NCBI GenBank assembly: GCA_945787125.1
Contig: CALZHW010000005.1
Location: 7,848-53,846 of the forward strand
Direction: 5' to 3'
Length of the DNA: 45,999 nucleotides
Origin: an uncultured Ectothiorhodospiraceae bacterium
GTDB lineage: Bacteria > Pseudomonadota > Gammaproteobacteria > S012-40
In this document: one piece after another, positions 1-45,999 of the stretch
Layout of the letters: the number at the start of each line of letters is the position of its first letter
Position numbering within the stretch: position 1 is the first letter of the stretch
Notes under the pieces: model-generated
The model's database searches: none
The model's input: only the letters and a program-made list of their open reading frames with translations
What the model was told of the DNA's origin: nothing
Program-made: the position numbers and the translations under genes

Positions 1-811
1 TTTGTGCGCAGTCAATCATGATTGGTGAAGGGGTTTCACCCAGTTTTAATGCTGTTAATTTACCGCCCCACAGGCAGCCGGTGTCTAGTGAATAGACGCC
101 ATTTTCATTCAAGTACCCCAACGTTGACCAATGTCCAAACAAGATATTATACGGCCGACGCACTTTTTCGCCGTAATGAAACCAGGGCTTAAGCCCGGTC
201 GGTGCGTCTTTGGGCGCACCCTTGTATTTTAGATCATGCTGTAAGTCTTCTGTTAGGTAACGCATGCGGGTAAAACAGTTGGTGATAAAACGTAAACGAT
301 CCCACTGGGTTAATGTTTCTGACCAGGCAGAAGGTTGGTTACCATACATCTTTTTTAAAAAATTCATGTATTGATCACTTTGCAAAACGCTCTCAACTTC
401 TTTGGCATATTGACTCGCTGCTGCGATAGTCCAGGTGGGATAACAGCCCGCATGCAGAAGCACCATTTGCTGCGTATCATCAACGTGCATTAAGGGCTGC
501 TGGCGAACCCAGTCAATGATTTTCATTTTGTTGGCAGAAGACTGGATTTCATCTAGGGTATCTTTGCGGCGAGGTTTTTCCAGGCCGGTTAATACGGCAA
601 GCATATGTAAATCATGATTGCCCAGTACGGTGACTGCATTTTCTTTCAGGTCTTGCACAAACTCCAATACCTTAAGTGAGTCAGGCCCGCGGTTGACTAA
701 ATCTCCGGTAAACCACAGTATGTCTTTATCGAGTGAAAAATCAATTTTAGTGAGTAGTTGCTGTAAAGATTGGTAGCAGCCTTGAAGATCACCAATGACA
801 TATGTGCTCAT
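1..811 (-). CDS. apaH: Bis(5'-nucleosyl)-tetraphosphatase, symmetrical (ApaH), C-terminus cut by window edge
   Basis: Symmetrically hydrolyses Ap4A to two ADP in the cytoplasm and also removes dinucleoside-tetraphosphate caps from RNA 5' ends. The reading frame runs 270 codons from the ATG at 811 to the left edge without a stop, so only the last ten or so residues are missing compared with the usual ~280. The calcineurin-type metallophosphatase blocks are visible: IGDLQGC at the N-terminus, then GDLVNRGPDS, then GNHD, and further on LLHAGC and FGHWS, which give the metal-binding Asp, Asn and His residues. The start overlaps the glnD stop (ATGA), so the two are translationally coupled. Family assignment is firm; the coupling to glnD rather than to apaG/rsmA as in enterobacteria is a lineage feature. 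Confidence 0.93.
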   Translation of the reverse strand, partial: MSTYVIGDLQGCYQSLQQLLTKIDFSLDKDILWFTGDLVNRGPDSLKVLEFVQDLKENAVTVLGNHDLHMLAVLTGLEKPRRKDTLDEIQSSANKMKIIDWVRQQPLMHVDDTQQMVLLHAGCYPTWTIAAASQYAKEVESVLQSDQYMNFLKKMYGNQPSAWSETLTQWDRLRFITNCFTRMRYLTEDLQHDLKYKGAPKDAPTGLKPWFHYGEKVRRPYNILFGHWSTLGYLNENGVYSLDTGCLWGGKLTALKLGETPSPIMIDCAQ

Positions 812-3510
812 CGGCAATCCAGTAGTTTAATCAGCGACTGTTTGAGTGAGTGCATGGTCTCATTTGAAACAGTGTCGTTAGTTTGTTTATCGCAGATAAA
901 AAATACGTCATCTACATGTGCGCCCAAAGTGACGATTTTTGCATTTTCGGTTTCTATGCCGTGTTGCATGAGCGAAAAAGCAATGTTGGAAAGTAGTCCT
1001 GGTCTATCAGTGGTGATGACTTCCATGATCGTTCTGCGATTGCTTTCGTCATGTTCCCAGGCAATGTCAGTTGTCTGGATAAAACATTCAGCGCGACGTT
1101 TTATGTTGGCATTTTTCACTCGGTTTGCCGCATGATCTTGCCCCAGTGCGTTCAGCATTTTTTGTTTTATGCGTTCAATCTGAGCCGGGTCGTGAATGTT
1201 ATTGCCGCTGTAATCAAGCACCGTGTAAGTATTAAGCGAGTACCCATTGGCGCTCGTCACAATGCGTGCTTCAACAATATTGAGATTCATATTGTCCAAC
1301 ACCCGTGTTGAGTTGACGAAAAGATTTGTTTTTACTGATGCTCTGAGAAAAATGTCCGTGCCACCGCTTTGCCCTTCAGGGTCAACATAGGTAATAACAT
1401 CCGCGTTTGGGTTCGCTAGTATCTCTTTGGTGTGACGATAGATTTCCTGTGGCGTGTAACGTAGAAAGTAAGTTTCACCCATTTGTTCCCATAGTTGCCT
1501 GGCGGCATCAAGGTCAATCTGATTTTCATTGAGTAACTGCATGCTTGCTGATTTAGCTTGTTCAATCAGATCGGCTTTTTGTAATGGATTGTTTAGTCCG
1601 CGGCGTAAGGCTTTTTGCGCTTCATGCCGCAGCGTTTTAAGCAGCGAATCTTTCCAGCTGTTCCACAAGCTGCTATTGGTGCCTCGAATATCGGCGACTG
1701 TTAATAGGTAGAGATAATCCAGTTTGACATTGTTTTCAACTTTAGCCGCGAATTCGCAAATAATATCGGGGTCGGATAAGTCTTTATGTTGTGCCGTGGC
1801 GGACATTAATAAATGATTGCGAACTAACCAGGCCACAATGTCTGTGTCATATTGACTGAGCCCATGGTTTTCACAAAACTGCCGAGCGTCATCTTCGCCC
1901 AATATGGAATGATCTCCGCCGCGCCCTTTGGCAATATCATGGTATAAACCTGCAATATATAATAGTTCAGGTTTAGGTATGGATCTCATCAATTGGCTGC
2001 AAAGTGGGAATTCATGTTGAAATTTTTTCACATAAAAACGCCGCATATTTCTTACGACAAATAATGTGTGCTCATCTACCGTATATATGTGGAAAAGATC
2101 GAATTGCATTTGCCCAACAATACGGCCAAATTCAGGCAAATATCTCGCAAGAATACCGTAACGATTCATATTGCGTAGGGCGAAAGTTACACCGCTAGGT
2201 TGTTTTAAAATTTCCATAAACAGGCTTTTACTGCGCAAGTCATTGCGAAATTCCTGATCAATTAAATGCAGGTTTTCGCGTAGCAAGCGGATTGTAGTGC
2301 TGCGAATGCCTTTCAGGTTCCTGTTTTGTTGAATAAGTAAAAAAATTTCCAGTAGGGCGAATGGATAAGAAGTGAAGGTATTTGCGTGGGTGACTTCTAT
2401 GAAATTATTAACCGATCTAAAACGACTGTTAATCGCTGCAACATTTTGTTCTATACCGTCAAATAAAATGGTTTCTTTATAATGTTGCAGTAGCATATCA
2501 TTCAGCAAGCTCAGCTGCTTTACCGTCCGATAATATTGCTTCATGAATAATTCAACGGCGAGACGATGACCATCGGCGGGTCTTGCTAAATCGTCATCGG
2601 CAAAGTCGGATTCCGCGCTTGTTTCATTTTTAAAATTGAGTTCTTTGGCAATTAATCGTTGTTGTTCAAAGCCGAGGCGGTCCTCTCTTCGATTGGATAG
2701 TTTGTGTAAAGCAAAGCGAACTTTCCATAAAAAACTTTGCCCACGTTGTAATATATCGAATTCATCTTCTGTTAGAAAACCACGGGTAACCAGATCGTCT
2801 AATGACTTATCCCCAAAGTGTCGTTTGGTTATCCAGCCTATCATGTGGATGTCACGTAGGCCGCCTGGGCTTTCTTTTATATTAGGCTCCAGGTTGTAGC
2901 CGGTATCATGATATTTCTCATAGCGTTTTTCTTGCTCCTGGCATTTTGCCTCAAAAAAATCTTTACTCGACCAGATAAGGGTGGGTGAGGTTGCTTTTTC
3001 AAAGTTTGAGTAGACGTCAGCGGAGCCGCATATTCGACGGGATTCGACAATATTAGTCGCAATGGTGATATCGTTTTTGGCCGCTTCGAAACATTGCGCA
3101 ATGGTTCGAACACTGCTGCCGATTTCCAGCCCGATGTCCCATAAAAACATTAAAAAGCCTTCGATATTTGTTTGCTGCTGAGCTATGATATCTGTCTCAA
3201 ACAGCAATAAAATATCCACATCGGAGTGTGGGTGCAGCTCTTCACGCCCATATCCTCCTACGCCAAGCAAGGCAACCGGAGTTTCTTTTGCGAAAAAATT
3301 CTTCCATGCCTTATTGATAATTTCATCGACAAAATAACTTCTCGCTCGCACCAGTAGATCAACTTCTGTGCCTTGCTCGAAATCTTGATACAATTTATTT
3401 TGAGCGGTGTTTATTGCGGCCTTATATTCAGCTATTGCTTGGGTATTGTTTTGAATATTATCAGAGAGGCTGGTTACATCGAATAGATGCGGAATGATAT
3501 TAGATTTCAA
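808..3510 (-). CDS. glnD: Bifunctional PII uridylyltransferase / uridylyl-removing enzyme
   Basis: Glutamine sensor that adds UMP to PII proteins when nitrogen is short and removes it when glutamine is high, and so sets glutamine synthetase activity and NtrBC signalling. The 900 residues match the family length. The nucleotidyltransferase motif is at residues 85-103 (GGYGRE followed by DVD, metal ligands Asp97 and Asp99), the HD hydrolase motif is at His524-Asp525 (YHDIAKGRGGDHS), and two ACT domains fill the last ~190 residues (one begins at RIVTSANG, the last at VITTDRPGLLS). The start is TTG at 3510, overlapping the map stop (TTGA); a purine-rich GAAGAAGAGA lies upstream, and no in-frame ATG exists near the family N-terminus. 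It is transcribed with map and apaH. It is functionally relevant to the nitrate assimilation genes near 38-44 kb. Confidence 0.95.
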   Translation of the reverse strand: MKSNIIPHLFDVTSLSDNIQNNTQAIAEYKAAINTAQNKLYQDFEQGTEVDLLVRARSYFVDEIINKAWKNFFAKETPVALLGVGGYGREELHPHSDVDILLLFETDIIAQQQTNIEGFLMFLWDIGLEIGSSVRTIAQCFEAAKNDITIATNIVESRRICGSADVYSNFEKATSPTLIWSSKDFFEAKCQEQEKRYEKYHDTGYNLEPNIKESPGGLRDIHMIGWITKRHFGDKSLDDLVTRGFLTEDEFDILQRGQSFLWKVRFALHKLSNRREDRLGFEQQRLIAKELNFKNETSAESDFADDDLARPADGHRLAVELFMKQYYRTVKQLSLLNDMLLQHYKETILFDGIEQNVAAINSRFRSVNNFIEVTHANTFTSYPFALLEIFLLIQQNRNLKGIRSTTIRLLRENLHLIDQEFRNDLRSKSLFMEILKQPSGVTFALRNMNRYGILARYLPEFGRIVGQMQFDLFHIYTVDEHTLFVVRNMRRFYVKKFQHEFPLCSQLMRSIPKPELLYIAGLYHDIAKGRGGDHSILGEDDARQFCENHGLSQYDTDIVAWLVRNHLLMSATAQHKDLSDPDIICEFAAKVENNVKLDYLYLLTVADIRGTNSSLWNSWKDSLLKTLRHEAQKALRRGLNNPLQKADLIEQAKSASMQLLNENQIDLDAARQLWEQMGETYFLRYTPQEIYRHTKEILANPNADVITYVDPEGQSGGTDIFLRASVKTNLFVNSTRVLDNMNLNIVEARIVTSANGYSLNTYTVLDYSGNNIHDPAQIERIKQKMLNALGQDHAANRVKNANIKRRAECFIQTTDIAWEHDESNRRTIMEVITTDRPGLLSNIAFSLMQHGIETENAKIVTLGAHVDDVFFICDKQTNDTVSNETMHSLKQSLIKLLDCR

Positions 3511-4280
3511 GGGGTTTGAATCTCTTCTTCTCGAAGGGTTAATACTTCGTAGCCTGTTTCAGTCACCAGGATAGTATGTTCCCATTGGGCTGACAATGAG
3601 TGATCTTTGGTGACGACGGTCCAATCATCTTTTAGGAGTTTGACATGACGTTTGCCAACATTAACCATGGGTTCGATAGTGAATGTCATGCCGGCTTCCA
3701 ATGTGAGTCCTGTGGCAGGTTTGCCGTAGTGCAGCACCTGAGGTTCCTCATGGAACTCTTTGCCAATACCGTGGCCGCAATATTCGCGTACAACTGAGCA
3801 GTTTTGTGCCTCTACATACTGCTGAATAATGTGACCAAGATCACCTAACTGTACGCCCGGTTTAACCATTTCGATCGCCTTCCACATGGCGGTGTGGCTG
3901 ATTTGTGCTACACGCTGGCCTTGTATTGTCGGTTTTCCAACCATAAACATTTTGCTGGTATCGCCATGGTAACCCTCTTTTATAACAGTAATGTCAATAT
4001 TAATGATGTCGCCGTTTTTCAATATCTTCTCGCTGGGAATGCCATGGCACACCTGGTAATTCAGCGAAGTGCAGATAGACTTCGGAAAGCCGCGATAGTT
4101 TAAGGGGGCGGGAATGGCATTAAGTTCATCAACAATATAATCATGGCAGATATCATTCAGCTCATTGGTTGTGATTCCGGGTCTAACATGGGACTCAATC
4201 ATGCTTAATACCTGTGCGGCTAATTTACCCGCAGTACGCATTTTTTCGATTTCTTGCTCGGTTTTGATGGTAACGCTCAT
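3507..4280 (-). CDS. map: Methionine aminopeptidase type I
   Basis: Removes the initiator methionine from nascent proteins in the cytoplasm. The 257-residue product has the five metal ligands of the family: Asp96 (INID), Asp107 (HGD), His170 (CGHGIG), Glu203 (TIEPM) and Glu234 (QWEH). The frame is open 34 codons further upstream, but the family N-terminus (VTIKTEQEIEKM) begins at the ATG at 4280, which has AGAGG about 13 bases upstream, so that start is preferred. It diverges from rpsB, as in many gammaproteobacteria, and overlaps glnD downstream. Confidence 0.95.
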   Translation of the reverse strand: MSVTIKTEQEIEKMRTAGKLAAQVLSMIESHVRPGITTNELNDICHDYIVDELNAIPAPLNYRGFPKSICTSLNYQVCHGIPSEKILKNGDIINIDITVIKEGYHGDTSKMFMVGKPTIQGQRVAQISHTAMWKAIEMVKPGVQLGDLGHIIQQYVEAQNCSVVREYCGHGIGKEFHEEPQVLHYGKPATGLTLEAGMTFTIEPMVNVGKRHVKLLKDDWTVVTKDHSLSAQWEHTILVTETGYEVLTLREEEIQTP

Positions 4281-4407
4281 TGGTGAAATATTAACCTCTA
4301 TTGGTAGTTCTAACACAGTCTCGAGTTGCCGCATTCTCGTAAAATTGTCGAATATATTGGCATTAATGGCAAATAAGCTCAAGTTTATGATTTATTGCTG
4401 ATATGAA

Positions 4408-4436
4408 TTGTTGTTGTAGTTGAATTATGGTATAAA
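4408..4436 (+). promoter_or_regulatory. Probable sigma70 promoter of rpsB-tsf
   Basis: TTGTTG at 4408-4413 and TATAAA at 4431-4436 are separated by exactly 17 bases. The segment after the -10 is GC-rich (CAGCGCG), which fits the stringent-control discriminators known for ribosomal protein promoters. The inferred leader would be about 260 nt long. Position and spacing are read directly; activity is inferred. Confidence 0.6.
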
Positions 4437-4543
4437 TCAGCGCGATTTTATGGATAGCGTCGAGCTGGGTATTTAACCAGATCCGGCCAGGTTTTTTACC
4501 ATGAAACAACCTACTTATGTGCTTGTCATTCTTGTCATATAAG

Positions 4544-4575
4544 TATCCCGGATATTTCATGAATTATCCGGGATA
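4544..4575 (+). promoter_or_regulatory. Perfect 11-bp hairpin in the rpsB upstream region
   Basis: TATCCCGGATA (4544-4554) and TATCCGGGATA (4565-4575) are perfect reverse complements around a ten-base loop that itself contains TTCATGAA. It is not followed by a T-run, so it does not look like a terminator. It could be a structured part of the leader transcript or a symmetrical protein site. Confidence 0.45.
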
Positions 4576-4639
4576 ATATTCAGTGAGGTGAAATTTTCCT
4601 CATTTTTAAAAATCCACACGCATATCGACACAATTATCA

Positions 4640-4701
4640 GGGTGCCTTCGGGTTGATGATTGGGATGTGCGGAGGCTAAACCCGTATTAGGAGAGTTTAC
4701 T
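4640..4701 (+). promoter_or_regulatory. Candidate S2-responsive rpsB leader with pseudoknot pairing
   Basis: Directly before the rpsB Shine-Dalgarno, GCCT (4644-4647) can pair with AGGC (4673-4676), and CGGGTT (4649-4654) with AACCCG (4679-4684). The two helices cross, which is a pseudoknot arrangement ending eight bases before AGGAGA. Ribosomal protein S2 is known to repress rpsB-tsf translation through a conserved leader in gammaproteobacteria. The complementarity is seen; its role as the S2 site is inferred. Confidence 0.55.
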
Positions 4702-5514
4702 ATGTCTACAGTCACTATGCGTCAAATGTTAGAGGCCGGTGTTCATTTCGGTCATCAAACCCGTTATTGGAATCCACAAATGTCACCTTACATTTTTGGG
4801 GATCGCAATAAAATCCATATCATCAACCTTGAAAAAACACTGCCATTATTTAACGACGCAACGAATTTTTTAAGCGGTATCGCAGCTAAGCGCGGCAGTG
4901 TGCTTTTTGTCGGCACCAAGCGTTCAGCGCAAGTGGTCGTAAAAGAAGAAGCAAATCGTTGTGGTATGCCGTTTGTTAATCACCGCTGGTTGGGTGGTAT
5001 GTTAACCAATTTCAAAACCGTTAAGCAATCCATCAAACGTTTAAAAGAACTCGAAATTATGGCAGCCGATGGTCATTTCGAACGCTTGAATAAAAAAGAA
5101 GTATTGATGCTTAACCGTGAGCTGGGCAAGCTGGAAAAAAGCCTGGGCGGTATCAAAGACATGAAGGGCATGCCTGATGCAATCTTTGTGGTCGATGTTG
5201 GCCACGAAAATATTGCGATAAAAGAAGCAAGAAAAATTGGTATTCCGGTGGTTGGGATCGTTGATACAAACAACAGTCCGCGTGATATTGACTACGTTAT
5301 TCCCGGCAATGATGATGCGATTCGTTCCATCAAACTCTATGTTACTGCGATTGCAGACTCTATTTTGGAAGGCCGCAGCTCAAACGTTGTTGGCGCTGGA
5401 GATGATGAGTTTATTGCCGTGGATGAAGATCAGGTGGCTATGCCAAAAGCAAAAGTTAAGGCGAAACCAAAAGCTGCCGATCCGGTCGAAAAACCAGAGG
5501 CCAAAGCGGAATAA
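4702..5514 (+). CDS. rpsB: 30S ribosomal protein S2
   Basis: Small-subunit protein that joins late in 30S assembly and helps to bind S1. The product has 270 residues and starts [20 protein letters not shown], the family N-terminus; other conserved blocks are [18 protein letters not shown] and GIVDTNNSP. The frame extends 14 codons further upstream, but the ATG at 4702 carries AGGAGAG at the right distance and matches the family start. The C-terminal ~25 residues are a Lys/Ala/Pro-rich tail beyond the usual fold. It is the first gene of rpsB-tsf and is followed by an intrinsic terminator that probably attenuates readthrough. Confidence 0.97.
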
Positions 5515-5550
5515 TTCGCGCTAAATCATTAGCGAATAAGATCGTGGTGA

Positions 5551-5572
5551 AGGGGGCGTTGCCCCCTTTTTT
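5551..5572 (+). terminator. Intrinsic terminator / attenuator between rpsB and tsf
   Basis: AGGGGGC (5551-5557), loop GTT, GCCCCCT (5561-5567) and a run of six T (5567-5572). A partial terminator between rpsB and tsf is known from E. coli, so this one probably lowers rather than stops tsf expression. Confidence 0.9.
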
Positions 5573-5628
5573 GCCAAGTAGATTGTTATAAATTAAAGTC
5601 ACGTTTCAACAGTTTAGAGGTGTTAATA

Positions 5629-6504
5629 ATGGCGATTACAGCAAGCCTTGTTAAGGAATTAAGAGAAAGAACCGGTGCCGGCATGATGGAATGCAAAAGA
5701 GCATTGGTTGATACGAGTGGTGATATCGAAGCAGCGATAGAGCACATGCGCAAAGCCGGTATGGCGAAAGCTGATAAAAAAGCGGATCGTGTTGCTGCGG
5801 AAGGCGCGATCATCATCAAAACAGATATCGACAAGAAACATGCCGCCATATTAGAAGTCAACAGCGAAACAGACTTTGTTGCTGGTGGTGAAGATTTTCA
5901 AGATTTTGCTAATCAGGCTTGTGAAAAATTGCTTAAGGAAAAGCCCGCTGATTTAGAAGCGTTGATGGCGATGCAACTCGCTAGCGGTGAAACTATTGAT
6001 GAAAAGCGCCGTGCACTAATCTCCAAAGTGGGTGAAAACATCAGTGTGCGTCGAATGTCTGTTATGTCGACCAGTGGCGTTCTTGGTGTTTATTTGCATG
6101 GTTTGCGTATCGGCGTTGTGGTTGACATGGTTGGTGGTGATGAAGCACTGGCTAAAGATATAGCGATGCATATCGCGGCGAGCAAGCCAATTTGTGTTTC
6201 TGCAGACGAGGTGCCGGCTGAGGAGATTGCCAAAGAGCGAGAAATTTTTGAAGCTCAAGCCAAAGAAAGCGGTAAGCCAGACGATATTATCGAAAAAATG
6301 GTAGAAGGGCGGATCAAAAAGTTCATTGGAGAAATCACCCTCTATGGTCAGCCATTTGTGAAAGATCCAGATACCACCATTGAAAAGCTAGTCACGTCCC
6401 GGGGCGCCAGTATTGTCGGCTTTAAGCGTTTCGAAGTTGGCGAAGGTATTGAGAAAAAACAAGAGAACTTTGCCGAAGAAGTCATGGCTCAAATCAAAGG
6501 TTAG
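5629..6504 (+). CDS. tsf: Elongation factor Ts
   Basis: Guanine nucleotide exchange factor that releases GDP from EF-Tu in the cytoplasm. The product has 291 residues. The N-terminal domain ([20 protein letters not shown]) binds the EF-Tu G domain, and the core carries the signature SETDFV at about residue 80. The ATG at 5629 follows AGAGG and fits the family start; an upstream in-frame GTG at 5620 overlaps that ribosome binding site and is unlikely. It follows rpsB past the terminator and leads into pyrH. Confidence 0.97.
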
Positions 6505-6519
6505 ATAGAAGGAATAACT

Positions 6520-7245
6520 GTGAGTCCACCAAAATATAGCCGAATTTTACTCAAACTGAGTGGCGAAGCACTAATGGGCGATGGAGAGTATGGCATCGAC
6601 CCCGTAGTTGCCAGTCGGATTGCTGATGAAATCTGTGAGTTACAGGCATTGGGTGTAGAAGTAGGCATGGTAATTGGTGGCGGAAACATATTCCGCGGCG
6701 CAGGATTAGCCGAAGCAGGGATGGATCGGGTTGCTGGCGACCAAATGGGTATGCTGGCAACCGTGATCAATGCCTTAGCCTTGCAAGATGCGATTGAAAA
6801 GCGTGGCATGAACGTGCGGGTTATGTCAGCGATAAAAATCAATCAAATTTGTGAAGATTATATTCGACGGCGTGCGATGCGTCATTTGGAAAAGGGCCGT
6901 ATTGTTATTTTTGCAGCAGGAACCGGTAATCCTTTTTTTACCACCGACTCCGCAGCGAGTCTACGCGGCATTGAAATCGGTGCGCAAATAGTCATGAAGG
7001 CCACCAAGGTTGATGGGGTTTATTCTGACGACCCGATGAAAAATCCTGATGCGACTTTTTATCCAACCTTAACGTATGATCAAGTCATTGAGCAAAAACT
7101 CAATGTCATGGATACTGCAGCTATCGTATTATGTCGTGAACAACAGATGCCTATTCGCGTATTTAACATGAACAGACCGGGAAGTATGAAACGTGTTGTC
7201 ATGGGCGAGAATGAAGGTACTTTGGTCCAAGTGGAGAAGCAATGA
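6520..7245 (+). CDS. pyrH: UMP kinase
   Basis: Hexameric bacterial UMP kinase of the amino acid kinase fold; phosphorylates UMP to UDP for pyrimidine synthesis. The 241 residues equal the E. coli length. Visible are the phosphate-binding segment LLKLSGEAL near the N-terminus, the [10 protein letters not shown] glycine loop near residue 55, and DPMKNPDA near residue 170. The start is GTG at 6520 with GAAGGA seven bases upstream. The last codons overlap frr (ATGA). Confidence 0.97.
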
Positions 7246-7799
7246 TAAACACAATCAAGCAAGATGCTGAAACCCGGATGGCAAAAACCATTGAGTCATT
7301 CAAAACAGATTTGGCAAAAATTCGCACTGGCAGAGCGCATACCTCGCTGCTCGATACCATAACCGTATCGTATTACGGCAGTGACACCCCGTTGTCTCAA
7401 GTGGCCAACGTATCTACTGAAGATTTTCGCACTTTGTCAGTACAGCCTTGGGAAAAAGACATGGTGACGGCCATTGAAAAAGCCATAATGTCCTCGGATC
7501 TGGGGTTAAATCCAGCAACTAACGGTATGGTTATTCGCATCCCTTTGCCACCATTAACCGAAGAGCGCAGAAAAGACTTGATTAAAGTTGTGCGCAATGA
7601 AGGCGAAGGCGCAAAAGTGGCTATCCGTAATATTCGACGCGATGTATTAAGTGACATTAAGAATTTACTAAAAGAAAAAGAAATTGGTGAGGATGATGAG
7701 CGAAAGATGCAAGATCAAGTTCAAAAAGTCACCGATAGCTATGTTGCAAAAGTTGATGAATTGCTCAAAGTTAAAGAAACAGAGTTGATGGAAATTTAA
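7242..7799 (+). CDS. frr: Ribosome recycling factor
   Basis: Tripartite-helix protein that, with EF-G, splits post-termination ribosomes. The product has 185 residues, the normal length. Conserved blocks are [26 protein letters not shown] and the C-terminal [18 protein letters not shown]. The ATG overlaps the pyrH stop (ATGA), implying coupled translation. Confidence 0.97.
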
Positions 7800-7861
7800 C
7801 GGTTTACTCTATACTTTAATTAAAGTAGTAAAAACCCACAAAATATCGGTATATAGTAAAC

Positions 7862-8653
7862 GTGTTTTTCAATCGAAGTGCTAAACAAACAAACATCTCA
7901 CCTTTAGGTCAGCAGGACTTGGAAAAGAAAATACCTGAACATATTGCAATCATCATGGATGGTAATGGTCGTTGGGCAAAACAACGCAAATTACCACGTG
8001 TGGCTGGTCATCGTTCAGGAGTAGAGTCTGTTCGTCAGATCGTAAAAGAGTGCGGTGTAATAGGGGTTAAAGTTCTCACGCTGTTTGCCTTTAGCAGTGA
8101 GAACTGGCGCCGACCAGAGAAAGAAGTTAGCTTATTGATGGAATTGTTTATGACGGTTCTCAAAACAGAAGCAAAAAAACTGCATAAAAATAATGTGCAA
8201 TTGCGTGTTGTGGGTGATTTGTCGCAGTTTCCTGCCAAGTTACAAAAATACATTCAGGATGTCACTGAGCTTACCCAGGAAAATGATGGCCTGGTATTAA
8301 ACATTGCGGCCAATTACGGTGGTCGCTGGGACGTGATAAACGCCACAAAAGAAATCGCTAAATTGGTAGAGCTTAATGTTATCAAGCCAGATGACATTGA
8401 CGAAGACTTAATGTACCAGCATCTCTCATTTGCCGATTTGCCCGAGCCTAGCTTGTTTATCAGAACGGGCGGCGAGCAGCGAATCAGCAATTTTTTATTG
8501 TGGCACCTTGCCTACACCGAGCTATTTTTTACGGATGAATTATGGCCTGATTTCAATGAAAAATCGTTAGCGAAGGCGATAGAATCCTTTTCCTGTAGGC
8601 AGCGTCGTTTTGGGCGCACTGGCGAGCAAGTGGAGCAAGCAGCAGGTGCTTAA
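7862..8653 (+). CDS. uppS: Undecaprenyl diphosphate synthase (cis-prenyltransferase)
   Basis: Extends farnesyl diphosphate with isopentenyl diphosphate to C55 undecaprenyl diphosphate, the lipid carrier for peptidoglycan and O-antigen. The 263 residues carry IIMDGNGRWAK with the catalytic Asp33, the hydrophobic-cleft segment TLFAFSSENWRRP, and the substrate-binding RTGGEQRISNFLLW near the C-terminus (most relatives have RTSGE; Gly here is a mild variant). The GTG at 7862 has no clear Shine-Dalgarno, and a TTG at 7919 preceded by AGCAGG is an alternative. The last eight bases overlap the chosen cdsA start. Confidence 0.95.
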   Translation: MFFNRSAKQTNISPLGQQDLEKKIPEHIAIIMDGNGRWAKQRKLPRVAGHRSGVESVRQIVKECGVIGVKVLTLFAFSSENWRRPEKEVSLLMELFMTVLKTEAKKLHKNNVQLRVVGDLSQFPAKLQKYIQDVTELTQENDGLVLNIAANYGGRWDVINATKEIAKLVELNVIKPDDIDEDLMYQHLSFADLPEPSLFIRTGGEQRISNFLLWHLAYTELFFTDELWPDFNEKSLAKAIESFSCRQRRFGRTGEQVEQAAGA

Positions 8654-9476
8654 GCACCGTGTAATTACAGCCGCTATTTTAATCCCTGTTGTTCTATGGG
8701 GAATATTTTCCTTATCTACTTATCCTGCTTTTTCTGCTGTTATTGGCGGTTTCGTGCTTTTGGGATTATTCGAATGGGTTCGATTAATCCAGCTGAATGA
8801 AAACCAAGCAAAGCTGAGTTATATTCTCGTCGTGCTTGCATTGTGTTTATCTACGTTAGTCATTATGCAAAGTAAATTCCTGTTTGCCGTGTTTTTAGTG
8901 GCCAGTATTAGCTGGTGGACGCTAAAAATAGCCATGCTGCTGGCGTATGATGAGCAATCATCCACCCACAAAGAAAGTCTATTAGCCAAACTTTGGACCG
9001 GTGCATTTTTACTGGTACCAACTTTCGCGGCGTTATGTTACTTGCATCAGTCAGAAGGCAATGGTCCACAGTTAGTCTTAACCTTGTTGGTCTTGATTTG
9101 GTCAGCCGATATTGGTGCCTATTTTGTTGGCAAGAAATACGGTAAAACCAAACTTGCACCATTGGTCAGCCCCGGTAAAACCCGCGAGGGCGCCTATGGC
9201 GCATTAGCCGTGACGGCCATTGTGGCCTTTATTGCCGCCTTGTTGCTGGGGCTTTCTTTTGTGCAATTGATACTTTTTGTTGTGTTGAGCCAGGTAGTCG
9301 TTGTTTTTTCAATCGCTGGCGATTTACTTGAAAGCGTCTACAAACGTCGAGCCGGTGTTAAAGATAGCGGCCAGTTATTGCCAGGCCACGGTGGGGTATT
9401 GGATCGCATTGACAGCTTAATGGCCGCCTCGTCATTATTTACGCTCGGTGTTTGGGGCTTGGGGTTATTGTCGTGA
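8646..9476 (+). CDS. cdsA: Phosphatidate cytidylyltransferase
   Basis: Inner-membrane enzyme making CDP-diacylglycerol from phosphatidate and CTP, the branch point to phosphatidylethanolamine and phosphatidylglycerol. The product is strongly hydrophobic with about eight membrane segments. The family signature is at the C-terminal third: [17 protein letters not shown] followed by [13 protein letters not shown]. The frame is open from 8610, but the GTG at 8646 gives the usual N-terminus ([13 protein letters not shown]) and overlaps the uppS stop by eight bases. It ends in a GTGA overlap with dxr. Confidence 0.93.
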
Positions 9477-10654
9477 AAAATATTACCATCCTTGGATCAA
9501 CTGGCTCAATCGGTGAAAGTACACTGGATGTTGTTTCGCAGCATCCTGATGCCTACAATGTGATTGCGCTAACGGCTAATGCCAGCGTCGATAAAATGCT
9601 GATGCAAGTGAATCGGTATAAGCCGGATTTTGTGGTTATGGCGGATGAGCAAGCCGCTGAAAGAATCAGCACAATATTGCTGGCAAAAGGCTGCACAGAG
9701 ATTACCGTCTTAAGTGGTGTGGATGGCCTACAACATGTGGCCAGTCTGGATGCAGTTGATTATGTCATGGCGGCAATTGTCGGTGCCGCCGGACTGTTAC
9801 CTTCGCTGGCGGCCGCCAAAGCCGGTAAGCGGGTATTGCTTGCCAATAAAGAAGCGTTGGTGATGTCAGGTCATCTGTTTATGCAAGACATTAAACGTTA
9901 TGGTGCCGAATTGTTACCCATAGATAGCGAGCACAATGCGATTTTTCAATGCATGCCCCATGACTTGGGTTCGTCATTGAGTCTACATGGCGTAGAGCGC
10001 ATTCTGTTAACGGCTTCGGGCGGGCCTTTTCTAAATAAATCGATCAATGAGCTCGGTGCGGTCACGCCAGATCAGGCATGCAGCCATCCTAACTGGAGTA
10101 TGGGTCGAAAAATTTCGGTAGATTCAGCCACAATGATGAACAAAGGTCTAGAAGTCATCGAAGCGCATTGGTTGTTTAATGCCGCACCAGACAAGATTCA
10201 AGTTGTCATTCATCCACAAAGTGTTATTCACTCTATGGTGCAATATCGAGACGGATCGGTGCTTGCACAGATGGGTAATCCTGATATGCGAACGCCAATC
10301 GCTCATGCCATGGCCTGGCCACAGCGTATTTCATCCGGCGTTGCTGAACTGGATTTATTTGATGTCGCTCATTTGAATTTTCAGCGACCAGATTTCAACC
10401 GATTCCCCTGTTTACGTTTGGCGTATGAAGCCTTAAAGAGCGGCGGAACAAGTTGTGCAATTTTAAATGCGGCTAATGAAATAGCGGTTGAATCCTTTTT
10501 AAACGAAACCATTTCCTTCCCAATGATTCCAATAGTCATCGAAAGTGTATTAACTGAACTCAATTCAGTGGATGCCAGCTCTTTAGAGGTTATTCTTGCA
10601 GCAGATCACAGTGCGCGGGAATTAGCCAAAGAAGCCATTGCAAGTATAAGATAG
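9473..10654 (+). CDS. dxr: 1-deoxy-D-xylulose 5-phosphate reductoisomerase
   Basis: Second step of the MEP isoprenoid pathway: NADPH-dependent rearrangement and reduction of DXP to 2-C-methyl-erythritol 4-phosphate. The 393 residues are close to E. coli (398). The NADPH loop ILGSTGSIG is at the very N-terminus, the metal-binding and active-site segment is [12 protein letters not shown], followed by TASGGPF and the [13 protein letters not shown] block. The GTG start at 9473 overlaps the cdsA stop. It shares the isoprenoid theme with uppS two genes upstream. Confidence 0.97.
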
Positions 10655-10671
10655 CAAGAATAAGGTAGTAT

Positions 10672-12042
10672 GTGGAAATGGACAGTTTTTTAATTTCAGT
10701 AATTTCTTTTATCGTGGCGTTAGGGGTGCTGATCGCCATCCATGAATTTGGCCATTTTTGGGTCGCGCGTAAGGTCGGGGTAAAAGTCCTGCGTTTTTCT
10801 ATTGGTTTTGGTCGTCCCATTTATACGAAGAGTCTGGGTGAGGATAAAACTGAATTTGTTGTTGCGGCGATTCCGCTAGGTGGTTATGTGAAAATGCTGG
10901 ATGAGCGGGAATCGCCCGTGCCTGAGCATGAATTGCATCGCGCATTTAATCGAAAAACCCTGGGGCAGCGCTTTGCAGTGGTTGCTGCCGGGCCTGCTTT
11001 CAATTTTGTTTTTGCTATCATTGCCTACTGGGCGTTATTTGTTGTCGGAATTCCGGGCATGAAACCGATTGTTGACGGCATTGCCGTTAACTCACCGGTT
11101 GCCATAGCGGGTTTGCAAAACGGTGATGAAATCATCTCAATTGGTAATAAAGATACACCCACACTCGAAGCGGTAAGAATGACACTGGTTGAAAAAGTCA
11201 TTGATCAAGCGGTGGTTGATGTGGTGATTAAACGCAGTGATGACGTAACACAGACATTGCGTTTAGATCTTTCGGCTGTACCGATTGATTCCATCTCCGA
11301 GGATTTGTTTCAATATCTGGGGTTCGAACCTTATCGACCCATCTTAGACCCTGTGGTTGGTCAGGTTGTCGCCGGTGGCGCGGGGGAAAAAGCCGGTCTT
11401 TTAGCCGGTGATAGAATCGTCAGTGTTGATGGTAAAGCTTATGATGACTGGGTCAAGTGGGCGGAATATGTTCGAAGTAAGCCTGAAATTCCAATAATTA
11501 TCAAAGTACTAAGAAATGGTGTTGAAGCTGTTTATACTGTCGTTCCTGCAGCGATTGAAACTCAAGCTGGTAAAATAGGGCGAGTTGGTTTGGGGCCGCT
11601 CGTGCCTGAAGGTTTTTATGATGGTTTGAGGGCAACGCAACATTACGGCCTATTTCATAGTGTGTTTAAAGGTGTGCAAAAAACCTGGGATATGTCTATT
11701 TTGACGTTGCAAATGATGTGGAAAATGATTACAGGTGAAGCATCATTTAAAAATATCAGTGGACCAGTCTCCATTGCCCAGTATGCCGGGCAAACAGCAC
11801 AAATAGGCATTATTGCTTTTATATCCTTTATGGCAATTATCAGTGTCAGTTTGGGTGTTTTAAATCTTTTGCCAATTCCACTTTTAGATGGTGGGCATCT
11901 CATGTACTATGTCATCGAATTTTTTAAGGGAAGTCCAGTGTCCGAAGACGCTCAAATATTTGGACAAAAGATTGGAATTATCTTGCTGGGCAGCTTAATG
12001 TTCCTTGCAATTTTTAATGACTTTAATCGCCTCTTTAGCTAA
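10672..12042 (+). CDS. rseP: RIP metalloprotease RseP (site-2 protease)
   Basis: Intramembrane zinc protease that cleaves anti-sigma factor RseA in the sigma-E envelope stress pathway and clears signal peptides. HEFGH at residues 24-28 in the first membrane helix is the zinc site; the third ligand motif is in NLLPIPLLDGGH near residue 400. Two periplasmic PDZ domains lie between (IAGLQNGDEIISIG and KAGLLAGDRIVSVDG). The 456 residues match E. coli (450). The start is GTG at 10672, six bases after TAAGG; the ATG at 10678 is an alternative. Its substrate system acts on outer membrane assembly, fitting the bamA neighbour. Confidence 0.95.
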   Translation: MEMDSFLISVISFIVALGVLIAIHEFGHFWVARKVGVKVLRFSIGFGRPIYTKSLGEDKTEFVVAAIPLGGYVKMLDERESPVPEHELHRAFNRKTLGQRFAVVAAGPAFNFVFAIIAYWALFVVGIPGMKPIVDGIAVNSPVAIAGLQNGDEIISIGNKDTPTLEAVRMTLVEKVIDQAVVDVVIKRSDDVTQTLRLDLSAVPIDSISEDLFQYLGFEPYRPILDPVVGQVVAGGAGEKAGLLAGDRIVSVDGKAYDDWVKWAEYVRSKPEIPIIIKVLRNGVEAVYTVVPAAIETQAGKIGRVGLGPLVPEGFYDGLRATQHYGLFHSVFKGVQKTWDMSILTLQMMWKMITGEASFKNISGPVSIAQYAGQTAQIGIIAFISFMAIISVSLGVLNLLPIPLLDGGHLMYYVIEFFKGSPVSEDAQIFGQKIGIILLGSLMFLAIFNDFNRLFS

Positions 12043-12064
12043 GCCATATAACGAAAACATTTGA

Positions 12065-14383
12065 ATGAAAGAAGTAGTCAAAATAACGCTGGCGTTAATT
12101 TTATTTTATTCTAGCGCCAGCTGGGCTCTATCCAGTTTCACCGTAGAGCGGATAGAGCTTGAAGGTCTCAGCGGCATTGCGGAATCTACCGTATTTAACT
12201 ATCTCCCGATTAAAACAGGCGAAATACTTACCGAGCAGAAAGCCTCCGACATTATTCGGGCGCTGTTTGCCGAAGGCTTTTTTAATGACGTAACTTTGTT
12301 GCGTGACGGCAATACATTGATTGTAAAGCTCGTTGAAAGACCTTCAATTTCAAGTATTAAAATCGACGGCAATGAAGAAATCAGCGAAGAAGACTTAACC
12401 AACGCGCTGAAATCAATCAATTTGTCGGTGGGCAGGATATTTAATCGTTCACTGCTGGACAAGGTCGAACAAGAAGTTGAACGACAGTATTTTTCGCAGG
12501 GAAGATACGGGATTAAAATCAGTTCAAAGGTTATCGAGCAAGAGCGCAACCGGGTTGCGATCGACATCAATATTGATGAAGGTCAAATTACCCGTATTCG
12601 ACACATTAACCTAATCGGCAACAATGCCTTCGAAGACAAAACCTTAACTAATATTTTTCAATCGGGTGCGCATTCGGATTGGTCAGTTTTCAACAGTGAC
12701 AGTCAATATTCAAAACCCAAACTTTTCGCCGATGTTGAATTACTGCGTTCATTTTATATGGATCGTGGTTATATCAAGTTCAATGTTTCTGGCACTCAGG
12801 TCTCCATTACCCCGGATAAAAGCGATGTATTCATTACTATCACCTTGGATGAGGGCGGTAAGTACACTGTAGATAATGTTAATTTATCCGGTGAGTTTGT
12901 TGTGCCTGAAGAAGAGCTGAAAGATTTCTTGCTAGTAAAACCTGATGATGTATTCTCCCGCAGAATGGTTTCGGAAACCACCAAAGCAATAAGTGATCGT
13001 CTGGGCCTGGAAGGTTATGCGTTTGCCAATGTGAATGCTCATCCTGAAATTGATGACGAAAACAATGAGGTCTCGCTGACCTTTTTTATCGACCCAGGAA
13101 AACGTGTATATATCAGACGCGTTTCATTTGGCGGCAACGTCAAGACCCATGATGATGTATTGCGACGTGAGATGCGTCAGTTGGAGGGCGGCTGGTTTTC
13201 CACCTCAAAACTGGAACGTTCTAAAACTCGTCTGATGCGCACCGGTTTTTTTGAAGATGTAAATATAGAAACACCTCTCGTGCCCGGTCGTACTGACATG
13301 GTCGATGTATTAATAAGTGTTCAGGAGCGGCCTTCCGGAAGCATTCAGGCCTCGGTGGGTTATGGGCAAGATTCCGGCATTATTTTATCAGGCAGTGTTA
13401 ATCAAAATAATTTTATGGGAACCGGTAAACGTATTGGACTGGAAATCAGTAATAATGATGTCAATCGCGTATACAGTTTTTCCATGACAGATCCGTACTA
13501 CACCATTGACGGTATAAGCCGGAGTTTTCGTTTATATTTTAGAGAAACTAACGCCGATCAAGCACTTAGTATTGCGGGATATAGTGCCGATGAATATGGT
13601 GGTAGCCTGAGTTATGGTTTCCCCTTGAGTGAATATCGCCGGGCGCGTATTGGTTTTCAGCTGGATAACACCAGCTATCGACTAGATAACAATCCACCGT
13701 CACTTTATCAGGATTTTGAGAATAGATATGGCAATAGTTTTGATACATTTACCATTCTAGGCTCCTGGAGTTACGATACGCGTGATCGAATAGTTTTTCC
13801 TGAAGAAGGGCTGTATACCACGCTAAGTGCTGACGTAACCTTGCCGGGTGGTGATTTGCAGTTTTATAAACTTAGTTTGCAGCAACAAATATTTCACACC
13901 TTATTTAAGAAGTGGACCATCAGGCTGGATGGTACCATCGGTTATGCCAGAGGATATGGCAAGACAGAACAAGTCCCTTTTTACGAACATTATTATGCCG
14001 GTGGCGCGCAAAGTGTTCGTGGTTTTCGGGCTAACAGTCTGGGTCCGCGAGATGCTTTATTGCTAGAAACCATAGGCGGAGATAAAAAGGCCATTGGTAT
14101 TGCTGAGCTACTATTTCCCAACCCATTTGATGCAGAAAGCAAGTCTGTACGTTTTTCTGCCTTTGTGGATAGTGGTTGGATATGGGGTCAGGGTGAATCA
14201 CTCGATGTGAGCAGTATTCAGGGTGTTCAGGATGCACTAAAAGACTTGCGGATGTCTTATGGTATTGGCTTTACCTGGATAGCACCGATAGGTGCATTAA
14301 AGTTTAGCTGGGCCTGGCCATTGCGAGAACAAGAATTTGATGAAACACAACGCTTCCAATTTTCTATTGGCGCACCTTTTTAG
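12065..14383 (+). CDS. bamA: Outer membrane protein assembly factor BamA
   Basis: Essential outer membrane insertase. After a signal peptide (cleavage near ASWA/LSSF) there are five POTRA domains to about residue 420, then a 16-strand barrel. The conserved lid-loop motif VRGF is seen in AQSVRGFRANSLGPRD, and the protein ends in a C-terminal Phe (SIGAPF), the usual barrel signal. The 772 residues are slightly shorter than E. coli (810). It lies 22 bp after rseP and 39 bp before skp. Confidence 0.96.
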   Translation: MKEVVKITLALILFYSSASWALSSFTVERIELEGLSGIAESTVFNYLPIKTGEILTEQKASDIIRALFAEGFFNDVTLLRDGNTLIVKLVERPSISSIKIDGNEEISEEDLTNALKSINLSVGRIFNRSLLDKVEQEVERQYFSQGRYGIKISSKVIEQERNRVAIDINIDEGQITRIRHINLIGNNAFEDKTLTNIFQSGAHSDWSVFNSDSQYSKPKLFADVELLRSFYMDRGYIKFNVSGTQVSITPDKSDVFITITLDEGGKYTVDNVNLSGEFVVPEEELKDFLLVKPDDVFSRRMVSETTKAISDRLGLEGYAFANVNAHPEIDDENNEVSLTFFIDPGKRVYIRRVSFGGNVKTHDDVLRREMRQLEGGWFSTSKLERSKTRLMRTGFFEDVNIETPLVPGRTDMVDVLISVQERPSGSIQASVGYGQDSGIILSGSVNQNNFMGTGKRIGLEISNNDVNRVYSFSMTDPYYTIDGISRSFRLYFRETNADQALSIAGYSADEYGGSLSYGFPLSEYRRARIGFQLDNTSYRLDNNPPSLYQDFENRYGNSFDTFTILGSWSYDTRDRIVFPEEGLYTTLSADVTLPGGDLQFYKLSLQQQIFHTLFKKWTIRLDGTIGYARGYGKTEQVPFYEHYYAGGAQSVRGFRANSLGPRDALLLETIGGDKKAIGIAELLFPNPFDAESKSVRFSAFVDSGWIWGQGESLDVSSIQGVQDALKDLRMSYGIGFTWIAPIGALKFSWAWPLREQEFDETQRFQFSIGAPF

Positions 14384-14422
14384 ATTTGGAATGGTTAGCA
14401 TTTGAATGGATAGGAGAGATAA

Positions 14423-14929
14423 ATGAAAATTTTATTAACAACAAGTTTATTACTATTGGCGATGATGGCGACTGCGATCAATGCAAAAGAATTAAAAATT
14501 GGTGTGCTCGACTTCGCGCGCGTGCTTGAAGAATCACCGCAGGCCGATAAAGCCCGTGTCGCTATGGAGCAAGAGTTTGCGCCGCGCGAAAAGGATTTGA
14601 TTGATGTACAAAATAAAGTTCGTGGTATGGAAGATCGACTCACGCGTGATGCAGCGATTATGAGCGATTCTGAACGGGCTAAATTAGAGCGCCAGATTAT
14701 ATCTGAAAAACGTGATTTCAAACGTAAGCAAGACGAATTTCGCGAAGATATTAATTTCAAACGTAATGAATTAGTCGAAAATTTGCAGCGTAATTTGGTG
14801 GATAAAATCCGCATTTACGCTGATGCCAAAGGCTTTGATCTACTGCTGGCGGAAGGCGTTATCTATGCGAAAGATACGCTCAATGTTACTGAAGAAGTAT
14901 TGCAACAGTTGAGTAAAGATACTAAGTAA
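14423..14929 (+). CDS. skp: Periplasmic chaperone Skp/OmpH
   Basis: Trimeric, jellyfish-like periplasmic chaperone that holds unfolded outer membrane proteins for BamA. A clear signal peptide (MKILLTTSLLLLAMMATAINA) precedes the OmpH start KELKIGVLDFARVLEES. The middle (about residues 50-125) is a charged coiled coil forming the tentacles, and the return segment carries ADAKGFDLLLAEGVIYA. Total length is 168 residues. It is directly followed by the remains of lpxD. Confidence 0.93.
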   Translation: MKILLTTSLLLLAMMATAINAKELKIGVLDFARVLEESPQADKARVAMEQEFAPREKDLIDVQNKVRGMEDRLTRDAAIMSDSERAKLERQIISEKRDFKRKQDEFREDINFKRNELVENLQRNLVDKIRIYADAKGFDLLLAEGVIYAKDTLNVTEEVLQQLSKDTK

Positions 14930-14934
14930 ATTCC

Positions 14935-15396
14935 CCGAGATAAGCACTGCTAATCCTTAGCGACTCTCGGGCTGTGCTGGTATTTAATCGAATTATTTTG
15001 CTGGTGAAAATAACGTCAATTCTCAGGCCAGCTGCCTTAGGAACGGGTATGAAATCGTAGCCAATACACCCATTGATTGCCGCGTGATAGGCGATACAAT
15101 AACCCACGATGGTGTTAAAATTGATAATCTCGTGTAAATCGGACACAATAATGAAATCGTGGTTTAACTGATTTATCTAGGATTATACTGCTATTGCAGC
15201 AGCATGAAAATGGGTAGCCACTGTACCTTGAGGGTGCTACTGACAGGACCGGGCATATTCAAATCAGTAATAATCCATGTCGGCCCAATGGCGTCGAAAT
15301 ATTACGCCTTTTCGGCAAATGAAAAAGCTTAAAAAGCGTGTTAAAGAGTTGGAAAACGAAATAAAGTCATTAAAAAAGTCATTAAAAGGGTTATAA
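14935..15396 (+). pseudogene. lpxD: Decayed lpxD (UDP-3-O-acylglucosamine N-acyltransferase) remnant
   Basis: The slot that holds lpxD in this conserved operon contains ~460 bases without a long frame. LpxD pieces can still be read in order: LSDSRAVLVFN from 14956, then ANTPID, GDTITHDGVKIDNLV (15090-15134) with a stop at 15135 where the family has Gln (CAA to TAA), IGHNNEIV after it, KMGSHCTL further on, and an intact LpxD-like basic coiled tail from 15319 to the stop at 15394-15396. The family length is about 1,020 bases, so more than half is deleted and several frame changes have accumulated. Lipid A synthesis needs this step between LpxC and LpxH, so a functional copy is expected elsewhere. 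What is seen: the fragments and their order. Inferred: replacement by a paralogue. Confidence 0.85.
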
Positions 15397-15397
15397 A

Positions 15398-15853
15398 TTG
15401 GAAACCATGGACATTAAAAAAATCATGCAGCTTTTACCGCATCGATTTCCATTTTTACTGGTGGATAAGGTTGTTGAAATTAAGCCTGGAGAAGAAATTA
15501 CCGCCGTTAAGAACATCACTATTAACGAGCCTTTTTTTCAGGGTCACTTTCCAATTAAACCTGTTTTCCCGGGTGTGCTGATAGTGGAAGCATTGGCTCA
15601 GGCTGCAGGATTGCTCGCCTTTGCCACCCAAAACATCAATTCAAATGAAGAAAACGGTGAAATTTTCTACCTGGTAGGTGTCGATAAAGCACGCTTTAAA
15701 AGACCAGCGGGTCCCGGTGATCAGTTATATTTAACGGTCACTACCACCGTCAATAAGCGCGGTGTCTGGAAATTTCAGGGTGTCGCAAAAGTTGACGGAA
15801 GTATCGTCGCCAATGCTGAATTAATGTGTGCTGTGAGAGATGCCGATCTGTGA
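15398..15853 (+). CDS. fabZ: 3-hydroxyacyl-ACP dehydratase FabZ
   Basis: Hot-dog-fold dehydratase of fatty acid elongation; competes with lipid A synthesis for 3-hydroxyacyl-ACP. The family core LLPHRFPFLLVDKV is near the N-terminus, followed by the active-site block FFQGHFPIKPVFPGVLIVEALAQ with the catalytic His and Glu. The TTG at 15398 has AAGGG seven bases upstream; the in-frame ATG at 15407 is the alternative (151 or 148 residues). It starts right after the lpxD remnant and ends in a GTGA overlap with lpxA. Confidence 0.95.
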   Translation: METMDIKKIMQLLPHRFPFLLVDKVVEIKPGEEITAVKNITINEPFFQGHFPIKPVFPGVLIVEALAQAAGLLAFATQNINSNEENGEIFYLVGVDKARFKRPAGPGDQLYLTVTTTVNKRGVWKFQGVAKVDGSIVANAELMCAVRDADL

Positions 15854-16620
15854 TTCATCCTACGGCGATAATCGATGCCACCGCTAACATAGGAACAGGC
15901 GTAGAAATTGGGCCTTATAGCGTTATTGGCGAAAATGTTGTCATAGAAGAAGGTTGTAAAATTAGCTCACATGTTGTGATTCAGGGGCCGTCTCATATTG
16001 GTAAAGACACACAAATCTTTCAGTTTTCATCCATCGGTGAAATCCCTCAAGATAAAAAATTCGCGGGTGAAGAAACTCGTTTGGAAATTGGTGAGCGAAA
16101 TGTCATACGTGAAGGCTGCACATTAAATCGTGGCACTATACAAGACAAAAAAGTCACAAAAATAGGCGATGACAATTGGATCATGGCATATGTGCATGTG
16201 GCACATGACTGCGAGATTGGCAATCACACGATATTAGCCAATAACGTCGCACTGGCCGGGCATGTGACTGTGGCGGACTATGCCATTCTGGGTGGATTTA
16301 CCCTTGTACATCAATTTTGTCGTATCGGTGCGCACAGCTTTACCGGGATGGGCAGTGCCCTCTCGAAAGATCTTCCACCTTTCGTTATGGCTTCTGGGAA
16401 TTTGGCAAAACCCTATGGTTTAAATACCGAAGGTTTAAAACGTCGGGGATATTCTTTGGACGAGATCAAATTAGTAAAACAAGCCTATAAAATTATTTAC
16501 CGCTCAGGTAATACCCTGGACGAAGCCAGGCAAGCGTTACGCGCACTTGCTGGATCCTCAAAAAATGTTGCGTTGATGTTAGAGTTTTTAGAGAACGTAA
16601 CTCGAGGCATTGTGAGATAA
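15850..16620 (+). CDS. lpxA: UDP-N-acetylglucosamine O-acyltransferase LpxA
   Basis: First step of lipid A synthesis: moves 3-hydroxyacyl from ACP to UDP-GlcNAc. The 256 residues start IHPTAIIDATANIG and form the left-handed beta-helix of hexapeptide repeats, with the catalytic His119 in the segment HVAHDC and a C-terminal helical part. The GTG at 15850 overlaps the fabZ stop and gives the family N-terminus; the frame is open eight codons further upstream, but these do not match the family. Confidence 0.96.
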   Translation: MIHPTAIIDATANIGTGVEIGPYSVIGENVVIEEGCKISSHVVIQGPSHIGKDTQIFQFSSIGEIPQDKKFAGEETRLEIGERNVIREGCTLNRGTIQDKKVTKIGDDNWIMAYVHVAHDCEIGNHTILANNVALAGHVTVADYAILGGFTLVHQFCRIGAHSFTGMGSALSKDLPPFVMASGNLAKPYGLNTEGLKRRGYSLDEIKLVKQAYKIIYRSGNTLDEARQALRALAGSSKNVALMLEFLENVTRGIVR

Positions 16621-16629
16621 TACGACATT

Positions 16630-17796
16630 ATGCTTCGTATCGGTATCGTGGCTGGAGAAAAATCCGGAGATCTCATTGCTGCTGATTTAATTCGGGCATT
16701 AAAATCACAGTTTCCTGGTGTCGTTATTGAAGGCATCGCTGGGACAGAAATGCGTAAAGCCGGTTGCCGTGCGATTTTTGATTGCGAAAAGTTAGCGGTC
16801 ATGGGGTTCACAGAAGTTATTAAACGTTTGCCTGAGCTGTTGTCAATTCGGCGACAAATTCTGCACTACTTTATCGAAAATCCACCGGATATTTTTATTG
16901 GGGTTGATGCCCCTGATTTCAATTTAGCGCTGGAACGTAAACTCAAAAAACACGCAATTAAGACGGTGCATTATGTCTCACCCTCCGTTTGGGCCTGGCG
17001 CCAATATCGCGTAAAAAAAATCGCAAAAAGCGTTGATAAAATGCTCACGTTATTTCCTTTTGAAGCTACTTTTTATCAGCAACACCAGGTGCCGGTTAAA
17101 TATGTTGGCCATCCGTTAGCTGATCAAATTCCATTGCAATGTGATACGGCTGCGGCGAGAGAAATACTTGCTGTGCCACAGGGCAAGCGAGTCATTGGTC
17201 TATTGCCAGGCAGTCGCTTCTCGGAAGTTAGTCAATTGCTTGAGTTGATGCTGGCTTGCGCGGATCATGTTAGTCAAACTGAAAAAAACGTTTTTTTCAT
17301 CATTCCCGCTGCAACACCCCAGTTAAAAACCTATATTGAAGAGCGGGTCGCAAATCGACAAAACAATATTTCCCTTAAAATTCTCGATGGTCAGGCGCGC
17401 GTTATTATGCAAGCCGCTGATGTTTTATTATTAGCCTCAGGGACTGCCGCGTTAGAGGCAATGCTTTACAAGAAGCCGATGATTGTTACTTACAAGCTGT
17501 CGGCAATCAGTTATTGGATCAGTAAAAAACTTGCTGCAGTCAGTAAAGTTTCGTTACCCAATCATCTTGATAAGTCTGAACCCGTACCTGAATATTTGCA
17601 GGATCAGGCGACGGTTGGAATGGTTGGTCCAGCCTTATTAGAACTGTTCACCAATCGTGAAGAGCAACGTGATATGTGTAAAAATTTTTTACTTTATCAC
17701 CAGCAGCTTAAGTGCAATGCCAGTGAACAAGCCGCAATAGAAATTAAAAATATGTTAAATAGTGTTATTTCATTCCCACTTGAGAAAAACCAATAA
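16630..17796 (+). CDS. lpxB: Lipid A disaccharide synthase LpxB
   Basis: GT-B glycosyltransferase (GT19) joining lipid X and UDP-diacylglucosamine at the inner membrane. The 388 residues contain the family blocks AGEKSGDL near the N-terminus, GVDAPDFN near residue 95, [12 protein letters not shown] near residue 117, and LPGSRFSEV near residue 195. It follows lpxA by nine bases and ends two bases before rnhB. Confidence 0.96.
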
Positions 17797-17798
17797 AC

Positions 17799-18416
17799 AT
17801 GCAATATGCCCATGAATATAATCCATCATTGTATCGAAACTTAAACGTCGCGGGCGTTGATGAAGTAGGTCGTGGGCCATTGGCAGGCGCGGTGCTGGCA
17901 GCAGCTGTGATACTTGATCCGAAAAACCCGATTGACGGCTTATTGGATTCGAAAAAACTGTCCGAGAAAAGGCGCGAGCAATTGTTTGTTGAGATAACAA
18001 ACAATGCAAAAGCCTTTGCGATTGGCCGCGCAGAAGTTGAAGAAATCGATAATATTAATATTCTGCAAGCCAGTTTACTTGCCATGCAGCGTGCCGTTAA
18101 TCAGCTAGACATGACGCCTGACATTGCCTTAATTGATGGTAATAAATGCCCGTTATTGAACTGTGAAAGCACAGCGATTATTAAAGGGGATGGTTTAGTT
18201 GCAGAAATTGCCGCCGCCGCAATACTTGCCAAAGTCACACGCGACCGTGAGATGCAGGTGTTGGATCTGCAGTATCCAGGTTATGGTTTGGCTAAACATA
18301 AAGGTTATCCCACCAAGGCTCATTTAGCGGCATTGCAGGCATTAGGTGTTTCACCCATACATCGATTATCTTTTGCACCAGTAAGGCGTGTTGCCTCAGG
18401 TGAGAATACGAGCTGA
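17799..18416 (+). CDS. rnhB: Ribonuclease HII
   Basis: Removes single ribonucleotides and RNA from RNA-DNA hybrids. The product has 205 residues with the acidic active site: [11 protein letters not shown] near residue 20 (Asp, Glu), LIDGNK near residue 108 (Asp) and AKVTRDREM (Asp) near residue 148. It is the last gene of the supercluster, as in many relatives. No obvious intrinsic terminator follows. Confidence 0.96.
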
Positions 18417-18425
18417 CTGTTTTAA

Positions 18426-18457
18426 TTTTTCCATGGTTTTATTTTTCCATGGTTTTA
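18426..18457. repeat. Two tandem 16-bp units plus a partial third
   Basis: The unit TTTTTCCATGGTTTTA occurs at 18426-18441 and 18442-18457, followed by TTTTTC at 18458-18463. The repeat contains the stop codon of the downstream minus-strand lipoprotein gene, so unit number could change its C-terminus. Confidence 0.85.
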
Positions 18458-18810
18458 TTTTTCAGGCTGTTATTCATTACAATATATTGGTCACAACGTG
18501 AATTGGTTTCAAGCGGCAAAGTGATCAATAACGAGAAGGGTGCTTTGCGACAGAAGTCAGGTTTAATCCGATACAAGCTTATGTGACATTGTTTATTTAC
18601 GCGTTCGGTTTCCAGTAAAAAACTTGCTGGCTGCGTGCATCCGGTACTTGTGACTTCAAACTGTATTTTTCCCTTGCTGAGACTGTAGGAAAGCAGTGGT
18701 TCTATTTGCTTAAAAGCGTGTTCGTCAGGCTTTGCGAGTGGTTTTTGCGGCATGCATGAAATAATGCTTAGCAATGAAGAAACAAGCAGCAGGCTTTTTT
18801 TAATGTTCAT
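18439..18810 (-). CDS. Putative lipoprotein of unknown function
   Basis: The 123-residue product has a type II signal peptide with a lipobox ending at Cys19 (LLSIISC), so it is probably anchored to a membrane on the periplasmic side. The mature part has Cys58 (TGCTQPASF), Cys75 (KQCHISL), Cys88 (DFCRKAP) and Cys105 (RCDQYI), which could form two disulfides. I recognise no family. Its ATG overlaps the stop of the protease gene (TAATG on the minus strand), so the two are co-transcribed and possibly work together, for example as inhibitor or docking factor, which is inference only. The stop lies in a tandem repeat. Confidence 0.7.
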   Translation of the reverse strand: MNIKKSLLLVSSLLSIISCMPQKPLAKPDEHAFKQIEPLLSYSLSKGKIQFEVTSTGCTQPASFLLETERVNKQCHISLYRIKPDFCRKAPFSLLITLPLETNSRCDQYIVMNNSLKNKTMEK

Positions 18811-20252
18811 TACGATCTAAGCTTTACTAATTTCTGTAGTAACTTTCCACGGCTTATTAGCAGCAGTAAAATCGTTAGTAAAGATGCTGGAGCACTCCAG
18901 GCGTTATACCATTCCTTGTCAGATTTTTTTTGCTCAGTTGGGATGTCATTTTGTGGGGTATCAGTTCCAGGAATGTCACCCTCAGCAGGGTTGCCATCCT
19001 CAACAGGATTGTTTTCGGTTGCGATAAACGAATCACTTTCGCCGCTAACAATTGCTTCAATACGGTTCTTAAAATAGGGCACTCGGGTGTAGGCTTCGTA
19101 TACATTCGGTTGCGCGCAGCCAATTCCCCAGCTGGTGATGCCAGTTAAATAAAACTCGCCTTGAATTTCAATTAACAATGGGCCACCACTGTCGCCAAAA
19201 CAGGTTCCTACATTGCCTTGCTCGGGGCCAGCACAGAGCATTTCTTGGGTTATCGGGTTACTATCAGTTTGGCCAATGCTAGCGAAATATTGGTTCAATG
19301 CGGCATTGCATGTATTGTTGGAGAGTAGTGGTAATTGTACTTCATAGACGGCCTTGATGTCGTCACTGGCTGGCAATTCGTTAGGCCGCACAGCATTTTG
19401 ATGACCGCGCCCCAGCGCTGTTGCATTTTGTGCGATGTCTATGGCTGCCAATAACATCTCTTCATCTGCTAATTTCACAGGGTTCACGCCGATGGGTTCG
19501 TCTACTAGCTCCAGCAGTGCAATATCGTTGACAATATTTAATGGGTCATAGTTTTCGTGACTGATAATTCTTGCAACAGTGATGACATTGTCTTGATCTG
19601 TCACGAGATTGTGACCACCAACATTCACTGATAAGTTTTCAGCTTGAGCGCCATCAACACAATGCGCAGCTGTAACCAGCCATTTGCCACCGATATAACT
19701 CGCGCCGCAAAAGCTGCTGTCAGCCACTGAGTCTATATAAGCAACAGCAATGTCTTGTTGCAAAAGATTTAATAATGCGAGGCCAGCGTCATGATCAATA
19801 CTCACTACAGGAATATCTCCACCATCAAGACCCAGGGTTCCAAAATATGGGCCGGTTTCGTTATTGTAAATTATTGCGCCTATTCCGCCACCTCGTTCAC
19901 AACTTGCCGCTTTTTCGTAGAAAAAATTTACACCACGTTCTATGAGGCAAATGTGACCAGAAACATTTTCACAAGTAATAAACGCTTGTTGGCAGTTCAC
20001 CAATTTACCGGAAAACTGCTCGTTGGGGGCGCCGTTCATAAAATCTGCGCGATACGATTCGCCATTGGCAATGACAGCGAGATCTTTTGGCACTAGTCCC
20101 GCCATAAATAGCCAATCTCCACTAGCGGACTCTACACCGCCAACAATACGGGGTTGAATAGAGGCATTTGCGGAGAAAACTGGTATTAAACCGAGTGTTA
20201 ATATGAGTGTTATTAATATTAAGGGTTTAAAAAAGTTAGCGAAAATATTCAT
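18810..20252 (-). CDS. Exported trypsin-fold serine protease with inserted PA domain and C-terminal membrane tail
   Basis: 480 residues. A signal peptide (1-30) is followed by the activation sequence IVGG at 36-39, so it is made as a short-propeptide zymogen. The triad is His197 (TAAHC), Asp243 (NDIALL) and Ser355 (GDSGGP). Between the first strand (to about 53) and the His strand (181 on) lie ~125 extra residues resembling a protease-associated (PA) domain (HICLIERGVNFFYEKAASC, then GAIIYNN and GDIPVVSI). The residue equivalent to chymotrypsin 189 is Gly349, not Asp, so trypsin-like Arg/Lys preference is unlikely. After the protease come an acidic Pro-rich spacer (about 412-446), a hydrophobic helix (about 454-467) and a basic tail, a layout like GlyGly-CTERM proteases of type II secretion but without the GG pair. 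Confidence 0.88.
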   Translation of the reverse strand: MNIFANFFKPLILITLILTLGLIPVFSANASIQPRIVGGVESASGDWLFMAGLVPKDLAVIANGESYRADFMNGAPNEQFSGKLVNCQQAFITCENVSGHICLIERGVNFFYEKAASCERGGGIGAIIYNNETGPYFGTLGLDGGDIPVVSIDHDAGLALLNLLQQDIAVAYIDSVADSSFCGASYIGGKWLVTAAHCVDGAQAENLSVNVGGHNLVTDQDNVITVARIISHENYDPLNIVNDIALLELVDEPIGVNPVKLADEEMLLAAIDIAQNATALGRGHQNAVRPNELPASDDIKAVYEVQLPLLSNNTCNAALNQYFASIGQTDSNPITQEMLCAGPEQGNVGTCFGDSGGPLLIEIQGEFYLTGITSWGIGCAQPNVYEAYTRVPYFKNRIEAIVSGESDSFIATENNPVEDGNPAEGDIPGTDTPQNDIPTEQKKSDKEWYNAWSAPASLLTILLLLISRGKLLQKLVKLRS

Positions 20253-20383
20253 TGTTTGCTCTTGTCTGCATATTATTATTGATCGTGATTATCTCTAGTT
20301 CAGAATCTGCTTTACGTGACCAATAATACCACAGGGTTCTCTTGGTAAGATTATTTGATCGAAATAATCGCGCTAATGTGTGC

Positions 20384-20425
20384 GGAGGTTGGTACTTTTG
20401 ACATCATTGAACTCCGAAAATTAGT
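20384..20425. repeat. Solitary end of the family 1 palindromic element
   Basis: The reverse complement reads TTTCGGAGTTCAA and continues with similarity to the outer ~40 bases of the elements at 26631-26821 and 31987-32176. Only one end is present. The rest of the 20253-20570 gap is AT-rich, with AAGGTGAG before the downstream gene and nothing else clear. Confidence 0.6.
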
Positions 20426-20570
20426 TTAAAGTGCACACGATATAACGTATTACTGTACTTCCTTGATTATATTCTACTTATTCTGAATCTAGGTCTGGAA
20501 ATGAAGATGTATTGAAAATTCCTAGAAACTGCCGATATTAGTAAATACAAATAAGTCAAAAAGGTGAGTT

Positions 20571-20864
20571 ATGACGCGATTAATCATACTTATAGTGTTG
20601 TTGATGTCCTGCTCGGCTCAAGCGGGTGATTGGCCAGTCGGTCTGGTGCAAAAAGCCTATGACGGTTGTATGAAGTCTGGAGGTAAAATGCAATGTGAAT
20701 GCTTAGTTGCACGTTTGCAGTATAAATTTACTTTTGATGATATGCGGTTGGCGATGAATAAGCCGATTGCTAAAATTGCACTGCAACAAGCCATTGAAAC
20801 CTACAGCATGAAATGTCTTGAAGAAGACTTCAAAAAAGAGACTCATATGCTTTCTCAGCAGTAA
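20571..20864 (+). CDS. Small secreted cysteine-containing protein, unknown function
   Basis: 97 residues: a signal peptide (MTRLIILIVLLMSCSAQA, with cleavage before GDWP) and a short helical mature part with Cys33, Cys42, Cys44 and Cys82, which could pair as two disulfides in the periplasm. The C-x8-CEC pattern is typical of small periplasmic proteins, but I recognise no family. AAGGTGAG stands at the right distance before the ATG. It is ~90 bases before the next plus-strand gene and may be co-transcribed with it. Confidence 0.7.
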   Translation: MTRLIILIVLLMSCSAQAGDWPVGLVQKAYDGCMKSGGKMQCECLVARLQYKFTFDDMRLAMNKPIAKIALQQAIETYSMKCLEEDFKKETHMLSQQ

Positions 20865-20957
20865 TCAAACTCCTTCTGGCGCGAGCTTCGTTTTCGGTTA
20901 AGCTCACAAACAAGCGATCCAATACTACAAGATATAAGGTATAATTATCCCAATTAT

Positions 20958-22265
20958 ATGCTTGTGGAATCAATGAATTATATGGATGATTTATCAAACA
21001 AGGCCAAAGTACTTCGGTTTATTCCTTTTCGTAAGGCCGATGTTATCGAAATGTGTGTTCAGCAGGGTGGGCTAGGGTCGACCGACCAAATTTTGTTTCG
21101 AGAATTTTGTTTTCGATTACAAAGTTTATTTCATTACCAGTTTCATCAGCAATTGGAGGCTCTGAAAGATGTGTATGTACCGTTAGATCCCGATGCGGAT
21201 ACCCGCCAGGTCGAGTTGCCTGCAAAACCCGGAATGCGGGGCAACATAGCACAAGATCCTCGCGAGTTTTCTGCCATGTTGGAAGCGTTGTTAGTTAATG
21301 CAAACTACGAAAAATTGGATCAGTCTGATTTAGCCCAAGCTTTGCAGGAAGCCTCAATATTTAAAATAAGGTTGCAGGTGGATTTTGAAGATTTTTCTGA
21401 TGTTTTAATTTACCTGCGTGGTGAATCAGTGCAAGAAGAAACAGTTAGTAGCTGGTTTGGATTACGCAAAAAGGTCATAGAGTTTGTTAATTATGATCGT
21501 GTCTTGATTTATATAAAATTCAAAGACGATTTCATCGCAAATAAATCCGCTTTAAGGTCTTATCAATCTGGCGCGACGTTACTTAAATTGTTTCAAAATG
21601 TGCCTAAAGCCGATATTGAAATGTTGTTCCCCAATACGCAGGTTCGTATGCGTAATATCGATAAGATCATGATCGGCGTACCCGCGGCCATTAGTGGTGG
21701 TATTGTGCTGGCAACCAAGCTGGGTGCTACTTTGATTTTGCTGGCGTCACTTATCGGCTTCTGGATTGGTTTGCACACGGAGAGTGTGGCGTTGGATAAT
21801 ACCGCTTTAGCCACTTTGTTTTTCGGCCTGGCGGCACTGGGCAGTTATTTGTGGAAACAGTTTAGTAGTTTTAGTAATCGAAAATTACGTTTCATGCAAA
21901 CGTTAATGAAAAATCTGTATTTCAAAAATCTGGATAATAACGCGGGCGTTTTTCATCGTTTAATCGATGAAGCCGAAGAGGAAGAGTGCAAAGAAGCTAT
22001 TCTTGCTTATTATTTTTTACTCGCTCAAATTGAGCCAATTTCGCAAGCCGCATTGGATGATATCGTCGAAAAATGGTTTAAGACTTGCTGGCAGTATGCG
22101 CTAGATTTTGAAATAAGCGATGCACTGGATAAACTGGAAAAGCTTGGTTTGATTGAGAAGACTAATGATCTGATTACTGTGTTGCCGCTTGATCAGGCAG
22201 TAATGAAAATGCAATCTCATTGGAATGATGCATTGCTTTTTAAGCCAGGGAAAGCCCATTCCTAA
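20958..22265 (+). CDS. DUF3754-like (TMEM143-like) membrane protein
   Basis: 435 residues. The N-terminal ~230 residues are soluble and include FEDFSDVLIYLRGE and a segment IEFVNYDRVLIYIKF typical of DUF3754/TMEM143 proteins. Two to three hydrophobic segments at about 237-300 form a membrane hairpin, followed by a conserved-looking soluble part (KNLYFKNLDNNAGVFHRLIDEAEEEECKEA read in pieces) and a C-terminal helical domain. The function of the family is unknown. Starts at 20958, 20973 or 20982 are all possible; none has a strong Shine-Dalgarno. It is convergent with the response regulator gene, only 15 bases apart. Confidence 0.72.
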   Translation: MLVESMNYMDDLSNKAKVLRFIPFRKADVIEMCVQQGGLGSTDQILFREFCFRLQSLFHYQFHQQLEALKDVYVPLDPDADTRQVELPAKPGMRGNIAQDPREFSAMLEALLVNANYEKLDQSDLAQALQEASIFKIRLQVDFEDFSDVLIYLRGESVQEETVSSWFGLRKKVIEFVNYDRVLIYIKFKDDFIANKSALRSYQSGATLLKLFQNVPKADIEMLFPNTQVRMRNIDKIMIGVPAAISGGIVLATKLGATLILLASLIGFWIGLHTESVALDNTALATLFFGLAALGSYLWKQFSSFSNRKLRFMQTLMKNLYFKNLDNNAGVFHRLIDEAEEEECKEAILAYYFLLAQIEPISQAALDDIVEKWFKTCWQYALDFEISDALDKLEKLGLIEKTNDLITVLPLDQAVMKMQSHWNDALLFKPGKAHS

Positions 22266-22280
22266 AAGGCTTAATGCATA

Positions 22281-23987
22281 TTATGATAGCCAGCTAAAAA
22301 TAACTCGCACACTGTTCCCTGGCTCGTTGAATTCCAGTTTGTCGCAGAGATTTCGAAGTAATAAAAACCCTCGGCCACTATTTTCATTGGTGGCTGTGTA
22401 AGAATTTTCGAGCACTTTTTTAAAATCGAAACCTGGACCTGAGTCAGTAAATCGAATCTCCAGCTGGTTGATGTTTTTGTTTTCCATAAAGGATAATGAG
22501 ATATTAATCGATCCGCTTTTGAGTTTTTTTAGACGCCGTTCTTTTTCTTTAAAGTAACTAAAAAATCCTTCAGTAGATGATTTTAGATCTGATTCAAGCT
22601 TTAATACACCATGATCCAGTGCATTGGTATACAGTTCCGTGAAAATGGTGAACAGTGTTTCATGACGTTGCTCAACACGACTTATGGTGTTCACAAAATT
22701 GATTAGGGTGGGAATTGGATCGATGTGACCTAAATTTTTATTCTGGATACTAATGTCAAATTTAATCGGATCATCGAGTTCGATTACCGTGTTTTTCTGG
22801 TGGAAATATTTTTCTTCTTTTGTTTGCCCGATATTTGACTCAGGGGTAAGTGTTGGTATGCAATGAATTTCGACAAGACTAAAGTTTCTGATGTTTTCGG
22901 CGCATTTTAAACGTTTCATAATGTGGTTTTTCAGGCCATCAAACAAAGATTTCTCGGCTAGTGAGGCAGTGAGACATTGTTCGATTTTTTCATTTTTGAT
23001 AGTTTCTGTTTCGGCTTCATCTGCCAATTTACCGCAGGTCATGATGATACGCTGCTCACTATTTAATGAAAAGTTAGTAAAAGCCTGTTCAGATTCTAGA
23101 TTTTTGTTTTTTCCCAAAAGCCGGGAGCTCGGTTTTATACGCTGTATGATGGTGTGAGTTGCGTCAGAGGTGATAAAAGCCTCGGGCATGCCAAAATTAG
23201 CGCAGGTCAATAAGTTGACGTCATGATTGAAATTTAAAAAAATGGCCTGAAATTCGATAGCGGTAGATAGCAGGTCGCACAGTTTGTTATTCAGCGTGTC
23301 TATAATTTCATGGGAGGAATAGCCTTTACTGCTCATGGCATTAAAGGTTTCTGAGGTGGTCAGGGCGCCTACGGCTGCTGCTGTTCCTTCCATATTCAAA
23401 CGGCCGAATAATACATTTAAACCATTTGATGGGGTATCTGCGGTTAGCAGCAGATCGTTGTTAAAACGTTCATTGTTTTTAAACCAGCTTTTGATCGCAG
23501 GGATGTTTTTGTTCTTTTTGAAGATAGCTTCGGTAAAGACTTTTTTCGCCAGCTGGTCATTCTCAGACAGTTGACGATTAAGTGTGGTCAGGTCTTGATA
23601 AAGTTTGCGATCTCGTTCTACGGCGTGAACTTTAGCTTTTAAGGCTGTTATATCGTAAGGTTTGGCGATAAAGTCATCGGCGCCTGCGACAATGCATTGT
23701 TCGATTTGCGGGTTACAATTGGGTGTTGTCAGAATGATGATAGCAATAAAATTGTCAGCAGCATTTTTTTTAATTATTTGTGTGGCTTCGTAGGCTTTTC
23801 CATCAGGCATGATGGCATCCATACAAATGAGTTCGAGGTGTTCCGTCCCGGCAATTGTTATGGCTTTTTCAGCATTTTCGACCTCAATAACACGGTAGTT
23901 CAAAAATTCGAGAAAATTTATCAGTGTCTCGCGGCTGGAGACATTGTTATCGACGACGACGGCTTGCTTTTGGGGGTAGATAGGAAT
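22281..23987 (-). CDS. Response regulator with degenerate PP2C and HATPase domains (HsbR/RsbU-like layout)
   Basis: Domains: receiver (about 1-130), linker, PP2C/SpoIIE-like domain (about 170-380) and RsbW-type ATPase (about 420-568). The receiver has VVVDNN, phosphoacceptor-like CMDAIMP, LTT and AKPYD. In the PP2C part the metal site GDxxGHG is replaced by GRLNMEGTAAA, so phosphatase activity is doubtful. The ATPase has the N box TELYTNALDHG, G1 FTDSGPGFDF and G2 GRGFLLL. The first beta strand of the receiver is encoded upstream of 23903, where the only usual start (TTG) lies, and no ATG, GTG or TTG exists between the previous stop and there. ATT at 23985-23987, five bases after the upstream stop, is the best start (568 residues). 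Such proteins control sigma factor partner switching; partners are not visible here. Confidence 0.72.
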   Translation of the reverse strand: MPIYPQKQAVVVDNNVSSRETLINFLEFLNYRVIEVENAEKAITIAGTEHLELICMDAIMPDGKAYEATQIIKKNAADNFIAIIILTTPNCNPQIEQCIVAGADDFIAKPYDITALKAKVHAVERDRKLYQDLTTLNRQLSENDQLAKKVFTEAIFKKNKNIPAIKSWFKNNERFNNDLLLTADTPSNGLNVLFGRLNMEGTAAAVGALTTSETFNAMSSKGYSSHEIIDTLNNKLCDLLSTAIEFQAIFLNFNHDVNLLTCANFGMPEAFITSDATHTIIQRIKPSSRLLGKNKNLESEQAFTNFSLNSEQRIIMTCGKLADEAETETIKNEKIEQCLTASLAEKSLFDGLKNHIMKRLKCAENIRNFSLVEIHCIPTLTPESNIGQTKEEKYFHQKNTVIELDDPIKFDISIQNKNLGHIDPIPTLINFVNTISRVEQRHETLFTIFTELYTNALDHGVLKLESDLKSSTEGFFSYFKEKERRLKKLKSGSINISLSFMENKNINQLEIRFTDSGPGFDFKKVLENSYTATNENSGRGFLLLRNLCDKLEFNEPGNSVRVIFSWLS

Positions 23988-23992
23988 GCTAC

Positions 23993-24310
23993 TTAGTTGA
24001 TTACATTGAGAGTTAGCAAGCGAGCAGTTTGTCCGCAGCGTTCGACATTAGCGATGCTTCCCATCGGTTCTAAGCAAAAATGAATGCGTTGTCGATCTTT
24101 CACCTGTGATAGAAAGGCTGCCATGTTTATCAGGTAATAGTCGTTATTAGCATCGTCTCTAATACTAAAAAAACCACCACGCTTACGCATATAAATGATT
24201 GTTCCGGTACCAGAAATACTGGCGCCATTGTGTGACGTGTTTAGATTATGAGTATTTTGATTAAAGCGACCAATGAATGTTTTACAGTATTGCGACACTT
24301 TTCCCATCAT
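23993..24310 (-). CDS. Small protein of unknown function between peptidase and response regulator genes
   Basis: 105 residues, beta-rich by pattern, with GTGTIIYMRKRGGFFSIRDD in the centre and a Val/Leu-rich end. The spacing of the GT-I, GFF-I and DYYL blocks is loosely like an OB or cold-shock fold, but this is weak. The ATG at 24310 has TAGGTGAG upstream; a GTG at 24319 is possible. It starts ten bases after the peptidase stop and ends five bases before the likely response regulator start, so it is in the same transcript. No function is assigned. Confidence 0.6.
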   Translation of the reverse strand: MMGKVSQYCKTFIGRFNQNTHNLNTSHNGASISGTGTIIYMRKRGGFFSIRDDANNDYYLINMAAFLSQVKDRQRIHFCLEPMGSIANVERCGQTARLLTLNVIN

Positions 24311-24319
24311 GCTGCTCAC

Positions 24320-25195
24320 CTATTCACTTAAAAAGAGTTGCGGGTCTACCCGAGTATTGTTGAGGCTCACTGTCCAGTGCAAATGCGCGCCAGTGGCACG
24401 ACCCGTTTTACCCACCTTGCCGAGCCTGTCTCTGGTGTTTACCCATTGATCTTTTTGCACCTCGATTTCGCTCAAGTGGCAATACATGGTGATAACACCT
24501 TGACCATGATCAACAAATACGGATTTCCCATTAAAGAAATAGTCACCGGTTTCAATGACTTTGCCCGCTGAGGGCGCAATTATTGGACTTCCTTCAGCTG
24601 CTGCAATATCCATTCCGCTATGTGGCCGTCTGGGTTGTTTGTTGAAGACCCGCCGTGAGCCAAAGCTACCACTTTGCACGCCATCGACCGGCGCTATAAA
24701 TCTAAGATTAATGTCTTCAGCATCGCGCCAGTGTTTAAACGCATTTGTGATTTGCGGTCGCTCGCGGGTAATTCTTGCCATATCATTCTTGTTGGGATTT
24801 ACCTTGCGTTTGTCTTTAATCGTAATATGTTGAGTACGATATGCTTTGTCTTCAATTGTAAAGAAAACCTTGTTTTGTTTGTCTTGTCGGCGGACTTGCA
24901 CCGTTTGTTGGCCAATTTTTGCACTGAGCGGAATGCCGATCACCGCAACCCACTGATTGTTATTTTGCAAAACAGTGATGGGCGTTTTATTAAACGTGAC
25001 TTGAGGTCGTGGCAGGGTGTTTTCCCCTAGCTCAAGGATGGCGATTCCGCCGGGCACCAGCGATTGTTGGGGCAGGTTGACGGCAAGTGCAATGCTGGTA
25101 TTACCGACCAGGCTGGCCGTGCTGATGGCAACCGCCAGAAAGCAAGAATAGCTAATTGACTGTAGTTTTTTTAACGGTGCAAATAAGTTTTCCAT
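24320..25195 (-). CDS. M23 family peptidase (LytM-type)
   Basis: Zinc endopeptidase of the peptidoglycan-cleaving LytM/lysostaphin group, probably periplasmic. From the ATG at 25195 it has 291 residues: an N-terminal signal/anchor segment (about 13-40), a beta domain (LVPGGIAILELG...), and the M23 domain in the last 120 residues with HSGMDIAA (His, Asp), the strand IITMYCHL and the HLHW motif. The zinc ligands are thus intact. The frame also permits a start at 25222. The start overlaps the end of xseA by 44 bases. Similar peptidases often follow xseA. Confidence 0.9.
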   Translation of the reverse strand: MENLFAPLKKLQSISYSCFLAVAISTASLVGNTSIALAVNLPQQSLVPGGIAILELGENTLPRPQVTFNKTPITVLQNNNQWVAVIGIPLSAKIGQQTVQVRRQDKQNKVFFTIEDKAYRTQHITIKDKRKVNPNKNDMARITRERPQITNAFKHWRDAEDINLRFIAPVDGVQSGSFGSRRVFNKQPRRPHSGMDIAAAEGSPIIAPSAGKVIETGDYFFNGKSVFVDHGQGVITMYCHLSEIEVQKDQWVNTRDRLGKVGKTGRATGAHLHWTVSLNNTRVDPQLFLSE

Positions 25196-26504
25196 GGTGT
25201 AATTGGATATCCAGTTCGTCATTAATTTTCACTTGATCAGATGAGTTTACTATGCAGTTATTATTCCGTTGTTTTACGATAGAATAACCTCTTTCTAACG
25301 TAGCCAACGGGCTAAATGCGTTAAGTGTTTTGGCATTTAACGCTAATTCATTTCGCTTCGCCTGAATTGTTTGTTGTATGAGCTTGAGCAAGTTTACGTG
25401 CATTTGCATGAGCGATTTTCGTTGCAGCGCTAATTGCCGTATGGGTGAAACGGTTTGTAATAGACGGGTCTTTTGCTGCAGTAAGCTTACTTTGTTGTGT
25501 ATGATTCGTTGCATGTTGTGTCGCAGGCGAAGTTCCAGGTCATCGATTTTTTGCGACATTTCGCGGAGTTGCTGAGCCGGGTGTTTTAAGCGTCGGGTCA
25601 TGTGAGTCAACTGCAGACGTTCGTGTTTTATCACCTGTTTGACGCGCTGAACCAGTTTTAGTTGTTGTAGCTTGAGACGTTGCAGTATTTCTTTGACATC
25701 TGGCACCACCAGTTCAGCGGCCGCTGATGGAGTTGACGCACGTTTATCGGCGACGAAATCAGCAATGGTGATATCGATCTCATGGCCGACGCCGGAGACA
25801 ATGGGCAAACGACTTTGAAATATTGCACGTGCAACAACTTCCTCATTGAACGCCCATAGGTCTTCCAGCGAACCACCACCGCGCGCCACGATCAATACGT
25901 CGCAGATGTTTTGGGTATTGGCTTGTTGAATTCTTTTGGCAATTTGTCTGGCTGCTGTGTCACCTTGCACCAGGGTTGGGTAAATGACTACCGGCACCGC
26001 GGGGAAGCGTCGTTGTAATACGCTCAGGATGTCTCTGATGGCTGCTCCGGTTGGCGATGTGATTACGCCAATTTGCTTTGGCATCTTTGGTAGTGCTTGT
26101 TTGACGGCCGGGCTGAAAAGTCCTTCGGTCTCAAGCTTTTTTTTCAAGGCATCAAATTGTCTTTGCAGCGCACCAAAACCTGCTTCTTGCATATTTTCAA
26201 TGATTAATTGATATTCGCCGCGCGCTTCATACAAGCTTATTCTGGCTTTGACGATGACTTTATCGCCTTGTTTGGGGATAAAGTCAGTACCAGCACTGCG
26301 GTTTTTGAACATCGCACAACGCACTTGCGCTTTGTTATCTTTTAAACTGAAATACCAATGACCGGATGATGGTGCAGCAAAATTTGATATTTCGCCTTCC
26401 AGCCAGATAAGCGGAAAACCGGTTTCCAGCATCACTCTGACATCGCTGTTCAGTTCTGAAATAGTATAGATGTGACGGTTGTCGTCACTGTTATGAGTAT
26501 TCAC
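25152..26504 (-). CDS. xseA: Exodeoxyribonuclease VII large subunit
   Basis: Catalytic large subunit of ExoVII, which digests single-stranded DNA from both ends. The product has 450 residues: the N-terminal OB-fold domain (VWLEGEISNF-like, here PLIWLEGEISNFAAPSSGHWYFSLKD read in parts), the central catalytic region with GVITSPTGAAIRDIL and ARGGGSLEDLWAFN, GVGHEIDITIADFVAD, then a long coiled coil, and a C-terminal segment ending LERGYSIVKQ. The small subunit xseB is not in the window. It leads a minus-strand set with the M23 peptidase, a small protein and a response regulator. Confidence 0.95.
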   Translation of the reverse strand: MNTHNSDDNRHIYTISELNSDVRVMLETGFPLIWLEGEISNFAAPSSGHWYFSLKDNKAQVRCAMFKNRSAGTDFIPKQGDKVIVKARISLYEARGEYQLIIENMQEAGFGALQRQFDALKKKLETEGLFSPAVKQALPKMPKQIGVITSPTGAAIRDILSVLQRRFPAVPVVIYPTLVQGDTAARQIAKRIQQANTQNICDVLIVARGGGSLEDLWAFNEEVVARAIFQSRLPIVSGVGHEIDITIADFVADKRASTPSAAAELVVPDVKEILQRLKLQQLKLVQRVKQVIKHERLQLTHMTRRLKHPAQQLREMSQKIDDLELRLRHNMQRIIHNKVSLLQQKTRLLQTVSPIRQLALQRKSLMQMHVNLLKLIQQTIQAKRNELALNAKTLNAFSPLATLERGYSIVKQRNNNCIVNSSDQVKINDELDIQLHHGKLICTVKKTTVN

Positions 26505-26630
26505 GCTTTTTCCTTAAGGGTGTGCAACTGTAATGGAGTGTTGGGCACACTAAATGTTGCTGATGTGGGTACTGTAGGCGATATCGGCATTGCGCATCAA
26601 CCATATTTTTTAGCAGCGATTTTTAACTAA

Positions 26631-26821
26631 CTTAAGTTTCGGAGTTCAAATATTGCCCCCGTAATCAGCGCTTGTAGTGGCAAGGCCTTATCGAGAGTGT
26701 CGGCAACATGGATGCTGCCGTCAAGCCTATAGGGACATATTCACGGCGTCTCTCGGTAATGTTTTGCCGCTACGAGTGCTGGAAGGTGGCACTTATGCAA
26801 CTTTGAACTCCGAACCTTGAG
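26631..26821. mobile_element. Family 1 MITE-like palindromic element, full copy
   Basis: The ends are CTTAAGTTTCGGAGTTCAAA and the reverse complement of CTCAAGGTTCGGAGTTCAAA at the other side. Internally the arms are imperfect inverted repeats. The direct repeat TAACTAA stands on both sides (26624-26630 and 26822-26828), as expected for a 7-bp target duplication. The element inserts at the stop codon of the minus-strand lipoprotein gene. It has no coding capacity. Confidence 0.8.
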
Positions 26822-26824
26822 TAA

Positions 26825-27151
26825 CTAAAACAGCCAGGGGCCAGCCTTTTTTTGGCTTTGCGCTTGTTCGTAGCTCATGTCACCTTCTGCTTTTGCTTTA
26901 TTCGCCAGCCGTGCTGCTGCTGTTATGTTACCGGCTTTCAAGGCGGCTTCCGCTTGTCGCAAATAGTTGGAGGAATCGAGCCATTCTCCGCCTACTGAAG
27001 CGGCTTTTTTGATTGAGCTAGCCGCTGCGTCAATCAGGCGTTGGGTGTCCATTGGATCCTTAATGCTGGGTCTAGAAAGTGACGCGCAACCTGCTATCAT
27101 AAGCGCCGCAGCCAACATAAGTGCCGCAGTCAAAGTCGTCAGTTTCTTCAT
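26825..27151 (-). CDS. Small lipoprotein, SoxXA-binding protein (SoxK)-like
   Basis: 108 residues with a type II signal peptide and lipobox ending at Cys22 (MIAGC). The mature part is helical: KKAASVGGEWLDSS, AEAALKAGNITAA, ANKAKAEGDMSYEQA. This order and the wording of KKAASVGGEW and LANKAKAEG are close to proteins annotated as SoxXA-binding protein SoxK, which acts with the thiosulfate-oxidising SoxXA cytochrome, and to other small lipoproteins with the same repeat. No sox genes are adjacent, so the function is only suggested. A MITE-like element ends at its stop codon. The gap to guaB (27152-27419) carries the guaB promoter. Confidence 0.7.
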   Translation of the reverse strand: MKKLTTLTAALMLAAALMIAGCASLSRPSIKDPMDTQRLIDAAASSIKKAASVGGEWLDSSNYLRQAEAALKAGNITAAARLANKAKAEGDMSYEQAQSQKKAGPWLF

Positions 27152-27355
27152 CGATGTATTCCTTGAGTTGTTGTTGATTATTGTCAGTAAATTTAAGTCT
27201 GTTTAGTCAGCTGATTAAGCTGGGTAATAGGGCAGGTGAACTCGCTACTTTTAAGGGCTATATTCGCCTATATTTAAGGCGATGTCCACGCTCAGCAAGG
27301 TGAATCGGTGCATTTTACTGCATTAACTGGGCGATATGAGGGTTATATATAAGAA

Positions 27356-27385
27356 TTTACTGTTGTAATTTATTTGCGCTATAAT
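27356..27385 (+). promoter_or_regulatory. Probable sigma70 promoter of guaB
   Basis: TATAAT at 27380-27385 is a perfect -10. The matching -35 is weak: TTTACT at 27356-27361 at 18-bp spacing. The guaB start is 35 bases downstream, with AGG before it. Upstream, TCGCCT (27264-27269) and AGGCGA (27277-27282) form a short inverted repeat of unknown meaning. Confidence 0.6.
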
Positions 27386-27419
27386 TAGCGGTTTAATTTA
27401 CCCACTTCAGGTTTATTGT

Positions 27420-28886
27420 ATGTTGCGAATTGAATACGAAGCACTCACTTTTGACGATGTTTTATTATTACCGGCGCATTCGACGGTTATGCCGAAAGAA
27501 GTTAGCCTGAAAACCAAGCTTACTCGTGAAATTGAGCTGAACATTCCCATGGTGTCAGCAGCTATGGATACGGTGACCGAATCTCGGTTGGCTATTGCAC
27601 TGGCGCAGGAAGGTGGAATTGGCTTTATTCATAAAAATATGACGCTGGATCAACAGGCAGCGCATGTTAGAAATGTTAAAAAGTTTGAAAGCGGGGTGAT
27701 CAAAGAGCCGATTACGGTTTCGCCAAAAACAAGTATTCGTGAGGTGATGGAGATTACTCGCGCGAATAATATATCCGGCGTGCCCGTGGTGGATGGTGAT
27801 GCATTAGTCGGTATCGTGACCAGTCGGGATTTACGTTTTGAAACGCAGTTGAATAATCCTGTTTCAGAAATTATGACCAAGAAAGATCGCTTGGTCACCG
27901 TCCGAGAGGGCGCGAGTAAAGACGAAGTATTGGGGCTGTTGCACAAACATCGTATCGAAAAGGTTTTGGTCATCAATGATGCTTTTCAATTACGCGGCAT
28001 GATTACGGTAAAAGATATTCAAAAATCCACCGACTTTCCTGATGCTTGTAAAGATGAGCAAGGTCGCCTACGGGTAGGTGCAGCAGTCGGCACGGGCGGA
28101 GATACTCCAGAGCGAGTCACTGCTTTGGTCGCGGCTGGGGTGGATGTTATTGTGGTGGATACTGCGCATGGTCACTCGCAAGGTGTTTTGGATCGGGTGA
28201 GTTGGGTAAAGAAAAACTTTCCGGATTTGCAAGTTATCGGTGGTAATATCGCGACAAAATCTGCCGCAGAGGCATTAATGGCGGCCGGTGCTGATGCGGT
28301 GAAAGTCGGTATTGGGCCAGGTTCTATTTGCACCACGCGTATTATTAGCGGCGTTGGTGTGCCGCAAATCAGCGCAGTGGCGAATGTGGCTGAAGCCTTA
28401 AAAGGCACTGGTATTCCAGTAATCGCCGATGGCGGTATCCGCTTTTCCGGCGATATGGCAAAAGCCGTTGCTGCTGGTGCTTACAGCGTTATGGTTGGCT
28501 CCATGTTTGCGGGAACTGAAGAAGCGCCAGGCGAGGTTGAGTTATATCAAGGTCGTTCTTACAAAAGCTATCGCGGCATGGGTTCACTGGGAGCGATGTC
28601 ACAAACGCAAGGCTCCAGTGATCGGTATTTTCAAGACGCTTCTGATGTTGAAAAACTGGTGCCAGAAGGCATAGAAGGCCGAGTACCCTATAAAGGTACA
28701 ATGATTAGTATTATTCATCAAATGTTGGGTGGTTTGCGGGCAAGCATGGGTTACACCGGCTGTGCCAACATTGATGAGATGCGAACTAAACCTAGCTTTG
28801 TTCGCGTGACGACTTCAGGTGTTCGTGAAAGTCATGTGCACGATGTTGCCATCACTAAAGAAGCGCCGAATTATCGAATTGACTGA
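27420..28886 (+). CDS. guaB: Inosine-5'-monophosphate dehydrogenase
   Basis: NAD-dependent oxidation of IMP to XMP, the committed step to GMP. The 488 residues match E. coli. Residues 8-30 hold [12 protein letters not shown]; two CBS domains lie at about 90-205 ([38 protein letters not shown] read in parts); catalytic Cys304 is in GPGSICTTR, and the flap is near [10 protein letters not shown]. It is followed by guaA as in the usual operon, but a palindromic element and a terminator-like hairpin separate them. Confidence 0.97.
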
Positions 28887-28893
28887 TACCTAG

Positions 28894-29051
28894 GAGCCTG
28901 TCCGAGAATGGAAAGCCTACTGCGGAAAACCCGTTTTGCACACATTTTCCGATCCTTTTCAGCGAATAGCTACGGCTATTAACTTCAAACGATCGAAAAA
29001 TCTGCACTAAAACGGTTTTCCCTCGTAACGACTTCCATTCTCGGACAGGAT
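28894..29051. mobile_element. Family 2 MITE-like palindromic element between guaB and guaA
   Basis: An almost complete inverted repeat of ~158 bp. The end GAGCCTGTCCGAGAATGGAA faces the reverse complement of ATCCTGTCCGAGAATGGAA, and the centre is AATAGC-TACG-GCTATT. CTAG stands on both sides (28890-28893 and 29052-29055), fitting a 4-bp target duplication of the YTAR type made by IS5-group elements. It is non-coding. Confidence 0.75.
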
Positions 29052-29103
29052 CTAGGTGATAATTAGCCTGTGAAAATCAGTGGCTCAAAACTGAGTTTTC
29101 CCA

Positions 29104-29133
29104 GGAGAAGCAGTGACTCCTTCTCTGTTTTTT
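29104..29133 (+). terminator. Terminator-like hairpin before guaA
   Basis: GGAGAAG (29104-29110) pairs with CTTCTCT (29120-29126) with one G-T pair, loop of nine, followed by six T (29128-29133). It lies after the family 2 element and 64 bases before guaA, so it could stop guaB readthrough or attenuate guaA. Confidence 0.5.
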
Positions 29134-29197
29134 AATTCCTATTTTACTGACGCCGGAATACAGTGTATTGCCGGTGTTTTAACACTGTGGTGAAATT

Positions 29198-30775
29198 ATG
29201 CAGCAAGATATCCATGCCCATCGAATTCTAATTTTAGATTTTGGTTCACAATACACTCAACTTATTGCGCGGAGAATTCGTGAAATAGGTATTTACTGCG
29301 AAATTCATCCTTGGGATATGGCAGAAACCGCACTTAAAGAATTTGCCGCTAAAGGCATTATTCTTTCTGGTGGCCCTGAGTCAGTAATCGCTGAGCAAGC
29401 GCCCGTCGCCGCGCAATGTGTGTTTGAACTTGGTGTACCCGTACTCGGTATTTGTTACGGCATGCAAACGATGGCCACGCAGCTTGGCGGTAAAGTCGAA
29501 AGCTCAAATAAGCGCGAATTTGGTTATGCCCAAGTGCGTGCTCGCGGCCACACTGAATTGCTTCGAGACATTGAAGACCATACCACCGAAGAAGGTTATG
29601 GCATGTTGGATGTGTGGATGAGTCATGGCGACAAGGTCACAGAACTGCCGCCAGGTTTTAAATTAATGGCCAGCACAGACTCTGCCCCCATGGCCGGCAT
29701 GGCTAATGAAGAAAAACATTTTTATGGCGTGCAGTTTCATCCGGAAGTTACCCATACACGCCAGGGTGGTCGAATATTACAGCGCTTTGCTTTGGATATC
29801 TGCGGCTGTTCCGCCCTATGGACCGCCGGTAACATTATTGAGAATTCGATTGAACTGGTGCATCAGCAAGTAGGCAATGACGAAGTCATACTGGGCTTGT
29901 CAGGTGGGGTAGATTCCTCCGTAGTCGCCGCGCTATTGCATCGCGCAATCGGTGATAAACTCACGTGTGTATTTGTCGATAACGGTTTGTTGCGTTTGCA
30001 TGAGGGTGACCAAGTGATGGCAACGTTTGCCAAGCATATGGGCGTGAAAGTGATTCGGGTGGATGCTGAATCGCGTTTTCTTGAGGCATTGCAAGGTGAA
30101 GTTGATCCTGAGAAAAAGCGTAAAATCATTGGTAATTTATTCATTGATATTTTTGAAGAACAAGCCAATAAACTCGTTAATGCAAAATGGCTGGCGCAAG
30201 GCACGATATATCCTGATGTGATTGAATCCGCTGGTACGAAAAATGGTAAAGCACATGTGATAAAGTCACATCATAATGTCGGTGGTTTGCCAGATTATAT
30301 GCAGCTCAAGCTGGTTGAACCCTTGCGGGAGTTATTTAAAGATGAAGTTCGCAAGCTCGGGGTCGAGTTAGGTTTACCGTATGATATGGTTTATCGTCAT
30401 CCTTTCCCTGGTCCGGGTTTAGGTGTGCGTATTTTGGGTGAAGTGAAAAAAGAATTCGCTGATTTGTTACGCTTGGCGGATGATATATTTATTCAAGAAC
30501 TTCGTGCGCATGATTTGTATGACAAAACCAGCCAGGCGTTTTCGGTATTTTTGCCGGTAAAATCGGTGGGTGTTATGGGTGATGGTCGGCGTTACGATTA
30601 TGTCATTGCTTTGCGAGCGGTAGAGACCATCGATTTTATGACCGCCGTTTGGGCGCGTTTGCCGTATGATTTCCTAGACTTGGTATCACGCCGAATTATT
30701 AATGAAATCGAAGGTATTTCACGTGTGACTTACGATATTTCTGGTAAGCCACCCGCCACCATCGAATGGGAGTAA
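29198..30775 (+). CDS. guaA: GMP synthase (glutamine-hydrolysing)
   Basis: Converts XMP to GMP with ATP and glutamine. The 525 residues match E. coli. The class I glutamine amidotransferase domain (1-200) has Cys86 in GICYGMQ and the His-Pro-Glu site FHPEVTH. The ATP pyrophosphatase has the P-loop LSGGVDSSV near residue 230. The C-terminal dimerisation domain ends in ITRVTYDIS-like [20 protein letters not shown]. It ends two bases before the chosen tadA start. Confidence 0.97.
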
Positions 30776-30777
30776 GT

Positions 30778-31236
30778 GTGTCGGCTGAAGCGGATGAGCA
30801 TTGGATGCACTACGCTATCACGCTGGCAAAACAGGCGGCATTGCAAGGTGAGGTACCGGTCGGTGCGGTGATTGTCAATAATGACCAAATCATCGCTGAA
30901 GCCAGTAACCAGCCAATTCAGCATAATGACCCAACTGCACATGCTGAAATTCTCGCACTGCGCGCTGCTGCCCAAAAATTGCAAAATTATCGTATTGTTG
31001 GTGATCACACCTTATATGTAACGCTTGAACCTTGCGTTATGTGTGCTGGCGCAATCATTCATGCCCGTATCCAGCGGGTGGTATTTGGTGCGCATGATCC
31101 CAAAGCCGGTGCTGCGGGCAGTGTTTTTTCTGTGTTAGGTACTGACCAGTTAAATCATAAAGTTGACGTTCAGGGTGGGGTGCTGGCGGAGCAATGCAGT
31201 GAGTTATTGAAAGGTTTTTTTAAGGCCCGGCGTTAA
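30778..31236 (+). CDS. tadA: tRNA-specific adenosine deaminase TadA
   Basis: Converts A34 of tRNA-Arg(ACG) to inosine. The 152 residues contain the deaminase zinc site: His55 and catalytic Glu57 (AHAEI), Cys86 and Cys89 (PCVMC). The GTG at 30778 has GGGAG (30768-30772) at a good distance; an ATG at 30766 inside guaA lacks a ribosome binding site. It is in the plus-strand run with guaA and trmO. Confidence 0.95.
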   Translation: MSAEADEHWMHYAITLAKQAALQGEVPVGAVIVNNDQIIAEASNQPIQHNDPTAHAEILALRAAAQKLQNYRIVGDHTLYVTLEPCVMCAGAIIHARIQRVVFGAHDPKAGAAGSVFSVLGTDQLNHKVDVQGGVLAEQCSELLKGFFKARR

Positions 31237-31239
31237 GCA

Positions 31240-31962
31240 ATGAATGATTTTAGTACGTTCGAATTTTCAACCATCGGCCATATTCATTCCTGTTTTAAAC
31301 AAAAATTTACCATCCCACGACAACCTGGGTTAGTGCCAGAAGCCCGCGCAAAGCTCGTTTTATTGACCGAATATAGTCAAGATGAAACCCTGCGCGGCAT
31401 TGAGAATTTTTCCCATCTCTGGATTCTGTTTGTCTTCCATCAAAGTATCCGCAAAAATAAAAAAACCACAGTGCGGCCACCGCGCTTGGGTGGTAAAGAA
31501 AAACGAGGAGTCTTTGCAACTCGCTCAAATTTTCGACCAAACCCTATCGGCCAATCAGTCGTGCTTTTGGAAGATATTGAACGAGTCGGCAAGCATATTA
31601 TATTGCACTTGAAGGGCATTGATTTTTTAGATCAAACTCCCGTGCTTGATATTAAACCTTACATCCCTTACGCCGACAGCATACCTCAGGCAAAAGCAGA
31701 TTTTGCTAGCACTGCACCACAACCGATTTATTCGGTGGAATATATGCCGATGGCTCAAGCGCAAATTTCGGCCGCATCACAAGCGCTTGGGCAGAACCTG
31801 TTATTGTTGATTGATCAGTTGTTATCCTATGATGCACGCCCGGCTTTTTATGCCGAGACCGTTGAAAAGTCGATATTTTATACACAATTGTATGATTACG
31901 ACCTAAGTTGGCAGATTGACGGTGGAAAATTAACCGTTTTGAGTTTTTCTATTCGGCTGTAG
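31240..31962 (+). CDS. trmO: tRNA (N6-threonylcarbamoyladenosine-37-N6)-methyltransferase TrmO
   Basis: SAM-dependent enzyme of the TsaA/YaeB family that methylates t6A37 in tRNA-Thr. The 240 residues match E. coli YaeB (235). The N-terminal beta-barrel domain has FSTIGHIHS, KFTIPRQPGLVPEARA, FSHLWILFVFH and the GVFATRSNFRPNPIGQS signature, then DFLDQTPVLDIKPYIPY; the C-terminal part is the YaeB extension. It lies three bases after tadA, grouping two tRNA anticodon-loop modifiers. Confidence 0.93.
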   Translation: MNDFSTFEFSTIGHIHSCFKQKFTIPRQPGLVPEARAKLVLLTEYSQDETLRGIENFSHLWILFVFHQSIRKNKKTTVRPPRLGGKEKRGVFATRSNFRPNPIGQSVVLLEDIERVGKHIILHLKGIDFLDQTPVLDIKPYIPYADSIPQAKADFASTAPQPIYSVEYMPMAQAQISAASQALGQNLLLLIDQLLSYDARPAFYAETVEKSIFYTQLYDYDLSWQIDGGKLTVLSFSIRL

Positions 31963-31986
31963 TAGCGCACGGCGACTCAAGAATAA

Positions 31987-32176
31987 CGCACAATCGGAGT
32001 TCAGATATATTGCCCATAATCAGCGCCCGTAGCGGCAAAACCTTAACGAGAGTGTTGGCAGCATGGATGCTGCGGCCAAGTCTACAGGGATGTATTCACG
32101 ACGTCTCTCGTTAAGGTTTTGCCGCTACGGGCGCTGGAAGGTGGCACTATTGCAACTTTGAACTCCGAAACTTGAG
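31987..32176. mobile_element. Family 1 MITE-like palindromic element, best-preserved copy
   Basis: Two perfect 32-bp arms, 32021-32052 and 32105-32136, face each other; between them lies a further hairpin GCAGCAT-GG-ATGCTGC. The outer ends show CGGAGTTC on the left and its reverse complement on the right. GAATAA stands on both sides (31981-31986 and 32177-32182), probably a target duplication. The copy ends about 80 bases before the lexA promoter and is non-coding. Confidence 0.82.
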
Positions 32177-32258
32177 GAATAAATAATCAATTCAATAAAA
32201 AAAGCGCCGTGACGCGTACGTGTCATCTAAATCTAGAAACCCCCGTCAATAAAAAAAT

Positions 32259-32294
32259 TTGATTTCTGTTTTTTTACTGTATATATTATCAGTA
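32259..32294 (+). promoter_or_regulatory. lexA promoter with overlapping LexA (SOS) box
   Basis: TTGATT (32259-32264) and TATATT (32282-32287) have 17-bp spacing. Over the -10 lies TACTGTATATATTATCAGTA (32275-32294), which differs from the CTGT-N8-ACAG consensus by one base (TCAG), the normal layout for autoregulated lexA. Confidence 0.88.
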
Positions 32295-32319
32295 CTGATT
32301 ATTAAAACAGGGTCGGAAC

Positions 32320-32934
32320 ATGTTAGATAAGTTAACTTCTCGTCAAGCTGAAATATTAGACGTCATAAAAGCAAGTATAAAAGAAACCGGTTTCCCTCCG
32401 ACCCGCGCTGAAATTGCGGAAGTATTTGGATTCCGTTCTGCCAACGCCGCGGAAGACCATCTGCGTGCGCTTGAGCGCAAAGGTTACATCACTATTTTCC
32501 CTGGCTCCTCACGTGGTATTCAGGTTACCAGCTTTGTGGAAGATGAAGGTATTCCCGTCATCGGTCGAGTGGCTGCTGGACAGCCGATATTGGCGCAAGA
32601 GCTGGTTGAATCACGCATCGCCATTGATCCTGATTTTTTCACACCTGCGGCCGATTATTTTCTCCGCGTACGTGGTATGAGTATGCGTGATGCTGGAATA
32701 TTTGATGATGATTTGCTCGCTGTGCATTCGACGGAGACGGTAAGAAAAGGGCAAATTGTCGTCGCTCGGCTCACCGATGAAGTGACGGTGAAACGCTACG
32801 AGAAGAAAGGTCGCAAAGTTTATTTACATCCGGAAAATCCAGAATTCGAAACGATTGTCGTTGATACGAAGATCGAACCATTAAGCATCGAAGGTTTAGC
32901 AGTTGGAGTCATACGAAACGGAGGTGTATCATGA
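32320..32934 (+). CDS. lexA: SOS repressor LexA
   Basis: Represses SOS genes and self-cleaves when RecA filaments form. The 204 residues include the winged helix DNA-binding domain (ALERKGYI at about 50-57 ends it), the cleavage site Ala86-Gly87, and the catalytic dyad Ser121 (RGMSM) and Lys158 (VTVKRY). It is preceded by its own SOS box and ends in an ATGA overlap with sulA. Confidence 0.97.
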
Positions 32935-33611
32935 GAAAAGAAGTTGAGATGGAGTTGAGCGGTGTTTTGCAGGAATCGTTTGCATTTTTTGATGCTGAGA
33001 GCTTGTGTGATCATACCGCGGAAAACAAGTCGGATTTTAGCGCTGCAGCGTTAGCATTTAACATTGACGAGCTGCCAATCAATGAATTGACAGAGATCGT
33101 TTGTCAGGATTCTTTGAATTCAATATACGCATTACTGCCAGTGATATCGAGGCTCTGTGAGCAAGATCGATGGGTGACATTAATTTCACCCCCACCTAAT
33201 CTGGATGAAAAACTTTTTGCACTGTATGGGATTGATATGTCTCGCGTATTGCTCATTCATCCGAAAGGCCGTGATCAAGATACCACTATCATGAACGAAA
33301 CGTTGAAAAATGGTAAAAGTGGCATTGTCATACACTGGTCAGGCAAGGTGCCTAATCGATTCCTGGCGCAATGGCGTAAGTCAGTGAAGCAGGGGGGGTG
33401 TATCGGCGTTTGGGTTAATCAAAATAGCTCGCCTTCCTTCTCGACTTCGGTGGCTGTTACGGCGAGCATTACCGCAACCAATAAATATGTCAAAATAGTG
33501 AATAATCTGCAATTTGGCGTAAGCACCCTGGCAAGCAACGAAACTGTGCTGCCTAAAATCAATTTGGAGTTATTGGTGACCAGTCGAGTGAGACATTACC
33601 GGCATCATTAA
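32931..33611 (+). CDS. sulA: SOS cell division inhibitor SulA-like
   Basis: SulA binds FtsZ and blocks division during SOS. The product has 226 residues, longer than E. coli (169) through an extended N-terminus (about 75 residues). The conserved core follows: [35 protein letters not shown], then [13 protein letters not shown]. Gene order lexA-sulA in one operon is known from pseudomonads. The ATG at 32931 has GGAGGT upstream; the ATG at 32949 is also in frame. It shares the SOS promoter of lexA. Confidence 0.87.
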
Positions 33612-33692
33612 TTGTTAAATGGCTCAATACGTCTGTGCAAAATTTTTGCTTGCGCAGTATGTATTGAAGTAGGTTTTATTTTTTCATCTCTC

Positions 33693-33840
33693 ACAATCGG
33701 CGTTCCAGGCCAGTGATAAAACCTTAGAGAAAATGTTGGCGGCATGGGTGCCGCCTAAACCACAAGGATAGTTTTGTGCTAACTTCCGTTAACTGAGGGC
33801 TGTGAGTTACCTGCCAGCTGTTTCGCAGCTAGTGGCAACG
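33693..33840. repeat. Degenerate copy of the family 1 element
   Basis: CACAATCGG and GTTCC at the left match the left end of the copy at 31987; AAAACCTTA, GTTGGCGGCATGG-TGCCGCC and GGATAGTTTTGTG follow in the same order as in the other copies. Much weaker identity, so an older copy. It fills the 33612-33853 gap between sulA and nsrR. Confidence 0.55.
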
Positions 33841-33853
33841 CTGTTCAATCATG

Positions 33854-34336
33854 TCATCCTGTAGACTTTTCAGTATTTTCTTCTAATAAGCGTTTAATAC
33901 TGGGATGCAAATCAATAATTGATTCTTCGTTTGCGCTATCAGCAATTATGTCAGCAACCGTGTAGCCATCGAGTGTGCTTAAAAAGTTTTCAGTCGCTAT
34001 ATGCAGTATGTTCTTTAGCTGACATATTGTTTCAATCGAACAGTTGTCGTGCACCTCAGTAAAACATTCAGCAACATTGAAGTTGGGTTCGGTATCGCGA
34101 ACGACAGCGCCGACAATGATTTCATTGGGTGTGTGAGCAAGCCTCAAGCCTCCGCCTTTACCGCGACTGGAGTTGATATATTTTTTGAGGGATAAATTAT
34201 GCACAACTTTTACAAGATGATTACGTGAGATCTTGTAAAAATCAGCTATTTCTGAAATTGTTGCTGATTTTCCCTGATTGATGCTGAGATAGACCAAGAC
34301 TCTAAGAGAGTAGTCTGTGTAGCGTGTTAGTTGCAT
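33854..34336 (-). CDS. nsrR: Rrf2-family regulator, NsrR-like nitric oxide sensor
   Basis: Iron-sulfur repressor relieved by nitric oxide. The 160 residues start MQLTRYTDYSLRVLVYLS and have the winged helix with ISRNHLVKVVHNLS and the wing RGKGGGLRLA. The cluster ligands Cys91, Cys99 and Cys105 correspond to E. coli Cys91, Cys96 and Cys102, with slightly wider spacing. The ATG at 34336 has GGCGGT upstream; an in-frame ATG at 34366 gives a longer form that does not fit the family. The neighbouring nitrate/nitrite genes fit a role in nitrogen oxide stress; targets are not proven. Confidence 0.85.
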   Translation of the reverse strand: MQLTRYTDYSLRVLVYLSINQGKSATISEIADFYKISRNHLVKVVHNLSLKKYINSSRGKGGGLRLAHTPNEIIVGAVVRDTEPNFNVAECFTEVHDNCSIETICQLKNILHIATENFLSTLDGYTVADIIADSANEESIIDLHPSIKRLLEENTEKSTG

Positions 34337-34655
34337 TTGTTTACCGCCATTTTTCTCGCTCCGCATTCCGTTGCTAATTTTGCAAGTTTTATCATACTAA
34401 CCTGTAAAAGTCTAATTTTACTATAAAAAATATAGTCGAATGGACAGAGCTGTAGTTAGTGGATTGTCATTTCAAGATACCGCGGAAAATTGACGATTTA
34501 ATTAAATCGTCAATAAATTTCATGCGCCTTACATGCATTATAGATACGAGTCTGATGAAGTTGCCATATTATATGTGCGTATTTAACAAAATTTGTATAT
34601 TCACGCAAAATAATCGGTTGAAATGTGTGGTAATGGCATAAGTGATTTTACCGAT
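34337..34655. other. AT-rich gap between nsrR and the kinase/phosphatase gene
   Basis: No gene, repeat or terminator is clear. AATTGACGATTTAATTAAATCGTCAATA near 34488-34515 contains the inverted repeat TTGACGATTTAA / TTAAATCGTCAA (directly abutting), which is a strong palindrome that could be a hairpin or operator; the rest is A/T-rich. Confidence 0.5.
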
Positions 34656-36377
34656 TCAGAATATTTGACGGTTTAGGGCGTAAATCAATGCAATATTGGT
34701 GATGAGCAATAGAATTGAAATTGCTTTCCAAAAACCAATAGGGTTCTTATCCAGCAAAGGCTCTGAGTGTGTTTTACTGAGGTCTTTATTAGGGGTTGAA
34801 ATATCTAACATGAACTCGGAGAGCGCTTGATAACGGCGTTGTGGATTAAGCCGTACACCTTTTTCAAGTGCCGCATCAATCCATGCGGGAATTTGATCAT
34901 TGATTCGATTTATCGGAATGTATTTAACGCGCTTCAAGGTGTTCGTTGAAAGCGCGCTACCGTACGGCAATTGGCCACTAAGCATTTCATATGCCATCAC
35001 TCCGATGGAGTATATGTCTGACTGATGGGTGCCAGCATAGCCTTGAAAGTATTCCGGTGCAGCGTAGTTCAACGTTCCGAGTAATTCATTTTGTGCAATG
35101 GGTTTGTTGATTTCCTGAATGCCAGCGATTTTGGTTGAACCGAAATCAATGATTTTTACAGTGCCTTGTTTGTCAATCATGATATTTTCAGGCTTTAAAT
35201 CTTGATGAATCATTTCTTGTCGTTGAAAGGCTCTTAAGCCGGTAACGACTTGCTGAATGATTTCTCGTGTCTCGCTTATTGAAGCGTTTGGATTATCTGT
35301 CATCCATTGGCGCAAGGTGATGCCATCAATGTACTCAGTGACATAATACAAAAATTTGCGTTGATTTTTTCGCTTGAGGACTTTAAGTACGTGAGGATTA
35401 TTAACTCTTCTGCCTGCCCACTCTTCGCTTACGAAGCCATCGATATAAGTGGGATCGTCTTCAAAATTTACCGAAGGGGTTTTTAGTATAACCTTGTTGT
35501 CATTTTCAATATCAAGCGCAAGATAAACCTGGGTTCGTTTTGAAGCGTGTATTTCTCGTAGAATTTTATAACCATCGAGAATCATGCCGACTTCCAGGGG
35601 CGGAGGAAAAGGTAGCTCTGTTAACTGTTTATAGAAAGTTTCCTGATCAAGGTGAGGTAAATTTTCGATACGGCACACTTGGCAGGTAACATTGTCATTG
35701 CTGCCATTTTCGAGCGCTTTGGTGATAATTTCGCGGCTTGCTTTTTCAGGATTTTGGTAGTGTTTTTTTATAATATCTATTAGGTCTTGCGTGCGTACAA
35801 ATTCATGCACTCCATCGGTGGTCAGCACAAATATGTCATTGGGTTCCAGGTCGATGCTGCGGTAGTCAATTTCTACATTGAGATCAGCGCCCATGGCGCG
35901 ACTAAGGAAGGCCTTTTCATGATCGCCCCAGCGATGGTGATCGCGCGTTAGTCTTTCAAAATCGTTGCCTCGCAAGCGATAGACGCGCGAGTCGCCGACG
36001 TGAAAGATATGCCCGGTGGAGGATTTTAAGACGATGGCGCTGAGTGTCGTCAGCATACCGAGACCGGCGTGATGATGCAGGTTTTGGCTTTGACCGAATA
36101 ACCAGCGATTAATCGCACCCAGTACTTTTTGGCAGGAGGTTTTCACCGTCCAGGATTCAGGGGTGCTGTAATAATCGTTAACCAGGCTTTTAACACATGT
36201 TTCACTGGCCTCACGCGCTGCAAGACTACTGCTCACGCCGTCGGCAATTGCGACGACAATGCCTTTAGTGGTTAGTAGTGGTTCAGCAGGAACGCGAATG
36301 GCGCAAGCATCTTCATTGCGTTCCTTGGTGCCTTTTTGGCTATATTGGCCAGCAATGATTGAAAGTGATTTAGTCAT
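34656..36377 (-). CDS. PP2C phosphatase - serine/threonine kinase fusion with C-terminal membrane anchor
   Basis: 573 residues. Residues 1-240 are a PP2C phosphatase with metal-site motifs RNED (20-23), ADGVSS (45-50), HVGDSRVY (126-133), TTDGV (186-190) and NDNV (227-230). Residues 268-525 are a protein kinase: Lys299 (VILK), HQD (391-393; Gln instead of the usual Arg), Asn398, DFG (411-413) and PE of the APE motif (441-442); the glycine-rich loop is not recognisable. A membrane helix at about 551-569 ends the protein. Such fusions sit beside nitrate transporter genes in several proteobacteria. It follows narK by 29 bases and likely acts on the transporter or the reductase pathway, which is inference. 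Confidence 0.92.
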   Translation of the reverse strand: MTKSLSIIAGQYSQKGTKERNEDACAIRVPAEPLLTTKGIVVAIADGVSSSLAAREASETCVKSLVNDYYSTPESWTVKTSCQKVLGAINRWLFGQSQNLHHHAGLGMLTTLSAIVLKSSTGHIFHVGDSRVYRLRGNDFERLTRDHHRWGDHEKAFLSRAMGADLNVEIDYRSIDLEPNDIFVLTTDGVHEFVRTQDLIDIIKKHYQNPEKASREIITKALENGSNDNVTCQVCRIENLPHLDQETFYKQLTELPFPPPLEVGMILDGYKILREIHASKRTQVYLALDIENDNKVILKTPSVNFEDDPTYIDGFVSEEWAGRRVNNPHVLKVLKRKNQRKFLYYVTEYIDGITLRQWMTDNPNASISETREIIQQVVTGLRAFQRQEMIHQDLKPENIMIDKQGTVKIIDFGSTKIAGIQEINKPIAQNELLGTLNYAAPEYFQGYAGTHQSDIYSIGVMAYEMLSGQLPYGSALSTNTLKRVKYIPINRINDQIPAWIDAALEKGVRLNPQRRYQALSEFMLDISTPNKDLSKTHSEPLLDKNPIGFWKAISILLLITNIALIYALNRQIF

Positions 36378-36406
36378 TAGTTATCTCAAATGAGTGTCGA
36401 TGATGC

Positions 36407-37876
36407 TTACTTTACGTCAATCATTTGTACAGTACCATCTGGCAAGGTTTCAGCGATTTGGCCTTTTGGTTCTTCGAGAAAGAAGATGATCAACACTAAA
36501 ACCAGTGCCGCAATAATGCCAATGAATAAAAAGAACTGATCATAATCGACTAACGAGTTAACGGTTAAAAACATGACAGCACCGACATTGCCAAAGGCAC
36601 CGGCCATGCCGGCGATTTGTCCGGTCATGCGGCGTTGAACCAATGGCACCATAGCATAAACTGCGCCTGAACCGGCTTTAGAAAAAATTCCGGCAAATAT
36701 GGTGATGCTTACCACGAGCCAAACTGGCCAGGACTGATCCACAAAACCGAGGATTACAAAACCCGCCGTAATGCCAGCAAAGACTATCATCAATGTGAGT
36801 TTGCGGCCAATCAAGTCGCTAACCCAGCCGCCACCGGGACGAGCAATCAAGTTTATAAACGGATAGATGCCGGCGAGTAATGCAGCGGTGACTTTAGGGA
36901 TGTCAAACCAGGAAACATAAAACATGGCGAGCATGGAAACCACGGCCAGTTCAGTGCCAAACGTTACCAGATAGGCCCAGTCCAGAATAGCCACCTGTTT
37001 GAATTTATAGCGCATCATTTCGGGTACGGGTTTTTTCAAAATATGTTTGTTAACCTGCCAGATTTTCCAAATTTGCACTAAATAAATGACGAACAGCGAT
37101 GCATAGATGAGATAAGTTATCGATTGATCAATCATTCCCATTTGCGCGGGTGATAGTTTCCAGGCTAGCAGCGCCAAAGCTAACAGTAGGGGGATGTTCA
37201 TTAGCATATAAAGTATCAAGTCACCGCCGCTGGTAACTTCCATGGCGCCTATTTTTTTAGGTTTAAAATAGGTTGACCCTTTGGGTGTATTGGAGACTTT
37301 GAAGAAGTAAAGAATGCCATAAAGTATTGCGGCTATGCTGGCCACAGTTAACGCATATCGCCAGCCTTCGTCACCACCGTAGTTGGCGGCAATGAAGGGT
37401 AATGTCATGGCGGCGCCTGCTGAGCCAAAATTGCCCCAGCCACCATAAATGCCTTGTGCCAGCCCAGTTTGTCTTGCGGGAAACCATTCGCCGATCATGC
37501 GAATGCCGACGACAAATCCAGCACCGATAAATCCTGACAGAAATCGCAGCAAGGCAAGTTCTTCATAACTTTCAGCCCAGGCGAAAGCAATGCTTATGAA
37601 ACCACCGATTACCAGGATGCCCGTATACATGATGCGCGGGCCGTATTTATCAACTAACATGCCGACCACAATACGTGCAGGAATGGTCATAGCAACATTG
37701 AGAATTAACAATACCTTCGCTTGCTGGTCAGTGAGATCCAGGGCTTCTTTAATAAAAGGCATTAACGGGCCCAGTCCCAGCCACACGACAAATGTCATAA
37801 AGAAAGCAAACCAGGTGTAGTGTAATATTTGAATATTTTCTTTTTTAAAGTTTAATATATTGAGTTTTTCAGACAT
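36407..37876 (-). CDS. narK: Nitrate/nitrite transporter, MFS NarK/NasA type
   Basis: 489 residues with about 12 membrane segments. The first loop has LGPLMPFI and the MFS/NNP segment GMLVDKYGPRIMYTG; the nitrate signature is visible in AGFVVGIRMIGEWFPARQTGLAQGIYGGWGNFGSAGA (read in parts) and in the second half in GAVYAMVPLVQRRMTGQIAGMAGAFGNVGAV. The TM4-5 insertion (about 195-280) is long, as in assimilatory forms. It is divergent to nirB across a 535-bp regulatory gap and co-oriented with the kinase/phosphatase. Confidence 0.93.
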   Translation of the reverse strand: MSEKLNILNFKKENIQILHYTWFAFFMTFVVWLGLGPLMPFIKEALDLTDQQAKVLLILNVAMTIPARIVVGMLVDKYGPRIMYTGILVIGGFISIAFAWAESYEELALLRFLSGFIGAGFVVGIRMIGEWFPARQTGLAQGIYGGWGNFGSAGAAMTLPFIAANYGGDEGWRYALTVASIAAILYGILYFFKVSNTPKGSTYFKPKKIGAMEVTSGGDLILYMLMNIPLLLALALLAWKLSPAQMGMIDQSITYLIYASLFVIYLVQIWKIWQVNKHILKKPVPEMMRYKFKQVAILDWAYLVTFGTELAVVSMLAMFYVSWFDIPKVTAALLAGIYPFINLIARPGGGWVSDLIGRKLTLMIVFAGITAGFVILGFVDQSWPVWLVVSITIFAGIFSKAGSGAVYAMVPLVQRRMTGQIAGMAGAFGNVGAVMFLTVNSLVDYDQFFLFIGIIAALVLVLIIFFLEEPKGQIAETLPDGTVQMIDVK

Positions 37877-37973
37877 GCAAATCTCCAGATTCCTTAAAGC
37901 TCTCTAAGCATTTTAAATGCCAAGTGAATAACTCTTTATTATTCAATGACTAAGGAGATTTGTAATCATTGAT

Positions 37974-37988
37974 AACATTGTTAATGTT
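37974..37988. promoter_or_regulatory. 15-bp palindrome in the narK-nirB divergent region
   Basis: AACATT-GTT-AATGTT lies 98 bases upstream of the narK start and 424 bases upstream of nirB. It is a candidate operator for narK. The rest of the gap (37877-38411) has AT-rich DNA, a TTGCACCGTGCAA palindrome at about 38016-38028, and the candidate nirB promoter. Confidence 0.4.
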
Positions 37989-38295
37989 CATTGTTAGTGC
38001 ATTATCTTGATTTATTGCACCGTGCAAATGCGAGATTTCTCAATGCTAAAACTTTCTTTGCAACGGGTTAAAATGGGCGTTAAAGTCGTTCTACAAAAAT
38101 CATATTAATCAGATGATTAACCGTATAGCAGCGCGATTAAAGAGGCTTTTTACTCATAATGATAAAGAGGGTGTGGGTGCGAGGTTTGCGCCATTAGTAG
38201 CCGTTAAATTTTCTTATAGCACAAGTGTGGTGCATTTTGCTTGCTAAGGTGAATGCTGTTGGCTCATAGTGCTAAATATTAAGTCTAATTAAAAC

Positions 38296-38324
38296 AATGA
38301 ATTGTAAGTAATTATCGGTATAAT
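38296..38324 (+). promoter_or_regulatory. Candidate nirB promoter (-10 only convincing)
   Basis: TATAAT at 38319-38324 stands 87 bases before the nirB ATG. At 17-bp spacing the -35 position holds AATGAA, which is poor, so activation by a regulator is likely. Confidence 0.4.
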
Positions 38325-38411
38325 CTTCATATGGCATAAAGTTAGCAGTTATAAATGAAATTAGAGTATAGAATTAGAGTTAGGCTAAAGTTTAATATTG
38401 CGAGGCGGTAA

Positions 38412-40850
38412 ATGAAAGAAAAACTAGTGTTGGTTGGCAATGGAATGGCTGGAATGCGCACCATTGAAGAGTTATTGAAGCTCGATGAAGACATGTATGA
38501 CATCTCCGTATATGGCGCTGAACCTTATGGCAACTACAACCGGATATTGCTTTCACCCGTTCTGGCGGGGGATAAAACCATTGACGAGATCATGTTGAAT
38601 ACGGATGAGTGGTATGCCGAAAACAACATCACTTTCCATAAAGGCAAAAAAATAATCAATATCGATCGTAAGAATCAAAAAGTCATCGCCGAAGATGGCT
38701 CGGAAGAGAGTTATGATCGTTTGTTGCTTGCAACGGGCTCCAACCCGTTTATCGTGCCAGTACCTGGCAGTGAATTGCCTGGCGTTATGGCATATAGAGA
38801 TATTCATGATGTTGATGTCATGCTCGAGACTGCAGCCAAGAAAAAACATGCTGTAGTTATTGGCGGTGGTTTGTTAGGACTTGAAGCAGCGAATGGTTTA
38901 ATGCTGCGTGGCATGAATGTGACCGTTGTACATCTAGGTGATGTGTTGATGGAGCGCCAAATGGACGCCACCGCAGGCGCCATGTTGAAAAAGTCGTTGG
39001 AAGATCGCGGTCTGCATTTTTTAATGAACGCTCAAACTGAAGCGATAATTGGTGAAGACAAAGTCAAAGGTGTGCGCTTTAAAGATGGCACCGAAATTGT
39101 CACTGATTTAGTCGTCATGGCGGTGGGTATCCGGCCCAATATCGAATTAGCAAAAAAAGTTGGTCTGCATTGCGAGCGTGGCATCGTGGTAAACGATACC
39201 TTGCAAACCTATGACCCAAAAATTTATGCGGTAGGTGAGTGTGTCCAGCATCGTGGTATAGCCTATGGTTTGGTTGCACCGTTATTTGAGCAGGCAAAAG
39301 TCTGTGCTAACCATTTAGTGAAGATGGGCTACGGCCGTTATTCAGGATCGGTTACTTCAACCAAATTAAAAGTCACTGGTATTGATTTATTTTCAGCGGG
39401 TGATTTTATTGGTGATGACTCCACCGAAGAAATTGTCATGAAAGATGTTAATCGCGGTGTCTATAAAAAATTGGTATTGAAAGATAATAAAATTCATGGC
39501 GCAGTGATGTACGGCGATACAGTGGATGGTGCCTGGTACTTTAAATTGCTGCGAGACGAAACCGATGTCAGTGATCTCCGTGAATCATTAATGTTCGGCC
39601 AATCACATCTCGGTGACTCCGGCCATGGTGGACAGAACGCTGCTGCCGCCATGACGGATGATATGGAGGTTTGTGGCTGTAACGGTGTGACCAAAGGCTG
39701 TATTACTAAAGAAATAGCGGCAAAAGGTTTGTTCACCCTTGATGATGTGCGAATGCATACCAAAGCGTCCGCTTCCTGTGGGTCTTGCACGGGTCTGGTA
39801 GAGCAAATAATTGCATCGACTTTAGGTGGTGATTATTCAGTTTCTACAAAAGCCAAGCCGATATGTAAATGTACCGATCATACCCATGATGAAGTCAGGG
39901 AAGCCTTTCGGACACTGCATATAACCAACGGTTTGGATGCCATGAAAAAACTTGATTGGCGCACGGAAAATGGCTGTGCTTCTTGTCGACCAGCATTAAA
40001 TTATTACGCCATCGCAACCTGGCCCGCAGAAGCGCATGATGATCCACAGTCTCGTTACATTAACGAACGGGCGCATGCCAATATTCAAAAAGACGGAACA
40101 TACTCCGTTGTGCCACGTATGTGGGGTGGTCTGACTACACCGAATGAATTGCGTGCAATCGCTGATGCGGCAGACAAATACGCAGTGCCAACGGTTAAAG
40201 TCACCGGTGGTCAACGAATCGATTTGCTGGGTGTTAAAAAAGAAGACCTACCCAAAATGTGGAAAGATTTGAACGCTGCAGGCATGGTGTCTGGTCACGC
40301 CTATGGTAAGTCACTGCGGACGGTGAAAACCTGTGTGGGTAAGGAACATTGTCGCTTCGGTACTCAGATGTCCATGGGCATGGGCGTTAGATTAGAGAAG
40401 CTCACTTGGGGTTCCTGGATGCCGCATAAATTCAAAATGGCAGTATCCGGTTGTCCGCGAAATTGCGCTGAAGCAACGATTAAAGATTTTGGTATCGTAG
40501 CAGTGGACTCCGGCTGGGAATTACATGTTGGTGGCAATGGTGGTATCAAGGTGAGGGCGACTGACTTGCTCTGTAAGGTCAATACGGATGAAGAGGTTGT
40601 TGAGTACTGTCTCGCATTCACTCAACTTTATCGCGAAGATGCACACTACCTCGAACGTACCGCCCCCTGGATTGAGCGCGTAGGTTTAACCTATGTAAAG
40701 GACATTATTGTCGAAGATGCAAAAAAACGTGCAGAGCTTGCTGCGCGATTTACCGAATCTCAACAATACGCACAAATTGATCCTTGGGCGGAACGGGTTG
40801 AAGATAACGCAAAAAAACAGGAATTCATTCCTTTGAAAAAAATAGGTTGA
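38412..40850 (+). CDS. nirB: NADH-dependent nitrite reductase, large subunit
   Basis: Six-electron reduction of nitrite to ammonium in the cytoplasm. 812 residues: an FAD/NAD reductase domain (VGNGMAGMRTIEELL at the N-terminus, VVIGGGLLGLEAANGLMLRG at about 148-167), two BFD-like [2Fe-2S] segments (CGCNGVTKGC ... CGSC and CKCTDHTH ... CASC), then the siroheme/[4Fe-4S] domain with Cys641, Cys647 (C-x5-C) and Cys681, Cys685 (SGCPRNC). GAGGCGG precedes the ATG. It is followed by nirD after four bases. Confidence 0.96.
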   Translation: MKEKLVLVGNGMAGMRTIEELLKLDEDMYDISVYGAEPYGNYNRILLSPVLAGDKTIDEIMLNTDEWYAENNITFHKGKKIINIDRKNQKVIAEDGSEESYDRLLLATGSNPFIVPVPGSELPGVMAYRDIHDVDVMLETAAKKKHAVVIGGGLLGLEAANGLMLRGMNVTVVHLGDVLMERQMDATAGAMLKKSLEDRGLHFLMNAQTEAIIGEDKVKGVRFKDGTEIVTDLVVMAVGIRPNIELAKKVGLHCERGIVVNDTLQTYDPKIYAVGECVQHRGIAYGLVAPLFEQAKVCANHLVKMGYGRYSGSVTSTKLKVTGIDLFSAGDFIGDDSTEEIVMKDVNRGVYKKLVLKDNKIHGAVMYGDTVDGAWYFKLLRDETDVSDLRESLMFGQSHLGDSGHGGQNAAAAMTDDMEVCGCNGVTKGCITKEIAAKGLFTLDDVRMHTKASASCGSCTGLVEQIIASTLGGDYSVSTKAKPICKCTDHTHDEVREAFRTLHITNGLDAMKKLDWRTENGCASCRPALNYYAIATWPAEAHDDPQSRYINERAHANIQKDGTYSVVPRMWGGLTTPNELRAIADAADKYAVPTVKVTGGQRIDLLGVKKEDLPKMWKDLNAAGMVSGHAYGKSLRTVKTCVGKEHCRFGTQMSMGMGVRLEKLTWGSWMPHKFKMAVSGCPRNCAEATIKDFGIVAVDSGWELHVGGNGGIKVRATDLLCKVNTDEEVVEYCLAFTQLYREDAHYLERTAPWIERVGLTYVKDIIVEDAKKRAELAARFTESQQYAQIDPWAERVEDNAKKQEFIPLKKIG

Positions 40851-40854
40851 GTAC

Positions 40855-41163
40855 ATGTCAGATTGGATTGAAGTAGGGTTACTAGAAGATATTCCCAAAT
40901 TAGGTTCGCGGGTGGTTGAGAGCAAAGACGGAGATATCGCAATTTTTCGAACGATGAATGACGAAATATTTGCGCTGAAAGATTCTTGTCCACACAAGCA
41001 GGGCCCTTTATCACAAGGTATTGTGCATGACAAAACGGTCACCTGTCCGTTGCATAACTGGAGAATAGAACTGGGCACGGGGGCAGTATTGGCGCCTGAC
41101 GAAGGTTGTGCTGGGACGTATGATATCAAGTTGGATGGAGCGAAAATTTTTCTAAAGGTATAG
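40855..41163 (+). CDS. nirD: Nitrite reductase small subunit, Rieske type
   Basis: 102 residues with an intact Rieske [2Fe-2S] site: Cys45-x-His47 (SCPHKQGPL) and Cys64-x2-His67 (CPLHNW). Enterobacterial NirD lacks these ligands, while assimilatory NasE-type subunits have them, so this enzyme is probably assimilatory. It starts four bases after nirB. The 89-base gap to the next gene holds a fragment of the family 2 repeat. Confidence 0.94.
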   Translation: MSDWIEVGLLEDIPKLGSRVVESKDGDIAIFRTMNDEIFALKDSCPHKQGPLSQGIVHDKTVTCPLHNWRIELGTGAVLAPDEGCAGTYDIKLDGAKIFLKV

Positions 41164-41205
41164 CGGCAATGAAAATAAATTTAAAGACTTTTATCTCGCA
41201 AGCTA

Positions 41206-41217
41206 GGACAGGCTCCT
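41206..41217. repeat. 12-bp relic of a family 2 element end
   Basis: GGACAGGCTCCT is the exact reverse complement of the end at 28892-28903, and is preceded by CTAG (41203-41206). It may be the footprint of a lost copy or chance. Confidence 0.35.
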
Positions 41218-41252
41218 GGGGTCTTCATTACGCAACTTTTTAGGCGCTGAGA

Positions 41253-43904
41253 ATGGATAATTCGGTAAAAACTATTTGCCCTTACTGCGGTGTTGGCTGC
41301 GGTGTTGTGGTGAATAAGGATAGCGACAATACATGGCAAGTGACCGGTGACGCCGAGCACCCATCGAACTTTGGTCGTTTATGTTCAAAGGGTGCGTCAC
41401 TCGGTGAAACACTGGACTTAACTGGCCGATTGTTGGCGCCGGTGGTTAATGGCAGCGAAGTGGCTTGGGATTCTGCCATACAAACGGTGGCAGATAATTT
41501 CAAACAAATTATTGCCGAGCACGGGAAAGACGCCGTCGCCTTGTATGTCTCCGGTCAGCTGTTGACCGAAGACTATTACGTCGCAAACAAGTTCATGAAA
41601 GGCTACATTGGTACGGCCAATATTGATACTAATTCACGACTATGTATGTCATCTACTGTAGCCGGTTATAAACGTGCGTTTGGTAAAGACGCTGTGCCTT
41701 GTAGTTATGAAGACTTGGAACGCGCTAAGTTAATTGTGTTGGTCGGCTCAAACACCGCCTGGTGTCACCCGGTATTGTTTCAACGTATCGTTCAAGCAAA
41801 AAAAGAAAACCCGGATTTATTTGTTGTGGTGATTGACCCACGTGAAACCAATACGTGTGATATCGCTGATATGTTTTTACCGATAAAACCCGGTACTGAC
41901 ACAATTTTGTTTAACGGCTTATTGAAATATCTGGATGCGGACGATGAACAAAATCAATTGTTCACCCAGCAATGCACACAAGGACTGGATGATTTATTAG
42001 CAATTGTTAGAGCAGATGAATACGCTATTTCCAATGTCAGTGAGCAATGCGAACTTGTCGAAGACGATGTTGCCCGGTTTTATCGATTGTTCTCGCGGAC
42101 TGAACGCGTAGTTACCGTTTTTTCACAAGGCGTCAATCAATCTTCCTCAGGCACAGACAAAGTCAATTCCATTATTAACTGTCATTTGTTCACCGGCCGT
42201 ATTGGTCGCGCAGGCATGGGCCCGTTTTCTTTTACCGGGCAATGTAACGCCATGGGTGGTCGTGAAGTAGGGGGCTTGTCCAATACTTTAACTGCGCATA
42301 TAGATTTAGAAAAAGCCGACGAGCGTGAGCTGGTGCAGCAATTTTGGCAATCGCCTTTAATTGCAGAAAGTGAGGGCTATAAAGCGGTTGAGTTGTTTGA
42401 TGCTATTGAGCAGGGCAAAGTAAAAGCAGTCTGGATAATATGTACCAATCCAGTGGTTAGTTTGCCGGATGCAGACAAGGTTAAGGCAGCTTTAAAGAAA
42501 TGTAAATTTGTTGTAGTGTCAGAATGTGTCAGCAAGACAGATACAACCGCGTGTGCCGATGTGTTGCTGCCTGCGTTAACCTGGGGAGAGAAAGAAGGCA
42601 CGGTAACCAGTTCGGAGCGTTGTATCTCACGCCAAAGAAAATTTTTACCGCCGCCAGGGCAGGCTAAAGCTGATTGGTGGATAATTTCACAAGTGGCAAA
42701 ATCAATGGGGTTTGATAATGGTTTCAATTATCACTCAGCCCATGAAATATTCAGAGAATTTGCAGCGTTATCCGGTCATAAAAATAATAATACGCGGGAC
42801 TTCGATATCTCTTTTTACAACGAGATAAATGCTCAAGAGTACGAAGCGCTGGTGCCTATGCAATGGCCAATTACCCAGGCCAAACCCAAAGGAACAGCCC
42901 GCCTGTTTGCTGATGGCAAATTCTATACAGCCAGTGGCAAGGCCAATTTTATTCCTGTAATACCGCGCTTGCCGAAAAATCCAGTCGATGAAATGTTTCC
43001 CTTTGTGCTAAACACCGGTCGAGTGCGGGATCAATGGCACACTATGACGCGCACAGGAAAAACCCCGCGTTTAGCAGAGCATACGCCAGAACCCGTTGCG
43101 GAAATGCATCCACAGGATATCAATACGCGACGGCTAGTTAATGGTTCGTTGGTGAGAGTGTTCAGTCGCTGGGGAGAAGTTATCGTCCGACTGCGCGAAA
43201 GTAGCGAGCAACGAAAAGGCTCGATATTTATCCCGATCCACTGGAACGAACAATTTGCTTCCTGCGCACGGGTTGATGCAATGGTTAATCCTGTCGTTGA
43301 TCCTGTTTCAGGTCAACCTGAGTTCAAACATACGCCAGTAGCCGTCAGGGCTTATGAGCCAGCCTGGCATGGTTTTATGCTATCGCGCCGACAAATTGAA
43401 CCATCGGCGCTGAGTTATTGGGTAAAAGCTACTGGTCATAATTTTTCTCGTTACGAAATTGCCGGTGAGCAAGCGCCGGGTGATTGGCCGGATTGGGCGC
43501 GCAGTTTTATGTGTGGTGCTGACGATGATGTGGATTGGCTAGAGTATCTGGATGTCTCTGCTCGTCGTTATAGAGGTGTTCGATTGGTCGGCAAGCAATT
43601 GGAGAGTTGTATTTTTATTGCGCCTACGCACGATTTACCCGCGAGAAATTGGTTAGCAAGTTTGTTTGCAAAAACTGAGCTTAGTGCTGATGAGCGAAAT
43701 GCTTTATTGACCGGCAAGGCACCGAGCGGACAGGTGGATAATGGCAAAATTGTCTGCGCTTGTTTTGCCGTAGGTGAAAATGTGATTAAACAAGCCATTC
43801 AGCAGCACTCGCTCGAATCAGTGCAAGAAATTGGTGAAAAGCTGCAAGCAGGCACTAATTGTGGGTCATGTATTCCGGAGCTAAAGAAAATTTTAATGCG
43901 CTAA
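41253..43904 (+). CDS. nasA: Assimilatory nitrate reductase catalytic subunit with C-terminal BFD domain
   Basis: Molybdopterin enzyme reducing nitrate to nitrite in the cytoplasm. 883 residues. The N-terminal [4Fe-4S] site is Cys9, Cys12, Cys16 and Cys44. The molybdopterin domains follow, with DTNSRLCMSS around residue 125 (Cys is the likely Mo ligand) and FTGQCNAMGGREVGG near residue 325. The dinucleotide-binding C-terminal domain starts near LNTGRVRDQWHTMTRTGKTP. A BFD-like [2Fe-2S] segment closes the protein (Cys835, Cys837, Cys870, Cys873), typical of NADH-using proteobacterial NasA, which receives electrons directly. The gene is the last of nirB-nirD-nasA. Confidence 0.95.
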   Translation: MDNSVKTICPYCGVGCGVVVNKDSDNTWQVTGDAEHPSNFGRLCSKGASLGETLDLTGRLLAPVVNGSEVAWDSAIQTVADNFKQIIAEHGKDAVALYVSGQLLTEDYYVANKFMKGYIGTANIDTNSRLCMSSTVAGYKRAFGKDAVPCSYEDLERAKLIVLVGSNTAWCHPVLFQRIVQAKKENPDLFVVVIDPRETNTCDIADMFLPIKPGTDTILFNGLLKYLDADDEQNQLFTQQCTQGLDDLLAIVRADEYAISNVSEQCELVEDDVARFYRLFSRTERVVTVFSQGVNQSSSGTDKVNSIINCHLFTGRIGRAGMGPFSFTGQCNAMGGREVGGLSNTLTAHIDLEKADERELVQQFWQSPLIAESEGYKAVELFDAIEQGKVKAVWIICTNPVVSLPDADKVKAALKKCKFVVVSECVSKTDTTACADVLLPALTWGEKEGTVTSSERCISRQRKFLPPPGQAKADWWIISQVAKSMGFDNGFNYHSAHEIFREFAALSGHKNNNTRDFDISFYNEINAQEYEALVPMQWPITQAKPKGTARLFADGKFYTASGKANFIPVIPRLPKNPVDEMFPFVLNTGRVRDQWHTMTRTGKTPRLAEHTPEPVAEMHPQDINTRRLVNGSLVRVFSRWGEVIVRLRESSEQRKGSIFIPIHWNEQFASCARVDAMVNPVVDPVSGQPEFKHTPVAVRAYEPAWHGFMLSRRQIEPSALSYWVKATGHNFSRYEIAGEQAPGDWPDWARSFMCGADDDVDWLEYLDVSARRYRGVRLVGKQLESCIFIAPTHDLPARNWLASLFAKTELSADERNALLTGKAPSGQVDNGKIVCACFAVGENVIKQAIQQHSLESVQEIGEKLQAGTNCGSCIPELKKILMR

Positions 43905-43910
43905 TGCTTA

Positions 43911-44088
43911 GGAACGTGCACGGAATAATTTCCGGTTTTTGCATCTCTGCTTCAGCTCCTCTTTGAACGTTATTCAATCAAAAAATACTCGCTTTAGCCC
44001 GGCTAGAGCTGCGTTTTTTCTCAATCAGAACGTCCAAAGAGAAGCTAAATCAGAGCGCCAAAAGCGGAAATTATTCCGTGCACGTTCC
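43911..44088. mobile_element. Family 3 MITE-like palindromic element after nasA
   Basis: A 25-bp perfect terminal inverted repeat (43910-43934 and 44065-44089, starting AGGAACGTGCACGG) flanks arms that remain imperfectly complementary throughout, centre near 44005. TTA occurs on both sides (43908-43910 and 44089-44091; TTAG if the shared G is counted). It begins six bases after the nasA stop and is non-coding. Confidence 0.75.
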
Positions 44089-44093
44089 TTAGG

Positions 44094-44424
44094 TGTGAGT
44101 GTTGAATTGTGATGGTGTGCGAGTCGGCAGGTGATCGTGGCAGCACACGATAATGACAAAACAGATATGCTCGTTAAGAGTGAATCAATAATTGATATTG
44201 CGAATTATTACATTAGTTTACTGATTTTAATTAAAGTGATTAATGAAGTTTTGCGAATCATCAATCATAAAGGTAATTGCCTGCAACACGACGATTTGTG
44301 ATTGTATTGCTTTACTATAAGGTTGCTTTTTATTTTACTCAACTCTACTATTCACTGACGGATAGATTCGGCCAAAAAAAATAGTGGCTATCCGACGATA
44401 TTTTCAGCAGAAAACTAACTCAAC
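44094..44424. other. AT-rich gap between the family 3 and family 1 elements
   Basis: No gene. CGGATAG (near 44360) and CTATCCG (near 44391) can pair around a loop that includes eight A, but no T-run follows on either strand. No further signal is clear. Confidence 0.45.
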
Positions 44425-44500
44425 AATATGGGCAATGTCTTATCGAGAGTGTTGACAGCATGAGGTAAGGGTTGCCGTTACGGGTACTAGATGGCGCCGA
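44425..44500. repeat. Internally deleted family 1 element
   Basis: CAATATGGGCAATGTCTTATCGAGAGTGTTGACAGCATG (read in parts) matches the left arm of the copy at 26631, and GGTAAGGGTTGCCGTTACGGGTACTAGATGGCGC (read in parts) its right arm; the centre and both ends are missing. It ends ~60 bases before the hemoglobin gene and lies in its upstream region. Confidence 0.65.
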
Positions 44501-44559
44501 GTATTTGCCAGCACTTGCAGGATTTAGATTATTACTTAAACACACTAGGAGATGGAAAA

Positions 44560-45117
44560 ATGCTAAGCTTTTTGAAAAAATTATTTGGTGGTGAAAATGA
44601 ACCAACCGTAGCTACGCCTGCTGCCAAATCTGATCCTGCACCTGCACCTGCACCACAGTCTGCACCAGAGCCACAGCCTGAGCCAATGCCAACTTCTGTT
44701 GCTGAGTCGGAAAGCTCTGTTGTCGAGCAGCCGGTGGTCAAAACAGAAGTCCTGGCATCGCTTTATGAGCGTATCGGTGGCGAAGCAGCAGTAGATGCTG
44801 CAGTGGATATTTTTTATCGTAAAGTATTAGCTGATGATCGTATCAATAAATATTTTGAAGATACTGATATGGAAGCGCAAGCGCAAAAACAAAAAGCATT
44901 TTTAACGTTGGCGTTTGGCGGTCCAAATGATTATTCTGGTGCCGACATGCGTGAAGCTCACGCGAACTTGGTACAAAAAGGTCTTAGTGATGAGCATTTT
45001 GACGCGGTCATGGAAAATTTGGCGGCAACCTTAACCGAATTAAATGTGCCTGATGAATTGATTGCGGAAGCCGCTGCGATTGCAGAAAGTACACGTACTG
45101 ACGTATTGGGTCGTTAA
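44560..45117 (+). CDS. Group 1 truncated hemoglobin with amphipathic N-terminus and Pro/Ala/Glu linker
   Basis: 185 residues. Globin part 66-185: LYERIGG (68-74), Tyr86 (probable B10), FLTLAFGGP (114-122) and the proximal His134 (REAHANLV). The first 11 residues MLSFLKKLFGG form a short amphipathic segment that could bind a membrane, followed by ~50 residues rich in Pro, Ala and Glu. Such proteins scavenge nitric oxide or bind oxygen. The ATG at 44560 has AGGAGATGG upstream; an in-frame start further upstream has no support. Position after the nitrate genes fits protection from NO, which is inference. Confidence 0.9.
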   Translation: MLSFLKKLFGGENEPTVATPAAKSDPAPAPAPQSAPEPQPEPMPTSVAESESSVVEQPVVKTEVLASLYERIGGEAAVDAAVDIFYRKVLADDRINKYFEDTDMEAQAQKQKAFLTLAFGGPNDYSGADMREAHANLVQKGLSDEHFDAVMENLAATLTELNVPDELIAEAAAIAESTRTDVLGR

Positions 45118-45163
45118 CTGTAAGAATACTATACTACGCTCATCGGGTTAAAAAAATATAACT

Positions 45164-45194
45164 GATCATTGCCCGTTTGCAACGGGCAATGATC
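45164..45194. terminator. 14-bp perfect hairpin after the hemoglobin gene
   Basis: GATCATTGCCCGTT (45164-45177) and AACGGGCAATGATC (45181-45194), loop of three. On the plus strand the following bases are only moderately T-rich; on the minus strand the A-rich stretch at 45150-45157 would give a T-run, so it may work in both directions. Confidence 0.6.
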
Positions 45195-45205
45195 TTGATG
45201 GTTTG

Positions 45206-45648
45206 CTATAAGATAGAAAAGGGTAGCGTCCCCTTTCCATCATACATAAAACATGCCCCAAGCCAACACATACCATTCAAACCATCCAGCAGCACCCTGA
45301 TCTCAGCCTGTGTTAAAACAACTGGTAACTTTTGTTTTTTCTTAGGCCGAACAAATCCACCAATATCTTCAATCGGTTTCTTTAGTACTTTGTAGAGAAA
45401 TATCAACGCATTAAGCGCCTGGCTTTGAGTATTAGGTGCAACATTCCTATCGATAGCAAGATGTGTAAGAAACTCAACGATCTCCGTAGACCTCATCCCC
45501 AAAGGATGCCGCTTTTTATGAAAATTAATGAAGCGTCATCCCACATAGTGTAAGCATCCTCAGTACGCAAACTGTAGTGTTTTAATCGAATAGCAATTCT
45601 GACTTGATCCAGCAACGGTATATTTTGACTGTTATTCACTACTCTCAT
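45206..45648 (-). pseudogene. Truncated and frameshifted integron-type tyrosine integrase
   Basis: The N-terminal domain of IntI-like integrases can be read: LLDQVRIAIRLKHYSLRTEDAY from the ATG at 45648, then a one-base frameshift near 45536-45541, RFINFHKKRHPLGMRSTEIV, HLAIDRNVAPNTQSQALNALIFLYK and RPKKKQKLPVVLTQAE. The match stops after GMCWLGACFMYDGKG near 45235. The catalytic domain with the Arg and the HxxR and Tyr residues is absent, so the gene is dead. No attI or attC sites were recognised nearby. The 45649-45884 stretch upstream is AT-rich and shows nothing else. Confidence 0.85.
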
Positions 45649-45884
45649 CCTTCGGCCACTAAATATAATTATTTTTTTATGCAGTACATTATGAATACAA
45701 CTAATTTCAAATAAATTTCTCCTAGTCTTTGTCGTAATTTACCGTATGTTTTACAATCCATCCATTTAGGTCAAAAAACAACTCAAACAAGACGTATAAG
45801 ACATTGAAATACATATATTTTATCTAAGGCTTGCCAGAAAGAAAAAAATGAGCAAAGATATTAACTGAGATAAGTGAGGGAAAT

Positions 45885-45922
45885 ACGACAAATTTGTCGT
45901 GTTTAATTACGACAGCTGTCGT
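45885..45922. promoter_or_regulatory. Pair of perfect palindromes sharing ACGACA/TGTCGT arms
   Basis: ACGACAAATTTGTCGT (45885-45900) and ACGACAGCTGTCGT (45909-45922) have the same arms with different centres (AATT/GC). TATAGT at 45928-45933 just downstream could be a -10. Two copies of one operator in front of a promoter is the likely reading; the regulator is unknown (BlaI/CopY-type sites have a similar look). Confidence 0.6.
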
Positions 45923-45941
45923 CTACTTATAGTTAGATTCG

Positions 45942-45956
45942 CCGATCTAGGATCGG
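45942..45956. promoter_or_regulatory. Third perfect palindrome near the right edge
   Basis: CCGATC-TAG-GATCGG, six-base arms with a three-base centre. It is between the ACGACA palindromes and the LexA box; could be leader RNA hairpin or a separate operator. Confidence 0.4.
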
Positions 45957-45963
45957 AGAAGAT

Positions 45964-45991
45964 TGACGAAATACTGTATACATGTACAGTA
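45964..45991 (+). promoter_or_regulatory. SOS (LexA) box with promoter for a gene beyond the right edge
   Basis: TACTGTATACATGTACAGTA (45972-45991) has the full CTGT-N8-ACAG consensus. TTGACG (45964-45969) gives a good -35, and TACAGT (45986-45991) a -10 at 16-bp spacing, so the box covers the promoter. The controlled gene is outside the window. Confidence 0.75.
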
Positions 45992-45999
45992 TTGTATAT

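Follow-up and report, generated by a model that had tools for sequence, protein, structure and literature searches.

The gene lpxD is normally essential, and its place is usually constant within a gene cluster that ranks among the most conserved of the Gammaproteobacteria. The locus described here raises the question of what has become of this gene in an uncultured member of the Ectothiorhodospiraceae, and of which protein might now carry out its step in lipid A synthesis. The window (the whole stretch of 45,999 nucleotides that was analysed) carries the cluster in the order rpsB-tsf-pyrH-frr-uppS-cdsA-dxr-rseP-bamA-skp-[slot]-fabZ-lpxA-lpxB-rnhB, where the genes other than bamA, skp, fabZ, lpxA and lpxB were named by eye. 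The initial annotation had described the genes around the slot as unbroken, and this is borne out on the plus strand for skp (14423-14929), fabZ (15398-15853, with an ATG at 15407 and a TTG at 15398), lpxA (15826-16620) and lpxB (16630-17796); bamA is likewise intact. Other features of the window include a t44 RNA (RF00127; 4597-4681, 73.7 bits) directly upstream of rpsB and, by eye, a gene for a secreted trypsin-like serine protease on the minus strand shortly past rnhB (18810-20252) and one for a globin-like protein with the look of a truncated haemoglobin and an N-terminal extension rich in Pro, Ala and Glu (44491-45117), near putative nitrite and nitrate reductase genes (38412-43904).

The interval from the stop codon of skp to fabZ spans 468 bp of the plus strand (14930-15397) against a usual length of ~1.05 kb, and none of the three forward frames is open across it. 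Pieces of LpxD are nevertheless recognisable there in their proper order, spread over the three frames and confined to the C-terminal third of the protein. The best-kept piece (15036-15230, residues about 207-272) belongs to the left-handed beta-helix and lies in frame 14931, which reads RNGYEIVANTPIDCRVIGDTITHDGVKIDNLV, a TAA (15135-15137), IGHNNEIVV with the catalytic-His motif IGHN, and a second TAA (15165-15167). After a frameshift the next piece, GATDRTGHIQISNN, follows in frame 14930 (about 15233-15277), and the C-terminal coiled tail, SAQWRRNITPFRQMKKLKKRVKELENEIKSLKKSLKGL, is found in frame 14932 (15284-15396). The tail is still open, as had been noticed from the letters alone, and ends at its stop codon TAA (15394-15396) where it abuts fabZ; one might speculate that it has been retained owing to the adjacent translation start of fabZ.

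Several searches identify these pieces as LpxD. A search of the whole genome with TIGR01853 independently returned positions 15042-15230 of the window (C5:22889-23077) at an E value of 4e-10, with the two TAA codons inside the match, and a profile of gammaproteobacterial LpxDs gave 46 bits for frame 2 and 22 bits for frame 3 of the slot, with values below 0 for the reverse-strand frames. Frameshift-aware protein alignment of the slot with the operon LpxDs of relatives scored 205 (G004) and 209 (G003), compared with a mean of 28 for shuffled sequences (sd 2.9, maximum 35), 36 for the reversed sequence and 33 for the reverse complement. The initial annotation had proposed a decayed lpxD with ordered pieces in ~460 bases, and the sequence in the slot is indeed what remains of the operon lpxD, now a pseudogene. 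Its aligned stretches are 54% identical to the LpxD of G004 (58/107 residues), while intact relatives share 54-86% identity with one another over roughly the same stretches, so that the surviving remains, despite the large deletions, still fall at the bottom of the normal identity range.

N-terminal remains were sought in the ~105 bp with which the slot begins, where nothing rose above chance; the best alignment, of AVLVFNRIILLVKITSILRP with ALVVTNPYLIYARVAEILYP, scored 35, the same as the best shuffle, and is not claimed as an N-terminal remnant. A minus-strand ORF (14922-15146) overlaps the LpxD remains and found no support as a gene, and an Rfam search of the slot returned no match. A scan of the slot for promoters and terminators gave four promoter-like sites, compared with 2.2 expected, and on the minus strand two terminator-like sites, with none on the plus strand.

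A fragmented draft assembly might be suspected of having broken a working lpxD through an assembly or sequencing error. The reading frame, however, is broken by two stops as well as by frameshifts, ~40 codons are deleted just before the piece that encodes the tail, and recognisable sequence for the N-terminal ~200 residues is lost. Such damage is not the work of one error, and it lies between cleanly read flanking genes; we therefore give this explanation practically no credence.

Comparison with the family indicates what the slot would be expected to contain. Thirteen genomes were compared, including that of the window (G000), which is the sole representative of its genus. A complete LpxD with LpxA ~1 kb downstream was found in nine of the twelve relatives (G001-G004, G006-G008, G010 and G011); the slot was verified gene by gene in G004, G006, G007, G008 and G010, and in the others by the position of LpxA. 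Contig ends break the gene in G009 and G012. The N-terminal part in G009 follows skp at the end of one contig (C89), and the C-terminal part precedes fabZ at the end of another (C261). Full or broken, lpxD thus occupies the slot in 11/12 relatives, in agreement with the earlier statement that a gene of ~1 kb normally resides there. No LpxD was detectable in the twelfth genome, G005, which at 67% completeness is too incomplete to judge. Decay of the slot was seen among these genomes in that of the window alone. The relatives also amend one detail of the initial annotation, which had placed the first TAA where the family has Gln: the stop is there, but the residue at its position is His in 7/8 readable LpxDs from operons of the same family and Gln in 22/24 other gammaproteobacteria.

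The initial annotation had offered two ways in which the organism might live with a dead lpxD, namely that a second copy elsewhere took over or that the lipid A pathway is changed. The genome bears out the first of these. A search for a complete LpxD returned one, the sole other LpxD found, which lies on the minus strand of the 7,395-bp contig C173 (4465-5433) and comprises 322 aa from an MTTF start. It matches TIGR01853 over its full length with 347.9-349.9 bits (curated cut-off 242.5), keeps the N-terminal domain and the hexapeptide helix, and conserves the pair of catalytic His residues in the motifs VHIGHN and AGHIKI, as alignments with operon LpxDs and with LpxDs of solved structure show; among the latter its best match is 2iu8. 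Like the pieces in the slot, it belongs to the LpxD family of UDP-3-O-(3-hydroxyacyl)glucosamine N-acyltransferases (TIGR01853 / NF002060; structures 2iu8, 3eh0, 3pmo and 4ihf). Its identity to the full-length LpxDs encoded in the operons of its family is 33-41%. The slot remains align with it at a score of 90, far below the scores obtained with the family's operon LpxDs, which indicates that the slot once held the native gene.

That the pathway itself has been lost or remodelled, with the decay of lpxD as one part of a change by which ordinary lipid A is no longer made, would fit the death of a normally essential gene in its operon. This is very improbable, as lpxA, lpxB and fabZ are present in the window and lpxC and lpxK elsewhere in the genome with one match each, in addition to the complete LpxD and to intact BamA and Skp. 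The check covered LpxA, LpxB, LpxC, LpxD, LpxK and FabZ, and with these genes present the organism most likely still has an intact route to lipid A. The N-acyl selectivity might possibly be altered with the C173 LpxD.

The place of C173 in this genome calls for scrutiny, since the source is a draft of 321 contigs that is 94.6% complete with 3.25% contamination. A mis-binned contaminant, leaving the organism with no LpxD or with another one in the unassembled part, might also be suspected from the unlikeness of the C173 LpxD to those of the family and from its nearest named relatives, which come from Omnitrophota. An RND permease encoded on the same contig, however, shares 70% identity with its counterpart in G004, a member of the same family, which equals the divergence of core genes in the window from that genome (71% for BamA, 73% for FabZ and 68% for LpxA); the G+C content of C173 (0.36-0.46) overlaps that of the window (0.40-0.48), and the closest LpxDs are found in a gammaproteobacterial family, f91. 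Contamination therefore seems to us an improbable explanation. We take C173 to be native to the lineage of the window genome, an assignment made by composition and the kinship of one gene rather than by physical linkage to the window. The ~5% of the genome missing from the draft could conceivably hold a second intact LpxD.

The C173 gene is neither a copy nor an orthologue of the gene that decayed. In a maximum-likelihood tree it is joined with the LpxDs encoded outside the operon in f91 (the orphan LpxDs) at 100/100, gammaproteobacterial LpxDs lie across a branch supported at 100/98, and an AU test rejects its placement among them (p=1.4e-5). The clade of C173 and the f91 orphans sits amid LpxDs from outside the Gammaproteobacteria, where it has no firm sister. 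Its members share with those LpxDs a one-residue deletion (Y-AG for YSSG); this deletion and IDRGRF in place of IDRGAI both agree with the position of the C173 LpxD in the tree. They also lack the C-terminal coiled tail that is present in most gammaproteobacterial LpxDs. The C173 gene thus differs from gammaproteobacterial lpxD in the missing tail, in the one-residue deletion and in its location outside the bamA-skp-lpxD-fabZ-lpxA-lpxB operon. Among 369 gammaproteobacterial genomes, strong matches (314-365 bits) were confined to f91 and G000, with 235 bits for the next best; identities to the C173 LpxD were 53%, 52% and 46% for G223, G102 and G323 of f91. The nearest named LpxDs, from Candidatus Omnitrophota, are mostly 45-51% identical to it. 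Overall, the nearest LpxDs reach only ~50% identity with it.

An orphan LpxD was found in 5/5 f91 genomes examined, near pgpA and/or hmgL. This conserved neighbourhood suggests that the gene is old in f91, and one might therefore regard the C173 LpxD as an old paralogue (lpxD2), inherited vertically and surviving in a few gammaproteobacteria. The restriction of strong matches to f91 and G000, the absence of the orphan from all other members of the window genome's own family, the placement of the C173 LpxD among other phyla and the dissimilar neighbourhoods of the orphan in G000 and f91 all speak against such inheritance, which we consider unlikely, if slightly less so than contamination.

Family f91 also offers a view of what can happen to the operon slot where an orphan LpxD is present. 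In three genomes of genus g100 (G102, G323 and G463) the matches to skp and fabZ lie ~310, 400 and 215 bp apart with no lpxD between them, and LpxD remains, which were sought in the slots of G102 and G323, were not detectable there. Two other genomes, G223 (L167 / L178:3204-4271) and G409 (L198, about 2690-3720, minus strand), keep an operon lpxD that is in frame, divergent and below the TIGR01853 cut-off. The products have REGLAI or GEGVTI in place of xGHxxI and so are without the second catalytic His; the TIDRG motif is also altered in that of G409, and that of G223 forms the longest branch of the tree. These operon copies may be decaying or in a new role, and it seems that the same exchange of lpxD occurred separately in f91. 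As a separate observation, G102 has a further LpxD-like gene (L177:3531-4451; C27:110042-110977 of that genome), unlinked to both the operon and the orphan, which forms a long branch and joins an LpxD of Bdellovibrio.

We consider it very probable that the operon lpxD is dead and that the N-acyltransferase step is performed by the unlinked C173 LpxD, which was acquired horizontally and whose arrival was followed by the decay of the native copy. The gene would most likely have come from outside the Gammaproteobacteria, or by way of another gammaproteobacterium that already held it. A second functional LpxD would have made the native lpxD redundant and relaxed the selection on it, upon which stops, frameshifts and deletions would have accumulated while skp, fabZ, lpxA and lpxB were left unbroken, and the C173 enzyme would now run this essential step of lipid A synthesis. 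From the sequences we infer the order of these events, the direction and donor of the transfer, and the expression and activity of the C173 enzyme. A further-reaching proposal is that the orphan clade repeatedly displaces operon lpxD through an adaptive change in lipid A, the tail-less enzymes using another acyl chain or making another contact with the carrier protein and the operon copies of G223 and G409 decaying or taking on a new role; we regard this as possible but rather doubtful.

Pairs of LpxD1 and LpxD2 occur in Francisella and Leptospira. A duplication of lpxD is on record for Gloeobacter violaceus (PMC3087551). Among the genomes examined here, Desulfopila sp. IMCC35008 carries two near-identical LpxD copies (L065, L070) on its completely sequenced chromosome, separated by ~0.9 Mb. 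The pairs of Francisella, Leptospira and Gloeobacter violaceus amount to more than one LpxD per genome, whereas in the genome of the window the operon copy is dead and the orphan alone is left. Xenologous gene displacement, in which a foreign homologue settles at a new site and the native gene has decayed or gone, is a known kind of event, here of an essential gene. The present case differs from the usual one in that the remains of the resident are still visible and that the same orphan clade has apparently taken the place of the operon gene in another family as well, and it is the combination of readable remains with this apparent recurrence that is unusual. In the literature searched, we came across no description of an lpxD gene in decay at its original site.

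The locus would thus represent an intermediate in the displacement of an essential outer-membrane gene, with the resident lpxD dead and a foreign substitute identified. Family f91 supplies candidates for earlier stages, in which both copies are present, and for later ones, in which the slot is empty; both copies, pseudogene and empty slot read as a series, drawn from different families, whose order we infer. For the annotation of lipid A synthesis, the case indicates that operon context alone can mislead.

Follow-up and report, generated by a model that had tools for sequence, protein, structure and literature searches.

The window, a stretch of 45,999 nucleotides from the genome of an uncultured Ectothiorhodospiraceae bacterium (G000), carries a response regulator gene that follows a gene which we take to be xseA, as named in the initial annotation, an M23 peptidase gene and a small ORF, all on the same strand (Table 1); this arrangement, already described in that annotation, agrees with the ORFs and the Pfam matches. 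The regulator frame is open from 24047, where it overlaps the small ORF, to a TAA at 22283-22281, and holds 568 codons free of stops and frameshifts; the small ORF ends in a TAA at 23995-23993. A convergent gene for a 435-aa protein (20958-22265, forward strand) ends 15 bp from the regulator stop, and the terminator scan lists no site between the two genes. Pfam gives no match for the small ORF, which also follows the M23 gene, as a conserved neighbour, in five further members of the family; its AlphaFold model comprises five strands and a short helix, with weak structural matches to OB-type folds, including CspA and IF1 (best E 1e-3).

Table 1. Features of the regulator gene and its surroundings, in positions of the window.
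Feature	Position	Strand	Remarks
Receiver / pseudo-PP2C / RsbW-like ATPase protein (L001)	22281..23987	-	Length of 568 residues with ATT 23987 as start
Receiver domain	23616..23969	-	Residues 7-124; retains the D57 phospho-acceptor and K109, with N14 in place of the second acidic residue
PP2C (SpoIIE-type) domain	22857..23501	-	Residues 163-377; loss of the active site through D196R, H200E, D319G, D367R, D368N
RsbW/SpoIIAB-like HATPase	22287..22766	-	Residues 408-567; TELYTNALDHG, DSGPGFD and SGRGF kept
ATT candidate start	23985..23987	-	Proposed in the initial annotation; 5 nt after the small-ORF stop
ATC alternative non-canonical start	23979..23981	-	More usual distance to a weak AAGTAG element
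Off-frame ATG	24004..24006	-	Near the position of the G004 ATG, which precedes the first receiver Asp by 18 codons; TAA directly after
Small upstream ORF	23993..24310	-	105 aa when started at its ATG; OB/cold-shock-like fold predicted; position after the M23 gene conserved among relatives
M23 peptidase gene	24320..25222	-	ORF list and Pfam
xseA (presumed), exonuclease VII large subunit	25152..26504	-	Order conserved in G004

The three domains of the protein all score above the Pfam cut-offs (Response_reg, 62.9 bits; SpoIIE, 35.7 bits; HATPase_c_2, 29.5 bits), and their order of receiver, SpoIIE-type PP2C and RsbW-like HATPase is that of HsbR from Pseudomonas and CrsR from Shewanella. The ATPase boxes of these proteins are present as well; unlike HsbR and CrsR, the window protein has dead PP2C motifs, no adjacent STAS antagonist gene, an Asn as the second receiver acid (VVVDNN) and no standard start codon. 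The replacement of the PP2C metal motif GDFTGHG by GRLNMEG, pointed out in the initial annotation, is accompanied by the loss of two later motifs, SDG having become CGK and DD having become RN. Judged by motif, R196, G319 and N368 presumably stand in the places of D628, D746 and D795 of SpoIIE. These three SpoIIE side chains are described as putative metal ligands in the corresponding study (PMC5468089). The PP2C fold itself is retained in the AlphaFold model (mean pLDDT 79.9), for which the best multi-domain structural matches are RssB from P. aeruginosa (3f7a and 3eq2, the best overall) and the RsbU-RsbW protein Rv1364c from Mycobacterium tuberculosis (3ke6); the VIA-align structural rows consist for the most part of isolated receiver domains and are hardly informative on the other parts. 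Rv1364c resembles the window protein in combining a PP2C and a neighbouring RsbW-type kinase within a single chain. Its sensory and STAS parts are different, and it is not known to have a receiver.

Homologues were drawn from three sources: relatives, where 53 of 56 genomes gave a match at E 0.001, mostly to the receiver only; an even draw of the class, with matches at E 1e-40 in 63 of 369 genomes; and named genomes, with 80 loci, of which 52 were processed (48 giving a frame) and 28, receiver-only, were left unused. The resulting alignment of 127 sequences excludes two duplicate loci (L097 and L116) and includes a few fragments; the tree was built without four of the sequences, and the reference set of 117 intact homologues excludes these four, L163 and the five sequences without an intact site. 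A position is called near-invariant here if it is conserved in 95% or more of this set. Homologues from named Pseudomonas with an adjacent STAS gene, which we take to be HsbR, fall in the same alignment and tree as the window protein.

All five tested PP2C positions are kept in 122 of the 127 sequences, the exceptions being the window protein, L009 from G004, L062 from G143 and two partial sequences (L022 and L090). Intact orthologues, named in the initial annotation as evidence against a dead PP2C, are therefore abundant in the family as a whole, but the closest relative, L009 (38% identical), has lost the site too, and the loss is thus real and lineage-specific. Whole-genome searches found no relative closer than this one, and in the scan of named genomes no full-length match exceeded 35% identity. 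Of the 22 near-invariant PP2C positions, 8 are present in the window protein and 12 each in L009 and L062, whereas every intact homologue keeps at least 19; for the HATPase, the corresponding figures are 14 of 14 in the window protein and in L009, and 13 of 14 in L062. The same picture is obtained with the positions unvarying in the 25 intact members of its clade (35 in the PP2C and 30 in the HATPase): 16 and 30, respectively, are kept in the window protein, and 20 and 30 in L009. These counts indicate that the PP2C has been released from constraint and the HATPase has not. The regulator with the dead PP2C in G143 (L062/L223) comes third in a row, after an MCP-like gene and then a STAS gene, and represents an independent loss beside a STAS protein with an intact Ser; given this row, the site has been lost at least two times, once beside an intact phosphosite.

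In the tree, the window protein and L009 are sisters (support 1.0) within a clade of 27 (support 0.999), whose other 25 members retain the PP2C site; the full-length matches and the tree together establish common descent with the STAS-linked proteins of the same domain order. A gene for an HsbA-like STAS protein is present in 91 of 129 homologue loci, usually directly upstream, and its phosphosite reads DSSALG in 83 of the 90 examined. In the clade, such a gene lies nearby in one of the 27 members, and the true partner of these proteins may therefore differ from STAS. The order of xseA, M23 gene, small gene and regulator is common to the window and G004; within the stretches compared, no other homologue locus has xseA or small-ORF genes beside the regulator, and in four other family members the small gene after the M23 gene is followed by no regulator in the stretch examined. 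From these gene orders, the regulator most likely joined the locus in the common ancestor of G000 and G004.

The roughly 28 codons between the upstream in-frame stop and the first strand of the receiver contain no ATG, GTG or TTG, just as the initial annotation had noticed, and the first listed start of the frame is a TTG at 23903, inside the receiver. By base composition alone, 28 codons would lack all three with a probability of 0.26; their lack is meaningful only in that translation has to start in that stretch. The preference of that annotation for ATT 23987 is not upheld, since ATC 23981 is as good a candidate, the two tying at -1.4 kcal/mol with the same Shine-Dalgarno-like element, and an assembly error or decay may also account for the missing start; a start at ATT 23987 is accordingly unproven. 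In the comparison of orthologues, an ATG, GTG or TTG precedes the receiver Asp by four codons or more in 124 of the 126 homologues examined, and a canonical start is found in all 26 other clade members, including the G004 ATG, so that the missing start is a derived trait of this genome. The second exception among the 126, in a single-contig genome (G046, L013/L039), is a protein of the same domain order with an intact PP2C, encoded about 300 bp after its STAS gene. The distance from the small gene to the regulator is 217 bp in G004 and 5 nt here, counted from the small-ORF stop to the ATT, and the promoter scan shows no excess over shuffled sequence (8 found, 8.7 expected); this spacing and the lack of promoter-like excess make re-initiation after the small ORF reasonable. 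Re-initiation from non-AUG codons has been reported from a test in E. coli with a mutant initiator tRNA (PMC2268962). A frameshift fusion of the small ORF with the regulator was considered and dropped, as no slippery heptamer is seen by eye and the two genes are separate in G004.

The canonical starts of the clade mates also fit a sequencing or assembly error that hides an ordinary ATG such as that of G004, and the ATG at 24006, one frame off, would point to an indel. On the other hand, the small ORF matches G004 and other homologues in frame and length up to its stop, a match not expected after an indel in the overlap; no Shine-Dalgarno pairing accompanies the off-frame ATG, and the spacing of the two genes differs from that in G004 regardless. 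Such an error, which would concern the start codon only, is a possible but rather unlikely explanation. The same missing start could alternatively be the first fatal step in the decay of an orphan regulator that is shedding its parts, and the long terminal branch (1.28 against a median of 0.42) and the drift of the receiver, which retains 5 of 9 near-invariant positions, can be read in this way and against a working kinase, as can the relic state of the cognate regulator in G004. Decay appears improbable, nevertheless, for a frame that has stayed open throughout and has kept every clade-invariant ATPase residue; moreover, G004 combines a normal ATG with the same dead site, which indicates that the dead PP2C is old and maintained.

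Partners suggested for such a protein, a STAS antagonist and a sigma factor, are both encoded in its own genome, where the search proposed in the initial annotation recovers an HsbA-like STAS gene and RpoS. This assembly is 94.59% complete in 321 contigs, and absences from it are therefore provisional. Among its six STAS matches, the HsbA-like orthologue is G000:C171:5628-5930 (E 3e-32; next best 7e-6), with DSSALG present and the Ser at residue 56 by our own count. It lies after an MCP-like gene and before a gene that is presumably aminopeptidase-like, and no response regulator is adjacent. The phosphosite of P. aeruginosa HsbA is likewise Ser56 (PMC5085249). The STAS orthologue of G004 is 67% identical and also has an MCP-like gene before it; directly after it (L222, G004:C9), the cognate response regulator is a relic with several stops, and a LuxR-type regulator follows. 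In its genome, no protein other than the window protein gives an HATPase_c_2 match above the curated cut-off. In G004, further HATPase_c_2 proteins pass the cut-off, three of them of about 300 residues, and a kinase role in that genome consequently need not rest on the regulator gene. The sole intact SpoIIE-type phosphatase found in G000 is a receiver-PP2C protein (G000:C32:18108-19250), encoded beside an Hpt gene. At this locus (L199, 3672-5254), Hpt and receiver-PP2C are separate neighbouring genes; in G004 and several relatives they form one chain. The idea that this protein is a complement produced by loss of a HATPase was abandoned, the relatives being Hpt-receiver-PP2C proteins without HATPase, with the Hpt part encoded by a gene of its own in G000.

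The STAS protein is dephosphorylated by the PP2C of HsbR and CrsR, while their HATPase either phosphorylates it or holds RpoS (PMC6482189, with PMC5085249 as a further source for the biochemistry). An ancestor of this type would have set the phosphorylation of a STAS antagonist with a kinase and a phosphatase in one chain; in the present lineage, the PP2C has turned into a pseudophosphatase, and the HATPase has remained fully constrained. With the PP2C dead and the HATPase conserved, the protein would phosphorylate its STAS partner without reversing the step, or would hold the sigma factor through its HATPase as CrsR holds RpoS, or both, and probably works as a one-way switch. The most likely partner would be the HsbA-like protein of C171, and the reverse step may be carried out in trans by the receiver-PP2C of C32 beside its Hpt. 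We give this reading as a whole a probability of about 60%. Which protein binds which, and in which direction the signal runs, is inferred, as is the pairing of the three loci, which have no physical link. The earlier suggestion that the protein may bind an anti-sigma partner but not dephosphorylate it thus stands as regards the lost active site; with STAS and RpoS both encoded, it is plausible that the protein binds a STAS antagonist or acts on it as a kinase.

The pseudo-PP2C may then relay the signal from receiver to ATPase, or dock the STAS protein or RpoS, in a manner comparable to E. coli RssB and sigma-S. E. coli RssB is a receiver-PP2C protein that lost catalysis, became a sigma-S adaptor and kept its switch (PMC12143880 and PMC7226468); it is a precedent for such a loss and makes a remaining role as relay or dock conceivable. 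The likeness is that, in RssB as in the window protein, the receiver precedes a PP2C fold devoid of active-site residues. It could be carried further, with the pseudo-PP2C as the working part that binds RpoS or STAS directly and with no enzymatic step, and the best structural matches (P. aeruginosa RssB), the presence of RpoS in the genome and the sigma-S binding reported for the PP2C fold of E. coli RssB in the same studies (PMC7226468, PMC12143880) are in line with such an adaptor. However, RssB is a degradation adaptor with no HATPase, whereas the constrained part of the window protein is precisely the ATPase (14 of 14), and the PP2C is the domain that has lost most of its conserved positions; a purely adaptor-like function is therefore given little credence.

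The kinase reading can be extended to a switch that has been taken apart, and the conservation pattern leads us to propose the window protein as its kinase/anti-sigma arm, with the C32 protein as the putative phosphatase arm. In the full form of this proposal, the regulator of the STAS operon would have been lost; an orphan paralogue would have taken over the kinase/anti-sigma half, with its PP2C as a receiver-controlled dock; a separate, Hpt-linked receiver-PP2C would act as the phosphatase; two phosphorelay inputs would act with opposite sign; and the kinase arm would be made at a low level through non-canonical re-initiation. This full form is conceivable but rather unlikely. If it were true, a stress or motility switch would have two independent phosphorelay inputs of opposite sign.

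The HsbR/CrsR family of stress and biofilm switch regulators is itself already known, and the dead PP2C, which is real, is of more interest than the start codon. No description of an HsbR/CrsR protein with a dead PP2C was found in the partial texts of the literature searched, a collection from which subscription journals are mostly absent. In these regulators, the opposing enzymes share one chain, so that the half that determines the output is difficult to identify; a kinase-only version made by nature, its site lost at least two times independently and a candidate phosphatase present in trans, would allow testing of how the balance is set, and would offer, in addition to RssB, another route from a PP2C of stress control to a pseudoenzyme. 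Elsewhere in the window, a PP2C fused to a Ser/Thr protein kinase is encoded on the reverse strand (34656-36377) and adjoins an MFS transporter gene (36407-37876), the product of which presumably resembles a nitrate transporter.
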